A stretch of 64,000 nucleotides of DNA from Acidobacteriota bacterium (GTDB lineage: Bacteria; Acidobacteriota; Terriglobia; Terriglobales; Acidobacteriaceae): the NCBI GenBank assembly GCA_021804965.1, contig JAJZGG010000007.1, positions 1 to 64,000 on the forward strand. Reading direction: 5' to 3'. Below are positions 1-64,000 of the stretch, piece by piece; the first letter of the stretch is position 1; each line of letters opens with the position of its first letter. Below the pieces are notes generated by a model, which saw only the letters and a program-made list of their open reading frames with translations, was not told where the DNA came from and ran no database searches. A program made the position numbers and the translations under genes.

Positions 1-187
1 CGGCGAGCTGCGGGCAGCGCAGGAGAAGCTGACCACGGCCAGCCACAAGATGGCCGAGCTGCTCTACAAGGCCAACGCCGAGGCTGCCGCCGCTGCGTCG
101 GCTGCTACCGCCGAACCGGCCGCCGAGGCCAAAAAAGACGACAACGTCATCGACGCCGAGTATGTGGACGTCGACGAAAAGAAGTAA
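1..187 (+). CDS. dnaK: Chaperone protein DnaK, C-terminal fragment (truncated by window edge)
   Basis: Frame ends ...AAEAKKDDNVIDAEYVDVDEKK*, the acidic tail typical of DnaK; strong terminator follows. Confidence 0.85.
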   Translation, partial: GELRAAQEKLTTASHKMAELLYKANAEAAAAASAATAEPAAEAKKDDNVIDAEYVDVDEKK

Positions 188-213
188 GCCGGATCAGCCA
201 CTGGCTGCACCAG

Positions 214-252
214 ACAAAGCCGGGGACCGCAAGCGGTCCCCGGCTTTGTTTT
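214..252 (+). terminator. Intrinsic terminator after dnaK
   Basis: Perfect 17-bp stem ACAAAGCCGGGGACCGC-aa-GCGGTCCCCGGCTTTGT followed by TTT. Confidence 0.9.
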
Positions 253-300
253 CTGGGTTCGGATCCTGGCTTGCGGACCTGCCGCGCAATGCTGGCCCCG

Positions 301-1797
301 TCAGGCAGTCTGCTCCGTCGCGCCCTGCAGCAGGGTGGCCACCACGTGGGCGGCACTGTACCCCACAGGTGCTGCCGCCTGCGGGTCAACCTGCTGTGCC
401 TCGGCCAAACGCGGTGCCGACTGCAGGAAGGCAACCACCTCATTCACATCGTCGCCGATGGTGACCAGCGGCGGCTCCAGAAAGCCGTCAGCGCGCAGTT
501 GCGGATGGCCCACATTGGCCAGAAGCGCATTGCACAGACACTTTCTGCCGGCGCTTTCCTCCGGCTTGCCGCCCTTGTCCTGGAAGGTGGCCTCGCGCTC
601 GGCGGCGCAGCGGTAGGCAATCTGTCCCTCTGCGGTCCAGTAGGCCTCGCGCAGGTAACCCAGATCGCAGGTGCGCGGCCGCAGCGCGGCCACTTCCGCA
701 TCAGAGTAGGTGCCCGGCAACTGTGCCACCTTGAAGGGAAATCCCGTCGGCGAGGCCTGGGGATCGGTGAAGACCGTTGCCTCGCCGCGGATGGCCTGGG
801 CAAGCAGTTGCTGCTTCAGGTCGTCGCGCAGCCCGGATTCCTCACACAGCGCAAAGGCCGTGCCCACCTGGATGCCGGTGGCTCCCAGGGCCAGCGCCTC
901 GCGCAGCTTGTCGGCGCTGCCGTAGCCGCCGGCCAGCCAGAAGGGAACGCCCAGCCGCTGGAGATCGCTGAGATCGACGTTGTCGCGCTCGCCATAGACC
1001 GGCTGTCCGGTGGCGTCCAGCGTGGATTTGCCGCGTGGCGGCGCATTGTGTCCCCCGGCTGTGCGGGTTTCCAGAATCAGCCCATCCACCCGGCCCGAGG
1101 CGCGGCGCATCATCGTGGTCGCCAGCGTGTTCGAGGAGACAATGGCGAGGAACTGCGGCCGCTCCGGCAGCGGATTCACGGCATACTCGCGCGGGTCAAA
1201 ATGCAGCGTCGTCTCCTGCTCGGCCGCGGTGCCGGCCGGCGGCGTGCCGCTCACGGAAAACTTGTACTCGGCAGGCTGCCCGCTGGCCAGCCGATCCAGC
1301 ACGGCAGGAATGTGCAGCGGAATCCCGGCGCCCATCAGCACATAGCCCACCCCGGCCAGCATCGCGCCGTAGATGGAGGCCAGGTGCGGAATCTGCACCT
1401 TCTCCAGATAGTTGATGCCGACCTTGTGGCTGTGGCCCTGGCGGGCAAGAAAGACTTCGGCAAAGTTGCTCAGCATCAGCAGTTCGGTACGCGGGCTGCG
1501 GTGCTGCAGCATGGGCAGCGTCGGATAGGGAGCATCGGGCGATTTGCCGCCGGGAACAAAGTACTGCTCCCAGATGCGCTGCGCGATGCGCGGCAGCGGA
1601 AAAGCGTCAAAGGCGCGACGCATGGCACCATCGCGGTCACCATCGGCCAGCCGCCGCACCACCAGCTGGTCCAGTGCCGTGCCGGAGACAACGCCAAGCT
1701 GGCCGGTGCGGGAGACAGCCTGCGCCAGGCGCCAGTTGGAGACGCCGATGCCCATGCCGCCTTGAATCAATTTCGGTAAATCCATGATTGCCTGCAT
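301..1797 (-). CDS. Nitronate monooxygenase / 2-nitropropane dioxygenase-like FMN protein
   Basis: TIM-barrel motifs (LPKLIQGGMGIGVSNW, GYVLMGAGIP, LALGATGIQVGTAFALCEESG). Start chosen at an internal Met. Confidence 0.8.
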   Translation of the reverse strand: MQAIMDLPKLIQGGMGIGVSNWRLAQAVSRTGQLGVVSGTALDQLVVRRLADGDRDGAMRRAFDAFPLPRIAQRIWEQYFVPGGKSPDAPYPTLPMLQHRSPRTELLMLSNFAEVFLARQGHSHKVGINYLEKVQIPHLASIYGAMLAGVGYVLMGAGIPLHIPAVLDRLASGQPAEYKFSVSGTPPAGTAAEQETTLHFDPREYAVNPLPERPQFLAIVSSNTLATTMMRRASGRVDGLILETRTAGGHNAPPRGKSTLDATGQPVYGERDNVDLSDLQRLGVPFWLAGGYGSADKLREALALGATGIQVGTAFALCEESGLRDDLKQQLLAQAIRGEATVFTDPQASPTGFPFKVAQLPGTYSDAEVAALRPRTCDLGYLREAYWTAEGQIAYRCAAEREATFQDKGGKPEESAGRKCLCNALLANVGHPQLRADGFLEPPLVTIGDDVNEVVAFLQSAPRLAEAQQVDPQAAAPVGYSAAHVVATLLQGATEQTA

Positions 1798-1863
1798 TGT
1801 TTCACAGCGCGTGCGCGCCAGTCCCGCTTCTCGCAACGCCGGGGGAAATAGTTGGCAACCGCA

Positions 1864-1896
1864 GAAAAAACGGAGCAGGCGCTGGGCCTGCTCCGT
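1864..1896 (-). terminator. Intrinsic terminator downstream of nrdJ
   Basis: Stem ACGGAGCAGGC/GCCTGCTCCGT with a T-run on the minus strand. Confidence 0.8.
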
Positions 1897-1930
1897 TCGA
1901 GGGTGACGCTGCCACGGACGGCAGCCGGTC

Positions 1931-4900
1931 TTAGCTGCAGCCGCTGGTGGAGCCGCAGCTCATGCAGCGGTAGCAGCTTCCGTTGCGGACCATGATCGCC
2001 CCGCAGGTGCTGCAGCTCGGCGCATCGCCCATCTCGTAGAGCGAGCGCATCGCGTCGGCCGCGTGGAAGACGCCGCGATCCTGCAGCGGCGGCACACCGG
2101 CTTCGGCGCTCACCTGCGGCAGCGTGGCCGCATGCTCCGGGCTCACGTTGTCCAGCCGACGGGCCAGATCGGCAACCATGCGGGCCATGGCCTGCCGGGA
2201 CTCCGCGCTGGGCAACTCGGGGCCAAGCTCGGCTTCCGACGGCGGCGCCGGACGAGCCGGTGCCTGCACCGGAGCCTGAGTCTGGCTCTGCACCGGAGCC
2301 TGGCTCTGCTCCTGCGGTTCGGGCAGCTGCTGCTGCGCAACCCCGGCAAAGAGCGAAAGCTGTGTACCGGACAGGAAGCGGATCTGCAGCCAGCGGAAGA
2401 TGTAATCCATCAGGCTCTTGGCATAGCCGATCTCCTCGTTGCCGGTCCAGCCCGAAGGCTCGAAGCGGGTGTGGGCAAACTTCTCGCAGAGAATCTTGAG
2501 CGGAACGCCGTGCTGCAGTGCCAGCGAGATGGCCGTCGCAAAGGCATCCATCAGTCCGGAGACGGTGGAGCCTTCCTTGGCCATGCGAATGAAGATCTCG
2601 CCCGGCTGCCCGGTGGGATAGAGGCCGACGGTGATGTAGCCCTCATGGCCGCCGATCGAGAACTTGTGCGTGATGGAGGCACGCTCCTCGGGCAGGCGAT
2701 GGCGAACCGCACGCGGCGGCGCATTCAGGTCCTGACTGGTGCTCTGGCTGATGGCGCTGGCCGGTGCAGGCACCGGTGCCGCCGGAACAGCAGAAGCCGC
2801 ATGCAGCCGGGCCAGTGCCGCGTCAAATGCCTGCGCCGCGGCGGCAACCGCGCGCGCATCCAGCTCCACGCGCTCCCCGGACTGGCCGACCAGCGTGGCC
2901 AGATCGGCTGCCGGAGCCGCGGCACCGCTGGCAATCGCGCGCAGGGCGCGATCCGCGGCCTGGGTCAGTGCGGCATCCGTGGTCTGGGTCTTGGTTTCGG
3001 CTGAGACGTTCAGCGGCTGCACGCCCTTCGATCCGTCGCGGTAGATGGCAACGGCCTTCAGCCCCTGCCGCCAGCTTTCCGTATAGGCCTCGGCAATCTC
3101 CTCGACGGTTGCCTCGTTGGGCAGGTTCACCGTCTTCGAGATCGCGCCGGAGAGGAATGGCTGCGTTGCGGCCATCATCTTGATGTGGCCCATGTAGTGA
3201 ATCGAGCGGGTGCCTTTGGCCGGCTTGAAGGAGCAGTCAAAGACGGCCAGGTGCTCGGGGCGAATCCCGGGTGCGCCTTCGATCGTGCCCGTCGCGTCAA
3301 TGTAGCTGACGATGGCATTGACCTCCTCGTCCGAGTAGCCCAGCTTGAACAGCGCCGAGGGCACGGTCTGGTTCACGATCTTGATCATGCCGCCGCCCAC
3401 CAGCTTCTTGTACTTGACCAGCGCCAGATCGGGCTCAATGCCGGTCGTGTCGCAGTCCATCATGAAGCCGATGGTGCCGGTCGGGGCCAGTACCGTGGTC
3501 TGCGAATTGCGGTAGCCGTAGCGCTCGCCGTAGATCAGTGCCATGTCCCAGCACTCGCGGCTGGACTCCAGCAGCGCATCCAGCTGCGGCGTGATGAACG
3601 GCTCGGCACTGCTGCGCGAGCGGCCAATCTTGTTCACCTCCGCGCGGTGCATGCGGATCACGTCCAGGAACGGCTCGCGGTTGACGTAGAAGCCCGGGCA
3701 GGCTCCGCCCTGCCGATCCACCTGTGCCGTCAGCGTGGTGGCCGAGCCCAGCGGCGGGCAGGTGGCGGCAATGATCGACGACTGCAGATAAGCCTGTCCG
3801 CACAGAATCGCCGTCAGGCAGGCGGCATAGTCGCGGCCGGCGTCGGAGTCATAGGGCAGCCCGTTGGCCATCAGCAGCGCGCCCAGGTTCGCGTAGCCCA
3901 GCCCCAGCGGCCGGTAGTCGTGCGAGTTCTTGGCAATCGCCTCGGTCGGGTAGCCCGAGTTGTCCACCAGAATCTCCATCGCCGTGATCACGACCGAAAT
4001 CCCGTGGCGATAGGCGGCAATGTCAAAGGCGCCCGACGGCGTGACGAACTTCATCAGGTTGAAGCTGGCCAGGTTGCAGGCGGAGTTGTCCAGGAACATG
4101 TACTCCGAGCAGGGGTTGGAGGCGTTGATGCGTCCCGAATTCTTGCTCGTGTGCCAGCGGTTGATGGTCGAGTCGAACTGCATGCCCGGGTCGCCGCACT
4201 GCCAGGTGGCCTCGGCAATGCGCTGCATGATGTCGCGCGCCTTGTAGCTCTCCACCGGCTGGCGATCCTTGACCGTCAGCGTGGAGAAATCAGCATCCCG
4301 CTCGCAGGCGTGCATGAACTCGTCGCTCACGCGGACCGAGTTGTTCGCATTCTGGAAGAAGATCGACGAGTAGGCCTCCGAATCCGGCCCCGACCCGTCG
4401 TAACCCGCGCGGATCAGCGCAAAGGCCTTGGCCTCCTCCTTGCTCTTGCACTCAATGAAGTCGACGATATCCGGATGGTCCACGTTCAGGATGACCATCT
4501 TGGCCGCCCGGCGGGTCTTGCCGCCGGACTTGATGACGCCGGCAAAGGCATCAAAGCCGCGCATGAAGCTCAGCGGACCGGAGGCCGTGCCGCCGCCCGA
4601 CAGCAGCTCCATCGAGCCGCGGATCGACGAGAGATTCGTCCCCGTGCCCGAACCCCACTTGAACAGCATGCCCTCGGTCTTGGCCAGCGTCAGGATCGAG
4701 TCCAGCGAGTCCTCCACCGAGTTGATGAAGCAGGCCGAGCACTGCGGCGTGCGATAGCCGGTGGTCGAGAAGCGGATGCTCTGCTCCTCCGCATCCCAGT
4801 GCCAGTTCTGCGCGTCGGAGTTGGGCTCCAGCCGGTCACAGCCCACGTTGAACCAGACCGGCGAGTTGAAGGCCACGCGCTGGGAGACAAGCATCGCCAC

Positions 4901-5311
4901 CAGCTCATCGTGAAAGACGGCCGCATCCTGCGCGCTGGCAAAGTAGCCGCCACGCAGACCCCAGTCGCGGATCGTCTCCGCCACGCGCGCCACCAGCTCG
5001 CGCACTCCCGTCTCGCGCTCCGGGGTGTCCATCTGGCCGTGCAGATACTTCGAGGCCACAATGTTGGTCGCCGTCATCGACCAGTCCACCGGAACCTCCA
5101 CATCCTTCTGCTCAAAGATTGAGCGACCCTTGGCGTCGGTAATCAACGCATGACGCTTCTCCCACTGCACCTCGTCGTACGGCGACAGGCCGGGACGGGA
5201 AAAACGCCGGGCAAAGGTCAGTCCGCCGCGCGCAGACTGGGTCGCGGCAGAGGAACCGCCGGCAGCCGAAGCGGCACCGGAGGCGGCAGAAGTGGATTGC
5301 GGTTCGTACAT
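1931..5311 (-). CDS. nrdJ: Vitamin B12-dependent (class II) ribonucleoside-diphosphate reductase
   Basis: 1126 aa; NPCSEYMFLDNSACNLASFNLMKF, SWRQGLKAVAIYRDGSK, C-terminal Cys-rich CSTCGAIMVRNGSCYRCMSCGSTSGCS. Confidence 0.95.
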   Translation of the reverse strand: MYEPQSTSAASGAASAAGGSSAATQSARGGLTFARRFSRPGLSPYDEVQWEKRHALITDAKGRSIFEQKDVEVPVDWSMTATNIVASKYLHGQMDTPERETGVRELVARVAETIRDWGLRGGYFASAQDAAVFHDELVAMLVSQRVAFNSPVWFNVGCDRLEPNSDAQNWHWDAEEQSIRFSTTGYRTPQCSACFINSVEDSLDSILTLAKTEGMLFKWGSGTGTNLSSIRGSMELLSGGGTASGPLSFMRGFDAFAGVIKSGGKTRRAAKMVILNVDHPDIVDFIECKSKEEAKAFALIRAGYDGSGPDSEAYSSIFFQNANNSVRVSDEFMHACERDADFSTLTVKDRQPVESYKARDIMQRIAEATWQCGDPGMQFDSTINRWHTSKNSGRINASNPCSEYMFLDNSACNLASFNLMKFVTPSGAFDIAAYRHGISVVITAMEILVDNSGYPTEAIAKNSHDYRPLGLGYANLGALLMANGLPYDSDAGRDYAACLTAILCGQAYLQSSIIAATCPPLGSATTLTAQVDRQGGACPGFYVNREPFLDVIRMHRAEVNKIGRSRSSAEPFITPQLDALLESSRECWDMALIYGERYGYRNSQTTVLAPTGTIGFMMDCDTTGIEPDLALVKYKKLVGGGMIKIVNQTVPSALFKLGYSDEEVNAIVSYIDATGTIEGAPGIRPEHLAVFDCSFKPAKGTRSIHYMGHIKMMAATQPFLSGAISKTVNLPNEATVEEIAEAYTESWRQGLKAVAIYRDGSKGVQPLNVSAETKTQTTDAALTQAADRALRAIASGAAAPAADLATLVGQSGERVELDARAVAAAAQAFDAALARLHAASAVPAAPVPAPASAISQSTSQDLNAPPRAVRHRLPEERASITHKFSIGGHEGYITVGLYPTGQPGEIFIRMAKEGSTVSGLMDAFATAISLALQHGVPLKILCEKFAHTRFEPSGWTGNEEIGYAKSLMDYIFRWLQIRFLSGTQLSLFAGVAQQQLPEPQEQSQAPVQSQTQAPVQAPARPAPPSEAELGPELPSAESRQAMARMVADLARRLDNVSPEHAATLPQVSAEAGVPPLQDRGVFHAADAMRSLYEMGDAPSCSTCGAIMVRNGSCYRCMSCGSTSGCS

Positions 5312-5812
5312 GAAGGCTCCTCGAAATGGCGAAATCAGATGCGGGTTCAGGTCGTACCAAGCTTGCAGCTACAGGCAGCCGACGGGCTGCAACGGGATCC
5401 GGATTGGGCAGGGACGCATCTCCCTGCTCGATGGCTGTGCCCGGGTGGCAATCGACTGCTGCCAATCGGTAAAAGAGGCCGGGCAGGCACAACAAATGAA
5501 ACGACAAAAAGCCGGAAGTGGGGAGCAGACCGCTCCGCAAATCTTCTACAAAAACACACTCTCGCTGCCGTCCCCAGGCCGGATTCCTCTGGAATTCCAG
5601 CCCGCAGTCCCAGCCAGAAATCCTGGGCCAATGCCTGCCCGGCTCCTGCCGCCATGCAGGCCGGAAAGCATCCGGCAGGCATGCGTGGGATTGCAGCTGC
5701 AGATGCAAAAATAACGCTGTAGCTAGTGTTGGTCAAGAAAAAACCACAATAGATTGTATTTTCTTGCGCTTGCACGGTACCCCGTACGATAACCCCGCGC
5801 CAATGGCTGTGC

Positions 5813-5849
5813 AAAACCCCAAACGCCGCGCAGCAGGCGGCGTTTGGGG
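5813..5849 (-). terminator. Intrinsic terminator after carbonic anhydrase
   Basis: 13-bp stem CCCCAAACGCCGC/GCGGCGTTTGGGG followed by TTTT on the minus strand. Confidence 0.8.
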
Positions 5850-5932
5850 CATGGGGTGGTGGTCGTTCTGCCGGAGGCGCGCTTGCCGCAGCCTCAGGAT
5901 TTGGCTGCAGGGTGTGGCTGCAGGATGTGGTC

Positions 5933-6745
5933 TTAGGGCGTGGTCTGGCCGGCTGCTGCCTGGCTGGTGTAGATGCGCCGCCCATGCAGCGGCTGCGCCG
6001 GGCGGGTGTTGCGCGGAAACATCGGCGCAAAGGCCGTAAGCTGCCAGCGCGAAAGCGTGATCGGCTGCTGCAGCACATACCACTGCACACCCTCGGTGCA
6101 GGGCGGCTCGGTCAGCGAGCCGGTGTAGGTCCAGTAGGCGCGGTTGGCCGGCAGCAGCCCGTCGGGATTCAGCGGCACGGTCGTCTCCCCGCTGGCGCCC
6201 AGCTTCTTCGGCAGGTGCTCCCACAGTCCGGCAAGGATCGTGTTCGCATTGCCCTCGTCCAGCTGAACGGCCACGATCGCCATTTTGCCGTCGGCGCTGC
6301 GATGGACAAAGTGAATGCTCATGTCCGAAAGCTGGCCGGCAATCACCTCCTCGCCCGGATGGTGGAAGTGGAACTCGACCAGATCGTAGCGCGTGTTGCC
6401 AACCTGCAGATAGCTGCCGGCCGGCGGCGTCACGCGAACCGTGTGCCCGTCATGGACCAGTTTCATGGGGCCGCTGAGGTAATGGAACTGGACCGGCGGC
6501 AGATTCTTCTGGATGCGGACCTTGCGAATGTCCACAGGAGACTGCTGGTGGCCGTCGGCACAGGTGCGCCAGGCAGGATTCAGCTTGTCCCATCGTAGCG
6601 AGCCGTAGGGGCCATCGTAGGTCCAGCCCTGCGGCGGCGGCGTGGCCTGGGCATGCTGCTTGGGTGCGCCATACGCGGCCTGGGTTGCAGTCATGACTGC
6701 GGTCATGCATACGGCAACCGAAGCGGCAATCCACCATCTCTTCAT
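5933..6745 (-). CDS. Alpha-type carbonic anhydrase, secreted
   Basis: Signal peptide MKRWWIAASVAVCMTAVMTATQA; QQSPVDI, LVEFHFHHPGEE, YTGSLTEPPCTEGVQWYVL. Confidence 0.9.
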   Translation of the reverse strand: MKRWWIAASVAVCMTAVMTATQAAYGAPKQHAQATPPPQGWTYDGPYGSLRWDKLNPAWRTCADGHQQSPVDIRKVRIQKNLPPVQFHYLSGPMKLVHDGHTVRVTPPAGSYLQVGNTRYDLVEFHFHHPGEEVIAGQLSDMSIHFVHRSADGKMAIVAVQLDEGNANTILAGLWEHLPKKLGASGETTVPLNPDGLLPANRAYWTYTGSLTEPPCTEGVQWYVLQQPITLSRWQLTAFAPMFPRNTRPAQPLHGRRIYTSQAAAGQTTP

Positions 6746-6894
6746 CGCGGTTCTCCCCCAAATGATTCTATGCAAACAGACGCACGGCGACGCGGTTGGC
6801 ATCACAGGAATGTGACCAGACTGCAAACCAGCCCCCAGATAACCCCCAGCCGGTCCGATCGATCTCCGCGGCAGATCCGGAAAACGCGCCGCAA

Positions 6895-6927
6895 AAAGCA
6901 TGGGCGGGAGCTGAATCGCTCCCGCCC
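6895..6927 (-). terminator. Intrinsic terminator after metK
   Basis: GGGCGGGAGC-loop-GCTCCCGCCC with TTTTT on the minus strand. Confidence 0.75.
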
Positions 6928-6958
6928 GTGCTGCATGGGGACTGCCTGAGGCTGCCGG

Positions 6959-8122
<1,164 letters not shown>

Positions 8123-8386
8123 ATCGATAACTCCTTCAGGCACAATGCCACGGCACTGGTCTGTCTCGGTGTGTTCCGGCACTTCGCATCCCCCGGGAAC
8201 GGGGGTCGCGGCAGACCGGTCAGTACTCTTTCATGGTATCGGTTCCCGGCGATCCGGGCAAAAATGCCAAGGCTCAACGGGGCGCAACCGCAGCTCAGAG
8301 GGCAGCATGGGCGGGTGAATGGTGCGCAACGGCCCCCCAAAATCTCCGGCGTGGTCTTTTGCGGGGTTGCGTGCGCCGCCCGGCGC

Positions 8387-8899
8387 TCAGCTCTGGGCCG
8401 GGTGATTGTGCAGGAAGCTGACCACCTGCGTTGAAACGCTGCTGAGCCAGGCATGCACCGGCAGCACCGACGGCCACCAGCCGGAGCGGAAGCCGTAGTA
8501 ACGGATGGCCAGGAACGAGGCCATGGCCACCACAAACAGCAACGCAAAGGCTCCCAGCCACTTCAGCCGCAGCTGGCGCAGCTCGTGGCTACGCATCCGG
8601 GCGCGGCCCACGTTGGCCGCAAACTCCACCCAGCTCTGGTCTTCCACCGCATCCCCGCTGGCCACGCAGGCCCGCTGGAAGCGCGTGATCCAGTCGCTTT
8701 CATCCAACCCGACCACATTCACATAGGCGCGAACGATCCCTTTGTTCAGGATGCCGCCCGGCAGGGCGCGGAACTGGTTGGACTCCAGGGCAAGCAAATG
8801 GCGCGAGCTCACCTTGGTGATCTCCGTGATCTGCTCCAGCGCAATGCCGCGGCTCAGCCGCTCCATCCGCAGATCGTCGCCAAAGGATCCCATACTCAT
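8387..8899 (-). CDS. RodZ-like HTH protein with a C-terminal transmembrane segment
   Basis: FGDDLRMERLSRGIALEQITEITKVSSRHLLALE (HTH_25 type) plus TM LGAFALLFVVAMASFLAI. Confidence 0.75.
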   Translation of the reverse strand: MSMGSFGDDLRMERLSRGIALEQITEITKVSSRHLLALESNQFRALPGGILNKGIVRAYVNVVGLDESDWITRFQRACVASGDAVEDQSWVEFAANVGRARMRSHELRQLRLKWLGAFALLFVVAMASFLAIRYYGFRSGWWPSVLPVHAWLSSVSTQVVSFLHNHPAQS

Positions 8900-9174
8900 C
8901 GCAGAAGTTCCGCCCTTCCTGGAAGAGTTTTCCACAACCAAGATACGTCGGTAGATCGGCAATGGTCAAAAGAAAACGTTGAACCTGCCGCCGGATTTGT
9001 GACTGCAGGTTACAGTTTGGACATTTTTCTGCCAGCTAAACCAAATTGGAACCGGGTTGCATCCCGACGGTGTGCGAACGATACTGGATGCCTGCTGTTT
9101 TGCCGATCGCGCACGCGGTCCTGGCAATTCCATGCCACAGGCAGCACACTCGGTCGCAACAGGAGGGATTTGCC

Positions 9175-10596
9175 ATGCGGGGCTGGCGAACACGGAACCA
9201 CCGGAACCAAAATCACTCGAACCGGAACCAGCCGGGGCCGCACAACCGACCGCTCGCAGCCCGGCTTCGCCGCCTGCTGCCGGCCCTGCTGCCAGCTCTG
9301 CTGCCCATTCCGCTCTCCATTCCGCTGCTGGCCCAGAGCCCTGCCGGCCAGGCCACACCGGCGGCCAGGCCGGAGCAGCCGCGGCTCGTCCATCCCGGCA
9401 ACGGGCCGAACGGCCACCCGCAGACCACCTTTCTGGTGCACCGGCTGGGCATGGACCACGCCGAGGGCATCTCCACCCTGGACGTCAACGGCGACGGCTG
9501 GCCGGACCTGCTCAGCGGGGCCTACTGGTATGAAAATCCCGGGGCCGCAGGCGGCGAGTGGAAGCGTCATCAGTACCGCCAGGTCGGCATCCTGAACGAG
9601 TTCGTCTCCGACAGCGGCGAGTGGGCCATTGACGTCAACCACGACGGACGCCCCGACGTGGTGACCACCGGCTGGATGCTCAACGGCCTCTGGTGGTTTG
9701 AAAACCCCGGCAAAGCCGGCGGCCTCTGGACCGAGCACAAGATCGCCGACAGCTATGACACCGAAGGCGGCACCATGGCCGACATCAACGGCGACGGCAA
9801 GCCCGACATTGCCCTGGCCCACTACAACCACTCCGGCATCCTCTGGGTCGACTTCTCCGGGCCTGTGCCCAAGGTGCACCACGTGGGCAAGCGCGCCCAG
9901 GACGGCCACGGCATCGGCGTGGCCGACATCGACGGCGACGGCAAACCCGACCTGCTCACCCCCTATGGATGGTTCCGGAACATCGACGCCGATCATGACA
10001 AATGGGAGTGGCACCCGGACTGGAATCTCGGCGACGCCGGCTTTCCCATCCTCGGCTATGACGTGAACAACGACGGCCGCATGGACGTGATCTACGGCCA
10101 GGGCCACAGCTACGGCCTCTACTGGCTGGAGCAGCAGGGCAGCGGCAGCTCCCGCCACTGGGTCCGCCACGTCATCGACGAATCCTACTCGCAGATCCAC
10201 GCCCTCAAGCTGGCCGACATCAACGGCGACGGGCAGCCGGAGCTGATCGCCGGCAAGCGCTATCGCGGCCACAGCGGCCACGATCCCGGCTCCTACGATC
10301 CGCTCGTCGTCTACTACTACACGATCGACCGGAAGCACGGGACATTCACGCGACACGCCATCTCCGTGAACGGAACAGCCGGGGTGGGAACGCAGATTCT
10401 GGCACTTGACCTGGACAAGGATGGCGACATCGATCTGGCAACAGCCGGCAAGACCGGCGTGCACGTCTTCGAGAACCTCACCATCAACAACGTTCCCGCC
10501 GCCACCCGCGAGCAGGAGCTGCTGCTCGATCCCAACTGGCCCTACATCGGCGAGGGCGTGCGCGTGCAGCAGGAGGATGGGCCGGGCGTCGAGTAG
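9175..10596 (+). CDS. Secreted FG-GAP/VCBS repeat protein
   Basis: Repeated DINGDGKPDI / DVNHDGRPDV / DIDGDGKPDLL motifs; RBS AGGAGGGA before ATG 9175; signal-like N-terminus. Confidence 0.85.
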   Translation: MRGWRTRNHRNQNHSNRNQPGPHNRPLAARLRRLLPALLPALLPIPLSIPLLAQSPAGQATPAARPEQPRLVHPGNGPNGHPQTTFLVHRLGMDHAEGISTLDVNGDGWPDLLSGAYWYENPGAAGGEWKRHQYRQVGILNEFVSDSGEWAIDVNHDGRPDVVTTGWMLNGLWWFENPGKAGGLWTEHKIADSYDTEGGTMADINGDGKPDIALAHYNHSGILWVDFSGPVPKVHHVGKRAQDGHGIGVADIDGDGKPDLLTPYGWFRNIDADHDKWEWHPDWNLGDAGFPILGYDVNNDGRMDVIYGQGHSYGLYWLEQQGSGSSRHWVRHVIDESYSQIHALKLADINGDGQPELIAGKRYRGHSGHDPGSYDPLVVYYYTIDRKHGTFTRHAISVNGTAGVGTQILALDLDKDGDIDLATAGKTGVHVFENLTINNVPAATREQELLLDPNWPYIGEGVRVQQEDGPGVE

Positions 10597-10647
10597 CGTT
10601 TCCGGAAAACCCTCGGGGAAACCCGCCGGAAGTTCGTCCGCGAACGC

Positions 10648-11097
10648 TCAGCCTGCGGCGCGCTCCGTGCGGCAGGCCTCGCACTGGCAGTTGCGACGCA
10701 GAAAATCCCACGAGTAGATCCCGGCCGTGTGGCCGTCCTGCCACTGGAACTGCAGCGCATAGCGGCCGGTGGCCTGTGCGCTGGCCGGGCGGGCCGGCGG
10801 CTCGTAGAGCGGCAGCAGTTGCGCGGCCTTCGGCTTGGGCTGGCCCGGCTCGCGTCCATCGTTCTTGCGCTCCTCCACGCAGGTGGCGCAGGGGCAGGCA
10901 TGGCGCAGCCAGGCAAAGCTCCACTGGCTCTGGTGCCCGTCCTTCCAGTCAATCTCCATCCCGGTGCCGTCGGTAATGTGGACGCGAACCTTGGTCGGGG
11001 TCAGCGCGTCGCGGCTCAGGCTGCGCGCCCGCGCCTCGTCGCGCTCCAGCTTCTGCTGCTCTTCCCGGGAAAAAAACTGTATGCCCTCGTGACTCAT
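10648..11097 (-). CDS. DUF971 (gamma-butyrobetaine hydroxylase-like N-terminal domain) protein
   Basis: WKDGHQSQWSFAWLRHACPCATCVEE and WDFLRRNCQCEAC. Confidence 0.75.
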   Translation of the reverse strand: MSHEGIQFFSREEQQKLERDEARARSLSRDALTPTKVRVHITDGTGMEIDWKDGHQSQWSFAWLRHACPCATCVEERKNDGREPGQPKPKAAQLLPLYEPPARPASAQATGRYALQFQWQDGHTAGIYSWDFLRRNCQCEACRTERAAG

Positions 11098-11265
11098 GCT
11101 TCTATTGTGCCTGATGGTGCGATGACGAGGGAAGCGGGCTGGCGATGTGCGCAGCCCGCGGATGGGAAGGAATTGAGAGTTGTGGGTATTGAGATGCCGG
11201 ACGCGGGTTGGGAGCGAAACAGGGCCAGGCTTAATTCCCACCCGTTCCAGGAGTGGGTGCAGGCG

Positions 11266-11943
11266 CTAGAACTTGTAGAAAACGCCGACCATTGGCTCGT
11301 AGGACTGGGTGAAGACCTTGGTGGAGGCAAAGGAGCTGGTGAGCGCCGGGGCCCGGTGCATGAGGCCGCGATACTGGAAGCGGACGCCGATGTGCTTGCG
11401 AACGGCCCAGTCTGCCCCGAAGCCGTAGACAAAGGCCGGCGAGGTGGCGCTGCTGGTGGGCGCCGGGGTGCTGGTGAAGGCCGGATTGTCGAGAAGCGTG
11501 TAGGAGTAGAGCGTGCCCTTGGAGGGTGAGTCCATGACGATGCCTGCGCCGGCCAGGGCGAAGGTGTGCACGCGCTTGATCTTGAGGCTGAGGACCCAGT
11601 CGCCGGTGATCTGGTTGGCGGCCGAGGAGACGCTGGCCGCGTAGGGCGCGAGCGGACAGCTGGCACCGGCGCAGGAGATGGGGTTGCTGTACTCCTGGTT
11701 GTCGCGGTTGTAGCCGTAGGTGACCTCGTAGCCGATGAGCGGGCTGGAGATGCGGCGGACTTCCAGCATGGCGCCGAAGGAGTTGGCCGGAATCTGGGCC
11801 AGGCCGCTGCTGAGGTTGGATGTGGTGTTGAGCCAGCCGTAACCGTTGAGGGCGACACTGGTTTCCGCAGCGCGGGCGGTACAGAATGAGGCGGTCGCAA
11901 GCAGTGCGGCGACCAGAAGGTTTCCCACAGTTTTCCGTGACAT
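11266..11943 (-). CDS. Outer-membrane beta-barrel protein
   Basis: Signal peptide MSRKTVGNLLVAALLATASFCTARA; alternating strands; C-terminal aromatic ...PMVGVFYKF. Confidence 0.7.
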   Translation of the reverse strand: MSRKTVGNLLVAALLATASFCTARAAETSVALNGYGWLNTTSNLSSGLAQIPANSFGAMLEVRRISSPLIGYEVTYGYNRDNQEYSNPISCAGASCPLAPYAASVSSAANQITGDWVLSLKIKRVHTFALAGAGIVMDSPSKGTLYSYTLLDNPAFTSTPAPTSSATSPAFVYGFGADWAVRKHIGVRFQYRGLMHRAPALTSSFASTKVFTQSYEPMVGVFYKF

Positions 11944-12109
11944 CCAGCAACTCTCCGAAGAAGGATACTCGTCCTGATTGGGATGATGGGACGCTGATGA
12001 AGGTTGGACGTATCCCAGCAGCAAGGATAGCATCCGACGCCGGGCGCGCGGATGGCATCGAGCGTCAGTACAAGGCCGGAGAAGAGAATCCCCAAAGTGC
12101 TTCCGGGCC

Positions 12110-12799
12110 CTAGAAGCGGAAGTAGGCACCGATCATCGGCTCGGCGGTGTTCATGAATGCCTTGGAGGAGCCAAGCGCGTTGGTAAGCTGAGCTGCTTTG
12201 GAGACGTTGCCGCGGTACTGGAAGCGCAGGCCGATGTGCGGCAGCAGACCCCAGTCGAAGCCTGCGCCATAGACAAAGACCGGCTTGAAGGCGTTGGAGG
12301 TCGTGAACAGTGGAATTGTCGGAGGTCCAAACGAAGAGGACATGCTGAAGGTACTGTATCCGCCAGTTGGAACGTCCACGAGAAGTCCAGCACCTGCCAG
12401 CGCGAAGGGGCGCAGATTCAGGGCCTTGACGGAGACGACCCAGTCGCCGGTGAACTCGTGGGCATTGGCCGAGGCGGTGGCCGAAGGTGCGCAGTTGCTA
12501 GGCGGAATATTGGAGGGGCAGCCGTATGTATTGACGTAGTTCTGGTTGGCGCGGTTGAAGGAGTAGGTGGCTTCAAAGCCCATCCAGGGATGGACGATGT
12601 GGCGCAGTTCGAGCATGGCTCCGGCGGCGTTGGCCTGCCGCTGATAGGTGTAATTGCCGGTGGTGCTGTTGGTGAAGGTGCCGAAGATGCTGAGTGCGGC
12701 GTCGGTCTGCGAGGCGGCGCGGGCGGGAAGCGTCAGCAACAGGACGAGCAGCAGCAAAAGTGGAGTACGCGGCAGAGGGGTACGCGGGGGGATGGGCAT
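12110..12799 (-). CDS. Outer-membrane beta-barrel protein, paralogue of the neighbouring gene
   Basis: Shared pattern: TGDWVVSVK..., FALAGAG, VFVYGAGFDWGLLPHIGLRFQYRG, ...PMIGAYFRF. Confidence 0.7.
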   Translation of the reverse strand: MPIPPRTPLPRTPLLLLLVLLLTLPARAASQTDAALSIFGTFTNSTTGNYTYQRQANAAGAMLELRHIVHPWMGFEATYSFNRANQNYVNTYGCPSNIPPSNCAPSATASANAHEFTGDWVVSVKALNLRPFALAGAGLLVDVPTGGYSTFSMSSSFGPPTIPLFTTSNAFKPVFVYGAGFDWGLLPHIGLRFQYRGNVSKAAQLTNALGSSKAFMNTAEPMIGAYFRF

Positions 12800-12962
12800 G
12801 AAGTTGCTCCTGCAGGGAGAGTGGACTGCGGCTGCGAGCGGCGGATGCTATGCCAGCGTAGACGCGGCGCGGGGGGAAATGGATGCATGCGGCGGGGGAA
12901 TTTGTGCGGGGAGCGACGGGCGGCTGGTCATGGCGCTGATTCGGCTCAGTTGACGAGCAGGC

Positions 12963-15900
12963 TTAGTTGACGAGCAGGGTGACGTTGACGGAGTGGGAGA
13001 TGCCGAGGGTGCTGGCGACGACGTTCACGGTGTAGGTGCCCTGCTGTGCGTTGCCCGAGGTGCGGACCTGGCTGCTGGAGCCGCTGGCGGCAGCGCAGCC
13101 AGACAGATTCAGGGTGAGCCCGACCGTGGCGAGGACGAGCAGCATGGCCAGCAGGCGGAGCCTGCGGCGACCCACCCAGGGCAGCAGAAGCAGCCCGGCA
13201 AGGAAGACTCCGGCGACGCGCGAGCCCGGCGGCAGGGCGGCGCTGGTGTGACTGGGACTGGTCTGCCCGGAACTGGTCTGATCGGGACTGGTCTGGCCGG
13301 AACCGGAGTTGCGGACACCGGGCGTTCCCGCGACCGGGGCTGCGGTGGAGATGGCCAGGGCGAACTGTACCTGCGAGCCGATGGGCAGGGCCGTCGGTGC
13401 GGAGGGATTGAAGAGGCAGAGCATGCCGGGCGGGGCGTTGGGACAGGTGAGGGTGAAGTTGCCGGAGGTGGCACCGAGAGCCTGGAGGGTGAGGGTGAAA
13501 TTGGCGGTCTGGCCCTGGACGACGCTGGCGCTGAGGGTCTGCCCGCTGAGGGTGAAGTCGAAGCCGGTGCCGGTGAGGGTGAGGCTGACGGGGCCGTTGG
13601 CGCTGGTGAGGGTCAGCGAGCCGTTGAGCACACCGGAGGCCGTGGGAGTGAAGCCGATCTGCAGGGTGCAGGTGGCTCCGGTGGCCAGCGAGACGGGCCG
13701 GCTGGAGGTGCCGCAGGTGCTGGAGGCAAGGAAGAAGCCGAGGGACTGGCTGGCCTGCGGCAGCGTGGCATAGACGCCGGTCAGCGTGCCGGAGGTGCCC
13801 GCGTTGGAGAGGGTGACGGTTTGCTGCTGGGCGGCCAGTCCGACGGAGGTGACCGGGAAGCTGAGTACCAGCTGCGGGGAGACGGCCAGCGTGGGCGGCA
13901 GGTTGACGATTCCGCTGAGGGCAACGGAAACGGCGGAGACGCCGGGCTGGCCGGGGGCGCTGGCCGTGAAGCTGCCGGTCTGGGTGGCTCCGGAGCTGCC
14001 GTTGGTGGGGGCATAACGCAGGGATGCGGTGCAGCTGGCCGAGGCAGCCAGCGTGGCGGTGCAGGTGGTGGAGGCGATCTGGAAGGGACCACTGACGCTG
14101 AGCGAGAGATTGGGGATGGAGGACTGGCCGGTGTTGGTGAGCGTGATTGCCTGCGCTGGGCTGGTCTGGTGGACGAAGGTGGCCGGGAAGCTGAGCGATG
14201 GCGGCGCGACGGCGAGCTGGGCCGGAGCCAGAGATGTGCCGAGGAGCAGGGCGCTGCCCTGTGCCACGCCGCTTGTGGTGGTGGATGCGGTGAGTGTGCC
14301 CTGGCGTCCACCGAGGACGGTGGGCTGGAAGACCAGTTGCACGGTGCAGCTGCCCTGGGCGATGAGCTGGCTGGGACAACTGGTCTGGAGAATGGAGAAA
14401 TCACCGCTGGCGGCCAGCGTGAGTCCGCTGACGGGGCTGGCACCGGGGTTGGAGACGACGACGGTGATGGGGGCGCTGGTGGCTCCCAGGGTGGTGTTGG
14501 GGAAGCTGACCGGATTGGGCGAGATGGCCAGCGAGCCGCCGGGAAGGCCGGTTCCGGTGAGCTGCACGGTGAGCGGGCCGACGCCGAGGGAGGTGGTGGT
14601 GACCGAGAGCGATCCGGTGAGCGATCCGGTGGTGGTAGGCGCGAAGCTGACCTGTGCGGTGCAGCTGGCTCCGGCGGCAAGCTGGAGTCCGCAGGTGCCG
14701 GATTGCACGAGGAAGGGCGGCGCGGCGAGCAGCGTGAGTCCGGTGACGGGGGCGGTGCCGGAGTTGGTGAGGGTGACGGGCATGGGAACGGAAGTGGTGC
14801 CGATGCCGGTGGAGGGAAAGACGATGGCGGCGGTGTTGGCGGCCAGTGCGGCGGAGGGCAGTGCGGTGCCGCTGAGGGCGATGGAGACCGGGATGTTGTT
14901 CTGGGAGGCGGTGAGTGTGGCCGAACCCTGGCGGCTGCCGGGCTGGGTGGGGGAAAAGACGAGGTACAGGGTGCAGTTGTCGCCGGCGGCAATCTGGCTG
15001 CCGCAGGTGCTGGTGGAGAGCGCGAAATCCCCGACGATGACCGGCTGGGGCAGGGTGAGCGCGGTGGGTCCGGTGTTGAAGACGGTGACGGCCTGAGCGA
15101 CCGAGGGCTGACCGATGGTCTGGGTGCCGAAGACGAGGAAGCTGGGACTGACCTCCAAGGCTCCGGGAGCCAGTCCGTTGCCGGTAAGGGTGGTTTGCAG
15201 GGGGTTGACGCCGACGCTGGTGGAGGTGATGGAGAGCGATCCGGTGGAGTTGCCCGCGGTGGTGGGGGTGTAGGCGACGGTGACGGTGCAGAAGGCGGCC
15301 GGAGCCAGGCTGGTGCCGCATCCGTTGCCGGTCAGCGTGAAGGGTCCGGTGGCAGCCAGATTGAGGCCGTTGAGGGGCGCGGCACCGGCGTTGGTGACGG
15401 TGAGCTGCTGCGCGCCGGAGGTGGTGCCGACCAGAACGCTGCCGAAGCCGAGCGTGGGTGCGCTGGTCTGGAGCTGGCCAACGGCCAGCCCGTTGCCGCT
15501 GAGGGGAATGGAGACGGGCGTGAAGCCGGGCGTGATGCTGGAGACGGTGAGCGTGCCGGATTGGGTGCCAACGGCTGTGGGGGTGTAGACGATGGCTGCA
15601 TTGCAGCTTCCGGCGCCAAGCAATGTGGTCCCGCAGGTGGTGCGGCTGGGAATGAGTTGAAAGGGACCGGAGAGCGCAAGGGAAAACTGGTTGAGCGGCT
15701 GCTTGGTCAGTTCACTGAGGGTGATGATGGCCGGCGAGGACGGCGTGGCGACGAAGGTGGCCGGGAAGGTGACGCTGGACGGGGAGCTGGTGAAGTCGAT
15801 GAGCGAGGTGCCGATGCCGAGCAGGCTGACGGAGGCGGATGCGGGAATGGCGTTGGAGCTGGTGAAGGTGAGTGTGGCCGACTCCTGCCCGACAAGGCTT

Positions 15901-18900
15901 GGGGTGAAGGTTCCCTGATAGGTGCAGGTCTGCCCCGGCACAACCTGATGATTGCCGGTCAGAGGGCAGGAGGACTGGACAAAGGCAAAATCCGCCGCAT
16001 TCAGTCCGCTCAGGGTAAACGTTGGAGGATTCATCGGCACCTGGCCGGAGTTGGTGATCGTCACGATATAGGGACCACTGGTGTAGTTGACCTTCAGCAA
16101 TCCGAAGTTCAAAGTCGCCGGACTCGGCAGCATCGACGGCGGGGCCAGACCCGTGCCGGTGAGCGCGATGGTTGCCGGCGTTACGCCGGGAGCCGGTGAA
16201 GAGATGGTCAGTGTGGCATTCTGAGCGCCTGTCGATTGCGGATCGAAGACCAGTTTGAGTTCGCAGGTCGCACCCGCAGCAACGGAAGCTCCGCAGGAGT
16301 TGCCGGCGATCTGAAAGCTGGCCGCGCCGGGTCCGGAGAATGTTGGTGTGGCGTTCAGCAAGGGCGATCCGCCGGTGTTACTGAGCGTAACGCTCAATGG
16401 GCCGATTGTGAAATTCACCTGCTGATGGCCGAAATTGAGCGAGGAACTCGACAGTGTAATCACCGGCCTCGCCAGACCGGTGCCGTTGAGTGCGATGCTT
16501 TGCGAGCGGAGCGCATCGCTGACGGTGAGCGAGCCGTGGGCGGTGCCGATTGCAGTGGGCGAATAGGTGATGCTGAAGGTGCAGCTGGAGCCTGCCGCCA
16601 GCGCGCCGCCGCAGGTGCTGGCAACGGCAAAGGGTCCGCTGACCGAGGTGCCGAGCGAGGAGAGCGGCTGTCCGCCGGAGTTGGTGAGGGTGACGGTGAG
16701 CGGAGCCGAGGTTTGCTGGATGACGGTGCCGGGAAAGTTGACGCTGGTGGCAGACAGAGTGTCGGTGGCAGGGGCGATGCCGGTGCCGGTCAGCGGTGCG
16801 GTCTGGGTTCCGGCGCTGTCCACCAGGGTCAGGGTGCCGGATGCGGCTCCGGTGGTGGTGGGCGAGAAGGTGATGGAGATGGCGCAGGCATTGCTGGAAG
16901 GCAGCGAGCTGCCGCAGCCGTTGGAGCTGATCTGAAAGGGTCCGGTGACGGTGGCCGAGGTGAGCGTAAGGGTGTTGCCGCCGGTGTTTTCGATGGAGAT
17001 GGCCTGTGCCGATGCGGTGGTGCCGGTCTGCTGCGGCGAGAAGGCCAGCGTGGAGGGCTGCAGGGTGACGGCAGCCGGAGCGACGGCAGTGCCGGTGAGT
17101 GCGGCCTGGAGCTGGCCGCCGGCGACGTTGGCAAAGACGGTGAGCGAGGCGGTGCGGGTGCCCTGCTGGCTGGGGGCAAAGTCGACCTGGATGGTGCAGG
17201 TGGATCCGGAGGGGATGGTCTGGCCGGAGCAGGTGTCGGATTCGGAGAAGTCGCCGGGGTTGGTGCCGGAGAGGCTGACGGAACTGGGGGTGAGCGGCAG
17301 GGAGCCGGTGTTGGAGACGGTGATGGTCTGGGTGGGGCTGGTGGCGCCGACGCTGGTGGAGGCAAAGGTGAGCGTGGACGGAGCCAGCGAGGCAGTGGCC
17401 ACCGAGGCGGAGGTGACGGCCAGCGGAATCTGCCAGATGCCGCGGCCATAGGTGGCGGCGGTGAGCGTGGGCGTGGCGGCTCCGAGTGGGGTGGCAAGCA
17501 GCTGGGTGATGGGAGCCAGCGGCAGCCCGGAGCCGTAAAACGCAAAGCAGGAGGCGGTGGCGCAGGTGCTGACCTGATGGGTCAGGTAGACGCCGGTGTC
17601 CAGCGCGACGTAGAGGGTGTTGGCATCCTGCGGATCGACGACGATGGAGTTGGCCGGAGCCGGTGGCAGGTTGGAGGCGATGGCGGTCCAGCTTTGTCCT
17701 CCGTTGGTGGAGCGGTAGAGCTGGGGTGAGCCCTGTGCGCCGGAGGAAAAGCCTTCGATGGCGACGTAGACGGTCTGGCCGGTGGTGTCATGCGGGTCAA
17801 TGGTGATGCCGGCGACGTCGTAGCCGAAGGGATTGAAGCCGTAGGGGGAGTTGGTGACCGGGCTGAGGGCGAGATCGGTCCAGCCGGTGATGGAGCCGGT
17901 GGATGGCTGGAAGACGGTGGTGAAGAGATGGCCGGGAACGGAGCTGGTGCCGCCGGTCATGCCGACGTAGAGGGTTTCCGAACCGTTGGCGTTGGCGTGG
18001 ACGGCCAGCGAGCGGATGAGGGCGTTGCTGACGCAGGCCGAGTCGGGCAGGCCGTCGAGCGGGCCGCTGAGCGCGCTGGCCGCCGACCAGTTGCTGCCGT
18101 TGCCGGCTCCGCGCCAGATGCGGCAGGTGGCGACGAGCAGCTGCGAGGGATCGAGGGCATCCTGGACGAAGGCTGCGGGGAAGTTCATGGCCAGCCCGTC
18201 GTTGTTGACCTGCGATTCGCTGATGACGGGTGAGTTGCCCCAGGCGCTGCCGGAGCAGAGGCTGGTGGAGGTGCAGTGATAGATGGCGACGCCGGCGGCA
18301 AGGTTCGCGTACCAGTTGTTGACGGTGGAGGTGGGGTCGATGAGCACCGGACCACCTTCACCGCTGAGCAGCTGGGGCCAGACGGTGGGCGAGGGCGCAG
18401 TGTTGACGATGCCGGCCGAGCCGGTGCCGGCGACACCGGCCAGCAGGGTGTCGGGCGTGGCCGGACTCTGGGCCAGTGCGGGGATCTCGGCCAGCGGGCC
18501 GAGAGCGGCGTTGAGGTTGGCGAAGTGCGAGGCGTCGGTGGAGTTGCAGGCGCTGCCGGTCTCGGCAACGGCGTCGATGGAGCGCCAGAGGCCGCTGTCA
18601 TTGCCGACGAAGACGAGCAGCGGATTGGCGGTGTTCCAGGCGAAGGCATGCTGATAGGCCCCGACGCCGGAGCTGCCGCAGGTGGTGGCGTTGGTGGTGT
18701 TGCGCCACTGGCAACTGTTGGCCAGCGAGCAGCGGAAGAGATCGACGCCGCCGGCAAAGAGAAGCGTGTCCTGATTGGAGGGGACGGCATCGAGGGTGAG
18801 GTTGTAGTCGCCACTGGGGATGGTGGCGCTGCCGCCGGTGGTGGAGGTTTCGAGCGCCGCGGTGTTCCACTGCGTGGGGAACTGAAAGGGCTGGGTGGAA

Positions 18901-20255
18901 CAGATGCCGCCGGAGAGCGCGCAGGGATCCTGCCAGATGCCCTGGTCCTGCAGGTTGACATCGACGGTCCAGGTGAAGGTGTCGCCGGTCTGGGGATTGA
19001 CGGCGATGGCACCGCGAAAGATGGGGCAACCGGTGGCTCCGGGAAAGCCGGATTGCGAGGGGCAGTGGATACTGGTGAGTCCGGCACCGGGCTGGTTGGA
19101 CAGGCGCGACCAGTGGATGCCGTCGCTGGACTGGTAGTAGCCGTGGTAGCGAATGGCGGCCAGAAACAGATGGCGCTGCGGGTTCCAGACGACGGCGGTG
19201 GCCGGGTTGCCGTCGGGCGGGCTGAGGGCATCGGCCGGGCCCTGAATGTCCTGGCCGTTGGGGTCGGTGACGGTGGCCATGTGCCAGGTGGCCCCGCTGT
19301 CGGTGGAGTAAAAGAGTCCGGTGTAGCTGGCCGGGCTGCCCTGCAGTCCGTTGACCTGTCCGCTTTCATAGGCATGGCTGACGGCGGCGACGACCAGCAG
19401 GGGATTGGTGCTGCTCCAGGCAAAGCCGGCAAAGCCCTCACCGACGAAGGAGACGTCCTTGCCGGCCAGCCCGGATTCGAGGTCGCTGGTCTGGGCGATG
19501 AGCGACCAGGTGCTGCCGTTGTCGGTGGAGCGAAGCAGTCCGGCCCCATAATAGCTGTCGAGAGCGTCGTTGGGATCGCCGAGCCCGGCGAGCAGGACAC
19601 CGGTGGCCCCGGGCTGAAAGCTGATGGCACCGACGCTGAGGCTGGCCTCTGCGGCAGTGGCCAGGGCGGGAATGTTGTCGGTCATCGGGGTGAAGGGAAC
19701 GGTGGTGCTGGCCTGGGAAAGATTGGTCTGCCAGAGTCCGCCGCCGGTGGTGCCGACGAGCAGGTGGTTGCCGGTTGCGTCGGAGGGGTCAATGGCAAGC
19801 GCCGTGATGCGGCCGGAGATGAGCCCGTAGTTGGGGGTGTCGATGGCCTGCGGACCGATGGGGTTCCAGGCGGGGTTGGATGGGCTTCCGCTGGCGCGCG
19901 GGCGCAGCAGCGGTGCTGCCAGGCGGGCCGGCGCGGAGCCCGGATGCAGGCGCTGCGGCCAGCCGCGACGGGCAAGAAACTGCTCGGCGGCGCGCTGCTG
20001 CGGGGCGAGGTTTCGCGGTGCGAGCGTGGTGGTTGCAAGCGGCGAGGTGGATACAAGCGGCGAGGTGTTTGCCTGCGCAGAGCTGGTCTGTGCGGTGGCC
20101 GGGGTGAGCGGCGCGGCCAGCAGGCACAGGATTGCGGCAAGGGCCGGATGGCCGCGTCGTTGCCTCAGGTCCTGTGGCCGTCTATGCCGCAGCATGCGCT
20201 GTCTCCAAGGGAGAACGGTCGCAGCCTGGGGTGGAAGTGCATCCTGTGTATCCAT
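12963..20255 (-). CDS. Giant secreted protein: N-terminal BNR/sialidase-type propeller region plus about 12 choice-of-anchor-D (HYDIN/ASPM-like) repeats and a C-terminal TM region
   Basis: 2430 aa; repeating units of about 100 aa: ...LxFgxxxvGttSxaqxvTvtNtGxxPL...GPF...TCGxxLaaGasCTxxvxFxPTxxGxxxGsLTv...LTGTG. Confidence 0.85.
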   Translation of the reverse strand: MDTQDALPPQAATVLPWRQRMLRHRRPQDLRQRRGHPALAAILCLLAAPLTPATAQTSSAQANTSPLVSTSPLATTTLAPRNLAPQQRAAEQFLARRGWPQRLHPGSAPARLAAPLLRPRASGSPSNPAWNPIGPQAIDTPNYGLISGRITALAIDPSDATGNHLLVGTTGGGLWQTNLSQASTTVPFTPMTDNIPALATAAEASLSVGAISFQPGATGVLLAGLGDPNDALDSYYGAGLLRSTDNGSTWSLIAQTSDLESGLAGKDVSFVGEGFAGFAWSSTNPLLVVAAVSHAYESGQVNGLQGSPASYTGLFYSTDSGATWHMATVTDPNGQDIQGPADALSPPDGNPATAVVWNPQRHLFLAAIRYHGYYQSSDGIHWSRLSNQPGAGLTSIHCPSQSGFPGATGCPIFRGAIAVNPQTGDTFTWTVDVNLQDQGIWQDPCALSGGICSTQPFQFPTQWNTAALETSTTGGSATIPSGDYNLTLDAVPSNQDTLLFAGGVDLFRCSLANSCQWRNTTNATTCGSSGVGAYQHAFAWNTANPLLVFVGNDSGLWRSIDAVAETGSACNSTDASHFANLNAALGPLAEIPALAQSPATPDTLLAGVAGTGSAGIVNTAPSPTVWPQLLSGEGGPVLIDPTSTVNNWYANLAAGVAIYHCTSTSLCSGSAWGNSPVISESQVNNDGLAMNFPAAFVQDALDPSQLLVATCRIWRGAGNGSNWSAASALSGPLDGLPDSACVSNALIRSLAVHANANGSETLYVGMTGGTSSVPGHLFTTVFQPSTGSITGWTDLALSPVTNSPYGFNPFGYDVAGITIDPHDTTGQTVYVAIEGFSSGAQGSPQLYRSTNGGQSWTAIASNLPPAPANSIVVDPQDANTLYVALDTGVYLTHQVSTCATASCFAFYGSGLPLAPITQLLATPLGAATPTLTAATYGRGIWQIPLAVTSASVATASLAPSTLTFASTSVGATSPTQTITVSNTGSLPLTPSSVSLSGTNPGDFSESDTCSGQTIPSGSTCTIQVDFAPSQQGTRTASLTVFANVAGGQLQAALTGTAVAPAAVTLQPSTLAFSPQQTGTTASAQAISIENTGGNTLTLTSATVTGPFQISSNGCGSSLPSSNACAISITFSPTTTGAASGTLTLVDSAGTQTAPLTGTGIAPATDTLSATSVNFPGTVIQQTSAPLTVTLTNSGGQPLSSLGTSVSGPFAVASTCGGALAAGSSCTFSITYSPTAIGTAHGSLTVSDALRSQSIALNGTGLARPVITLSSSSLNFGHQQVNFTIGPLSVTLSNTGGSPLLNATPTFSGPGAASFQIAGNSCGASVAAGATCELKLVFDPQSTGAQNATLTISSPAPGVTPATIALTGTGLAPPSMLPSPATLNFGLLKVNYTSGPYIVTITNSGQVPMNPPTFTLSGLNAADFAFVQSSCPLTGNHQVVPGQTCTYQGTFTPSLVGQESATLTFTSSNAIPASASVSLLGIGTSLIDFTSSPSSVTFPATFVATPSSPAIITLSELTKQPLNQFSLALSGPFQLIPSRTTCGTTLLGAGSCNAAIVYTPTAVGTQSGTLTVSSITPGFTPVSIPLSGNGLAVGQLQTSAPTLGFGSVLVGTTSGAQQLTVTNAGAAPLNGLNLAATGPFTLTGNGCGTSLAPAAFCTVTVAYTPTTAGNSTGSLSITSTSVGVNPLQTTLTGNGLAPGALEVSPSFLVFGTQTIGQPSVAQAVTVFNTGPTALTLPQPVIVGDFALSTSTCGSQIAAGDNCTLYLVFSPTQPGSRQGSATLTASQNNIPVSIALSGTALPSAALAANTAAIVFPSTGIGTTSVPMPVTLTNSGTAPVTGLTLLAAPPFLVQSGTCGLQLAAGASCTAQVSFAPTTTGSLTGSLSVTTTSLGVGPLTVQLTGTGLPGGSLAISPNPVSFPNTTLGATSAPITVVVSNPGASPVSGLTLAASGDFSILQTSCPSQLIAQGSCTVQLVFQPTVLGGRQGTLTASTTTSGVAQGSALLLGTSLAPAQLAVAPPSLSFPATFVHQTSPAQAITLTNTGQSSIPNLSLSVSGPFQIASTTCTATLAASASCTASLRYAPTNGSSGATQTGSFTASAPGQPGVSAVSVALSGIVNLPPTLAVSPQLVLSFPVTSVGLAAQQQTVTLSNAGTSGTLTGVYATLPQASQSLGFFLASSTCGTSSRPVSLATGATCTLQIGFTPTASGVLNGSLTLTSANGPVSLTLTGTGFDFTLSGQTLSASVVQGQTANFTLTLQALGATSGNFTLTCPNAPPGMLCLFNPSAPTALPIGSQVQFALAISTAAPVAGTPGVRNSGSGQTSPDQTSSGQTSPSHTSAALPPGSRVAGVFLAGLLLLPWVGRRRLRLLAMLLVLATVGLTLNLSGCAAASGSSSQVRTSGNAQQGTYTVNVVASTLGISHSVNVTLLVN

Positions 20256-20604
20256 GAAGAGCGTCTGCGGCCTGTACCTGAGCTTCGCGTCGGCTGGCGG
20301 AGGTTCCGGAAGCTAGACCGATGCGCGAGAGAATTCAGGGGCTCAGCCGCCTCGCGGAAACGCCGGTCTGTGAAGCTCGAAACGACTGCACCACCCTGTT
20401 TCCATGGAATGACAGAGAGGGCAGGGATATCGAGTGCCGGATGAGGATTTCCGTGAGACTCTTCCCAACTTCTAATGTGTGTTTCATTATAGAACTCAAA
20501 TTTTCCAAACGATGTATGAAAATCCTGCAGCCGGAGGGGGTGTGGTGCGGACTCCGATCCTGGGCTATGCTGAAGTCGAAGCGAGAGGAAAGGAAACCAA
20601 GCAC

Positions 20605-21816
20605 GTGGCTCTGGACCCATGGAAGAACGCGCGGATGAAGAAGGTGGTGGCCAGCCTGGAAGGCAACTGGCAGGCGGAGATGAGCGGTTACCACACCTAT
20701 CTGGCGCTGGCGGATCGGGAGACGGATGTGGTGCGGGCGCAGGTGCTGCGGCATCTGGCGCAGGCGGAGCTGGACCATGCGGCGCTGTGGGCCGGACGGC
20801 TGAAGGAGCTGGGCGCGCCGGAGCCCGTGTACACGGGAGGGCCGCAGGGCGAGGCGGATTCGCTGGCCAATCGCGCCGGAGGTCCGTTGATGGCGCTGCG
20901 GCGGCTGGAGATAGAGGAGAGCCGGGATATTGCGCGCTACGGCGGGCAGTTGAAGGATCTGGGCGATGAAGGATCGATTGCGATTCTGCAGCACGTGATT
21001 GAAGACGAGAAGGAGCACTATCGCGAGCTGGGTGGGCTGCTGCGCGGGCATGCGCCGGCCAGCACGGCGGATGGCAAGCCGATTGTGCATGCGCAGGGAC
21101 TGCTGGATGAGATGCTGGCGCGGCGCGATGAGGGCCGGTCGCAGGCGGGAAGCTGGATCGGGGATGCGATCTATGGCGTGAACGACGGGCTGGGTGCAAT
21201 CTTCGGCATTGTCTCCGGGGTGTCCGGTGCGACGGCCGGCAATGGGCACTATGTGCTGCTGGCCGGACTGGCGGGCATGATTGCCAGCGCGTTGTCGATG
21301 GGCTCGGGAGCGTATCTGGCGGCCAAGAGCGAGCGCGAGATTCATGAGGCGGAGGTGCATCGCGAGCGCGAGGCGGTGACGATGAATCCGAGCGAGGCGC
21401 GCGAGCTGCTGTCGCTCTACTACCAGGTGAAGGGACTGCCGCATGACGATGCCGAGCGCGTGGTGGAGCACCTGGCGCGCGATCCGGAGCAGCTGCTGAA
21501 GGCGCTGGTGGCCGAGCGGCTGGATACGGGCGAGGATGGGCTGAAGGTGCCGTGGGTTTCAGCCGTGTCAGGCACGATTTCAACGGCCATTGGAGCGACG
21601 ATTCCGATTGTGCCGTTCTTCTTTATGAGCGGGGTGCCGGCGGTGGTGGCTGCTGCGGTGGTTTCGCTGGTGGCCCACTTTGCGGTGGGCGCGGCCAAAA
21701 GCCTGATTACGGTGCGCTCGTGGTGGTCCAGCGGGCTGGAGATGACGGTGGTCGGCGCGGTGGAAGGCGCGGTGACCTACGGCATCGGCTTGTGGATGGG
21801 GCATCTGGGCGCGTAG
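20605..21816 (+). CDS. mbfA: Membrane-bound ferritin-like / VIT1-CCC1 iron exporter (MbfA/EVIT type)
   Basis: N-terminal ferritin-like ExxH helices (AQAELDHAALW, HVIEDEKEHYREL) fused to VIT1 (WIGDAIYGVNDGLGAIFGIVSG...). Start GTG uncertain. Confidence 0.85.
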   Translation: MALDPWKNARMKKVVASLEGNWQAEMSGYHTYLALADRETDVVRAQVLRHLAQAELDHAALWAGRLKELGAPEPVYTGGPQGEADSLANRAGGPLMALRRLEIEESRDIARYGGQLKDLGDEGSIAILQHVIEDEKEHYRELGGLLRGHAPASTADGKPIVHAQGLLDEMLARRDEGRSQAGSWIGDAIYGVNDGLGAIFGIVSGVSGATAGNGHYVLLAGLAGMIASALSMGSGAYLAAKSEREIHEAEVHREREAVTMNPSEARELLSLYYQVKGLPHDDAERVVEHLARDPEQLLKALVAERLDTGEDGLKVPWVSAVSGTISTAIGATIPIVPFFFMSGVPAVVAAAVVSLVAHFAVGAAKSLITVRSWWSSGLEMTVVGAVEGAVTYGIGLWMGHLGA

Positions 21817-21867
21817 CCGGGATGCTTGATTGGGATGCCCTGGCGAGGATGCTGCGCGCAAGTAGAA

Positions 21868-21906
21868 GACGGGACCTGCCGATGCGGCAGGTCCCGTCCT
21901 GTTTTT
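21868..21906 (+). terminator. Intrinsic terminator
   Basis: GACGGGACCTGCC-gatgc-GGCAGGTCCCGTC then CTGTTTTT. Confidence 0.9.
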
Positions 21907-21930
21907 GCGCGGGTGTGGCCTGAACCGGCC

Positions 21931-22701
21931 CTAGTTGGCGCGGGTGGGCACGGATGCCGCCGATGCGGTGACCGAGGGTGCGGTGACTGCGCGCATCGGC
22001 GCGCCGGTCAGCGGACGCTGCACGGCACCCATGGGACGAAGACCCATGGACGGCTGCGCGGCCGGTGGCTGGTGCATGGTGACGATGAGCGCCATGGCCG
22101 GGGATTTGCCGGCGCAGACGTAGGCGTGCGGAGTGCTGGCGTCAAAGTAGACGGCATCGCCGGATTCCAGGGTGGAAACCTGGTCGCCGTGGCGGATCTC
22201 CAGCTCGCCCTTGAGGATGTAGAGAAACTCGAAGCCGGCATGGACATGCGGACGCACGTCCTGGCCCTTCTTGAGCGGGATGAACTCGGCGAAATAGGGG
22301 TCCATGTGACGGTCGGGCACCATGTAGCCGAGGCTCTCGAAGAAGTAGGTCGGATCTTCCGTGCCGCTCTGGGGCAGGCGGACGCGCTCCTTCTGGCGAT
22401 GGATGCGGAACAGGGAGTGGGGTTCGGTTTCAAAGAAGTAGGACAGGTCCTTGGAGAAGACCATGGCGATGCGGGCCAGGTTGCGGAGCGTGGGAACGAC
22501 GCGGCCGGTCTCCAACTGCGACAGGAAGCTGGCGGAAAGCCCGGTGTGCTTGCCGAGTTCGACCAGACCCATGGATTTCTTGAGGCGCAGGCGTTTGATG
22601 CGTTCGCCGATGTGTTTCTCCGAGATGAAGTTTTCGGCGGTCTGGGAATCAATCTGCGCGGGAAGGATTTCTTCGGTCGGGCTGGCTTTGGCTTTCGTCA
22701 T
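21931..22701 (-). CDS. XRE-family regulator with C-terminal cupin domain
   Basis: IKRLRLKKSMGLVELGKHTGLSASFLSQLETGRVVPTLRNLARIA; RPHVHAGFEFLYILKGELEIRHGD. Confidence 0.85.
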   Translation of the reverse strand: MTKAKASPTEEILPAQIDSQTAENFISEKHIGERIKRLRLKKSMGLVELGKHTGLSASFLSQLETGRVVPTLRNLARIAMVFSKDLSYFFETEPHSLFRIHRQKERVRLPQSGTEDPTYFFESLGYMVPDRHMDPYFAEFIPLKKGQDVRPHVHAGFEFLYILKGELEIRHGDQVSTLESGDAVYFDASTPHAYVCAGKSPAMALIVTMHQPPAAQPSMGLRPMGAVQRPLTGAPMRAVTAPSVTASAASVPTRAN

Positions 22702-22860
22702 GGCAGTGTTCTCTCCGCAATATGGATGCAGGAGAAATGCAGTTTGTTGCTGAAATCAACAGATTTTTTTGCGAAATTGAATTCGTGTGTGAAAAACCTG
22801 CGAGAGTGAGGGAAGATCCCGACTGGATAGGAATGGAGATGCGGGAGTAGGCGGGGAGGG

Positions 22861-23850
22861 ATGGGGATGACGGAAACTGCAGAATCAAAAAGAAATATGC
22901 CGATGCGCAGCGTGCTGCTGAGCGGGGCTTCAGGGTGCATGGGGCGGCAGCTGGCGGCCGAGCTGGCGCGGCGGAAGGTTCCGGTGCTGCGACTGGTGCG
23001 GCGGGAGCCGAAGGCACCGGAGGAGCTGCGCTGGTGGCCGGGAGCGGATCGGGATGGGCTGGTTGCTGCAGGTGGACGGGGCGGCGGGTGGGTGGCCGAG
23101 CCGGAGCGGCTGGAGGGCGTGGGCGCGGCGGTGCATCTGTCGGGCGCCAGCATTGCCGGGCGGCGCTGGACGGCGGCCTGGAAGCGCGAGATGTGGAGCA
23201 GCCGGGTGGAGTCGACGCGGCGGCTGAGCGAGACCCTTGCGGGGCTGCGGCAGCGGCCACGGGTGCTGGTCTGCGCCTCGGCGATTGGCTTCTATGGCGA
23301 CCGGGGGGATGCGGTTCTGGATGAGGATGCTGCCGGCGGCACGGGATTCTTTCCGGCGCTGTGCGCGGCCTGGGAGGGTGCGACGCAGGCTGCGGTGGAG
23401 GCGGGAATCCGCGTGGTGCATCTGCGGCTGGGCGTGGTGCTGAGCCGGGCGGATGGGGCGCTGGCGAGGATGCTGCCGGTCTTTCGGGCCGGGTTGGGCG
23501 GACGGCTGGGCGATGGGCGGCAGTGGATGAGCTGGATTGGCGAGGAGGACGCGGTGCGGGCGTTTCTGTGGGCTATGGAGCAGGAAACGCTGCGCGGAGC
23601 GGTGAATGCGGTGGCTCCGGAGCCGGTGACGAATCGCGAGTTTACCGGGAAGCTGGCGCGGCAGGTGCGGCGCCCGGCCTGGCTGCCGGCACCGGGTTTT
23701 GCCCTGCGGCTTGCGCTGGGCGAGATGGCGGATGCGGCGCTGCTGGCCAGCACGCGCGTGCTGCCGCGACGGCTGGAGCAGTCGGGATTTGTGTTTCAGC
23801 AAGCACGACTGGAGGATGCGCTCCGGGCGATCCTTGGCGCTCAGGCCTGA
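22861..23850 (+). CDS. TIGR01777-type NAD(P)-binding epimerase-like protein
   Basis: VLLSGASGCMGRQL, HLSGASIAGRRWTAAWKREMWSSRVESTR, ASAIGFYGDRG. Confidence 0.85.
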   Translation: MGMTETAESKRNMPMRSVLLSGASGCMGRQLAAELARRKVPVLRLVRREPKAPEELRWWPGADRDGLVAAGGRGGGWVAEPERLEGVGAAVHLSGASIAGRRWTAAWKREMWSSRVESTRRLSETLAGLRQRPRVLVCASAIGFYGDRGDAVLDEDAAGGTGFFPALCAAWEGATQAAVEAGIRVVHLRLGVVLSRADGALARMLPVFRAGLGGRLGDGRQWMSWIGEEDAVRAFLWAMEQETLRGAVNAVAPEPVTNREFTGKLARQVRRPAWLPAPGFALRLALGEMADAALLASTRVLPRRLEQSGFVFQQARLEDALRAILGAQA

Positions 23851-23914
23851 GGCGCGCTGCGGGCCGTCGGGCTGCGTCGGCAGATGCCCGTCCGGTTGAG
23901 TAGACTGGAAGCGC

Positions 23915-25231
23915 ATGAGGACCAGAATGCCGAGGGTGGTCGGGCTGCGCGGGCAGTGGGCGCGATGGGCGGTGGGCGTTGCCTTGGGCGGCGCGGCGCT
24001 GCTGGTGGCAGGCTGCGGGATGCCGGGCGCTCCACAACCGCCGACGCTGCGGCTGGCCGAGCCGGTGACGACACTGACGGCTTCGCGGGCCGGGGACGTG
24101 GTCACGCTGCGCTGGACGAATCCGACGAAGACAACCGATGGGGTGACGATTGCAGGCTTTGCGTCGGCGATGGAGGCCGATCTCTGCCGGGTGGAGGCGG
24201 CGACGGTGACGGCGGACTGCCAGCCGGTGCTGCATCGCAGCGTGAAGCCGGGAAGCCAGACGGAGATGGCCGACGTGCTGCCGCCGGCGATGACGACCGG
24301 GCCGCTGCGCGCCCTGCGCTACGCGGTGGTGCTGCGGAATGCAAAGGGCAGAACGGCGGGGCTGTCCAATGTGGCGCTGACCGCAGCCGGCCAGGCACCC
24401 GGCATGGTGAGGGAGCTGACGGCGCAGGCAAGCGGCGAGGGCGTTGTGCTGCGCTGGCTGGGGGATGGAAGCGCGACTCCGGTGCGGCTGGAGCGGCATC
24501 TGCTGAAGGCGGCAGACCGGGCGAAGCAGGCGAAGAACAAGCAAGACGGCGCGCTGGGAGGCGATTCCGCCCGGCCGGAGGACAAGACGCTGGTGGACCA
24601 GTCGCTGATGGTGGATGCGCCGGCCAGCAGCGGACGGGCCGGGGCAGTGGACCGCCAGGCGGAGTTGGATGCGGTCTATCGCTACACGGCGCAGCGGGTG
24701 CTGCTGCTTGCGCCGGATGCGCTGGGCGGTGCCGGGCAGGCAGCGCAGACGAGCCGGACGCATGGCAGCGCACGGCGGGGATCTCTGCGGCATGCAACGC
24801 ATGGGCTGGCATCGGGTTCGGTGTCTGGCTCAGCGACGGGTATGACCGGAAGCGATGGGGGCGCGATTGCGGTGGCCAGTGCGCCCAGTGCGCCGGTGGT
24901 GGTGGATACGCGGGATGTCTTTCCGCCGGCGGTGCCGAGGGGACTGGTGGCCACCTACAGCGAGACCACGCATAGCGTGGATCTGTCGTGGGCACCGGAT
25001 ATGGAGCCGGATCTGGCGGGGTATGTGGTGGAACGCAGCCGGATGCCGGAGGGCGCGAGCCAGGGCGAGGCTGCGCATTGGACGCGGCTGGCCGAGGGTG
25101 TGGCGGTGCCGGGATACTCGGATGCACAGGTGCAGCCGGGCAGGGAATATCGCTACGCTGTGCGTGCCGTGGATCGGCATGGGAATACGAGTGCGGCCTC
25201 GCCGAGCGTGAGTGTGCGGACGGAGCCGTAG
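23915..25231 (+). CDS. Fibronectin type III-domain lipoprotein
   Basis: Lipobox-like [11 protein letters not shown]3-like VTLRWTNPT and [21 protein letters not shown]...[18 protein letters not shown]. Confidence 0.7.
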
Positions 25232-25299
25232 GCGGATTGGGTCGGTCGGGATTCGACGGAGTCAGGATTGGTAAGTCAGGACAGGTGAAGGAGGGTGCG

Positions 25300-26097
25300 A
25301 TGCAGTATTGCCGGATGGAGTGGGCGGGAAGTGCGGCTTGGGGACTGGTGGAGGAGCGCGATGGCGCGTTGTGGGTGACGGCGCTGCTGGCCTCGCCTTG
25401 GAGGCCCGACCCGGAGCAGGTGCTGGCCGAGCCGCTGCTGCTGGACAGCGCGAAGCTGCTGGCACCGGTCACGCCGTCGAAGATTGTCTGCGTGGGGCGG
25501 AACTATCGTGACCATGCCAAGGAGCTGGGCAATGAGGTGCCGAGCGAGCCGCTGCTGTTTCTGAAGCCGCCGTCCTCGCTGCTGGGCTGCGGGGGCGTGG
25601 TGGAGATGCCGCAGGTTTCGGCGCGTGTGGATTACGAGGGTGAGCTTGCGGTGGTGATTGGCCGGAGGATGCGCCGGTTGCAGCCGGGCGAGGATCTGCA
25701 GCCGTATCTGCATGGCGTGACGGTGGCCAACGACGTGACGGCACGCGACCTGCAGAAGAAGGATGGGCAGTGGACGCGGGCCAAGGGGTTTGACGGATTC
25801 TGCCCGGTGGGTCCGGTGGTGCAGACGGCAGTGGGCGAGGCGGAGATTGCCGCGGGTCTGGTGGTGGAGACGCGCGTGAATGGCGAGCTGCGCCAGCATG
25901 GAACGACGGCGGATTTTCTGTTTTCCCTGCGCGAGCTGCTGACCTATATTTCGGCGGCGATTACGCTGGAGCCGGGCGACCTGCTGCTGACGGGGACTCC
26001 GGCCGGAGTGGGCCCGGTGCAGGCGGGAGACTGCGTGACGGTGAGCGTGGCCGGGGTGGGGACGCTGCGGAATTGCTTTGCGGCGGAAAAGCCCTGA
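25300..26097 (+). CDS. Fumarylacetoacetate hydrolase family protein
   Basis: [66 protein letters not shown]. Confidence 0.9.
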
Positions 26098-26222
26098 GCC
26101 GGGCGGGGATGGCCCAAATTGGGATCGGAAGCAGACGCGATTTCATCGTTTGGCATCCAAACGGGAGTAGACTTTGAGGCAGCGGTCTGCAGGAAGCAAA
26201 AATTCCCCCTGAGGAGGAGAAT

Positions 26223-27218
26223 GTGGCGAAGAATCTGCTGGAACAGTTGCGGGCGATGACGGTGGTGGTGGCCGATACAGGCGACATTGAGGCGATGGAG
26301 AAGTTTCGCCCCCAGGATGCGACGACGAATCCGTCGCTGATCACGGCCGCGGCACAGCTGCCGCAGTATCAGTCGATCGTGGACGGGGTGCTGCTGGAGG
26401 CGCGCAAGGAGCTGGGAGCTGCAGCCGATGAGGCGAAGGTGGCCAATCTGGCATTCCGGCGGCTGGCGATTGCCTTTGGCAAGAAGATTCTGGCGATTGT
26501 GCCGGGCCGGGTGTCGACGGAGGTGGATGCGCGGCTGTCGTTTGACACGGAGGCAACGATTGCCCAGGCGCGCGAGATCATTGCGCAGTACGATGCGGCC
26601 GGGATTGGGCGCGAGCGCGTGCTGGTGAAGATTGCCTCGACCTGGGAGGGCATCTGCGCGGCCGAGGTGCTGGAAAAGGAAGGGATCCACTGCAACCTGA
26701 CACTGCTGTTTGGTCTGCATCAGGCGATTGCCTGCGCCGAGGCGCGGGTGACGCTGATTTCCCCGTTTGTGGGCCGGATTCTGGACTGGTACAAGAAGGA
26801 TACGGGCAGGGAGTATGCCGGAGCCGAAGACCCCGGCGTGCACTCGGTGACCACGGTCTACAACTACTACAAGAAGTTCGGCTACAAGACCCAGGTGATG
26901 GGGGCAAGCTTCCGGAATATCGGCGAGATTCGCGAGCTGGCCGGCTGCGACCTGCTGACGATCTCTCCGCAGCTGCTGGCCGAGCTGGAGGCGACAGAGG
27001 CCGAGCTGCCACGGAAGCTGGATCCGGAAGCAGCCAAGGGACTGACGATCGAGAAGATTGCGATGGATCGGGCAACGTTTGATCGCATGCACGCCGAGGA
27101 TCGCATGGCAACCGACAAGCTGAAGGAAGGCATTGAGGGCTTCAGCGCGGCGCTGGAAAAGCTGGAGGCCCTGCTGAGCCGACGCCTGACGGAGCTGGAG
27201 GCAGTGGGAGCCCGCTAG
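26223..27218 (+). CDS. tal: Transaldolase
   Basis: [61 protein letters not shown] start. Confidence 0.92.
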
Positions 27219-27280
27219 CGCTGCTGCCAATGCAGGAGGCCAGTGGCAGGAGAAAGTCTCCGGGCTACTGGGGAAAAACA

Positions 27281-27321
27281 AAAACGGCAGGCCGCTCCGC
27301 GTGGGCGGCTTTGCTGTTTTT
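27281..27321 (+). terminator. Intrinsic terminator after tal
   Basis: AAAACGGCAGGCCGC...GGCGGCTTTGCTGTTTTT imperfect stem with T-tract. Confidence 0.6.
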
Positions 27322-27351
27322 GCATGAGTTGCTGGGGGTATTGCGGAATCG

Positions 27352-27428
27352 TGGTAGGCACGATTGGATTCGAACCAACGACCTCTACCGTGTCAAGGTA
27401 GCGCTCTAACCAACTGAGCTACGCGCCT
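27352..27428 (-). tRNA. tRNA-Val (GAC)
   Basis: Minus strand AGGCGCGTAGCTCAGTTGGTTAGAGCGCTACCTTGACACGGTAGAGGTCGTTGGTTCGAATCCAATCGTGCCTACCA; cloverleaf, anticodon GAC, encoded CCA. Confidence 0.95.
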
Positions 27429-27569
27429 GTTGAAACCAGTGTATCGCATTTGGCGCGGGCTGGCACGTGGGGCCGGTTGCGGGCCGGGTGCGGGTGTGTC
27501 GGGCCGTGGTCAGGATTCGGGGTGTTCGTCACAGGGAAAACAGGTTGCAATCGTGTAACATGCTGGGGT

Positions 27570-28244
27570 ATGGGAATGGGCAGTGAAGCGTCGGGGATGA
27601 GCGTGGCCGGCATGCCGACGGAGCGTCGTCTGAACCCCCTGCGCACGGCTCCCAACCTGCTGACGATGCTGCGTGTGGTGCTGACGCCACTGCTGGTGAT
27701 GGCCCTGCTGGAGCGGGAGTTTCAGGCGGCGTTTTTGCTGTTTGTGGTGGCCGCGCTGACCGATGCGATGGACGGAACGCTGGCGCGATGGCTGCAGCAG
27801 CGGACGCGGCTGGGCCAGTATCTGGACCCGATTGCCGACAAGATCCTGCTGAGTTCCCTGTTCCTGGTGCTGACGGCGATGGGCGTGCTGAAGCCGGAGA
27901 TTGCCGCGGTGGTCTTCGGGCGGGATATCGGCATGCTGTGCGTGGCAGGCATTCTTTACTGGAGCACGGACCTGCGGGATTTTCATCCCACGATGCTGGG
28001 CAAGGCCAACAGCCTGAGCCAGGTGCTGGCGCTGGGCATGGTGCTGCTGTGCCGCATGACAGGTTCGCCGGCACACGGGAGCTGGATCGGCGTGGGTGCC
28101 CGCTATGCGCTGAGCGCAACGATGCTGCTGACGGTAATCTCCGGCTTCCACTACGCGCTGGTGGTCTCACGACGGATTGGCGCGGTGACCGGAGCCAACC
28201 CGGAGGGACCGATCCCGCGCGAAGGGCAGCGGCGCGCGGCCTGA
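27570..28244 (+). CDS. pgsA: CDP-alcohol phosphatidyltransferase (PgsA-like)
   Basis: CDP-alcohol phosphotransferase motif DAMDGTLARWLQQRTRLGQYLDPIADK. Confidence 0.8.
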   Translation: MGMGSEASGMSVAGMPTERRLNPLRTAPNLLTMLRVVLTPLLVMALLEREFQAAFLLFVVAALTDAMDGTLARWLQQRTRLGQYLDPIADKILLSSLFLVLTAMGVLKPEIAAVVFGRDIGMLCVAGILYWSTDLRDFHPTMLGKANSLSQVLALGMVLLCRMTGSPAHGSWIGVGARYALSATMLLTVISGFHYALVVSRRIGAVTGANPEGPIPREGQRRAA

Positions 28245-28263
28245 GCCGGAGTGTTGTACGGCT

Positions 28264-28437
28264 CTAGCTGGCTTCGTCGGAGGCGTCTTCGCTGGTGGAT
28301 TCGCTGTCTTCTTCCGCAGCGATGTCCCTCAACTCGGCGGCATCGAAGACCTCACCGCAATTCACACATTCGACAAACTCGGCGTCTTCCTCGCGGGAGA
28401 CGAAACGGACTTGCTGATGCCTGCAGGGAGCGCTCAT
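28264..28437 (-). CDS. Small protein with CxxC motif and acidic tail
   Basis: 57 aa MSAPCRHQQVRFVSREEDAEFVECVNCGEVFDAAELRDIAAEEDSESTSEDASDEAS. Confidence 0.5.
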   Translation of the reverse strand: MSAPCRHQQVRFVSREEDAEFVECVNCGEVFDAAELRDIAAEEDSESTSEDASDEAS

Positions 28438-28612
28438 AAGGGTCTTCAGCACCGGAACAAAAGGGTGTCGTTGCGCACGATTGTAAAGCCCACAAGGGAC
28501 AAGGGGAAGCGGCTTCTGCGAAAAAAAGAAAAATAGTTTTCCGGGGGATTTGCGATGCAGAAAGTTGATTCCGGATGGGAGTCCGGTGCATCTCTTGAAG
28601 TGCGACAAATTT

Positions 28613-28634
28613 AGTCCTATACTGAATCAGGACT
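28613..28634. promoter_or_regulatory. Candidate Rrf2/IscR operator
   Basis: Inverted repeat AGTCCtatactgaatcaGGACT about 85 bp upstream of the iscR start. Confidence 0.5.
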
Positions 28635-28718
28635 GAACTGGTCCGGTTTCTGCCCGGGGAATCGTCGGGATGTTGGCGGTGAATGGGCGGGAGCCGGATT
28701 GGGGAGCAGGGTGACGGC

Positions 28719-29183
28719 GTGCTGCGATTGACGAAAAAGGCGGATTACGGGTTGATGGCGCTGAAGTATCTGGCCGAGCACCCGGACTCGGTTTCCGTCA
28801 GCGCCAAGGATATTGCCGACACGTATGGGATTCCGCCGCAGCTGCTGGCCAAGGTGCTGCAGCGGCTGACGAAGGTGGGCCTGTTGCGCTCGCATGCGGG
28901 AATGAATGGCGGCTATGCGCTCTCGCGGCAGGCGCAGCAGATTTCCGCCTTTGAGGTGATTCACGCGATCGATGGACCGCTGTTCATCACCTCCTGCACG
29001 AAGGGGAGCAAGTCCTGCGACCTGGAGCCGAATTGCACGATCAAGGAGCCGCTGGCGCGGGTGAATGAGAGCATTGCCGGGGTGCTGAAGAGCATCAGCG
29101 TGTATGACCTTGTGGATGCCGATACGGCCGCAGCACGCGGTCAGGATGGTTTGGTGACGCTGCTGCACTCCCAGGCAGTGTGA
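28719..29183 (+). CDS. iscR: Rrf2-family Fe-S regulator (IscR-like)
   Basis: [23 protein letters not shown]; Cys cluster [14 protein letters not shown]; first gene of isc operon. Confidence 0.85.
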
Positions 29184-29260
29184 GGCGGCGCGGACGAAGC
29201 GACAAGTTTGCGCGGAGCCGGGATGCAAGGAGCTTCGCGACAAGGATGGAGAGAACAGCG

Positions 29261-30529
29261 ATGAGTGATGGGACGATGAGCAACGGGACAATCAATCCAG
29301 TGGTGCCGGAGGGCGTGACCCTGCCGATCTACATGGACAACCATGCGACGAGTCCGATGGACCCGCGCGTGCTGGAGGCGATGCTGCCGTATTTCGGCGC
29401 GAAGTTTGGCAATGCGGCCAGCCGCAACCACTCGTTTGGCTGGGAGGCCGAGCAGGCCGTGGAGCAGGCGCGCGAGCAGATTGCGCGGCTGATTGGGGCG
29501 ACGGCCAAGGAGATCATCTTCACCTCCGGCGCGACGGAGAGCAACAATCTGGCGATCAAGGGGATTGCCGAGATGTATCGCGAGCGCGGCAATCACATCA
29601 TCACCCAGGTGACCGAGCACAAGGCGGTGCTGGACACCTGCAAGCGGCTGGAGAAGTACGGCTATCGGGTGACCTATCTGCCGGTGAAGGCCGATGGCCT
29701 GATCGATCTGGACGACCTGCGCCGGGCGATCGACGACAAGACGATTCTGGTGACGATCATGAGCGCCAACAACGAGATTGGCGTGCTGCAGCCGGTGGCC
29801 GAGATTGGCAGGATCTGCCATGAGAAGGGCGTGATCTTCCATACCGACGCCGTGCAGGCTGTGGGCAAGGTGCCGGTGGATGTGCAGGCGATGAACATCG
29901 ACGTGCTGTCCTTGACGGCGCACAAGATTTATGGCCCGAAGGGCGTGGGCGCGCTGTATGTGCGGCGCCGGAATCCGCGGGTGCAGATTGCTGCGCAGAT
30001 TGACGGCGGCGGCCACGAGCGCGGCATGCGCTCCGGCACGCTGAACGTGCCGGGAATTGTGGGCCTGGGCAAGGCCTGCGAGATTGCGATGCAGGAGATG
30101 GCGACCGAGGCCGAGCGTCTGCGGGCGATGCGCGATCATCTGCGGGCACGGATGGAGGCCGAGCTGGACTACGTAGAGGTGAATGGATCGTGGGAGCACC
30201 GGCTGCCGGGCAACCTGAACATGAGCTTCATCTACGTGGAAGGCGAGAGCCTGCTGATGGGCATCAACGATGTGGCGGTTTCCAGTGGTTCGGCCTGTAC
30301 GTCGGCGACGCTGGAACCCTCCTATGTGCTGAAGGCCCTGGGTCTGGGTGATGATGTGGCGCACAGCTCGATCCGCTTTGGGCTGGGCCGGTTCAACACG
30401 ATGGCCGAGTGCGATTATGTGGCCGACAAGGTGATTGGCATTGTGAAGAAGCTGCGTGAGCTTTCCCCGCTCTACGAGATGGTCAAGGAAGGCATTGACC
30501 TTTCGAAGATCGAGTGGGCTGCACACTGA
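29261..30529 (+). CDS. iscS: Cysteine desulfurase
   Basis: [63 protein letters not shown]. Confidence 0.95.
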
Positions 30530-30602
30530 GGACGACGGAATTCCGGCGCAGCACGGGCTGCGCCGACCAACAGGACAGAGACAACCGGAAGGAGCAGGAA
30601 TC

Positions 30603-31016
30603 ATGGCATACAGCGACAAGGTAGTAGACCACTACAACAATCCCCGCAACGTGGGCACGCTCGACAAAAGCACCAGCGAAGTGGGCACGGGCCTGGTGGG
30701 CGCACCGGAGTGCGGCGACGTGATGCGTCTGCAGATTCGCGTGAACCCGGAGACGCAGGTGATCGAAGAGGCAAAGTTCAAGACCTTCGGCTGCGGCTCG
30801 GCGATTGCCAGCTCCTCGCTGGCGACCGAGTGGGTGAAGGGCAAGACGGTGGCTGAGGCGCTGGAGATCAAGAACACCGACATCGTGAAGGAGCTGGCGC
30901 TGCCGCCGGTGAAGATTCACTGCTCGGTGCTGGCCGAGGATGCGATTCGCGCGGCGATCAGCGACTGGAAGAAGAAGAATGGCGTGGCCGAAACCGAGGC
31001 CGTGGCCGCGCAGTAA
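30603..31016 (+). CDS. iscU: Fe-S cluster assembly scaffold
   Basis: VVDHYNNPRNVGTLD, GAPECGDVM, FKTFGCGSAIASSS, LPPVKIHCSVLAEDAI. Confidence 0.95.
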   Translation: MAYSDKVVDHYNNPRNVGTLDKSTSEVGTGLVGAPECGDVMRLQIRVNPETQVIEEAKFKTFGCGSAIASSSLATEWVKGKTVAEALEIKNTDIVKELALPPVKIHCSVLAEDAIRAAISDWKKKNGVAETEAVAAQ

Positions 31017-31052
31017 GGTGGGCTGGCGCAGGCCGTACGGGGTGAAGACGCG

Positions 31053-31442
31053 ATGGAACAGATGGTACAGATCGGAGCTTCTGCCGCAGTGGCCGAAGTG
31101 CCGCAGGCGGGCAAGGGCATAGCCGTGACGCCGCGGGCCGTGGAACGGATTCGCTCGGCCATGGCCAAGGAAGGCATTTCGCCGACCGAGGGCGGACTGC
31201 GGCTGGGCGTGTTGGGCGGAGGATGTTCGGGGCTTTCCTACAGCATCCGCTTCGATACGCAGCCACGGGAGCGGGATCGGATTTATGAGTTCGATGGCGT
31301 GCGCATCTTTGTGGACCCGAAGAGCTTTCTGTATCTGCATGGGATGACGCTCGATTATGAGCAGACGCTGATGCGCCAGGGCTTCAACTTCATCAACCCG
31401 AACTCGACACGATCCTGCGGTTGCGGCTCGTCGTTCTCCTGA
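31053..31442 (+). CDS. iscA: Iron-sulfur cluster assembly accessory protein (HesB/IscA)
   Basis: LRLGVLGGGCSGLSYSIRF...FNFINPNSTRSCGCGSSFS. Confidence 0.93.
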   Translation: MEQMVQIGASAAVAEVPQAGKGIAVTPRAVERIRSAMAKEGISPTEGGLRLGVLGGGCSGLSYSIRFDTQPRERDRIYEFDGVRIFVDPKSFLYLHGMTLDYEQTLMRQGFNFINPNSTRSCGCGSSFS

Positions 31443-31632
31443 GCAGCCACGCGCAGTCATCGCGCGGACAGCGCGCAGGTGAGGCGGGCCATGCGCTGCG
31501 CCGGAGCCCGGTCCGGATCCTGGTACGGGGCATCCGGTGCTGGGTGATGCACACGGCGACAGACTGGCCCGTCCATGGGATCGGTCCTCTGCGGACGGGC
31601 GTGGTCAACCGGATCCAAAACACGAGGAATGC

Positions 31633-32301
31633 ATGGCAGATTGCGCACAGTGTGGGGTTGCGTTGCAGGGTTCGCCGCTGATCTGTGGCGGCTGCGGAGC
31701 GGTGCAGCCGGTGGCGGCGACGGACTACTTTGCGGTCTTGGGGCTGGAGCGCAGGCTGGGGCTGGATGGGGCTGCGGTGGAGCGGGAGTTTCATCGGCTG
31801 AGCCGCAGGCTGCATCCGGATCGCTTTGCGCGCGCCTCCGAAGCGGAAAAGCAGAATTCCCTGGCAGCGACGGCGTTGCTGAACGATGCCTGGCGGACGC
31901 TGCGTGATCCGGTGGAGCGGGTGGAATATCTGCTGAAGCTGGAAGGCTACGCGGTGGGTGAGGAGCATGCCGGCAAGGGGAAATCGGCCGAGCGACAGCC
32001 ACCACCGGATCTGCTGGAAGAGGTGTTTGAACTGAACATGCAGCTGGAGGAGTTGCGCATGAGCCAGCGCATGGGCGAGACGGCGGACGCGGAGGTGGTT
32101 GCCGACCTGGCGGCTGCCGAGAAGCGGTTTGCGGCGATGCTGAACGATGTGGATGCGGCGCTCGTGGCCGAAGGCGCACGGTGGGATGGCGGACAGGGCC
32201 GGGCCGAGGCGGCTGCGCGGATGATCGAGCTGCTGGACAGACGGCGCTATGTGCGGAACCTGGTGCGCGATGTGCGCCAGTCGTTGACGGTTACAGCCTA
32301 G
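31633..32301 (+). CDS. hscB: Fe-S co-chaperone HscB with N-terminal zinc-ribbon-like CxxC pair
   Basis: [19 protein letters not shown] then J-domain ([14 protein letters not shown]...LHPDRFA) and HscB C-terminal domain. Confidence 0.88.
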
Positions 32302-32317
32302 GGTTTGCAGGAGAGTC

Positions 32318-34318
32318 ATGGAATACATTGTTGGGATTGATCTGGGAACGACGAACTCGCTGGTGGCTTATATGCAGGGCGATGAGCCGGTGGTGATTCC
32401 CGGAGTGGATGGGTCGAATCTGGTGCCGTCGATTGTGACGCTGGACCCGCTGCCGACCGGTGGCGAAGAGGCACCACGGCCCACGGTGACGGTGGGAAAT
32501 TCGGCGCGGCGGGCACTGATTGCCACGCCGGAGCGCGCGATCTATTCCGTGAAGCGGCTGATGGGCCGCGGCGTGGAAGACATTGCCGAGGAGCTGAAGC
32601 TGTTTCCGTTTCGCCTGGCAGCCGACGTGCAGCCGGGCGAGGTGCTGCGGATTCAGCTGGGCGAGATGAGCTTTACGCCGAGCGAGATTTCGGCCTATAT
32701 TCTGCGCCAGCTGAAGCGGAATGCGGAGCGCTTTCTGGGTGCGCCGGTGAAGAAGGCTGTGATCACGGTGCCGGCGTATTTCAACGATGCGCAGCGGCAG
32801 GCGACGCGCGATGCCGGGCGCATGGCGGGGCTGGACGTACTGCGGCTGGTGAATGAGCCGACGGCGGCGGCGCTGGCGTATGGGCTGGATCGCGGCGGGG
32901 AAAGTGCGGCGCGGACGGTGGCGGTCTACGACCTGGGCGGCGGAACCTTTGACGTCTCGATTCTGAAGCTGAATGACGGCATCTTTGAAGTGGTGGCGAC
33001 CAACGGCGACACGCACCTGGGCGGGGATGATATCGACAACCTGCTGCTGGTGGTGGCGCTGGACGAGATTCGCGCCGAGCATGGGGTCGATCTGCGGCAG
33101 CAGCCGGATGCGATTCAGGCGCTGCGCAAAGCGGTGATTGAAGCTAAAATTGCGCTTTCGACGGAGCCGGTGGCAAAGCTGGACATTGAGCTGCCGGGCG
33201 GCGACCGCTACCAGCGCGAGATTCCGCGCGAGGTTTATGAGCAGCTGATTGCGCCGGTGCTGGGGCGGACGGCGGGACCGTGCAGGCAGGCGCTGGCCGA
33301 TGCCGGGATGGCTCCCGAAGAGATTGACGAAGTGGTGCTGGTGGGCGGCTCGACGCGGATTCCGGCTGTGCGCGCGCTGGTGGACGAGATCTTCCATCTG
33401 AGCGCACGCGGACGCAAGCCGCATACGGAGCTGAATCCGGACGAGGTGGTGGCGATGGGTGCGGCGGTGCAGGCCAGCATTCTGGAGGGCAGCTCGGCGG
33501 CGACCGACCAGCTGCTGCTGCTGGACGTGACCCCGCTTTCGCTGGGGATTGAGGCGCTGGGCGGCGTGGTGGCGCGGGTGCTGCAGCGCAACTCGACGAT
33601 TCCCGCCTCAGCGACCGAGCACTTTACCACCGGCGTGGATGGACAGACGAATGTCGCGATCCATGTGGTGCAGGGCGAGCGCGAACTGGCCAAGGACTGC
33701 CGTTCGCTGGCGCGTTTTGACCTGAAGGGGATTCCGCCGATGCCGGCCGGACTGCCGCGCATTGAGGTTCGCTTCCTGATCGATGCCAACGGGATTCTGC
33801 AGGTCTCCGCGCGCGAGCAGCGCTCGGGAACCGAGGCGCAGATTGAGGTGAAGCCGACCTATGGGCTGACCGACGATCAGGTGGAGGCGATGATTCTGGA
33901 CTCGTTTGATAACGCGGAGTCGGACTTTGCCGAGCGGCAGCTGATTGAGGCCAGGCTGGAGGCGGATACGATTCTGGGCGCGGTGGCACGGGCGCCGGAG
34001 AATGCGGCCTGGGCACGGCTGAGCGCGGACGAGCATGCGGCCGTCTTTGCCGCACGCGATCATCTGATTGCCGTGCATCCGGGCAGCGACCTGAAGGCGA
34101 TTCGCGAGGCGACAACGGCGCTGGATGCGGCCACGCGGCGCTTTGCCGAGCTGATGATGGACGATGCGGTTTCGCAGGCGATGCGCGGCAAGACGATGGA
34201 GTCTGCCGACCAGACGCTGAATGCAGGACAGGCCGAGATTCATGCCCCCCACCCCTTTGCCCCGGCGCAGATGGAAGAAGCAGCCGTCGCACAGACAACC
34301 GGAGAAAGCCATGACTGA
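32318..34318 (+). CDS. hscA: Hsp70-family chaperone HscA
   Basis: [50 protein letters not shown]; between hscB and fdx. Confidence 0.92.
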
Positions 34319-34733
34319 AGCAAGCAACGAGAAAAAGCCGATCCCTGCCGACAAGCTGGTGCGCGTAACCTTTGAGCCGGAGGGCCGCACGGTGGAGTTT
34401 GAGTTTGGCACGCTGCCCTATGACCACCACGGCAAACCGATGTCGTTTCTGGACGTGGCGGAGAACTTTGATGTGTTTCTGGACCATGCCTGCGGCGGCT
34501 CCTGCGCCTGCACCACCTGCCATGTGTGGGTGAAGCAGGGCGAGGCGGGCATCAGCGAGGCCGACGACGATGAGCTGGACCGGCTGGACATGGCCGCAGA
34601 CCAGCAGCTGAACAGCCGGCTGGGTTGCCAGGCCGTGATTACGCAGCCGGGCAGCTATGTGGTGGAGATTCCGCGCTGGAACCGGAATTACGTCTCCGAA
34701 GGCAAGCCGCTGACGCTGGCGGAAAACAAGTGA
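34311..34733 (+). CDS. fdx: ISC-type [2Fe-2S] ferredoxin
   Basis: [16 protein letters not shown]...LGCQAVI; overlaps the hscA stop by 8 bp. Confidence 0.93.
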
Positions 34734-34737
34734 GGGA

Positions 34738-34956
34738 ATGGCGATGCCGCGTGAAATCGACTGGACCGATGCCGAGGAGATCGGCATTCAGCTGTTTGAG
34801 AAATATCCCGACCTGGACCCGCTGACGGTGCGGTTCACGGACCTGCACCGCTACGTGGTGGAGCTGCCGGGGTTCTCCGACGACCCGAACAAGTCCAACG
34901 AGGCCCGGCTGGAGGCGATCCAGATGGCCTGGTATGAGGAATATCAGGACGCCTGA
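34738..34956 (+). CDS. iscX: IscX
   Basis: IDWTDAEEIGIQLFEKYPDLDPLTVRFTDLHRYVVELPGFSDDPNKSNEARLEAIQMAWYEE. Confidence 0.93.
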   Translation: MAMPREIDWTDAEEIGIQLFEKYPDLDPLTVRFTDLHRYVVELPGFSDDPNKSNEARLEAIQMAWYEEYQDA

Positions 34957-34983
34957 GGGGATGCGTGGCCGGGCGCCGGAACG

Positions 34984-35637
34984 CTAGTCGCGGTAGCGAT
35001 GCGGCCGACGGCGGTCGGTCCAGCCGAAGGCGTTGCGGCGCAGCTCGATGGTGGGGTTGCCGTCGGGCAGCAGATAGACCTCGGCGATGTCGAAGCGGGT
35101 CTTCTGCGGACGCAGCGCTGACGGGATCGATCGGAGATAGAGCCGGGCCATGTGGCGCAGCATGCGGCGCTTGCCGGCGTGGACCGAGAGCAGTGCGGGA
35201 ATCCAGCCGCGGCTGGAACGGGTTTTGACCTCGATAAAGCTGAGCGTGCTGCCCTCCATGGCCACCAGGTCCAGGTCGCCATGCTCGTGGGGACTGCGCC
35301 AGCGGCGCGCTAGCACCTTCCATCCCCTGCCCTGCAGATGCCAGTAGACGAGATCCTCGCCGCGCTGGCCAAGCACGAGGTGGGCGGGGCTGCGCCGGGC
35401 CCCCGGCAACCGCCGGTTGACGGCAGCCAGCACCGAACCCAGAGCCTGCACCATCCCGGCCCAGAGCCGCGCTGCAAGGCGGCTGGAGGCGGATGCCGGC
35501 TGCGGCCGGTGCCAGGCGTGCAGCAACTTCTGGCGCTGGCCGTGGCGGGGCCTCATTGGCTGCCACCTGCCACCCGCAGCAGGGTAGGCAGCGCGAGGCA
35601 GCGGGTGGGTGGAGTGGGCATGATGGGATGGTTCCAT
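34984..35637 (-). CDS. YraN/UPF0102 endonuclease-like protein
   Basis: GQRGEDLVYWHLQGRGWKVLARRWRSPHEHGDLDLVAMEGSTLSFIEVKTRS. Confidence 0.85.
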   Translation of the reverse strand: MEPSHHAHSTHPLPRAAYPAAGGRWQPMRPRHGQRQKLLHAWHRPQPASASSRLAARLWAGMVQALGSVLAAVNRRLPGARRSPAHLVLGQRGEDLVYWHLQGRGWKVLARRWRSPHEHGDLDLVAMEGSTLSFIEVKTRSSRGWIPALLSVHAGKRRMLRHMARLYLRSIPSALRPQKTRFDIAEVYLLPDGNPTIELRRNAFGWTDRRRPHRYRD

Positions 35638-35826
35638 AGTCGGCGGCGGCTGGCAATCCCCCCGGCTGGAGGGTGCTGCGCTGCCGGGGAGTCCAGCCCG
35701 GTCCAAGAGTGTGGCCGGTCCAGGAGCTCTGCAAGGCGTGGTACGCAGGAGGGCCAGAGCTTTGACAGTCCAGAGGCAAGTTGTTAGCCTAGAGTTGAGC
35801 GCGTCTGCGCTTGCCTGCCTCACTGC

Positions 35827-35904
35827 GTCCCCGTCGTCTAGCCCGGCCCAGGACACCGCCCTTTCACGGCGATAACACGGGTTCAAATCCCGTCGGGGAC
35901 GCCA
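35827..35904 (+). tRNA. tRNA-Glu (TTC)
   Basis: GTCCCCGTCGTCTAGCCCGGCCCAGGACACCGCCCTTTCACGGCGATAACACGGGTTCAAATCCCGTCGGGGACGCCA; anticodon TTC, encoded CCA. Confidence 0.95.
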
Positions 35905-36109
35905 AGAAGACAACAGAAAATAAATAACTTAGCAAAACAGGCCAAAACCCATACTTAAAATCTACTTAAACTAGCGTTGTCTGTCAGCATTCCCGCGTTT
36001 AAGCCCCGCGAGCCTGTTTAAGTTCGCCGCTGCGCTCCAGCCCCGGCAGATTCGCTGGGCATAACGCAGCTTCCATGTTAACGTCACGGCAAAAGGGGGT
36101 AAGACAGAC

Positions 36110-36343
36110 ATGAAAAGGCGAGTACGCAAGCCGCCGTGTGATGGATGCAGCGAAGTCCATTCAAGGGATGCCATCATTGAAACGGGACTAGAGGCAACAG
36201 GGATCTGTAACGTATGCAAAGAGGATGTGCTATTCGATTCTCTTGGCAACGGCAAGTACCGGCCTCAATACCATCTGCCGAAGAAGCCGCGCCGCGCAAC
36301 TCAACTTCCGGGCCAGCGACGAATGTATAGGCGCTCACGGTAG
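36110..36343 (+). CDS. Hypothetical 77-aa double-CxxC small protein
   Basis: RBS-like GGGGGTAA before ATG; MKRRVRKPPCDGCSEVHSRDAIIETGLEATGICNVCKEDVLFDS.... Confidence 0.5.
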   Translation: MKRRVRKPPCDGCSEVHSRDAIIETGLEATGICNVCKEDVLFDSLGNGKYRPQYHLPKKPRRATQLPGQRRMYRRSR

Positions 36344-36435
36344 GCATCACAAACACGGATTGCCGGTACGCCGTTGCCACTGCTCAAAGGCTCTATTCAA
36401 GGTGTCTATTCACGGCTAAAAGAAATGGCTTAAAC

Positions 36436-36453
36436 TGTAGCTTGCGGGCTACA
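36436..36453. promoter_or_regulatory. Candidate TA operator
   Basis: Inverted repeat TGTAGCttgcggGCTACA directly upstream of the toxin GTG start. Confidence 0.45.
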
Positions 36454-36461
36454 ATTGGGCT

Positions 36462-36755
36462 GTGATTGAGATTCGGGAGACTGAGACGTTCTCAGGCTGG
36501 CTGCGGGCGCTTCGGGACTCCCAGGCAAGAGCGAGGATTGCTGCGCGGATGCGGCGTCTGGCATTCGGCAATCCAGGAGACGTGAAACCTGTAGGGGAAG
36601 GTGTCAGCGAGTTGCGAATTCACTACGGGCCGGGATACCAGGTGTATTACATCCAACGTGGTGCGGTATTGATTCTCCTACTTTGCGGTGGAGACAAGAA
36701 CACCCAATCAAGGGATATTGAAACAGCCAAGCGGCTGGCAAAGGAGACGGAATGA
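36462..36755 (+). CDS. RelE/HigB-family addiction-module toxin
   Basis: MIEIRETETFSGWLRALRDSQARARIAARMRRL...GVSELRIHYGPGYQVYYIQRG...LLLCGGDKNTQSRDIETAKRLA. Confidence 0.88.
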   Translation: MIEIRETETFSGWLRALRDSQARARIAARMRRLAFGNPGDVKPVGEGVSELRIHYGPGYQVYYIQRGAVLILLLCGGDKNTQSRDIETAKRLAKETE

Positions 36756-37069
36756 GCGCAGTAAAGACAAAACCGTTTGACCCGGCTGAGTACCTTGACG
36801 ATACCGAATCCATTGCTGCCTACATGAGTGAGGCGCTGGAGAGTGAAAACCCGGCGTTTATCGCGGATGCGCTGGGCGTTGTAGCCCGTGCTCGTGGAAT
36901 GAGTGAAGTTGCGCGGGAAGCTGGAGTATCGCGAGAGAGCCTTTATCGTGCTTTGAGCGCAGATGGCAACCCGGAGTTCGCCACCGTCCTGCGAGTGGTG
37001 CGGGCATTAGGTCTACAGCTCTCCGCTATTCCAGCTCAACAACGGAAATCCGCGCAAACAACGCAGTGA
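36752..37069 (+). CDS. HigA-like addiction-module antidote
   Basis: FDPAEYLDDTESIAAYMSEAL...FIADALGVVARARGMSEVAREAGVSRESLYRALS; ATGA overlap with toxin. Confidence 0.88.
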   Translation: MSAVKTKPFDPAEYLDDTESIAAYMSEALESENPAFIADALGVVARARGMSEVAREAGVSRESLYRALSADGNPEFATVLRVVRALGLQLSAIPAQQRKSAQTTQ

Positions 37070-37167
37070 GTGAACGCAGAGGGCCGAGAAAATTGCTACA
37101 GGCCGTATTCGCCTGCCCACGGAACTCTGCCAGTTGAACCTGAAGTTCTCTCCGCATGGAAGCAGGG

Positions 37168-37764
37168 CTAATGGGCTGGGCGGGAGCCGGCGATGAGGAT
37201 ATCCACGAGGCGGCGTGCGCTTTGCTGCCATTCTGTGGTGTCTGTGACGTGGGCGACGCCGACCAGCGCGCGTAGGAGGTCGGCAGGCTCGGTATCCGGG
37301 CGAAGATCGCCGGTTTGGATGGCGCGCGCGACGAGGGCGCTGACGGCCTGCTGGATTTGCAGGTAGGAGGCCTCGAAGATCTGCTTGGGATCCTCGACCA
37401 GCTCCTTGAGGGCGGGCGCGATGAGCTGTTTGGCGGCGATGGCTTCCACGAACAGGAGCAGCCAGGCGCGGAGAGCCTCGAGGGGTGGCAGGGTGTCGGC
37501 GAATCGGCGTTGTGCTGCGGCCAGTTTTTCCATTTCTGTGCGGTAGACGGCCTTGAGCAGGTCGGCACGCGTGGGGAAGTGTCGATACAGGGTTCCGGCG
37601 CCGACCTGGGCCTGACGGGCAATCTCATCGAGACTGGCCGAGGCGCCGGCGCGGGAGAAGACCTCTCTGGCCACGTCGAGGATGCGCTCGCGATTGCGCA
37701 GAGCATCGGTGCGAGGCTTGCGGGGTGGTTGGGCTGCGGCGCGTCTGGATTTTTCTTTTGCCAT
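37168..37764 (-). CDS. TetR-family transcriptional regulator
   Basis: RERILDVAREVFSRAGASASLDEIARQAQVGAGTLYRHFPTRADLLKAVY. Confidence 0.9.
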   Translation of the reverse strand: MAKEKSRRAAAQPPRKPRTDALRNRERILDVAREVFSRAGASASLDEIARQAQVGAGTLYRHFPTRADLLKAVYRTEMEKLAAAQRRFADTLPPLEALRAWLLLFVEAIAAKQLIAPALKELVEDPKQIFEASYLQIQQAVSALVARAIQTGDLRPDTEPADLLRALVGVAHVTDTTEWQQSARRLVDILIAGSRPAH

Positions 37765-37821
37765 TCACAAACTTTCTGCAACCGGAGGAGCCGTTTGGCA
37801 ATCTGAAGTCATGTGACTATG

Positions 37822-37836
37822 CGGAGACTGTCTCCG
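37822..37836. promoter_or_regulatory. Candidate TetR operator
   Basis: Perfect palindrome CGGAGAC-T-GTCTCCG between divergent TetR and oxidoreductase genes. Confidence 0.5.
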
Positions 37837-37914
37837 TTTTGTAGGTCATCGCGGTGATGTCTTCACCACCGTACACATTGGGCAACGGAAGAATCAATCC
37901 AGTTGGAGGAAACG

Positions 37915-38814
37915 ATGCGGGTTTTTGTGACGGGTGCGACGGGATTTGTTGGCTATGCGGTTGTGCAGGAGCTTTTGGGGGCCGGTCATACGGTCCTTGG
38001 ACTGGCACGCTCGGAGCCGGGAGCGCAGGCGCTGATGGCTGCCGGTGCTGCGGTGCAACGCGGTGATCTGGAAGACCTGGAGAGCCTGCGGCGTGGAGCG
38101 GCGGCATCGGATGCCGTGATCCATACTGCGTTCCGGCATGACTGGTCGCGGTTTGCCGAGAGTTGCGCACTGGACAAGCGTGCGATTGAAGCGATGGGCG
38201 AGGTGCTGCGGGATTCCAGCCGCCCGTTCCTGATCACGGGTGGGCTGGCCGTGATTGCTCCGGGGCGACCTGCCGAGGAGGAGGATCCGCCGGTACCTGT
38301 ATCCGGCTCATATCCGCGCGCCTCGGAGGCGACAGCAGCGGCTCTGGAGGCGCAGGGCGTGAGCACGGCGGTTGTGCGGCTTCCGCAGGTTCACGACACG
38401 GCCAGGCAGGGACTGGTCAGCTATCTGATTGCAGTGGCGCGGGAGAAGGGTGTTTCCGCCTACGTGGGCGAAGGGCAGACGCGCTGGGCTGCGGTGCATC
38501 GCGCGGATGCTGCGCGGCTCTACCGGCTTGCACTGGAAAAGCATGCGACGGGGCGGCGGTATCATGCGGTGGCGGAAGTGGGAGTCACGCTGCGGGAGAT
38601 TGCGGAGGCGATTGGCGAGGGATTGCAGGTGCCGGTGCGCTCAATTCCGCAGGAGCAGGCGCAGGAGCATTTTGGATTTCTGGGAGCCTTTGCGGGGATG
38701 AATCTGCAGGGCGCCAGCGGGAAGACACGCGAGTGGCTGGGATGGAATCCGGAAGGCCCAGGCCTGATCGCGGATCTGAAACAGATGGACTATGGGCAGG
38801 CCATAACAAGGTAA
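37915..38814 (+). CDS. NAD-dependent epimerase/dehydratase-like (extended SDR) protein
   Basis: MRVFVTGATGFVGYAVVQELLGAGHTVLGLARS. Confidence 0.85.
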   Translation: MRVFVTGATGFVGYAVVQELLGAGHTVLGLARSEPGAQALMAAGAAVQRGDLEDLESLRRGAAASDAVIHTAFRHDWSRFAESCALDKRAIEAMGEVLRDSSRPFLITGGLAVIAPGRPAEEEDPPVPVSGSYPRASEATAAALEAQGVSTAVVRLPQVHDTARQGLVSYLIAVAREKGVSAYVGEGQTRWAAVHRADAARLYRLALEKHATGRRYHAVAEVGVTLREIAEAIGEGLQVPVRSIPQEQAQEHFGFLGAFAGMNLQGASGKTREWLGWNPEGPGLIADLKQMDYGQAITR

Positions 38815-38861
38815 GTTGTGTGCAGCTGCGAACTCAACGGAACAGAGCAGGGGAAGGAGAA

Positions 38862-39734
38862 ATGAAGATGAAGAAGACATGGTTGATTACCGGTGCATCG
38901 CGAGGCTTTGGTCGCATCTGGGCGGAGGCAGCCCTGGAACGCGGCGATCAGGTGACCGCGACGGCGCGCAAAGTGGAGGATGTGGCCGACCTGAAGGAGC
39001 GCTTTGGCGATGCGGTGCTTCCGCTGGCCCTGGACGTGACCAATGCCGAGCAGGTGAAGCGGGTGGTGCCGCAGGCCTTCGCGCACTTTGGCCGGCTCGA
39101 CGTGCTGGTGAACAATGCGGGCACGAGCTTTTTTGGCGCGACGGAAGAGGCGAGCGACGAGCAGATTCGCGATCTGTTTGATGTGAACTACATCGGCATG
39201 ATTCGCGTGCTGCGGGCAGCGTTGCCGCTGCTGCGGCAGCAGGGCAGCGGGCATATTCTGGGTGTTTCCAGCGGATTGGGCATCACGTCGATGCCGCTGA
39301 TCGGCTACTACTGCGCCACCAAATGGGCGGTGGAGGCGATGCACGAGGCGCTGGCGCAGGAGGTGAAAGCCTTCGGCCTTCACGTGACCCTGGTGGAGCC
39401 GGGAGCGTATGCAACCGAGTTTGGCAAGGACTCAGGGATTGCCGATGGCATGGAAGCATACGCGGAGTTCCGGAAGCGGTTTGTGTCGATGCTGGCCGGG
39501 GTGGAACGCGGCGATCCGGATGCAACGGCAGAGGCAGTGCTGAAGCTGGTGGATGCGGAGAATCCCCCCTTGCGACTGGGGTTGGGGTCTACGATTCTGC
39601 CGCGGGCACGCGCTGCCTATGCCGAGCGGCTGGCCACGTGGGAGGCATGGGATGACGTTGCCAACGCTGCGATGGGCGTGCCGAAGACGAAGAGCCTTGC
39701 CTGGGTGGATCGGTTGGTTCAGGAACAGGCATGA
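38862..39734 (+). CDS. Classical SDR oxidoreductase
   Basis: WLITGASRGFGRIWAEAAL, LVNNAGTSFFG, YYCATKWAVEAMHEAL. Confidence 0.9.
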   Translation: MKMKKTWLITGASRGFGRIWAEAALERGDQVTATARKVEDVADLKERFGDAVLPLALDVTNAEQVKRVVPQAFAHFGRLDVLVNNAGTSFFGATEEASDEQIRDLFDVNYIGMIRVLRAALPLLRQQGSGHILGVSSGLGITSMPLIGYYCATKWAVEAMHEALAQEVKAFGLHVTLVEPGAYATEFGKDSGIADGMEAYAEFRKRFVSMLAGVERGDPDATAEAVLKLVDAENPPLRLGLGSTILPRARAAYAERLATWEAWDDVANAAMGVPKTKSLAWVDRLVQEQA

Positions 39735-39884
39735 CGCTGGAATTGCAGGCTGGATTCCAGATGCAGAACCAATCACGGGTCGTGGGAATGCATGCACCAG
39801 CGACCCGTGAGTGTGCAATGTGTCCGGCATCACCGCGGAGTTTGCTCCGAGGGTGCGACACATGCAGATTGCGAATTGAGTGAA

Positions 39885-41018
39885 TCAGGCAGGGATGGCC
39901 CGATGTTGGGCTAGGGCCGTGCGAAGTACGGCGGCGACGCGTTCCTGCTGATGGGGCTGGATGCGATTGAAGAAGGGAAGAGCCAGTGTGCGGCGCGCCA
40001 GGGATTCGGTGAGCGGGAGCGGTGCAGTGTGGCCGTACTGCTGCAGGGCTGGCTGCAGGTGGATGGGTGGAAAGTAGCGGCCGGTGGCTATTCCGTGACC
40101 AGCCAGTTCCGCCTGTACCGAGTCGCGATCGACGGACTGTGGCAGGCGCACGACGTAAACAAACCAGCTGATCTCCCGGTGCGGCAGGGCGAGCGGCGGC
40201 AGCTCGAGTTCGGGGATGTCTGCAAGCAGAGCGTGGTAGCGGAGAGCAACGGCGCGGCGCTGCTCCAGGATCTGATCGAGGCGCTGCAACTGCACACGAC
40301 CCAGGGCGCATGCCAGCTCAGAGAGCCGATAGTTGTAACCCGGCTCTGCGTGATCGAGCCATTCGCTGCCGGGGTTGCGCCCCTGATTGCGCAGGCGGCG
40401 CAGGCGGGCGGCGTATGCCGGATTGCGGGTGAGGACGGCGCCACCCTCGCCGGTGGTGATCTGCTTGTTGGGGTAGAAGCCAAGAATGGCAAGGTCGCCG
40501 AGGCTTCCTGCCTGCTGGTTGCAATACCGTGCGCCGATGGCTTCGCAGGCGTCCTCGACCAGGGCGAGATGATGCCGCTGGGCAATGGTGCGGAGTGCAT
40601 CCATGGGCGCGGGCACGCCGAATGTGTGCACGGCGAGAATGGCGCGCGTGCGCGGAGTGATGGCCTGCTCGACGGCTGCGGGATCGAGATTCAGAGTATG
40701 GGGGTCGATCTCTGCGAAGACAGGCCGCGCACCCACCTGAAGCACTGCTCCCGCAACGGCGACAAAGGCGAAGGATGGAACGATCACTTCGTGGCCTGCG
40801 CCGATGCCCAGGGTGAGCAGCGAAAGATGAAGTCCGGCAGTGCCGCTGCTGACGGCAATGGCGTGCTCGACGCCGTGTGATGCGGCAAGCTCCGATTCAA
40901 ATGCGGCAAGTTCCGGGCCAAGGCTGAGATGAGGTGTGCGGAGAACTGCGACGACGGCTGCAATTTCAGCTTCGGTAATGTCGGGCGCGGAGAGCGGAAT
41001 GCCTGCAGTCATATGCAC
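39885..41018 (-). CDS. DegT/DnrJ/EryC1/StrS sugar aminotransferase
   Basis: VEHAIAVSSGTAGLHLSLLTLG, DACEAIGARYCNQQAGSLGDLAILGFYPNKQITTGEGGAVLT. Confidence 0.9.
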   Translation of the reverse strand: MHMTAGIPLSAPDITEAEIAAVVAVLRTPHLSLGPELAAFESELAASHGVEHAIAVSSGTAGLHLSLLTLGIGAGHEVIVPSFAFVAVAGAVLQVGARPVFAEIDPHTLNLDPAAVEQAITPRTRAILAVHTFGVPAPMDALRTIAQRHHLALVEDACEAIGARYCNQQAGSLGDLAILGFYPNKQITTGEGGAVLTRNPAYAARLRRLRNQGRNPGSEWLDHAEPGYNYRLSELACALGRVQLQRLDQILEQRRAVALRYHALLADIPELELPPLALPHREISWFVYVVRLPQSVDRDSVQAELAGHGIATGRYFPPIHLQPALQQYGHTAPLPLTESLARRTLALPFFNRIQPHQQERVAAVLRTALAQHRAIPA

Positions 41019-42211
41019 TCCGAAGGCAGAGCCGCGGCAGGCACGGGTACCGGCTGCTTGATCAGCAGTTCGGAGAGCGGGACGGACTGGAGCACGTCTG
41101 CAATGGTGCAGGCGGCAGTGCCGTTGCCGTAAGGGTTCTGCATACCGGCCAGACTGCGACGAAATGCCGGATCAAGCGCGCGGGCAAGCGCGGTGCAGAT
41201 GGCAGCAGGCTCGGCGGGCACACTGAGGGTGTTCTGCGCACGTTCGCGTCCCTGTTGGCGCATGCCCACGTTGACGACAGGAAGAGCGAAGGATGCGGCT
41301 TCCATGATGCCGCTGGAGGAGTTGCCGATGAGCAGGTCAGCCTGGGCAAGCAGGCTCCAGTAGGTGACGGGATCAAGGTTGACGAAGACGTGGGTTTGCA
41401 CGCGGCGGGAGGCCAGTGCACGGGTGCGCTCGACGAGAGCGAGGCCACCGGCATCGGCGTTGGGGTAGACGAAGAGAAGCTGACCAGGTGCCTGCTCGAT
41501 GGCGGCAAAGAAGGCGTCGGCCTCGGCATTGGTGTCGCGAAGGATGGTGACAGGATGCCAGGCGGCAACGATCGTGGGGTGTGCAAGGGAAATGCCAAGT
41601 CGGGCTTCCAACTGCGCACGATTGAGAAGTGGGGAGCGGCGCAGATGATCGAGCGAAGGAGCGCCGGCATGGTGGACGCGCCAGGGCTCTTCTCCCATGG
41701 CAATGACGCGCTGACGCGCCGTTGGGGTGGAGGTGAAGTGGACGTGCGCCAGCTTGGTGAGGGCGTTGCGAACCTGATCGTCGATGGCACCCTGGCTGAC
41801 CTCGCCGCCTTCAATGTGGGCGATGGGGATGCGGAGTGCGAGTGCGGTGGCCGCGGGTGCGAGCATCTCATAGCGGTCGGCGATGAGCAGCAGAATGTCT
41901 GGCCGCCAGTGGGTGAGCGCATCGGCAAGACCGAGAATCGCAATGCCGATGGTCTTTGCCATGCCTGTGTCGGTGTCGGAGTTGAGAAGGCATTCGATGC
42001 GGGCCTGGATGGGAAATCCATCGTGCTCGATTGCGGTTACGGTGCTGCCGAAATGCGGCGAAAGATGGGAGCCGAGGACGAAGACTCCAAGCTCGACTTC
42101 CGGACGGCTGGCCAGTTCGCGCAGCGGCCAGTAGAGATGGCTGTAGTCGGCGCGTGAGGTGGTGACGACTCCGATGCGACGCCGTGCCGAGGGTGCGGAA
42201 TCGAAGCTCAT
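41009..42211 (-). CDS. UDP-N-acetylglucosamine 2-epimerase (hydrolysing), NeuC/LegG type
   Basis: IGVVTTSRADYSHLYWPL, LLIADRYEMLAPAATALALRIPIAHIEGGEVSQGAIDDQVRNALTKLAHVHF, LLIGNSSSGIMEA. Confidence 0.88.
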   Translation of the reverse strand: MSFDSAPSARRRIGVVTTSRADYSHLYWPLRELASRPEVELGVFVLGSHLSPHFGSTVTAIEHDGFPIQARIECLLNSDTDTGMAKTIGIAILGLADALTHWRPDILLLIADRYEMLAPAATALALRIPIAHIEGGEVSQGAIDDQVRNALTKLAHVHFTSTPTARQRVIAMGEEPWRVHHAGAPSLDHLRRSPLLNRAQLEARLGISLAHPTIVAAWHPVTILRDTNAEADAFFAAIEQAPGQLLFVYPNADAGGLALVERTRALASRRVQTHVFVNLDPVTYWSLLAQADLLIGNSSSGIMEAASFALPVVNVGMRQQGRERAQNTLSVPAEPAAICTALARALDPAFRRSLAGMQNPYGNGTAACTIADVLQSVPLSELLIKQPVPVPAAALPSECI

Positions 42212-43314
42212 GCGTGGCTCCATTGCTCCTGCAGCTGTCCGTGAACACGCACGGGACTGCTGGGGTGAAAGTCGGGAACCAGTGTGCGCAGCGCAGACAG
42301 CGAAGCAACGCAATCCCGGTTGCGGTGCGCATGGTAAAGTTCGGCGAGGTGGATGGAAGAGTCGTCGGGAGATGCCTGCGCGGAGTGCAGGGAGAGCAAT
42401 CCGTCAGCAACGAGCTGGGTTTGCTCCGTTTCATCCCAGAGTCGCTCGACAAGTCTTTCGCCGGGCCGCAGGCCAATGCAGACGAAAGGAAGTTCGCGGC
42501 CGGGTGCGAAGAGATTTGCAAGGAAGCGCGCCAGATCGACGATGGCATGATCGGCATCGAGGGCAGGAGCCAGCAAGGCTGCGGAAGCTGTGCTGGTTGC
42601 GTTGTGTGCCGCAGCGATGAGCAGATGAGCGGCTTCATCGAGGGTGAGAAAAAAGCGTCGCGCGGCGGAATGGGTAATGGTCAGGGGGCTTCCCTGCAAT
42701 GCCTGCTGGGCAAAGATCTCCGCGACGCTGCCACTGGAGGCGAGGATATTGCCGAGCCGGAGAGCTGTGCCACCCTTGGCGAGCACAATCATCTCAGCGA
42801 TGCGTTTGGTGGCGCCCATGACGGAAGTGGGCTGGACGGCCTTGTCCGTGGATAGCATGACGAGGCTGGCCTGATGTCGTGCAGCTGCACCGGCGATGCG
42901 GTCGGTGACAAAGATATTGTTGGCGATGGCGGCAAGCGGCTGCTGCTCCAGCATGGGGACGTGTTTGTATGCAGCGGCATGGAAGACGATGCGTGGCTTG
43001 TGGATGGAAAAGAGATCCTCCAGCAGAACGGCATCGCCTGCGTCTGCGAGGATGAGTTGTGCTTTGGCGTTTGTTGCGTATGCAGCAAGCTGCTGCTGCA
43101 AATGGTGGAGGTGACCTTCGCTGGCATCGAGCAGAAGCAGACGGGATGCACCCAATTGTGCCAGATGCAGAGCGAGCGCGGATCCAATGGATCCGCCTGC
43201 ACCCGTGATCAGGATCGGCATTTCGACGATGGCCCTGGAAGCTTCTGGCCGAGGCGGGAAGATGGGTCGGGCAAGAAAGTCGTGCCAGTCGATGCGATGC
43301 AGAGGCGCAAACAC
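42208..43314 (-). CDS. Nucleotide-sugar 4,6-dehydratase of the CapD/FlaA1/LegB-PseB family
   Basis: RIDWHDFLARPIF...MPILITGAGGSIGSALALHL, FHAAAYKHVPMLEQQPLAAIANN, STDKAVQPTSVMGATKRIAE. GTG start at 43314 keeps the family-typical N-terminal segment; Met start at 43221 is the alternative. Confidence 0.85.
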   Translation of the reverse strand: MFAPLHRIDWHDFLARPIFPPRPEASRAIVEMPILITGAGGSIGSALALHLAQLGASRLLLLDASEGHLHHLQQQLAAYATNAKAQLILADAGDAVLLEDLFSIHKPRIVFHAAAYKHVPMLEQQPLAAIANNIFVTDRIAGAAARHQASLVMLSTDKAVQPTSVMGATKRIAEMIVLAKGGTALRLGNILASSGSVAEIFAQQALQGSPLTITHSAARRFFLTLDEAAHLLIAAAHNATSTASAALLAPALDADHAIVDLARFLANLFAPGRELPFVCIGLRPGERLVERLWDETEQTQLVADGLLSLHSAQASPDDSSIHLAELYHAHRNRDCVASLSALRTLVPDFHPSSPVRVHGQLQEQWSHA

Positions 43315-43404
43315 AAATGCAGTATAAATTGGTTGCGAAATACGAACGCCGATTCGGAAATTGCGCTGCAGGCGACAGGACCGAGCGGGAGATGGAGCCA
43401 GTTG

Positions 43405-43421
43405 TGAACATGCCATGTTCA
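43405..43421. promoter_or_regulatory. Perfect 17-bp palindrome in divergent intergenic region
   Basis: TGAACATG-C-CATGTTCA. Confidence 0.55.
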
Positions 43422-43545
43422 TTCGCAGCGCAATTGCGGAAAGTGCAACTGCGGGCTGCAGGCTGAGGACGCGTGATGAGGCACACGCGGGAGTCAGCTG
43501 CAGCTTCCGTATACTGATGGGTTCCAGCAAGGGAGAGTAACTGCG

Positions 43546-46500
43546 GTGAATGCGCAAAAAATGCGGTGTGTCCGTTTGGGACTGAGGATGCTGCTGTGTG
43601 GAGTCAGTGTGTTGTGTGTGGCCCAACCCTCTGCCCATATTCAAGCGATTCGGCTGAATAATCGCGGAGTTGCGCTGATGAGTCAGCAGTTTACGCAGCG
43701 TGCCGCGGATAGCTTTGCGCAGGCGTTGCAGGAGGATCCCACGCTGACGCAGGCTGCGATTAACGAGGGGATAGCGCTGCTGGTGCTGCAAAAGGTGGAC
43801 GAGGCGAAGCGGCTGTTTCAGCAGGTGATTGCAACGGAACCGAAGAATCCGCAGGCATGGTACAACCTGGGACTGGCGCAGCACACGGACAATCAGCTGA
43901 GCGCAGCGCTGGCAAGCTTTCAGCAGGCAGTCAGGCTTGATCCGCAGGATGCGGACTCGCTGTACTATGTGGGCGCCTGCTACCAGGAGATGCGTCAGTT
44001 TGACCGCGCCATTCCAATCTACAGGCAGACGCTGGCACTCAACCCATTGCATGTCTCGGCAGAGTTTGGACTGGCCCGATCCCTGCAGCGGACAGGCGAC
44101 ACGGCAGAGGCAAGAAAGTGCTTTGCCCGCTTCCAGCATTTGACGAGCACCAAGATTGCTTCACCACTCGCATTGGCATATGGGGAGCAGGGACATTACT
44201 CCACGGTCAAGGCGGTGGCAGAGCCGAAGGCAATTCAGCACGGGATGATTCCAGTTCGATATGAGATGCAGCCGATGTTGACCGCATCGACGGGAGGGCT
44301 GTCGGGAGCAACCGGCGGGGCCTGCATGATGGACGCGACGGGATCGGGACGGATGGACCTGGTGCTGATGCTGTCGGGCAAGCAGTCGATTGCCGTGCTG
44401 CACAACACAGGTGGAGCTACGTTTCAGAGGCTGGATTCGGATGCAATCGGGTTGCATGCCAGTGGTCATGCCGTCGCATGTGCGGTGGGTGACTATGACG
44501 GTGATGGGCGCAATGATCTGGCTGTTGCGATGGAGGATCGACTGCTGTTGTTCCGTAATCTGGGCCAGGGACATTTTGAGGATGTGACGGCGGCTGCAGG
44601 ACTACTGCCGCGCAATCGCCCGACAGGCCTTACATTCGTTGACTACGATCATGACGGTCATCTGGATCTGTTCTTGACCGGGGATCCGATGCAGGTAGGC
44701 GGCGAGGCGAATGTGTTGTGGCGCAACAATGCCAACGGAACGTTCACGGAACGCACGGCAGAGACTGGTCTCGGCGGAGCGGGCAAGACCGAAGCGGCTA
44801 TTCTTACCGATTTCAACAATGATCGAGCGGTGGATCTAGCGGTGACCGGTGATGCTGCCGCGCCAACACTGTATGTGAATCCGCGCGAGGGAAAGTTTCC
44901 CACACAGCCGATCTATGCCAGCACAAGCCTGCCATCGGCGTTGGGGATTGCAGTACTGGACTTCAACAGGGATGGGTGGATGGATATTGCCATGACGCAC
45001 ACCGGTGCGCCGGGGATCACGCTATGGCAGAATGATGCGTCGACGAGTGGCACTGGCAGACGCTTTGCACGCGTTCCATTGCCACTTGCGGATGCCACGC
45101 GCGGATGGGGTCTGACACCGATTGACGTGGATAACGATGGATGGCTGGACGTGGCCGCAATTGTGCAGACGCGTGTGGGCACGCAGGTGCGCGTCTTCCG
45201 CAACATGGGTAACGGCAGCTTTCAGGATGTGAGCCATAAACTGGGCCTGGACCGTATCCGATGGAAGGCGGCACGTGGCCTGATTGCTGCAGATGTGGAT
45301 GGGGATGGAGCAACGGATCTGATCGTGACGCAGAAGGATGCTGCGCCGGTTCTGCTGCGCAATCTGGGTGCAAACAGGAATCACTTTGTGCGTCTTGATC
45401 TAAGCGGACTGGCGGATAACAAAACCGGCCTGGGAGCGAAGGTGGAAGTGTTTGCCGATGGTCTGTGGCAGAAGTGGGAGCTGGCGGGAGCATCCGGCTA
45501 CCAGACACAGGCTCCGCCGCAGATTCTGGTGGGACTCGGAAATGCGAAGAGCATTGATCTGCTTCGCATCCTGTGGCCGACAGGTGTGCTTCAGGATGAA
45601 ATTGATCTTCCACGCAAGCCGGTGATTGCGATGAAGGAGGCGGACCGTCGGGGAAGTTCCTGTCCGGTTTTGTTTGCATGGAATGGACATCGGTATGCGT
45701 TTATTACGGATGTGATTGGTGCGGGTGTGGTGGGCCACTGGTTCACGCCGGCGCGACGCAACACTCCCAACCCGGAGGAGTGGGTGAAGATTGACGGAGC
45801 CAGCGTAAAAACCTTCAACGGCAAAGTGAGTGTGCGTTTCATGGAGCCGATGGAGGAGGTGAACTACATCGATCAGCTGCGCATGGTGGCGGTGGATCAT
45901 CCGGCCGATGTAATGGTGAATCCGGATGAGCGCTTTCTGGACGATCCTCCCTTTGCCACTGGACGGGTGATTGCCAGTGTGGGCGCACATGTTCCCGCAG
46001 GCGCATGGAATGACGAAGGGAAGAGTGTGCTGGAGCGGCTGAGCCGACAGGACCATGTGTTTGTGAGCGACTTTGTGCCACTTCCCTACGACGGCTTTGC
46101 GAAGATGCATGCACTGACACTTGACCTGGGACAGCGAGAGCCCGATAGACCCCTGCGTCTGCTGATGACGGGCTACGTCAACTACTTCAGCGCGACATCG
46201 CTGTATGCGGCATGGCAGGCAGGCATACGGGAGATTCCACCATATGTCGAAGCAGAGTTGCCCGATGGTCGCTGGCAGCGGATTCCAGGCTTTGCGGGAT
46301 TTCCGGCGGGGCTGGAGCGAACGATAGTGGTGGACCTGACGGGAAAGCTGCCGGCGGGAACTCGACGCATTCGGCTGAAGACGAATCTGCAAATCTACTG
46401 GGATCAGGTGCTGGTGGATGAAAGCAGGAATGCACAGGCGCGCGCCACGGAGTTGCCGCTGGCCACAGCAAAGCTACATTTTCGCGGCTACCCAAAGGAG

Positions 46501-47001
46501 ATGGACGGAAGCAGCGAGGGCGATCTTTCCTATGACTACAATTTGGTTAGCCTGACCGGACCATTTCAGCGCGAGCGCGGAAGCTACACGCACTTTGGCA
46601 ATGTTACTCCGCTGCTGAAGCGTGTGGATAATCGGTTTGCAATCTTTGGGAGTGGCGAAGGCATTGCTGCGGAGTTTGATGCCACTTCCTTGCCTGCTCT
46701 GCCTCCGAACTGGAAGCGGGATTACTTCTTTTACGCCAATGGATTTGTGAAAGATATGGACTGGTGGGATGCGTCCCCGTTCACTGTGGGACAGTTGCCG
46801 TTTCATGAAATGTCGCAGTATCCGTATCCGAAACAGGAACAGAATCCTGACGATGATTCGTCGCTCGACTACCGATTGGAGTGGAATGACCGCTTCCACT
46901 CGGGTGATCCGGAAGGCTTGCACCACTTCCACTATGAGCCCAGCCCATCCACACCGCGCGATGATCTGCAGCATGATTCGGCACCGGAAGTGCAACGATG
47001 A
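43546..47001 (+). CDS. Secreted TPR plus FG-GAP/ASPIC-UnbV (CRTAC1-type) protein
   Basis: 1151 aa, signal peptide, TPRs (AWYNLGLAQHTDNQLSAALASFQQAVRLDPQD), DYDGDGRNDLAVA/DVDNDGWLDVAA repeats, UnbV-like SGYQTQAPPQILVGLGNAKSIDLLRILWPTGVLQ. Confidence 0.85.
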   Translation: MNAQKMRCVRLGLRMLLCGVSVLCVAQPSAHIQAIRLNNRGVALMSQQFTQRAADSFAQALQEDPTLTQAAINEGIALLVLQKVDEAKRLFQQVIATEPKNPQAWYNLGLAQHTDNQLSAALASFQQAVRLDPQDADSLYYVGACYQEMRQFDRAIPIYRQTLALNPLHVSAEFGLARSLQRTGDTAEARKCFARFQHLTSTKIASPLALAYGEQGHYSTVKAVAEPKAIQHGMIPVRYEMQPMLTASTGGLSGATGGACMMDATGSGRMDLVLMLSGKQSIAVLHNTGGATFQRLDSDAIGLHASGHAVACAVGDYDGDGRNDLAVAMEDRLLLFRNLGQGHFEDVTAAAGLLPRNRPTGLTFVDYDHDGHLDLFLTGDPMQVGGEANVLWRNNANGTFTERTAETGLGGAGKTEAAILTDFNNDRAVDLAVTGDAAAPTLYVNPREGKFPTQPIYASTSLPSALGIAVLDFNRDGWMDIAMTHTGAPGITLWQNDASTSGTGRRFARVPLPLADATRGWGLTPIDVDNDGWLDVAAIVQTRVGTQVRVFRNMGNGSFQDVSHKLGLDRIRWKAARGLIAADVDGDGATDLIVTQKDAAPVLLRNLGANRNHFVRLDLSGLADNKTGLGAKVEVFADGLWQKWELAGASGYQTQAPPQILVGLGNAKSIDLLRILWPTGVLQDEIDLPRKPVIAMKEADRRGSSCPVLFAWNGHRYAFITDVIGAGVVGHWFTPARRNTPNPEEWVKIDGASVKTFNGKVSVRFMEPMEEVNYIDQLRMVAVDHPADVMVNPDERFLDDPPFATGRVIASVGAHVPAGAWNDEGKSVLERLSRQDHVFVSDFVPLPYDGFAKMHALTLDLGQREPDRPLRLLMTGYVNYFSATSLYAAWQAGIREIPPYVEAELPDGRWQRIPGFAGFPAGLERTIVVDLTGKLPAGTRRIRLKTNLQIYWDQVLVDESRNAQARATELPLATAKLHFRGYPKEMDGSSEGDLSYDYNLVSLTGPFQRERGSYTHFGNVTPLLKRVDNRFAIFGSGEGIAAEFDATSLPALPPNWKRDYFFYANGFVKDMDWWDASPFTVGQLPFHEMSQYPYPKQEQNPDDDSSLDYRLEWNDRFHSGDPEGLHHFHYEPSPSTPRDDLQHDSAPEVQR

Positions 47002-48407
47002 GCGACGTTGTGCTGGCTCCGGCAACGAGGCAGCTTGCGATGGTGCGCTCCGGCGAGATTTCAGTGAGCGAGCTGGCCGAAGCTCACATACAACAGATTG
47101 CGCGGGTGAATCCGCAACTGAACGCATTTGCAGATTTTGATGCAGACCGAGTGCGCGAGCAGGCGCGAAGGCTGGATGAGATGCCTGAGCCGCGCGGACC
47201 GCTGCACGGCCTTCCGGTTACGGTGAAATCCTCCATTGCGGTAGCAGGCTATCGCTGCGAGATTGGCAGTCTGCTACACAAAGACGAAATTCCGGATGCA
47301 GATGCATGCGTCGTTGCGCGACTGCGTGCTGCAGGAGCACTGCTATTGGGCACGACAAACTGTCCGGAGTTCCTGATGGCGTATGAGACGGCCAATCTGC
47401 TGCATGGCCGTGTACACAACCCGTGGGATCTGGATCGGACGCCTGGAGGCTCGAGTGGGGGCGAGTCGGCAGCCATTGCAGCGGGAATGTCCGCAGGTGG
47501 ATTGGGCAGCGATAGCGGAGGCTCGGTGCGGGTGCCGGCACACTTTACGGGGATCTGCTCACTGAAGCCGACTCCGGGGCGTATTCCGGGGCGCGGACAT
47601 CTGCCGCCATGCGTGGGGCCGTTTGCCACGCTGGGCGCAATTGGTCCCATGGCGCGTACTGCAGAGGATGTGGCGCTGATGTTTGAGGCGCTGAGCGGAC
47701 AGGACCCCATCGATCCCATCAGTCCACCGATGCTGTATCGCGAGCGGAGCCTGGCGGAACTGCGATCACAACGCGTCGGATTTTTTGAGGATGACGGCGT
47801 GATCCCGGTGACGCCGGAGACGCGTGCTGCTGTACGCCAGGCGGCGGAAGCATTGCGGGCATGTGGATTGGATGTTGTCCCATTTCGTCCACGCGCGCTG
47901 GAAGCGATGCGAGAACTGTGGTGGAAGTTTTTTGTGCAATGCGGAGCCATGTTCTACCAGCCCTCCATTCGCGGCAGGCACGAACTGTTGAGCCCGATCT
48001 TCCGCGAATTTCTTGGAATTGCGGAAGCTTCAAAACCTCTGACGGCAACGACGCTGCTGGAGGCATGGGCAGAGATGGACATCGTACGCGGAAGGATGCT
48101 GGAAGAGATGCAGGAGTATCCGGTCATCCTGAGTCCAGTCGCGGCGATTCCTGCCTTCCGGCATGGGGAGCGCAGTTGGCAGATTGACGGAGTTCCAGTT
48201 CTTTATCTCGATGCGCTTCGCTACACGCAATGGTGGAACACAATGGGCGCACCGGCAGCGGTGGTGCCGGTTGGCTGCTCGCGTGAAGGGCTGCCCATCG
48301 GTGTGCAGATTGCTGCGCGACCCAATGAAGACGAGACGGCGCTGGGCGTGGCGAGACTTCTGGATGCAGCGTTTGGATATCGTCCACCATGGATCGCGCG
48401 GGGTTGA
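46998..48407 (+). CDS. Amidase signature-family amidase
   Basis: Catalytic motif: TVKSSIAVAG, TPGGSSGGESAAIAAGMSAGGLGSDSGGSVRVPAHFTG; 4-bp overlap with upstream gene. Confidence 0.92.
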   Translation: MSDVVLAPATRQLAMVRSGEISVSELAEAHIQQIARVNPQLNAFADFDADRVREQARRLDEMPEPRGPLHGLPVTVKSSIAVAGYRCEIGSLLHKDEIPDADACVVARLRAAGALLLGTTNCPEFLMAYETANLLHGRVHNPWDLDRTPGGSSGGESAAIAAGMSAGGLGSDSGGSVRVPAHFTGICSLKPTPGRIPGRGHLPPCVGPFATLGAIGPMARTAEDVALMFEALSGQDPIDPISPPMLYRERSLAELRSQRVGFFEDDGVIPVTPETRAAVRQAAEALRACGLDVVPFRPRALEAMRELWWKFFVQCGAMFYQPSIRGRHELLSPIFREFLGIAEASKPLTATTLLEAWAEMDIVRGRMLEEMQEYPVILSPVAAIPAFRHGERSWQIDGVPVLYLDALRYTQWWNTMGAPAAVVPVGCSREGLPIGVQIAARPNEDETALGVARLLDAAFGYRPPWIARG

Positions 48408-48498
48408 GTGCATCTTCCATCCATGGATGGAGGCGCACAATTTGTTGAAACGCTAGACTGACTCTTCGATTGATTGTTTGCAAGAAGAGGAGTTCTGC

Positions 48499-48909
48499 GT
48501 GCAGAACAATAGGCAGAGTGAATTTGCCGACAGCCCCGATGTACTTCTTGGCGCAAGTGGTGTACAAACCCAGATTCCAGTGAGCAACTTTATGGTGGCT
48601 GGTGACGATTTCGTCATCTTGGCTGGGCCGTGCTCGATGGAGACCGAGAGCCTGTTCGTGTCCATGGCACTGCATGCGCAGCAATGGAGGACGCGGGTGC
48701 TGCGTGGAGGAGCATTCCAGCCGCGCACTTCGCCGTATGCCTTTCAAGGTCCGGATATGGATCGACTGAAACTGCCGGACCGTGTTTGCTCCGAGAAGGG
48801 GCTGGCGATCGACACCGAGCGGATGCCGTGGATTGCTCTCCGCTCGCAGCAGGCACAGTGCCTGGATATGTTGCAGAGGGCAGGTGGAAGCGTGGTGGTG
48901 GCGGAATGA
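48499..48909 (+). CDS. Truncated DAHP synthase-like protein
   Basis: FMVAGDDFVILAGPCSMETESLF...LRGGAFQPRTSPYAFQGPDMDRLKLPDRVCSEKGLAIDTERM; 136 aa; GTG start with GAGGAG; stop overlaps next gene's ATG. Confidence 0.75.
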   Translation: MQNNRQSEFADSPDVLLGASGVQTQIPVSNFMVAGDDFVILAGPCSMETESLFVSMALHAQQWRTRVLRGGAFQPRTSPYAFQGPDMDRLKLPDRVCSEKGLAIDTERMPWIALRSQQAQCLDMLQRAGGSVVVAE

Positions 48910-50318
48910 ATCCGATTTCCAGCAAGGTTCTGTTGTGTGCGGCGATGCTTTCCTGCACGATGTGGCTTGGTGTTTCCTCTGTATCTGCGCGTGCGTCGAC
49001 TCCGGATTTCATCGTGACGGCCGCACCGGTCTACAAGCCTCTTGCAGAGTTGCGCGGAGGTGAGCGTTTTCCTGAGGGAGCGCAACTGCTCCTGGTTCAC
49101 GAGGGAAAAGCGACGCTACTGGTTCCTGATTTTGTCGCAAGTGCCGACGCGGATCTCTCCTATGACGGGAAGTCGTTGCTGTTCGCAGGCAAGCGGACAT
49201 CAGGAGATCGGTGGCAAATCTGGGAACTGAATCTGGCGAATCATTCTGTCCGCAGGGTTGTTTCTACAGCGACGGATGCAGAGCGTCCGCTGCATCTTCC
49301 CGGCGGTCGGCTGGTGTGGGCCGAGCGAACCGGACAGATGTTTGAACTCGACTCCACCGACAATGGTCCGAGCCGGAAGCCGGCACCACGCAATCCGACT
49401 GCTGATCCGGGCCCACTGCTGTTTACTCATCTGCAGGGCAGTGCATTTCCTGTGGCTGTGCTGCGGGATGGCAGGATTTTGTTTGAAGCCGGATATCCGC
49501 TGGGTTCTGGATCCATACCGGAGTTGTATCTGGTGTATGCGGATGGGTCTGGTGTGGAGTCCGTACGTTGCGATCATGGTCGCGCACGCTGGGGTGGTAC
49601 GCAACTGGAGTCCGGCGATACGGTCTTTACGCACGGCAACTCGCTGGCGCGCTTTACCTCCGCGCAGGCCAACGAAGTACCCGTGGCGGCGCCGCGCGGC
49701 GAATATGCCGGATCAATGGCGGAGATCGCTCCTGATCTATGGCTGATGAGCGCAAGGACTGGCGCAGAGAAGCACTACACGATTCGCGCCTGGAAGCCGG
49801 GTGATCGTGCGATGCAGACAGTCCTTGCCGAGCATGGAAGAGATCTTGTGGAGCCGGTTCTCTTCGCACCGCATGCGCGGCCCAATCGGCATCCTTCCGG
49901 ACTGCACCCGTGGGATTATGCCAACCTGCTGGCATTCGACTCACGACTGTCCCGTGCGGGCGACTTGAAAGCAGCGCCAGCTTCCGTGCGATTGGAGATG
50001 CAGGATCAGAGTGGGAAGACAGTTGCAATGGGAACTGCGCCGGTGGAGAAGGATGGTTCGTTCTTCGTGAAAGTTCCGGGAGACAGACCGCTTCGGTTTG
50101 TGCTGCTGGATAAGAATGGTGCGGTTCTGCGACGTGAACGTGGCTGGTTCTGGGCTCGCGGCGGAGAGCAGAGAATCTGCGTGGGCTGCCACACAGGACC
50201 GGAACGATCCACGGAGAATCGGGTACCGGAAGTGCTGCTTCGTTCAACGACCCCTGTTGATCTGACGGTTCCCATGAAGTCTGCTGCACAGCATCGTGCG
50301 GGCAAGGAGGGCAACTGA
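48906..50318 (+). CDS. Secreted PD40-propeller / single CxxCH protein resembling hydrazine synthase alpha (HzsA-related)
   Basis: Signal peptide; SYDGKSLLFAGKRTSGDRWQIWELNL; VPGDRPLRFVLLDKNGAVLRRERGWFWARGGEQRICVGCHTGPERSTENRVPEVLL. Confidence 0.75.
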   Translation: MNPISSKVLLCAAMLSCTMWLGVSSVSARASTPDFIVTAAPVYKPLAELRGGERFPEGAQLLLVHEGKATLLVPDFVASADADLSYDGKSLLFAGKRTSGDRWQIWELNLANHSVRRVVSTATDAERPLHLPGGRLVWAERTGQMFELDSTDNGPSRKPAPRNPTADPGPLLFTHLQGSAFPVAVLRDGRILFEAGYPLGSGSIPELYLVYADGSGVESVRCDHGRARWGGTQLESGDTVFTHGNSLARFTSAQANEVPVAAPRGEYAGSMAEIAPDLWLMSARTGAEKHYTIRAWKPGDRAMQTVLAEHGRDLVEPVLFAPHARPNRHPSGLHPWDYANLLAFDSRLSRAGDLKAAPASVRLEMQDQSGKTVAMGTAPVEKDGSFFVKVPGDRPLRFVLLDKNGAVLRRERGWFWARGGEQRICVGCHTGPERSTENRVPEVLLRSTTPVDLTVPMKSAAQHRAGKEGN

Positions 50319-50319
50319 G

Positions 50320-52134
50320 ATGCGGAAGATCATGGCATTCCTTTTCAGCGTGGTCACGGTTGCTGCAGCACAGCCAGGACCCGCACCATCGACCTTGACT
50401 GTGCGATGCGGTGACTCTGGGCAAAACACGGTTGCGGCAACATCAACAACCACGCCGGGCAGCTGCAATGGCACGGTGTCGCAGGAGCATGCGGCCATTC
50501 GCTTTGAGGATGCGACTGCGAAATCCGGCATCCATTTCACGCACAGCTTCGGATCCGCACGGTTGGGATCGCTGCTCGAAGGAACCGGAGCCGGCTGCGT
50601 ATGGTTCGACTACAACAACTCGGGAAGGCCTTCGCTTTACGTGGTGAACGGACGCCCGCTGGAGGATGCGATGCATCCGTATCCGCTCAAGGTGAAGCCC
50701 AGTACGCCGCCGCACAATCATCTGTATCGCAATGATGGCAGCGGGCGATTTACCGACGTGACCGAGGAGTCCGGCTTGAATCCGGAGATGTATTCGATTG
50801 CTGCAACCGCCGGGGATTATGACAACGACGGCAAGGAGGACTTGCTGGTTACAGGTTACGGAAAAGTGGTGCTTTACCACAACGATGGCCAGGGACACTT
50901 CCAGGATGTGACGGCCAAGGCTGGAATCAAGGTTGAGGGCTGGAGCATCAGCTCCACCTGGCTGGATTATGACAGGGACGGATGCCTGGATCTGCTGGTG
51001 GGACGATATGTGAAGTTCGACCCCAAGTACCGCACGTTCTACGCGGCAGACAACTATCCAGGGCCGCTCGCCTATGCCGAACAAACCAATGTGTTGTTTC
51101 ACAACAACTGCGACGGTACATTCACCGACGTTACTGCGAAGTCGGGGATGGGATCTGTTCCCGGGCGCACGATGGGCGTGACTGCGGCAGACTTTGACAA
51201 CGATGGATGGGATGACCTTTACGTTGCCAATGACAGCACGCAGAACTTTCTGTTTCGCAACAAGCACGATGGAACCTTTGAGGAGATTGGCAATGAATCG
51301 GGTTCGGCTTACGGGCAGGATGGAGAAGCAACCTCGTCGATGGGAGCCGTGGCTGCAGACTTCTGGAATCGCGGAGTGCTGGATCTGTGGGTGACGGATG
51401 GCAGCTTCAACCGCTTTCTGAAAAATCTGGGTGCGCCGCCACTGGGGACATCATCGTCCGGGTCGCAATCGGAGTGGAAGGGCTTTGAAGATGTGACCGC
51501 CGAGGCGGGAATTTCCCAGACCGATGCGCAGTATGTGAGCTGGGGATCCGGTGTGTATGACTTCGATAATGATGGCCAGCTTGACATGCTGGTTTTCCAT
51601 GGCGGGCTGATTCAGTTGATTCCGCAGGAGCACACGCTGTTTCGCGGAGTTGGACAGGGGAAGTTCGAGGATGATTCCCGCAAGGCAGGAGCCGTGCTGG
51701 ACGCGCGCACGGTGGCCCGTGGTGCCTGCTTTGCTGATTACGCGAACAATGGCAAAGTGGGAGCATTTCTCGTCAATCTTGGAGCCGAGGGCAAGCTGAT
51801 CGAGAATGTTTCGGCTGGCACTGGCCACTGGATAGACATCCAGCTGATTGGTGCCATGCGCGATGGCGATCACGGAACACCTCCTGGTCCGGGTGCGAGG
51901 AGTAATCGCGATGGAGTAGGCGCACGCGTAGAGATTGTGTCCGGAAGCAGGAGATGGACGCAGGAGAGAGTGGCCAGCTCCGGCTATCTGTCAGAAAACG
52001 ACGGACGGCTGCACTTCGGTCTTGGAGCTGCGAATGTCATCGACAAGGTAACGGTGCGTTGGCCCAGCAGTCGCGTGCAGACACTGGAGCATGTCAGCGT
52101 GGATCGCGTTGTGATTGTGGAGGAGCCACGATGA
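50320..52134 (+). CDS. Secreted CRTAC1-family FG-GAP/ASPIC-UnbV protein
   Basis: DYDNDGKEDLLVTGYGKVVLYHNDGQGHFQDVTAKAG, DFDNDGWDDLYVANDS, RWTQERVASSGYLSENDGRLHFGLGAANVIDKVTVRWPS. Confidence 0.9.
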   Translation: MRKIMAFLFSVVTVAAAQPGPAPSTLTVRCGDSGQNTVAATSTTTPGSCNGTVSQEHAAIRFEDATAKSGIHFTHSFGSARLGSLLEGTGAGCVWFDYNNSGRPSLYVVNGRPLEDAMHPYPLKVKPSTPPHNHLYRNDGSGRFTDVTEESGLNPEMYSIAATAGDYDNDGKEDLLVTGYGKVVLYHNDGQGHFQDVTAKAGIKVEGWSISSTWLDYDRDGCLDLLVGRYVKFDPKYRTFYAADNYPGPLAYAEQTNVLFHNNCDGTFTDVTAKSGMGSVPGRTMGVTAADFDNDGWDDLYVANDSTQNFLFRNKHDGTFEEIGNESGSAYGQDGEATSSMGAVAADFWNRGVLDLWVTDGSFNRFLKNLGAPPLGTSSSGSQSEWKGFEDVTAEAGISQTDAQYVSWGSGVYDFDNDGQLDMLVFHGGLIQLIPQEHTLFRGVGQGKFEDDSRKAGAVLDARTVARGACFADYANNGKVGAFLVNLGAEGKLIENVSAGTGHWIDIQLIGAMRDGDHGTPPGPGARSNRDGVGARVEIVSGSRRWTQERVASSGYLSENDGRLHFGLGAANVIDKVTVRWPSSRVQTLEHVSVDRVVIVEEPR

Positions 52135-54164
52135 ATCAACGCGTGGTCAACCGAGGATGGCGCTGGGCGGGCAGCATCGCTGTGGGCGTTACGGTGATGA
52201 TGCTGGTTGCGCTGCTGCCAAAGACGACGATGGCGGCATACAACGCAGGGGAACTGCTGAATTATGCCTCGCCGGTGGAGATGCTGTATTCGCCGGATGG
52301 AGCCCGGCTCTATGTGCTGGCAAGCCAAAGCAATGAAGTGCGCATCCTGAATGCCACCAACTTTACCCCCATTGGGACGGTGGTGGTGGGGCATGTGCCG
52401 CGCGGATTTGCATTGTCTGCGGACGGTAGCAGGCTCTACGTGGCCAACTCGTGGGATGACACGGTATCGGTGATCAACACGCGGTCGCTTTCAGTGGTGG
52501 CCACATGGCATGCAGGGATGGAGCCACAGAGTGTGCTTGCCGATCCAGCTGGAAAATATGTGTTCGTGGCCAACCGCATCTCCAGCGATGTGGCCGTGCT
52601 GGATGCTCGGACCGGCATGGAGTTGAAGCGGCTTGTGGCTGGACGCGGAGCGAGCTATATGGCCATGTCGCCGGATGGGAAGCGGATCTATGTGACGCAT
52701 GTCTATCCCAATCCAGGCCCGGAAAGAACGCCGCCTGAATCGGAGATCACCGTCATCGATGTGGCGCGGGTGCAGGTGGTGGATCGCATACCGCTTCCAA
52801 GTGTTGCCGGGGTGTTTCATGTGACAGTCTCCTCGGATGGCCGCCTGATGGTTGCAGCGGAATTGCATCCCAAGAATCTGGTGCCACTGGCTCACCTGGA
52901 GCATGGGGGTGCGTTCGTGGATACGCTGACACTGTTTGGCTCTGATGTGGGGGCCAAGCCGGTCGAAATTCCACTCGATGAGATTGAGCACTATGCTGCG
53001 CGTCCTTTTGGTGTGGCGATTACTTCGGATAAGTCGCGCATGTTTGTCAGCTGCGGCGGTTCGGAGGAGGTGCTCGTGATCGATCTTCCTCGCCTGCTTC
53101 ATTTCATTCATACGCATCGCGGACCATTTGCGGAGAACCTTGGGGCAAGTGCCAACTACGTGATTGCGCACATCCCGGTTGGGCATGATCCGCGCGGGGT
53201 TGCCATCACGCCGGATGCACGCAGATTGCTGGTTGCCAATCGACTGGATGACAGGATCAGCGTGATCGATACACATTCCAGTCGTGTGCTGACAACAATT
53301 CCGCTCAGCGGCTCGGAGCAGCTGTGGTCATTGCAGTTCAGCGACCGGATATTTTCCGCCGTAAACGATCAGCCCAATGGGAAACGGCAATGTTCGCAGT
53401 GCCATATCGACGAGCAGCACCGGAATGCATTCACGATGGACTTCAGTACAAGGAAGCGGATACAGGCGCTGCGCAGAGGAGAGCAGATTTTTTATACCTC
53501 GCGCTATTCGTTTCAAGGCCAGTTGGCCTGTGCCAACTGCCATTTTGACTCCACCTTCGACGGGCTGGAGTGGGATCTGGAGCCGGATGGATTTGGCCGC
53601 AACATCGTTGACAACCGGCTTCTGGAAGATCTGCGCGACACCGCACCGTACAAGTGGAACGGCGGGAACCCTGACATCCCGACAGAGTGCGGGCCGCGCA
53701 CGGAGAAGTATTTCTGGCGTTCGGAGATTTATGACGATACCAAGCTGGCGGATCTGGTGGGATATATCCTCAGTCTTCCCGCAAGGCCGAACCGGTGGCG
53801 GCTTGCTTCCGGCGCGTTGACGCCTGCGCAGGAGCGAGGGAAAGCGATCTTTACGCGCACCAGGGATTCCTTTGGGTATCCCATTCCGCAGGCAAACCGC
53901 TGCAACTATTGCCACAGCGGACCGATGGGGACCGATCAGAAATCCTTTGATGTGGGAACACGAAGAGCGACCGACGACACCGGCCGCTTCGATACGCCAC
54001 AGTTGACCAACATTGCGCTCACTGCGCCCTATCTCCATGACGGATCGGCACGCTCGCTGGAAGAGATCTGGACCCTGTATAACCCGCAGGACAAGCATGG
54101 ACGCACAAATGATCTGACGAAGGATCAACTGAACGATCTTGTCGAATACCTGAGGACACGATGA
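52131..54164 (+). CDS. YVTN beta-propeller fused to MauG/cytochrome c peroxidase-like domain (three CxxCH)
   Basis: ALSADGSRLYVANSWDDTVSVINTRSLSVVATW repeats; CSQCH, CANCH, CNYCH; DTPQLTNIALTAPYLHDGSARSLEEIW. Confidence 0.88.
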   Translation: MNQRVVNRGWRWAGSIAVGVTVMMLVALLPKTTMAAYNAGELLNYASPVEMLYSPDGARLYVLASQSNEVRILNATNFTPIGTVVVGHVPRGFALSADGSRLYVANSWDDTVSVINTRSLSVVATWHAGMEPQSVLADPAGKYVFVANRISSDVAVLDARTGMELKRLVAGRGASYMAMSPDGKRIYVTHVYPNPGPERTPPESEITVIDVARVQVVDRIPLPSVAGVFHVTVSSDGRLMVAAELHPKNLVPLAHLEHGGAFVDTLTLFGSDVGAKPVEIPLDEIEHYAARPFGVAITSDKSRMFVSCGGSEEVLVIDLPRLLHFIHTHRGPFAENLGASANYVIAHIPVGHDPRGVAITPDARRLLVANRLDDRISVIDTHSSRVLTTIPLSGSEQLWSLQFSDRIFSAVNDQPNGKRQCSQCHIDEQHRNAFTMDFSTRKRIQALRRGEQIFYTSRYSFQGQLACANCHFDSTFDGLEWDLEPDGFGRNIVDNRLLEDLRDTAPYKWNGGNPDIPTECGPRTEKYFWRSEIYDDTKLADLVGYILSLPARPNRWRLASGALTPAQERGKAIFTRTRDSFGYPIPQANRCNYCHSGPMGTDQKSFDVGTRRATDDTGRFDTPQLTNIALTAPYLHDGSARSLEEIWTLYNPQDKHGRTNDLTKDQLNDLVEYLRTR

Positions 54165-55336
54165 ACGATTGCAGGATGCACTGGATTTCGATGCGCATGC
54201 TGGTTGCCGTTGCAGTGGTGAGTGGGCTTCTGTGCGGTATGTCTGGCATTGCGCAGCAGCCATCAAACAGACGCACTGCCTCAGTGCATGCGGCAATCCC
54301 CCAGATGCCTCGATTCCGTTTTCAGAACTTCACCACAGAGAATGGTCTGCCGGACAACCATGTGTATGCCGTGCTTGTGGATGGCGACCGGATATGGGCG
54401 GGTACGGACAATGGTTTGGGTCTGTATGAACACGGCAAGTGGAAGGTCTTTACGACCAAAGATGGGCTGGCGCATCGTGCCGTGCTTTCTCTGGCGGTGG
54501 ACAAGCGTACCGGAGATGTGTGGGCCGGTACGATGGGCGGGCTGAGTCGCATCTCGGCCGGTCGCATCGATTCGTACACCCAACTCAATTCCGGGCTGAG
54601 TAACAACATCGTCTACGGCGTTGCTGTGGAGGGAGAGAATGTGTGGGTGGCAACCGCTGCCGGTGCCTGTCGCCTGAATCTGCGTACGGGTGCATGGTCG
54701 CTGTACAACGAGCGCAATACCCCGATGCGCGAAATCTGGGTATACGGCGTTTCCGCCCAGGCAGACAAGGTGTACTTCGCGGTATGGGGCAGCGGACTGC
54801 TTGAGCTGACCCAGCAGAGTGATCGCTGGGATATGTATGACGATCCGGATCACGAGACCGAGCTTGTGCTTTTCAGGAATCAGGGGCTGATCCACGACGT
54901 TGTCTCTTCCGTCAGCTATGTCGACGGCACGGTATGGGCTGCAACCTACTTTGGAGACAGTCGGTATGACGGCAGGTATTGGCGCAATTTCCTGACCAAG
55001 GACAGTGGCCTGCCATCGAACTTTACCAACTACGTGAAGGGCGTCGACGCCAATCACGCATGGTTCTGTACAGACAAGGGCCTGGCCTATTACGACGGCG
55101 TGAACTGGGCAGTGTATACGCCATCCATCCCCACGGGCAGGCCGGAGATGTGGGTGCGCGATTCCCGGGGACGCGTCACACAGATTCCGGTGACTACAGC
55201 GCCGGCCAACAACTATATCCTCGGCATCGATTTCCAGGGTGACGATATCTGGGTTGCGACAGCGAAGGGATTGAGTCACGGAATTCGTCAACAGTCCATC
55301 CATTCCAAACCACTTCCAAAGGAGCCATTGAAATGA
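54161..55336 (+). CDS. Secreted two-component-regulator-type propeller (Reg_prop) protein without signalling domains
   Basis: FQNFTTENGLPDNHVYAVLVDGDRIWAGTDNGLGLYEHGKWKVFTTKDGLAHRAVLSLAVDKRTGDVWAGTMGGLSRIS. Confidence 0.82.
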   Translation: MNDCRMHWISMRMLVAVAVVSGLLCGMSGIAQQPSNRRTASVHAAIPQMPRFRFQNFTTENGLPDNHVYAVLVDGDRIWAGTDNGLGLYEHGKWKVFTTKDGLAHRAVLSLAVDKRTGDVWAGTMGGLSRISAGRIDSYTQLNSGLSNNIVYGVAVEGENVWVATAAGACRLNLRTGAWSLYNERNTPMREIWVYGVSAQADKVYFAVWGSGLLELTQQSDRWDMYDDPDHETELVLFRNQGLIHDVVSSVSYVDGTVWAATYFGDSRYDGRYWRNFLTKDSGLPSNFTNYVKGVDANHAWFCTDKGLAYYDGVNWAVYTPSIPTGRPEMWVRDSRGRVTQIPVTTAPANNYILGIDFQGDDIWVATAKGLSHGIRQQSIHSKPLPKEPLK

Positions 55337-55830
55337 CCGCACTTACTGAAATTCTGGAGACCATTGCCAGTGCACCCATTGAAAAGCGCGCGATGACCAA
55401 TCTGGGCGTATTGAACGAAGCCTACTGTTACGACAAGCCGAGTTCGTTTTCGCGCGGCATGCGGATCGACATTGGCGAGGTGACAATTCTGCTGATCTCC
55501 GGTACGGCGTCCATCGATGAGCAAGGCGTGACGGTGCATGTGGGGGATTTTCGCGCACAGCTCCGGCGCACGTTTTCCAACATCACCGGATTGCTGGCGA
55601 GCGAGGGCTGCACCTGGCACGATATTGTGCGGACCACCTGTTACCTGCGTGATATCGAGCGGGATTACGAGGCATTCAACGAGGAGCGTACGCAGTTCTT
55701 CAAGGAACAGGGACTGGATCCTTTGCCTGCCTCCACCGGCATTCAGGCGATTCTCTGTCGTCCGGATTTACTGATCGAGATTGAAGCCATTGCCATGTTC
55801 CGAACAACGAAGGGCAGCAGCAAGGAGTAA
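55333..55830 (+). CDS. RidA (YjgF/YER057c/UK114) family protein
   Basis: ILLISGTASIDEQGVTVHVGDFRAQLRRTFSNITGLLASEGCTWHDIVRTTCYLRD...IEIEAIAM. Confidence 0.82.
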   Translation: MTALTEILETIASAPIEKRAMTNLGVLNEAYCYDKPSSFSRGMRIDIGEVTILLISGTASIDEQGVTVHVGDFRAQLRRTFSNITGLLASEGCTWHDIVRTTCYLRDIERDYEAFNEERTQFFKEQGLDPLPASTGIQAILCRPDLLIEIEAIAMFRTTKGSSKE

Positions 55831-55835
55831 CGACG

Positions 55836-57836
55836 ATGCGAAGGGCATTCCAGTGGGCCGCATGTTGCATTTGGACAATGTGCGGCGCGGCTACGATGTT
55901 GTGTCAGAACGAGCACAGACAATCTGCGCCGCATGCAGATCCGCAGTCTGCGACCTGTCCATGCGGGACCCATCCCCCGGGTCCCGAACAGGCGTGGACA
56001 GCTGAGCCCTATGCCAACGAGCCTGACGATATGCGTCCTTTCGCCAGGTTTGCCAAGCCGTATCAGTCGAACTATCTGCAGCCGACCATCTGGAATGGCC
56101 CCGGCCGCGAGACACCCGATCCCAAGGGACTGAGCGAGGTGCGTCTTGGTTTTGTGGGGCCAATCTCGCCGGAGGATCCGGACTATGCGCTTGGGATGCG
56201 CATGCTGCACGGAGCGCAGATGGCGATGGACGAGGCCAACTCCCGTGGCGGATACAACGGCATTCCCTATCGGCTGACGCTGAACAGCGACTACAACAAC
56301 TGGCAGGCGAATGCAGTTGCCGGAAGTCGGCGGCCCACCGATCCGGAAATCTGGGGGTCGGCAGCAGATGTGGCCGTGCATGTGATCTATGACGACAATG
56401 CCTGGGCTATCTTTGGCTCCATCAATTCCGAGTCCACGCACATCATGCTTCGAGTGGCGCTGAAGGCGGAAATTCCCATCGTCAACTCCGCCTCCACCGA
56501 TCCCACCATTCCGGAGACATCCATCCCCTGGTACTTTACCGATCTGCAGGATGACCGCGTGCAGAGCTATACGCTCGCGCGGCGCATGTATACGGAACTG
56601 GGGCTCAGGCGCGTTGCCATTCTGCGCGTGAGCAATCGCTACGGCCGCATGGGGGTTGCAAAGTTTCGCGATGCATCCCGCCGCATGGGCCACCCCGTGG
56701 TGATGGAGCAGGATTTTCTCTCCGGCGAGACAGACTTCCATCGAGCACTGCGGAATATCCGCGACTCCGGCGCAGACGCGATTGTGCTCTGGACCGATCA
56801 GGCTCCGGCAGCGATGATCCTGAAGCAGATGCGTGCCATGGGCATGCAGCAAAGGGTCTTTGGTTCCTATCGCACGCTGGGGCCGGAATTGCTTGCCCAG
56901 GCGGGCCCGGCTGCAGAGGGATTCGAGGCGGTCTACCCGTATGATCCGACACGCAAGGATCCGCGGTGGATCGCCTTCAACCAGCGCTTCCAGTCGCGCT
57001 TTCATGCGTCCCCCGATCCGTTTGCTTCCCTTGCCTACGACGCGATGAACATTCTGCTCGATTCGATCTGCAGGGCTGGACTCAATCGGGTGCGCATTCA
57101 GGATGCGCTGGACAATGTTCGCCAGTTCGACGGAGTGACGGGCGCAATGCGCTTTGACCCGAACCATAAGAACCTGGCTCCCATGTACTTGGGCACGGTG
57201 CATGACGGCAGCATCACCTATCGGCTTGCCCACATGCGCAAACCGCAGGGTGCAAGCGCGATATCGGCTGCTCTGCCAGCCGCTGCGCCTGCCCCTTATG
57301 CCCGCGTTGGCGAGGATGGAGTTGGTCTGGCTCCAGGGGTACGGCGTGCGCAAGCCACACGCGTTGCGCCTGTGGTCGTCTTTGGCCCGAATGCGGTCCG
57401 CGAAGTCCAATCCGCTTCCGTGCTGGATGTCTTCCGCGAGCGGATGGCAGACGGAGGGCAGTGGACTCTGGTGCCGATCGAGAGCAGACAAAACTGGGGG
57501 ACGGCCTCATCGCAACTGGTGCATGCGCTGACGGAGGAACACGCCGTGGCCATTGTGGCACTGGACCGGGATGCAGCGCACCTGGCGGAGCAAATGGCGC
57601 TCAAGTGCTTCCTGCCGGTGATTGCTTTGAGCGACGACCGATCGCTGACCTCGGCAAACATTCCCTGGATCTTTCGCCTGCCGGCCGGAACCAGGCTGGG
57701 AGCGGCGATTCAACTGATCCAGCAGGCGGCAGCGCGCAACGGCAGCGATCCCGGGCAGATCCGGGATGCGCTTGCCTCCGGCCACAGCATAGCCGGGAAC
57801 GCATTCCTGGCAACCGGCGAGAGACGGCTCCCGTGA
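55836..57836 (+). CDS. Periplasmic (Leu/Ile/Val-type) substrate-binding protein with an additional C-terminal lobe-like region
   Basis: VRLGFVGPISPEDPDYALGMRMLHGAQMAMDEANSRGGYNGIPYRL, AIFGSINSESTHIMLRVALKAEIPIVNSASTDPTIPE, VAILRVSNRYGRMGVAKFRD; second segment APVVVFGPNAVREVQS.... Confidence 0.82.
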   Translation: MRRAFQWAACCIWTMCGAATMLCQNEHRQSAPHADPQSATCPCGTHPPGPEQAWTAEPYANEPDDMRPFARFAKPYQSNYLQPTIWNGPGRETPDPKGLSEVRLGFVGPISPEDPDYALGMRMLHGAQMAMDEANSRGGYNGIPYRLTLNSDYNNWQANAVAGSRRPTDPEIWGSAADVAVHVIYDDNAWAIFGSINSESTHIMLRVALKAEIPIVNSASTDPTIPETSIPWYFTDLQDDRVQSYTLARRMYTELGLRRVAILRVSNRYGRMGVAKFRDASRRMGHPVVMEQDFLSGETDFHRALRNIRDSGADAIVLWTDQAPAAMILKQMRAMGMQQRVFGSYRTLGPELLAQAGPAAEGFEAVYPYDPTRKDPRWIAFNQRFQSRFHASPDPFASLAYDAMNILLDSICRAGLNRVRIQDALDNVRQFDGVTGAMRFDPNHKNLAPMYLGTVHDGSITYRLAHMRKPQGASAISAALPAAAPAPYARVGEDGVGLAPGVRRAQATRVAPVVVFGPNAVREVQSASVLDVFRERMADGGQWTLVPIESRQNWGTASSQLVHALTEEHAVAIVALDRDAAHLAEQMALKCFLPVIALSDDRSLTSANIPWIFRLPAGTRLGAAIQLIQQAAARNGSDPGQIRDALASGHSIAGNAFLATGERRLP

Positions 57837-57870
57837 GGGCATCGTCTGCGGCCGGCTGGAGCTGCAGGCC

Positions 57871-58407
57871 CTAGTGGGACTGGCGGACGCGGACCAGTCG
57901 TGCGGCGTCGTAGCCCTTGCCGGCGAGGCGGCTGGTGATGCCTGCATACAGCTCGGGGTCCATCTGCGGAGTTCGGCTCAGGATCCAGAGATAGTTGCGT
58001 CCCGGCTCGCCCACCACGGCATAGCGATAGTCCGGGCTCAGGTCCAGAATCCAGTAATTGCCGAAGAAGGGCCAGAAGAAGGTGACCTTGAGCTTTGCAG
58101 ATGACTGCGGATCGGCAACCCGCGCCCATCCGCGAGCCACGGTGCGGCTGCCGTCGCTGCGCAGGCAGGCATTCTCCACGCCGATCCTGCCGCCAGGCCG
58201 CAGGGTGTAGGTGGCCGTGACGTTGCGGTCACACTTGCGCTCAAAGCGGTTCGGGTAGCGGGCAATCTCATACCACTGGCCTGCATAGCGGGTCAGGTCC
58301 ACGTGCGCCACGGTTGCCAAAGGTGCCTGAGCCAGAGCAGGAATCATGCCAGCCGTCACTCCCACCAGCAGGATACACACCCGCCAGATCCCGCGCACAA
58401 TCGTCAT
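57871..58407 (-). CDS. Lipocalin family protein (Blc-like)
   Basis: VDLTRYAGQWYEIARYPNRFERKCDRNVTATYTL, ARVADPQSSAKLKVTFFWPFFGNYWILDLSPDYRYAVVGEPGRNYLWILSRTP. Confidence 0.92.
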   Translation of the reverse strand: MTIVRGIWRVCILLVGVTAGMIPALAQAPLATVAHVDLTRYAGQWYEIARYPNRFERKCDRNVTATYTLRPGGRIGVENACLRSDGSRTVARGWARVADPQSSAKLKVTFFWPFFGNYWILDLSPDYRYAVVGEPGRNYLWILSRTPQMDPELYAGITSRLAGKGYDAARLVRVRQSH

Positions 58408-58421
58408 GGATTTTCCGCCTT

Positions 58422-58616
58422 TCAGCACGCATGCCAGGGCATGCGCTGCCACTCGGCCACCTTCTTTCCGGTACGAGTTGCCGCGGCTTCGACCTCCGCA
58501 AACTCGGCGTCGGTGAGCCGCGTCGCAATCGACTTGGTGCGATTACCTTCGCTCGTCGACACAGCAGGAGCCACAGGCGGAGCGGCGGTAGGCGTTTTGC
58601 CATCTGGGGAGGTCAT
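58422..58616 (-). CDS. Short RHH/CopG-like protein, possibly 3'-truncated
   Basis: TKSIATRLTDAEFAEVEAAATRTGKKVAEWQRMPWHAC*. Confidence 0.4.
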   Translation of the reverse strand: MTSPDGKTPTAAPPVAPAVSTSEGNRTKSIATRLTDAEFAEVEAAATRTGKKVAEWQRMPWHAC

Positions 58617-58744
58617 CGGCGGATACCTCGGTACGGAAATTGTAGCGCCGTTCCCATGAGACACGATTTGCTCGAATTCGGATAACCCTTTACGCAAGGA
58701 CTTGTTTACGCACAGAGCGCACCGGAACCGCTCAGTCTATCGTC

Positions 58745-58764
58745 GCGTTTACGTCTGTAAACGC
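58745..58764. promoter_or_regulatory. Inverted repeat GCGTTTACgtctGTAAACGC
   Basis: 8-bp perfect arms; two further TTTACGCA copies just upstream. Confidence 0.4.
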
Positions 58765-58898
58765 AAAATGCTATTCGATTGAATATAAGCATGTTAACAA
58801 AATCGCTCAGTCGGTATACTTACAGCAACCCTACTGGGGATGACGTGTCAACGTTCATCCGCTGCGCAAGCAGCGTGCACAACGGCTCCAGGTGAGGA

Positions 58899-59975
58899 GT
58901 GATGCAGATGAAGAGCGTTAACGTACTCGCAAAACTGGACGCATTGAAAAACCATCTGAACGAACTTGCGCCAAACGACGCAGCATTCGTTGGCGAGATG
59001 GTGACCCTGAATGAGAGAGGACAGGGGCTGAACAAACACCAAATATTGCAAATCGTGGATATGGTGATTCCTGGCGAGCCACCGGAACAGCCGGACGTTC
59101 GCACCTTCGGTCTGATCAAGACCGTCTTTGTAGCACCCGACAAAAAGGTTTGGCGCTATATGCCCCTCGAACAGTTGTTCGCCCTGCTCTCAATGAAGGC
59201 GCTCCACTTTTCACCTCTGTCGGTCATGGAGGACATCACTGAAGGCCAGTTGCCGGGGCGCGCGTGGGAAGAGTCAAAGAACCAGTTGCCGCAAGAGATC
59301 CTTGAAGGCAGAGGCAGCATGGGCGCGGACACCATGATGGCTATTATGGTCGCCCAGCGGAGAACTGACGCCTGCATCAACTGCTGGTACATGGATGGTT
59401 CAGACTCTCTGAAGATGTGGAAAGAATATGCGCCGAAAAATGGCGTTGCCATCCAATCAACCGTTCATCACTTGGCGACTTCTCTACAAGGCAGCAACAT
59501 GCCCGTGACCATTAGTCCGGTAGCATACTTCGCCCCCGAGGATGAAGAGGGTTATATCAACGAAGCGTTCTACGGTTCCCTTTATATCAAGCGCGAGCCG
59601 TTTCGGCACGAAAAAGAACTTCGTGCGCTGACGTACTACGTTAATCCCGGACACGGTGTTGACATCCCGGTGGACATCGAGATTTTGATCGAACGTTTGG
59701 TACTATCTCCTGAACTAAAGGACTGGGCTGTACCGTACATCACCGAAGCCATTCGGCACTTTGGGTTTCATGGTTGCATCGAAAAGTCCACTCTTACATT
59801 TTCCGAGCATCAACAATATCCTCATAGTCTTTTGCAACGTCTAGCAAAAACACTTTGGACACGGCTAACCCATAAACGCGAGTATCACTCTGGGCGGGCG
59901 GGTGGCCCACTCAAGCATCTTTTGCTTGAGTGGGGTCGCACAGACACCAAATGCGGCTCGGATTATAACAAGTAG
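58899..59975 (+). CDS. DUF2971-domain protein
   Basis: VWRYMPLEQLFALLSMKALHFSPLSVMEDITEG, CINCWYMDGSDSLKMWKEYAPKNGVAIQST, FRHEKELRAL. Confidence 0.75.
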   Translation: MMQMKSVNVLAKLDALKNHLNELAPNDAAFVGEMVTLNERGQGLNKHQILQIVDMVIPGEPPEQPDVRTFGLIKTVFVAPDKKVWRYMPLEQLFALLSMKALHFSPLSVMEDITEGQLPGRAWEESKNQLPQEILEGRGSMGADTMMAIMVAQRRTDACINCWYMDGSDSLKMWKEYAPKNGVAIQSTVHHLATSLQGSNMPVTISPVAYFAPEDEEGYINEAFYGSLYIKREPFRHEKELRALTYYVNPGHGVDIPVDIEILIERLVLSPELKDWAVPYITEAIRHFGFHGCIEKSTLTFSEHQQYPHSLLQRLAKTLWTRLTHKREYHSGRAGGPLKHLLLEWGRTDTKCGSDYNK

Positions 59976-59981
59976 TGTTAT
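59965..59981. promoter_or_regulatory. Candidate HTH operator
   Basis: Inverted repeat ATAACAagtagTGTTAT at the HTH gene start. Confidence 0.45.
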
Positions 59982-60690
59982 GATGGATTCGAGTGAGGCT
60001 ACGGTGACGGGCGAAGCACTCAGGGCGGGGCGCGTGGGCGCCAAACTGACGCAGCAGGATGCAGCGGCACGGCTGGGTCTGACGCAGGCTTATCTGTCCA
60101 TGCTGGAGCGGGGGCGTCGGCCGGTGACGGCGGAGGTTGCCATGCAGGCGATGGAGGTATTCCCGCTGCCGCCGACGTCGCTGCCGCTGGACGCAGGTGC
60201 GCACTCCGCTCTGGGTGAGAGTGCGTTCGCAGCCGAGCTTGGCGCGCTGGGGTATCCGGGCTTCGCCTACCTGCGCGGGAAGGCTCGAACCAATCCTGCC
60301 CGGCTGTTGTTTCTTGCGCTGGACCGGGACGAGCTGGACCGCAGGGTGGTGGAGGCGCTGCCCTGGCTTGTGTATGCGTATCCGGAGATGGATTGGGAGT
60401 GGCTCACCCGCAACACCAAGTTGAATGACCGTCAGAACCGGCTGGGGTTCGTGGTGGACCTTGCGGAGGAGGTTGCAGAGAGGGACGGCGACGCATCGCG
60501 ACGGAAGAGCCTGGCGCAGAAAAAAGCTGTGCTGGAGCGTTCGCGACTGGCCAATGAGGATACGCTCGCACATGCATCCATGACGCAGGCCGAGCGCAGG
60601 TGGCTGCGCCAGAATCGCCCGGCAAAGGCGCGACACTGGAATCTGCTCACGGATCTGGACGTGAGAGACTTGGCCTATGTCCACTCGTGA
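59980..60690 (+). CDS. XRE/HTH regulator, antitoxin-like partner of a nucleotidyltransferase
   Basis: ALRAGRVGAKLTQQDAAARLGLTQAYLSMLERGRRPVTAEVAMQAME. Start could be GTG 60004. Confidence 0.75.
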   Translation: MMDSSEATVTGEALRAGRVGAKLTQQDAAARLGLTQAYLSMLERGRRPVTAEVAMQAMEVFPLPPTSLPLDAGAHSALGESAFAAELGALGYPGFAYLRGKARTNPARLLFLALDRDELDRRVVEALPWLVYAYPEMDWEWLTRNTKLNDRQNRLGFVVDLAEEVAERDGDASRRKSLAQKKAVLERSRLANEDTLAHASMTQAERRWLRQNRPAKARHWNLLTDLDVRDLAYVHS

Positions 60691-61237
60691 CGCGATTCCG
60701 GAGCCGTGGCGGTCGTTCCTGAACGAGTTGGACCAGATGGCAACGACGACGGTGCGTCTCGACTGTTTGGGCGGATTTGTTGTGTCTTTGCTCTATGGCT
60801 GGAGTCGCCCAACGGCGGATGTGGATGTGCTGTAGATTGCTCCCCGCGAGGCGGCAGAGGCTTTCTCCCAGGTTGCCATGCTGGGCGGCCCGCTGTATCG
60901 AAAATATGGAGTGTATCTGGATCGGGTGACGGTTGCGCAGCCGCCCTACGACTATGAGAGTCGCCTTCAGGAGATGTTTCCTGGAGCATTTCAAAACTTG
61001 CGCCTGATGGCGCTTGATCCTTACGATCTGGCGCTGACAAAACTCGAGCGCAATATAGAACGCAACCGCAGCGATGTGCGGTACCTGGCTCGCTCCATAC
61101 CCTTTGATCTGGAGCTGCTTCGCGACCGCTATTAGCAGGAGCTTCGTCCGTACCTGGGCAATCCGGAGCGCGAGGATCTGACCATGAAGCTGTGGGTGGA
61201 AGCGATCGAGGAAATGAGATTGCGGGAAAAGAACTGA
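60677..61237 (+). pseudogene. DUF6036-like nucleotidyltransferase with two in-frame TAG codons
   Basis: Single frame from ATG 60677: ...LGGFVVSLLYGWSRPTADVDVL-[TAG 60833]-IAPREAAEAFSQVAML...ALDPYDLALTKLERN...LLRDRY-[TAG 61133]-QELRPYLGNPEREDLTMKLWVEAIEEMRLREKN-TGA 61235. Confidence 0.7.
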
Positions 61238-61364
61238 TCGCAGTTTAGCCATGTGTTGCAGCAGGCAACAGATGGAAATACAAACAGCTGAAGTGCAAAT
61301 CTTCCTCAGGCTGATTCCCCGAATAAGAGACCACTATACGAGGTATGGATTCTGCGATTCTGTT

Positions 61365-61451
61365 TGGTGCCTGGAGGGGGACTTGAACCCCCACGGCCTT
61401 GCGGCCTGCGGATTTTAAGTCCGCTGCGTCTGCCAGTTTCGCCATCCAGGC
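61365..61451 (-). tRNA. tRNA-Leu (TAA)
   Basis: Minus strand GCCTGGATGGCGAAACTGGCAGACGCAGCGGACTTAAAATCCGCAGGCCGCAAGGCCGTGGGGGTTCAAGTCCCCCTCCAGGCACCA; anticodon TAA, encoded CCA. Confidence 0.95.
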
Positions 61452-61562
61452 GGCGGCGTGCTTGCTGTCATTGTAGCGGCTGATGGGCTGGGTGGGGATG
61501 CGGGCTTGCGGCGGTGAGAAAAGGCTTGGGGCTTGGGGTGGGAGTGTGGTTTGCTGGGAGGG

Positions 61563-62870
61563 ATGCGAGAGGCTCTGGAGCGGTATTTCGAATTTGAGCG
61601 GTTGGGCACCAACTGGCGCACGGAGCTGCTGGCCGGGGTGACGACCTTTCTGACGATGGCCTACATTGTGCTGGTGAATCCGGCGCTGCTGGCGCAGACG
61701 GGGATGCCGCTGGCCGGGGTGACGGCGGCGACGTGCCTGTCGGCGGCGGTTGGTTCCGTGCTGATGGGGGTGGTGGCGCGGTATCCGATTGCGCTGGCGC
61801 CGGGGATGGGGCTGAACGCGTACTTCACGTATACGGTGTGTCTGAAGCTGCATGTGCCGTGGCAGACGGCGCTGGGTGCGGTGTTTGTGAGCGGGGTGCT
61901 GTTTCTGCTGCTGACGGCGGTGGGTGTGCGGCAGCTGATTCTGCGGTCGATTCCGCGGGAGCTGTATGCGGCGGTGGCGGGCGGAATCGGGCTGTTTCTG
62001 GCGCTGATCGGGCTTTCGCGGGCCGGGGTGGTGGTGGCGGATCCGGCGACGATGGTGCGGCTGGGCAATGTGCGGGATGCGCAGACGGCGCTGGCGCTGG
62101 CGGGGCTGGTGCTGATGGCGGCGCTGGAGATTCGTCGGGTGAAGGGCTCGATTCTGCTGGGCGTGGTGGGCGTGACGGCGGCCAGCTGGATGCTGGGGCT
62201 GAGCCACTGGAGGCCGACGCCGGTGGGCTGGCATAGCCTTGGCGCAACGGCGATGCAGTTGGACGTGAAGGCGGCGCTGCATGCCGGATTGCTGGAGATT
62301 GTGTTTGTCTTCTTCTTTGTGGACCTGTTTGACAACGTGGGGACGCTGGTGGCGGTGACGCAGCGGGCGGGTTTGCAGGAGGCGGATGGGACGATTCCGC
62401 GGCTGAATCAGATCCTGTTTGCGGATGCGACGGCGACGGTGGTGGGCGCGCTGACGGGTACCTCGACGGTGACCAGCTATGTGGAGTCGACGGCCGGGGT
62501 GGCGGCAGGCGGGCGCTCGGGCGTGACGGCGATTGTGACCGGGCTGCTGTTTCTGGCTGCGCTGGCGGCGGCGCCGTATGTGGGGGTGGTGCCGGCGGCG
62601 GCGACGGCTCCGGCGCTGGTGCTGGTGGGGTCGATGATGCTGGCCACGATTGCGGAGATTCCGTGGCGGGATCCGCTGGTGGCGGTGCCGGCATTCCTGA
62701 CGCTGGTGATGATTCCGCTGAGCTACTCGATTGCGAATGGGTTGGGCTTTGGGGTGATTGCCTGGGCGGTCTTGCATGGGTTGACGGGCAGGCTGCGGCG
62801 ACGGGACTGGTTGTTCTGTCTGCTGGCGGCGCTGTTTCTGGTGCGGTTTGTCTACATGGCGGCAGGATGA
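61563..62870 (+). CDS. NCS2-family (AzgA-type) purine permease
   Basis: YFEFERLGTNWRTELLAGVTTFLTMAYIVLVNPALL, ALAPGMGLNAYFTYTV, FVDLFDNVGTLVAVTQRAGL, GTSTVTSYVESTAGVAAGGRSG. Confidence 0.92.
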   Translation: MREALERYFEFERLGTNWRTELLAGVTTFLTMAYIVLVNPALLAQTGMPLAGVTAATCLSAAVGSVLMGVVARYPIALAPGMGLNAYFTYTVCLKLHVPWQTALGAVFVSGVLFLLLTAVGVRQLILRSIPRELYAAVAGGIGLFLALIGLSRAGVVVADPATMVRLGNVRDAQTALALAGLVLMAALEIRRVKGSILLGVVGVTAASWMLGLSHWRPTPVGWHSLGATAMQLDVKAALHAGLLEIVFVFFFVDLFDNVGTLVAVTQRAGLQEADGTIPRLNQILFADATATVVGALTGTSTVTSYVESTAGVAAGGRSGVTAIVTGLLFLAALAAAPYVGVVPAAATAPALVLVGSMMLATIAEIPWRDPLVAVPAFLTLVMIPLSYSIANGLGFGVIAWAVLHGLTGRLRRRDWLFCLLAALFLVRFVYMAAG

Positions 62871-63055
62871 ACGAAGGGGAGCCGCGGCGGTGTGCAGCAT
62901 GGTTCCTGCATGCAGGCCGCACGGGATGGATGCGCGCGATGCGGCGGTTCTGCTGCTTTACAATTAAGCAGCGTCGCGACGGGTGCGGCGGGATCATCGC
63001 GAGGATGCGCGTGCAGAGAATGGACGGCCAGAGCGGGCGGCAGCGGGGCAGGCGA

Positions 63056-63778
63056 ATGCGCAGCAAGAGTGCGCTGGGGCTGTGTGCGGTGCTGAGCCTG
63101 GCGGTGGCCCTGGGGCTGGCGGGCTGCGAGCATGTGCAGGGCTACTCGGCGGTGAGCCTGGTGCGCGTGATTGACGCCTCCTACAATGCGCCGGCACTGA
63201 ATGTGTACATTGGCGGCTCGCTGGTAGCGACGAATCTGGGGCAGGGCGAGATTACGCCGTATGGGACGTATGGGCCGACGGCGAGCACGAAGATTTCCGT
63301 AACGAGCACGCAGAACACGAATGCGCTGGTGACGACGACGGGAACGCTGCAGGCAAACCAGAGCAGTTCGGTGCTGATTACCGATATCAATGCGACGTAT
63401 CAGGTGACGCTGCTGGCGGACCAATCGACGCCGGCGCCGAGCGGACACTCGGCGTATCGGGTGCTGAATCAGGCGCCGTCGACCGGACCGGTCGATGTGT
63501 ATTTTCTGGCGGGGACAACGGCGGCCGATTATGCGGCAGCCAAGCCGGTGATTACGTCACTGGCCGTGGGGGCAACGTCGGGCTATGTGACGATCCCCTC
63601 CTCGACGCTGTACATGGTGATCGTGGCGGCGGGAACGACGCTGACCACGACGAGCACCAGCATTTATGTCTCTCCGGCACAGACGCTGATCGGCGGTGAG
63701 GTGCGGACAGTGCTGGTGGTCGATCCGCTGGTTACTTCGCAGCCGGTGCAGGTCTACATTGCCAAGGATGTGAATTAG
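63056..63778 (+). CDS. DUF4397-domain lipoprotein
   Basis: Lipobox ALGLAGCEH; VSLVRVIDASYNAPALNVYIGGSLVATNLGQGEITPY. Start may be upstream (63005 or 63020). Confidence 0.78.
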   Translation: MRSKSALGLCAVLSLAVALGLAGCEHVQGYSAVSLVRVIDASYNAPALNVYIGGSLVATNLGQGEITPYGTYGPTASTKISVTSTQNTNALVTTTGTLQANQSSSVLITDINATYQVTLLADQSTPAPSGHSAYRVLNQAPSTGPVDVYFLAGTTAADYAAAKPVITSLAVGATSGYVTIPSSTLYMVIVAAGTTLTTTSTSIYVSPAQTLIGGEVRTVLVVDPLVTSQPVQVYIAKDVN

Positions 63779-63796
63779 GGGAGCGGCGCAGGGATG

Positions 63797-63835
63797 CAAA
63801 AAGGCCCCGTCCGGAGAGCCGGATGGGGCCTTTGT
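63797..63835. terminator. Bidirectional intrinsic terminator
   Basis: AAAGGCCCCgTCCGGagagCCGGAtGGGGCCTTT with T-runs on both strands between convergent genes. Confidence 0.8.
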
Positions 63836-63855
63836 TCTGGGCCTGGGAGTGGGGA

Positions 63856-64000
63856 TTAGTCCTGCTCCTTGCGGGCCTTTTTCCGATTCCGTTTGCGCGC
63901 CAGCGCTTCCTTCACGCGACGCTTTTCGCCCGGCTTCAGGTAAAAGGAGTGACGCTTGACTTCCTTGATGATGTCTTCCTGCTGCACTTTGCGCTTGAAG
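63856..64000 (-). CDS. rpsU: Small ribosomal subunit protein bS21, C-terminal part (truncated by window edge)
   Basis: Minus strand: FKRKVQQEDIIKEVKRHSFYLKPGEKRRVKEALARKRNRKKARKEQD*. Confidence 0.9.
   Translation of the reverse strand, partial: FKRKVQQEDIIKEVKRHSFYLKPGEKRRVKEALARKRNRKKARKEQD

Follow-up and report, generated by a model that had tools for sequence, protein, structure and literature searches.

An acidobacterial operon with homologs of all three hydrazine synthase subunits, very probably not hydrazine-forming, is repeatedly linked to DAHP synthase and chorismatase-like genes

To our knowledge, hydrazine synthase (HZS) was long thought to have no homologs. In December 2025, Hagglund et al. 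described homologs of its alpha subunit and of fused beta-gamma subunits outside the anammox bacteria, with a CRTAC1 gene beside them (PMC12758564). In clades I-III of these homologs, the alpha gene lies upstream of the fused beta-gamma gene, with CRTAC1 between them, and the proteins lack heme alphaII or the C-terminal domain, lack Tyr591, and have Trp at the position of gammaHis144. In clade II, gamma has two hemes and no added N-terminal cytochromes; for clade III, a substrate-binding protein (SBP) was reported downstream. The zinc ligand alphaCys303 is kept in no homolog, nor in all anammox bacteria. The related clusters were judged not to be hydrazine synthase, and chorismatase, RidA and DAHP synthase (DAHPS) are unmentioned in the main text (PMC12758564).

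We analyzed a stretch of 64,000 nucleotides (the window) from a soil acidobacterium (Table 1). An earlier note on this DNA had pointed to an architecture like that of HZS at 48906-54164, and had called it a similarity of architecture only. The resemblance to HZS is real, and the note understated it, as there is homology of sequence and fold to alpha, beta and gamma. It is not new, because PMC12758564 describes such clusters.

Table 1. Genes of the operon and its neighbors, and heme motifs, in the window
Feature	Coordinates	Strand	Remarks
TPR + FG-GAP + UnbV protein	43546..47001	+	Tied to the cluster mainly in Acidobacteriaceae
Amidase-signature hydrolase	46998..48407	+	Tied to the cluster in Acidobacteriaceae only
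DAHP synthase gene remnant, first half only, 143 aa	48478..48909	+	Relatives have a full-length paralog at the same place
HZS-alpha-like protein, 470 aa	48906..50318	+	Propeller at the N-terminus, then the HZS_alpha middle domain; single c-heme motif; heme-alphaII domain absent
CVGCH, heme alphaI counterpart	50178..50192	+	Followed by TGPE; Kuenenia has YGSY there, with the Tyr591 ligand
CRTAC1-type protein (FG-GAP repeats + ASPIC/UnbV)	50320..52134	+	Between alpha and beta-gamma
Fused HZS-beta-gamma-like protein, 677 aa	52131..54164	+	Seven-bladed YVTN propeller and di-heme CCP/MauG-type part
CSQCH, extra heme motif	53391..53405	+	Residue 421; insertion between beta and gamma parts
CANCH, heme gammaI counterpart (gammaCys102/Cys105/His106)	53529..53543	+	Residue 467
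CNYCH, heme gammaII counterpart	53901..53915	+	Residue 591
Reg_prop propeller protein	54161..55336	+	Start overlaps beta-gamma stop; conserved operon member
Rid-fold protein, chorismatase-like	55333..55830	+	No RidA-type deaminase Arg; Cys-7-Glu spacing of chorismatases retained
Peripla_BP_6 SBP with a second, partial SBP domain	55836..57836	+	Corresponds to two distinct SBP genes in other families

The reading frames for the alpha-like and beta-gamma-like proteins are both intact. A search for the HZS alpha middle domain, which the earlier note had proposed, gave a match: Pfam's HZS_alpha aligns to residues 374-429 of the 470-aa product (E = 3e-17, 63.4 bits, cut-off 26.6). This is the only HZS_alpha match in the genome, and it includes the protein's single CxxCH (C425-H429), which is C-terminal to the propeller. 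The best PDB fold for this product was HZS alpha (5c2v_A, E = 2.9e-18), eight orders of magnitude ahead of TolB. (The alpha match at another locus, L042, belongs to a kinase that carries a PD40 propeller, and we rejected it as a whole-protein homolog.)

The 677-aa product consists of the YVTN propeller (about residues 47-381) and the CCP/MauG-type part (about residues 445-675) that the earlier note had read there, along with its three heme motifs. It aligns to residues 14-349 of Kuenenia HzsB (of 352; E = 1.9e-34) and to residues 41-312 of HzsC (of 314; E = 7.9e-22). Structural similarity to HzsA, HzsB or HzsC, on which the note had staked its reading, was found for the alpha-like protein and for the beta part, whose best fold match was 5c2v_B (E = 4.8e-29, TM 0.86 by target); the gamma part was modeled with low confidence and resembles 5c2v_C by sequence. 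Judging from alignments and predicted folds, the first product is homologous to HZS alpha, the second is a fused HZS beta-gamma homolog, and chance is far from enough to account for the resemblance, which is homology.

Generic propeller and cytochrome domains might look like HZS by chance: YVTN propellers are common, and by sequence, the S-layer propeller 1l0q outscores HzsB for the beta part, owing to repeats. However, by fold, 5c2v_B is ahead of 1l0q by eight orders of magnitude, the alignments to HzsB and HzsC are full-length, and other propellers in the genome score far below the 677-aa product against the hydrazine_BC model. Also, three HZS-type subunit parts lie in one conserved operon. 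The full-length sequence and fold matches contradict a chance architecture, and its probability is negligible.

The operon could instead encode a genuine hydrazine synthase, or another enzyme that forms N-N bonds, outside the anammox bacteria. It has homologs of all three HZS subunits, and Cys165 and His332 are retained, but several key features of HZS are missing. As the earlier note had recognized, the alpha-like protein is short, has a single CxxCH and lacks a second heme domain: it stops about 40 residues past this motif, without the C-terminal domain that holds the bis-His heme alphaII. Tyr591 has no counterpart (TGPE versus YGSY), and none of the 94 alpha homologs that were scored has a Tyr within six residues after the CxxCH, nor do another 8 that were printed separately. 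In gamma, the His144 position is Trp in the window and in 85 of 86 beta-gamma sequences (window included), and the Asp168 position, which is Thr in the window, is Asp in 0/86. NCBIfam's equivalog models for HZS were all missed by far, with scores (and cut-offs) of 48.5 (800), 132.9 (560), 90 (625), and 178.6 (1250) bits; the last of these, NF052342 (Scalindua-type fused beta-gamma), was the best match (E = 1.6e-52). No NirK in the genome scored over its cut-off. A search of the genome for hydrazine dehydrogenase/HAO gave no match, and the control genomes were likewise silent. We rejected hydrazine synthase because of the missing key residues and the unmet cut-offs, and PMC12758564 reached the same verdict on related clusters. 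A hydrazine-forming enzyme is thus very improbable, and the earlier note was right not to claim one. We are confident that the operon encodes a homolog of HZS that does not form hydrazine.

The gamma part has a di-heme CCP_MauG domain (38.9 bits, cut-off 25.6). As far as sequence can tell, the third heme-linking cysteine, Cys165, is kept in the window and in 74 of 86 beta-gamma sequences. His332, the distal ligand of heme gammaII in the HZS structure, is kept in the window and in 85/86. (We also considered Glu525, which adjoins the Asp168 position, as a peroxidase-type acid, and dropped it because it is not conserved among relatives.) The insertion that bears CSQCH is common to a subset of relatives only, and most close relatives have two motifs. 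We consider the chances of a MauG/CCP-like redox role to be evenly balanced. In a rival reading, akin to maturation by MauG, the heme complex would build a cofactor by oxidative modification of a partner protein, the CRTAC1 and Reg_prop propellers being examples. The di-heme MauG-type part with its conserved Trp fits this, as do the CRTAC1 and Reg_prop genes, which are almost always adjacent and are well conserved across clusters. However, where MauG has a Tyr heme ligand, the window's protein, like HZS, has His; the TTQ_mauG model scores 28.7 bits (cut-off 443.85); and no known partner with a quinone cofactor was identified. We view maturation as improbable.

The earlier note left the rest of the operon unconnected. 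In the loci that we compared, the genes stand in the order DAHPS-alpha-CRTAC1-betagamma-RegProp-Rid-SBP, and their starts and stops overlap. We newly find the operon to occur widely in Acidobacteriota: its core is retained in deep acidobacterial loci, and the cassette is intact in a cultured species, Occallatibacter savannae (L096). In three loci (L035, L037 and L038), FNR-like regulators with four conserved Cys are encoded directly upstream of alpha. Scans for promoters and terminators found no excess over chance.

In most families of the phylum that we examined, genes for DAHPS and/or the Rid/chorismatase protein accompany the cluster, and their position within it varies. This repeated link of the operon to an extra DAHP synthase (in relatives, the cluster's DAHPS is an additional paralog) and to a chorismatase-like Rid protein is new here. 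The Rid protein of the window matches a chorismatase model (E = 2.7e-8). It is a single-domain protein of 165 aa and scores 33.5 bits against TIGR04444 (cut-off 325); two-domain homologs of it are found inside the same clusters at L091, L159 and L165. Its Cys142 and Glu149, the counterparts of the chorismatase subfamily Cys and catalytic Glu, are invariant in 8 sequences, with the same spacing as Cys318 and Glu325 of Nat-hyg5. The deaminase Arg of RidA sits in LPAR. In the window protein this position is Ser, which disfavors an imine deaminase. As for the SBP, aromatic binding found no specific support: the solved structures nearest to it bind branched-chain amino acids and are not known aromatic binders, which speaks against an aromatic reading. 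So do three other observations: the window's own DAHPS is a decayed remnant, the Rid protein is far under the chorismatase cut-off, and at deep loci L154, L155 and L163, neither DAHPS nor Rid was found in the stretch that was read. The remnant has dN/dS of 0.71, versus 0.1-0.2 for its neighbors; being truncated and relaxed, this gene is dispensable in this organism.

A complex of HZS ancestry could also be a periplasmic di-heme peroxidase, or could detoxify NO or peroxide, with the aromatic genes merely co-transcribed. The CCP_MauG match and the conserved Trp favor this alternative, as do the clusters that lack DAHPS and Rid and the decay of DAHPS in the window. On the other hand, drift alone would not leave DAHPS and/or Rid/chorismatase genes with the cluster, at shifting positions, in most of the families examined. 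Such a peroxidase or detoxification role is unlikely, if less so than maturation.

In the explanation that we prefer, which as a whole falls a little short of an even chance, the operon would encode a c-type heme complex of the periplasm that is homologous to HZS and made up of mono-heme alpha-like and fused beta-gamma-like subunits; the CRTAC1 and Reg_prop propeller proteins and the SBP would be accessory parts of the system. We infer the association of the subunits, and the signal-peptide-like N-termini and c-heme motifs suggest the location. The complex would make no hydrazine. Heme gammaI, with Trp for gammaHis144 and the third Cys-heme link retained, would be a peroxidase or oxidase site of the MauG/CCP type, and electrons would be relayed by the alpha heme and by the bis-His-ligated heme gammaII. 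We infer that the partner chemistry is likely an oxidation or reduction in which a small aromatic derived from chorismate takes part, perhaps at low oxygen. Two products of the linked genes, the additional DAHP synthase and the chorismatase-like Rid protein, would make this aromatic. That the aromatic link functions in this way is a tentative proposal that we lean against somewhat, and the more general claim, that in Acidobacteriota an HZS-derived complex acts on, or takes as a cofactor, a chorismate-derived aromatic from its own operon, is more doubtful still. Because the clusters of relatives are usually beside genes that resemble those of aromatic biosynthesis, a different heme oxidoreductase is likelier than a hidden anammox enzyme.

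More broadly, a nearly complete set of HZS subunit folds is found widely across Acidobacteriota. As a cultured species, O. savannae, has an HZS-like cassette, the role of the HZS fold before hydrazine could be tested at the bench. The recurrent association with genes for DAHP synthase and chorismatase-like proteins is the first concrete hint about the substrate that we know of. If true, an aromatic-linked complex would amount to a novel enzyme system and a relative of the lineage that gave rise to hydrazine synthase. Annotations of HZS_alpha or hzs in soil metagenomes are no evidence of anammox.

Overall, the operon shares with the anammox HZS of Kuenenia (5c2v) the three subunit folds, the motifs for hemes alphaI, gammaI and gammaII, Cys165, and His332. 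It differs from it in lacking Tyr591 and the heme alphaII domain, in having Trp for His144 and Thr for Asp168, in its opposite gene order, and in the fusion of beta and gamma. Scalindua-type beta-gamma (NF052342) has this fusion as well, but the window's protein is far below that model's cut-off. Like MauG and bacterial di-heme cytochrome c peroxidases, the window's protein has a CCP_MauG domain and the Trp position, but it has His as the ligand residue of heme II, a beta propeller fused in front, and model scores far below the cut-offs. The Rid protein shares with FkbO/Hyg5-type chorismatases a motif with Cys seven residues before Glu; unlike them, it is single-domain and under the cut-off. 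By its features, rather than by placement in a tree, the operon appears to be a member of the kind in PMC12758564, nearest to clade II. With clades I-III it shares alpha upstream of a fused beta-gamma with CRTAC1 between, an alpha without heme alphaII or the C-terminal domain, the absence of Tyr591, and Trp at gammaHis144; with clade III, the SBP downstream. Most Terriglobia relatives of the window are like clade II in their two-heme gamma without added N-terminal cytochromes, while the window has the extra CSQCH motif from its own insertion. In contrast to clades I-III as described, Reg_prop, Rid/chorismatase and DAHPS genes accompany the cluster.

The window carries a real and conserved heme operon that is homologous to anammox hydrazine synthase (HZS). 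By the tests made here, it is not a hydrazine synthase. Heme operons of this kind have already been published; what is new is how widely the HZS-like operon occurs in Acidobacteriota, and that it is linked to genes related to chorismate.

The earlier note had likened two products to HZS by architecture. Both reading frames are intact at the coordinates it gave (see table). In the alpha-like protein (470 aa), the middle domain of HZS alpha is detectable: Pfam HZS_alpha matches residues 374-429 (3e-17), the sole match in the source genome. Among solved structures, HZS alpha is the only relative that phmmer finds (1.3e-10), and a profile from 16 alpha homologs reaches it at 5.4e-26. Compared with the PDB, the AlphaFold model (pLDDT 79) is closest to Kuenenia HZS alpha (5c2v_A; E = 2.9e-18); TolB propellers follow at 2e-10.

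The fused beta-gamma protein (677 aa) matches HzsB (1.9e-34, residues 14-349 of 352) and HzsC (7.9e-22, residues 41-312 of 314). Its top match is NCBIfam's fused hydrazine_BC model (1.6e-52), against which the genome's other propellers score far lower. The propeller model likewise bore out the resemblance to HZS, with 5c2v_B as the top match (E = 4.8e-29, TM 0.86 by target) and 1l0q as runner-up (7e-21). The gamma part was modelled poorly, so its assignment is by sequence. A further NCBIfam match of the propeller is L-NosZ (lactonase-type nitrous-oxide reductase; 5e-20), well under its matches to HZS models. The extra CSQCH motif lies within a 42-residue insertion that is common to some close relatives. 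Such an insertion, with a third CxxCH between the beta and gamma parts, occurs in a subset of Acidobacteriaceae: besides the window, loci L025 (aligned, as was the window) and L045, L046, L062, L065, L066 and L077 (by motif count).

We scored gamma residues in an alignment of 86 sequences, with Kuenenia HzsBC letters from search outputs. His332, the distal ligand of heme gammaII in HZS, is retained in 85/86 beta-gamma sequences. The gammaHis144 position is Trp in 85/86. Cys165 is retained in 74/86 (Asp in 9). The Asp168 position is Thr in 74/86 and Asp in none of the 86. (Roles of residues other than His332 are from PMC12758564 and PMC12607021.) Tyr591 and heme alphaII are features of HZS alpha. 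None of 94 alpha sequences scored has Tyr within six residues after the CxxCH, nor do 8 printed separately. With few exceptions, alpha proteins end soon after the CxxCH, without heme alphaII. One exception, at L035, has three further C-terminal CxxCH motifs (Cytochrome_C7-like), which may take over the function of heme alphaII.

Coordinates of features, in the window unless another locus is named
Feature	Start	End	Strand
DAHPS remnant	48478	48909	
Alpha	48906	50318	+
CRTAC1	50320	52134	
Beta-gamma	52131	54164	+
Extra CSQCH motif	53391	53405	
Reg_prop	54161	55336	
Rid	55333	55830	
SBP	55836	57836	
L035 alpha homolog	9183	10982	

ATGA-type start/stop overlaps (46998, 48906, 52131, 54161 and 55333) recur along the gene cluster, which suggests one transcript. 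Scanning genome contigs gave 80 loci, nearly all from Acidobacteriaceae MAGs; the cultured Occallatibacter savannae AB23 is among them. The recurring order is DAHPS-alpha-CRTAC1-betagamma-RegProp-Rid-SBP. Among these 80 loci, many of them cut by contig ends, CRTAC1 is seen in 78, DAHPS in 72, beta-gamma in 69, Reg_prop in 63, SBP in 58 and Rid in 57; amidase (46) and TPR-FG-GAP (41) are mainly among nearer relatives. At loci from distant Acidobacteriota the cluster is rearranged and still includes alpha, CRTAC1, beta-gamma, Reg_prop and two SBPs. The window's SBP combines a full Peripla_BP_6 domain with a partial second one and is apparently a fused, shrunken form of two SBP genes of other families. 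A typical acidobacterial cluster (L069, 66% identity) is on a contig labelled Betaproteobacteria MAG palsa_1004, probably a binning error.

Across the phylum, 47/396 genomes have HZS_alpha, in part within proteins of another type (>1000 aa). Those of 1000-1400 aa (L170, L171 and other genome hits, from other Acidobacteriota families) apparently have a different architecture, and other cluster genes were not found near L170 and L171.

The window's Rid gene weakly matches the chorismatase model TIGR04444 (2.7e-8), and the clusters of L091, L159 and L165 contain two-domain homologs; that of L159 is directly upstream of alpha and overlaps it. On contig PLPA01000283.1, about 20 kb separates two different HZS-like clusters (L079, L091). 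In the second, alpha and beta-gamma are accompanied by a two-domain chorismatase-like gene, and thioredoxin-like (ResA/TlpA-type) genes flank the cluster on both sides. Cys142 and Glu149 of the Rid protein are invariant (8/8 sequences), with the same spacing as Cys318/Glu325 of Nat-hyg5 (PMC7170507). In most of the genomes tested, the DAHPS of the cluster is present in addition to another DAHPS paralog. Where relatives carry a complete gene, the window retains only the first half (143 aa), under relaxed constraint (dN/dS 0.71 vs. the nearest relative; 0.1-0.2 for neighbouring genes). Given these Rid and DAHPS findings, the link is phylum-wide, not universal, and partly decayed in the window. 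The mechanism proposed for the operon is redox chemistry of the MauG/CCP type in which a chorismate-derived aromatic would take part.

Three loci (L035, L037 and L038) have FNR-type regulators with four conserved Cys directly upstream of alpha, and the source genome has no NirK over the cut-off. A related Occallatibacter grows under oxic and microaerobic but not anoxic conditions (PMC12935467), unlike the obligate anaerobes emphasised in PMC12758564. That paper describes homologs of alpha and of a fused beta-gamma, together with CRTAC1, in bacteria other than anammox, and sorts them into clades I-IV; nowhere in its main text are chorismatase, RidA, DAHP synthase, amidase or FNR mentioned. Heme-motif counts at our loci fall into types that match its clades as described there: ten (L154, L159, L163), six (L156, L157, L161), three (L165, L166, L168) or two (most Terriglobia). 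Its description of clade II fits the window except for the extra CSQCH.
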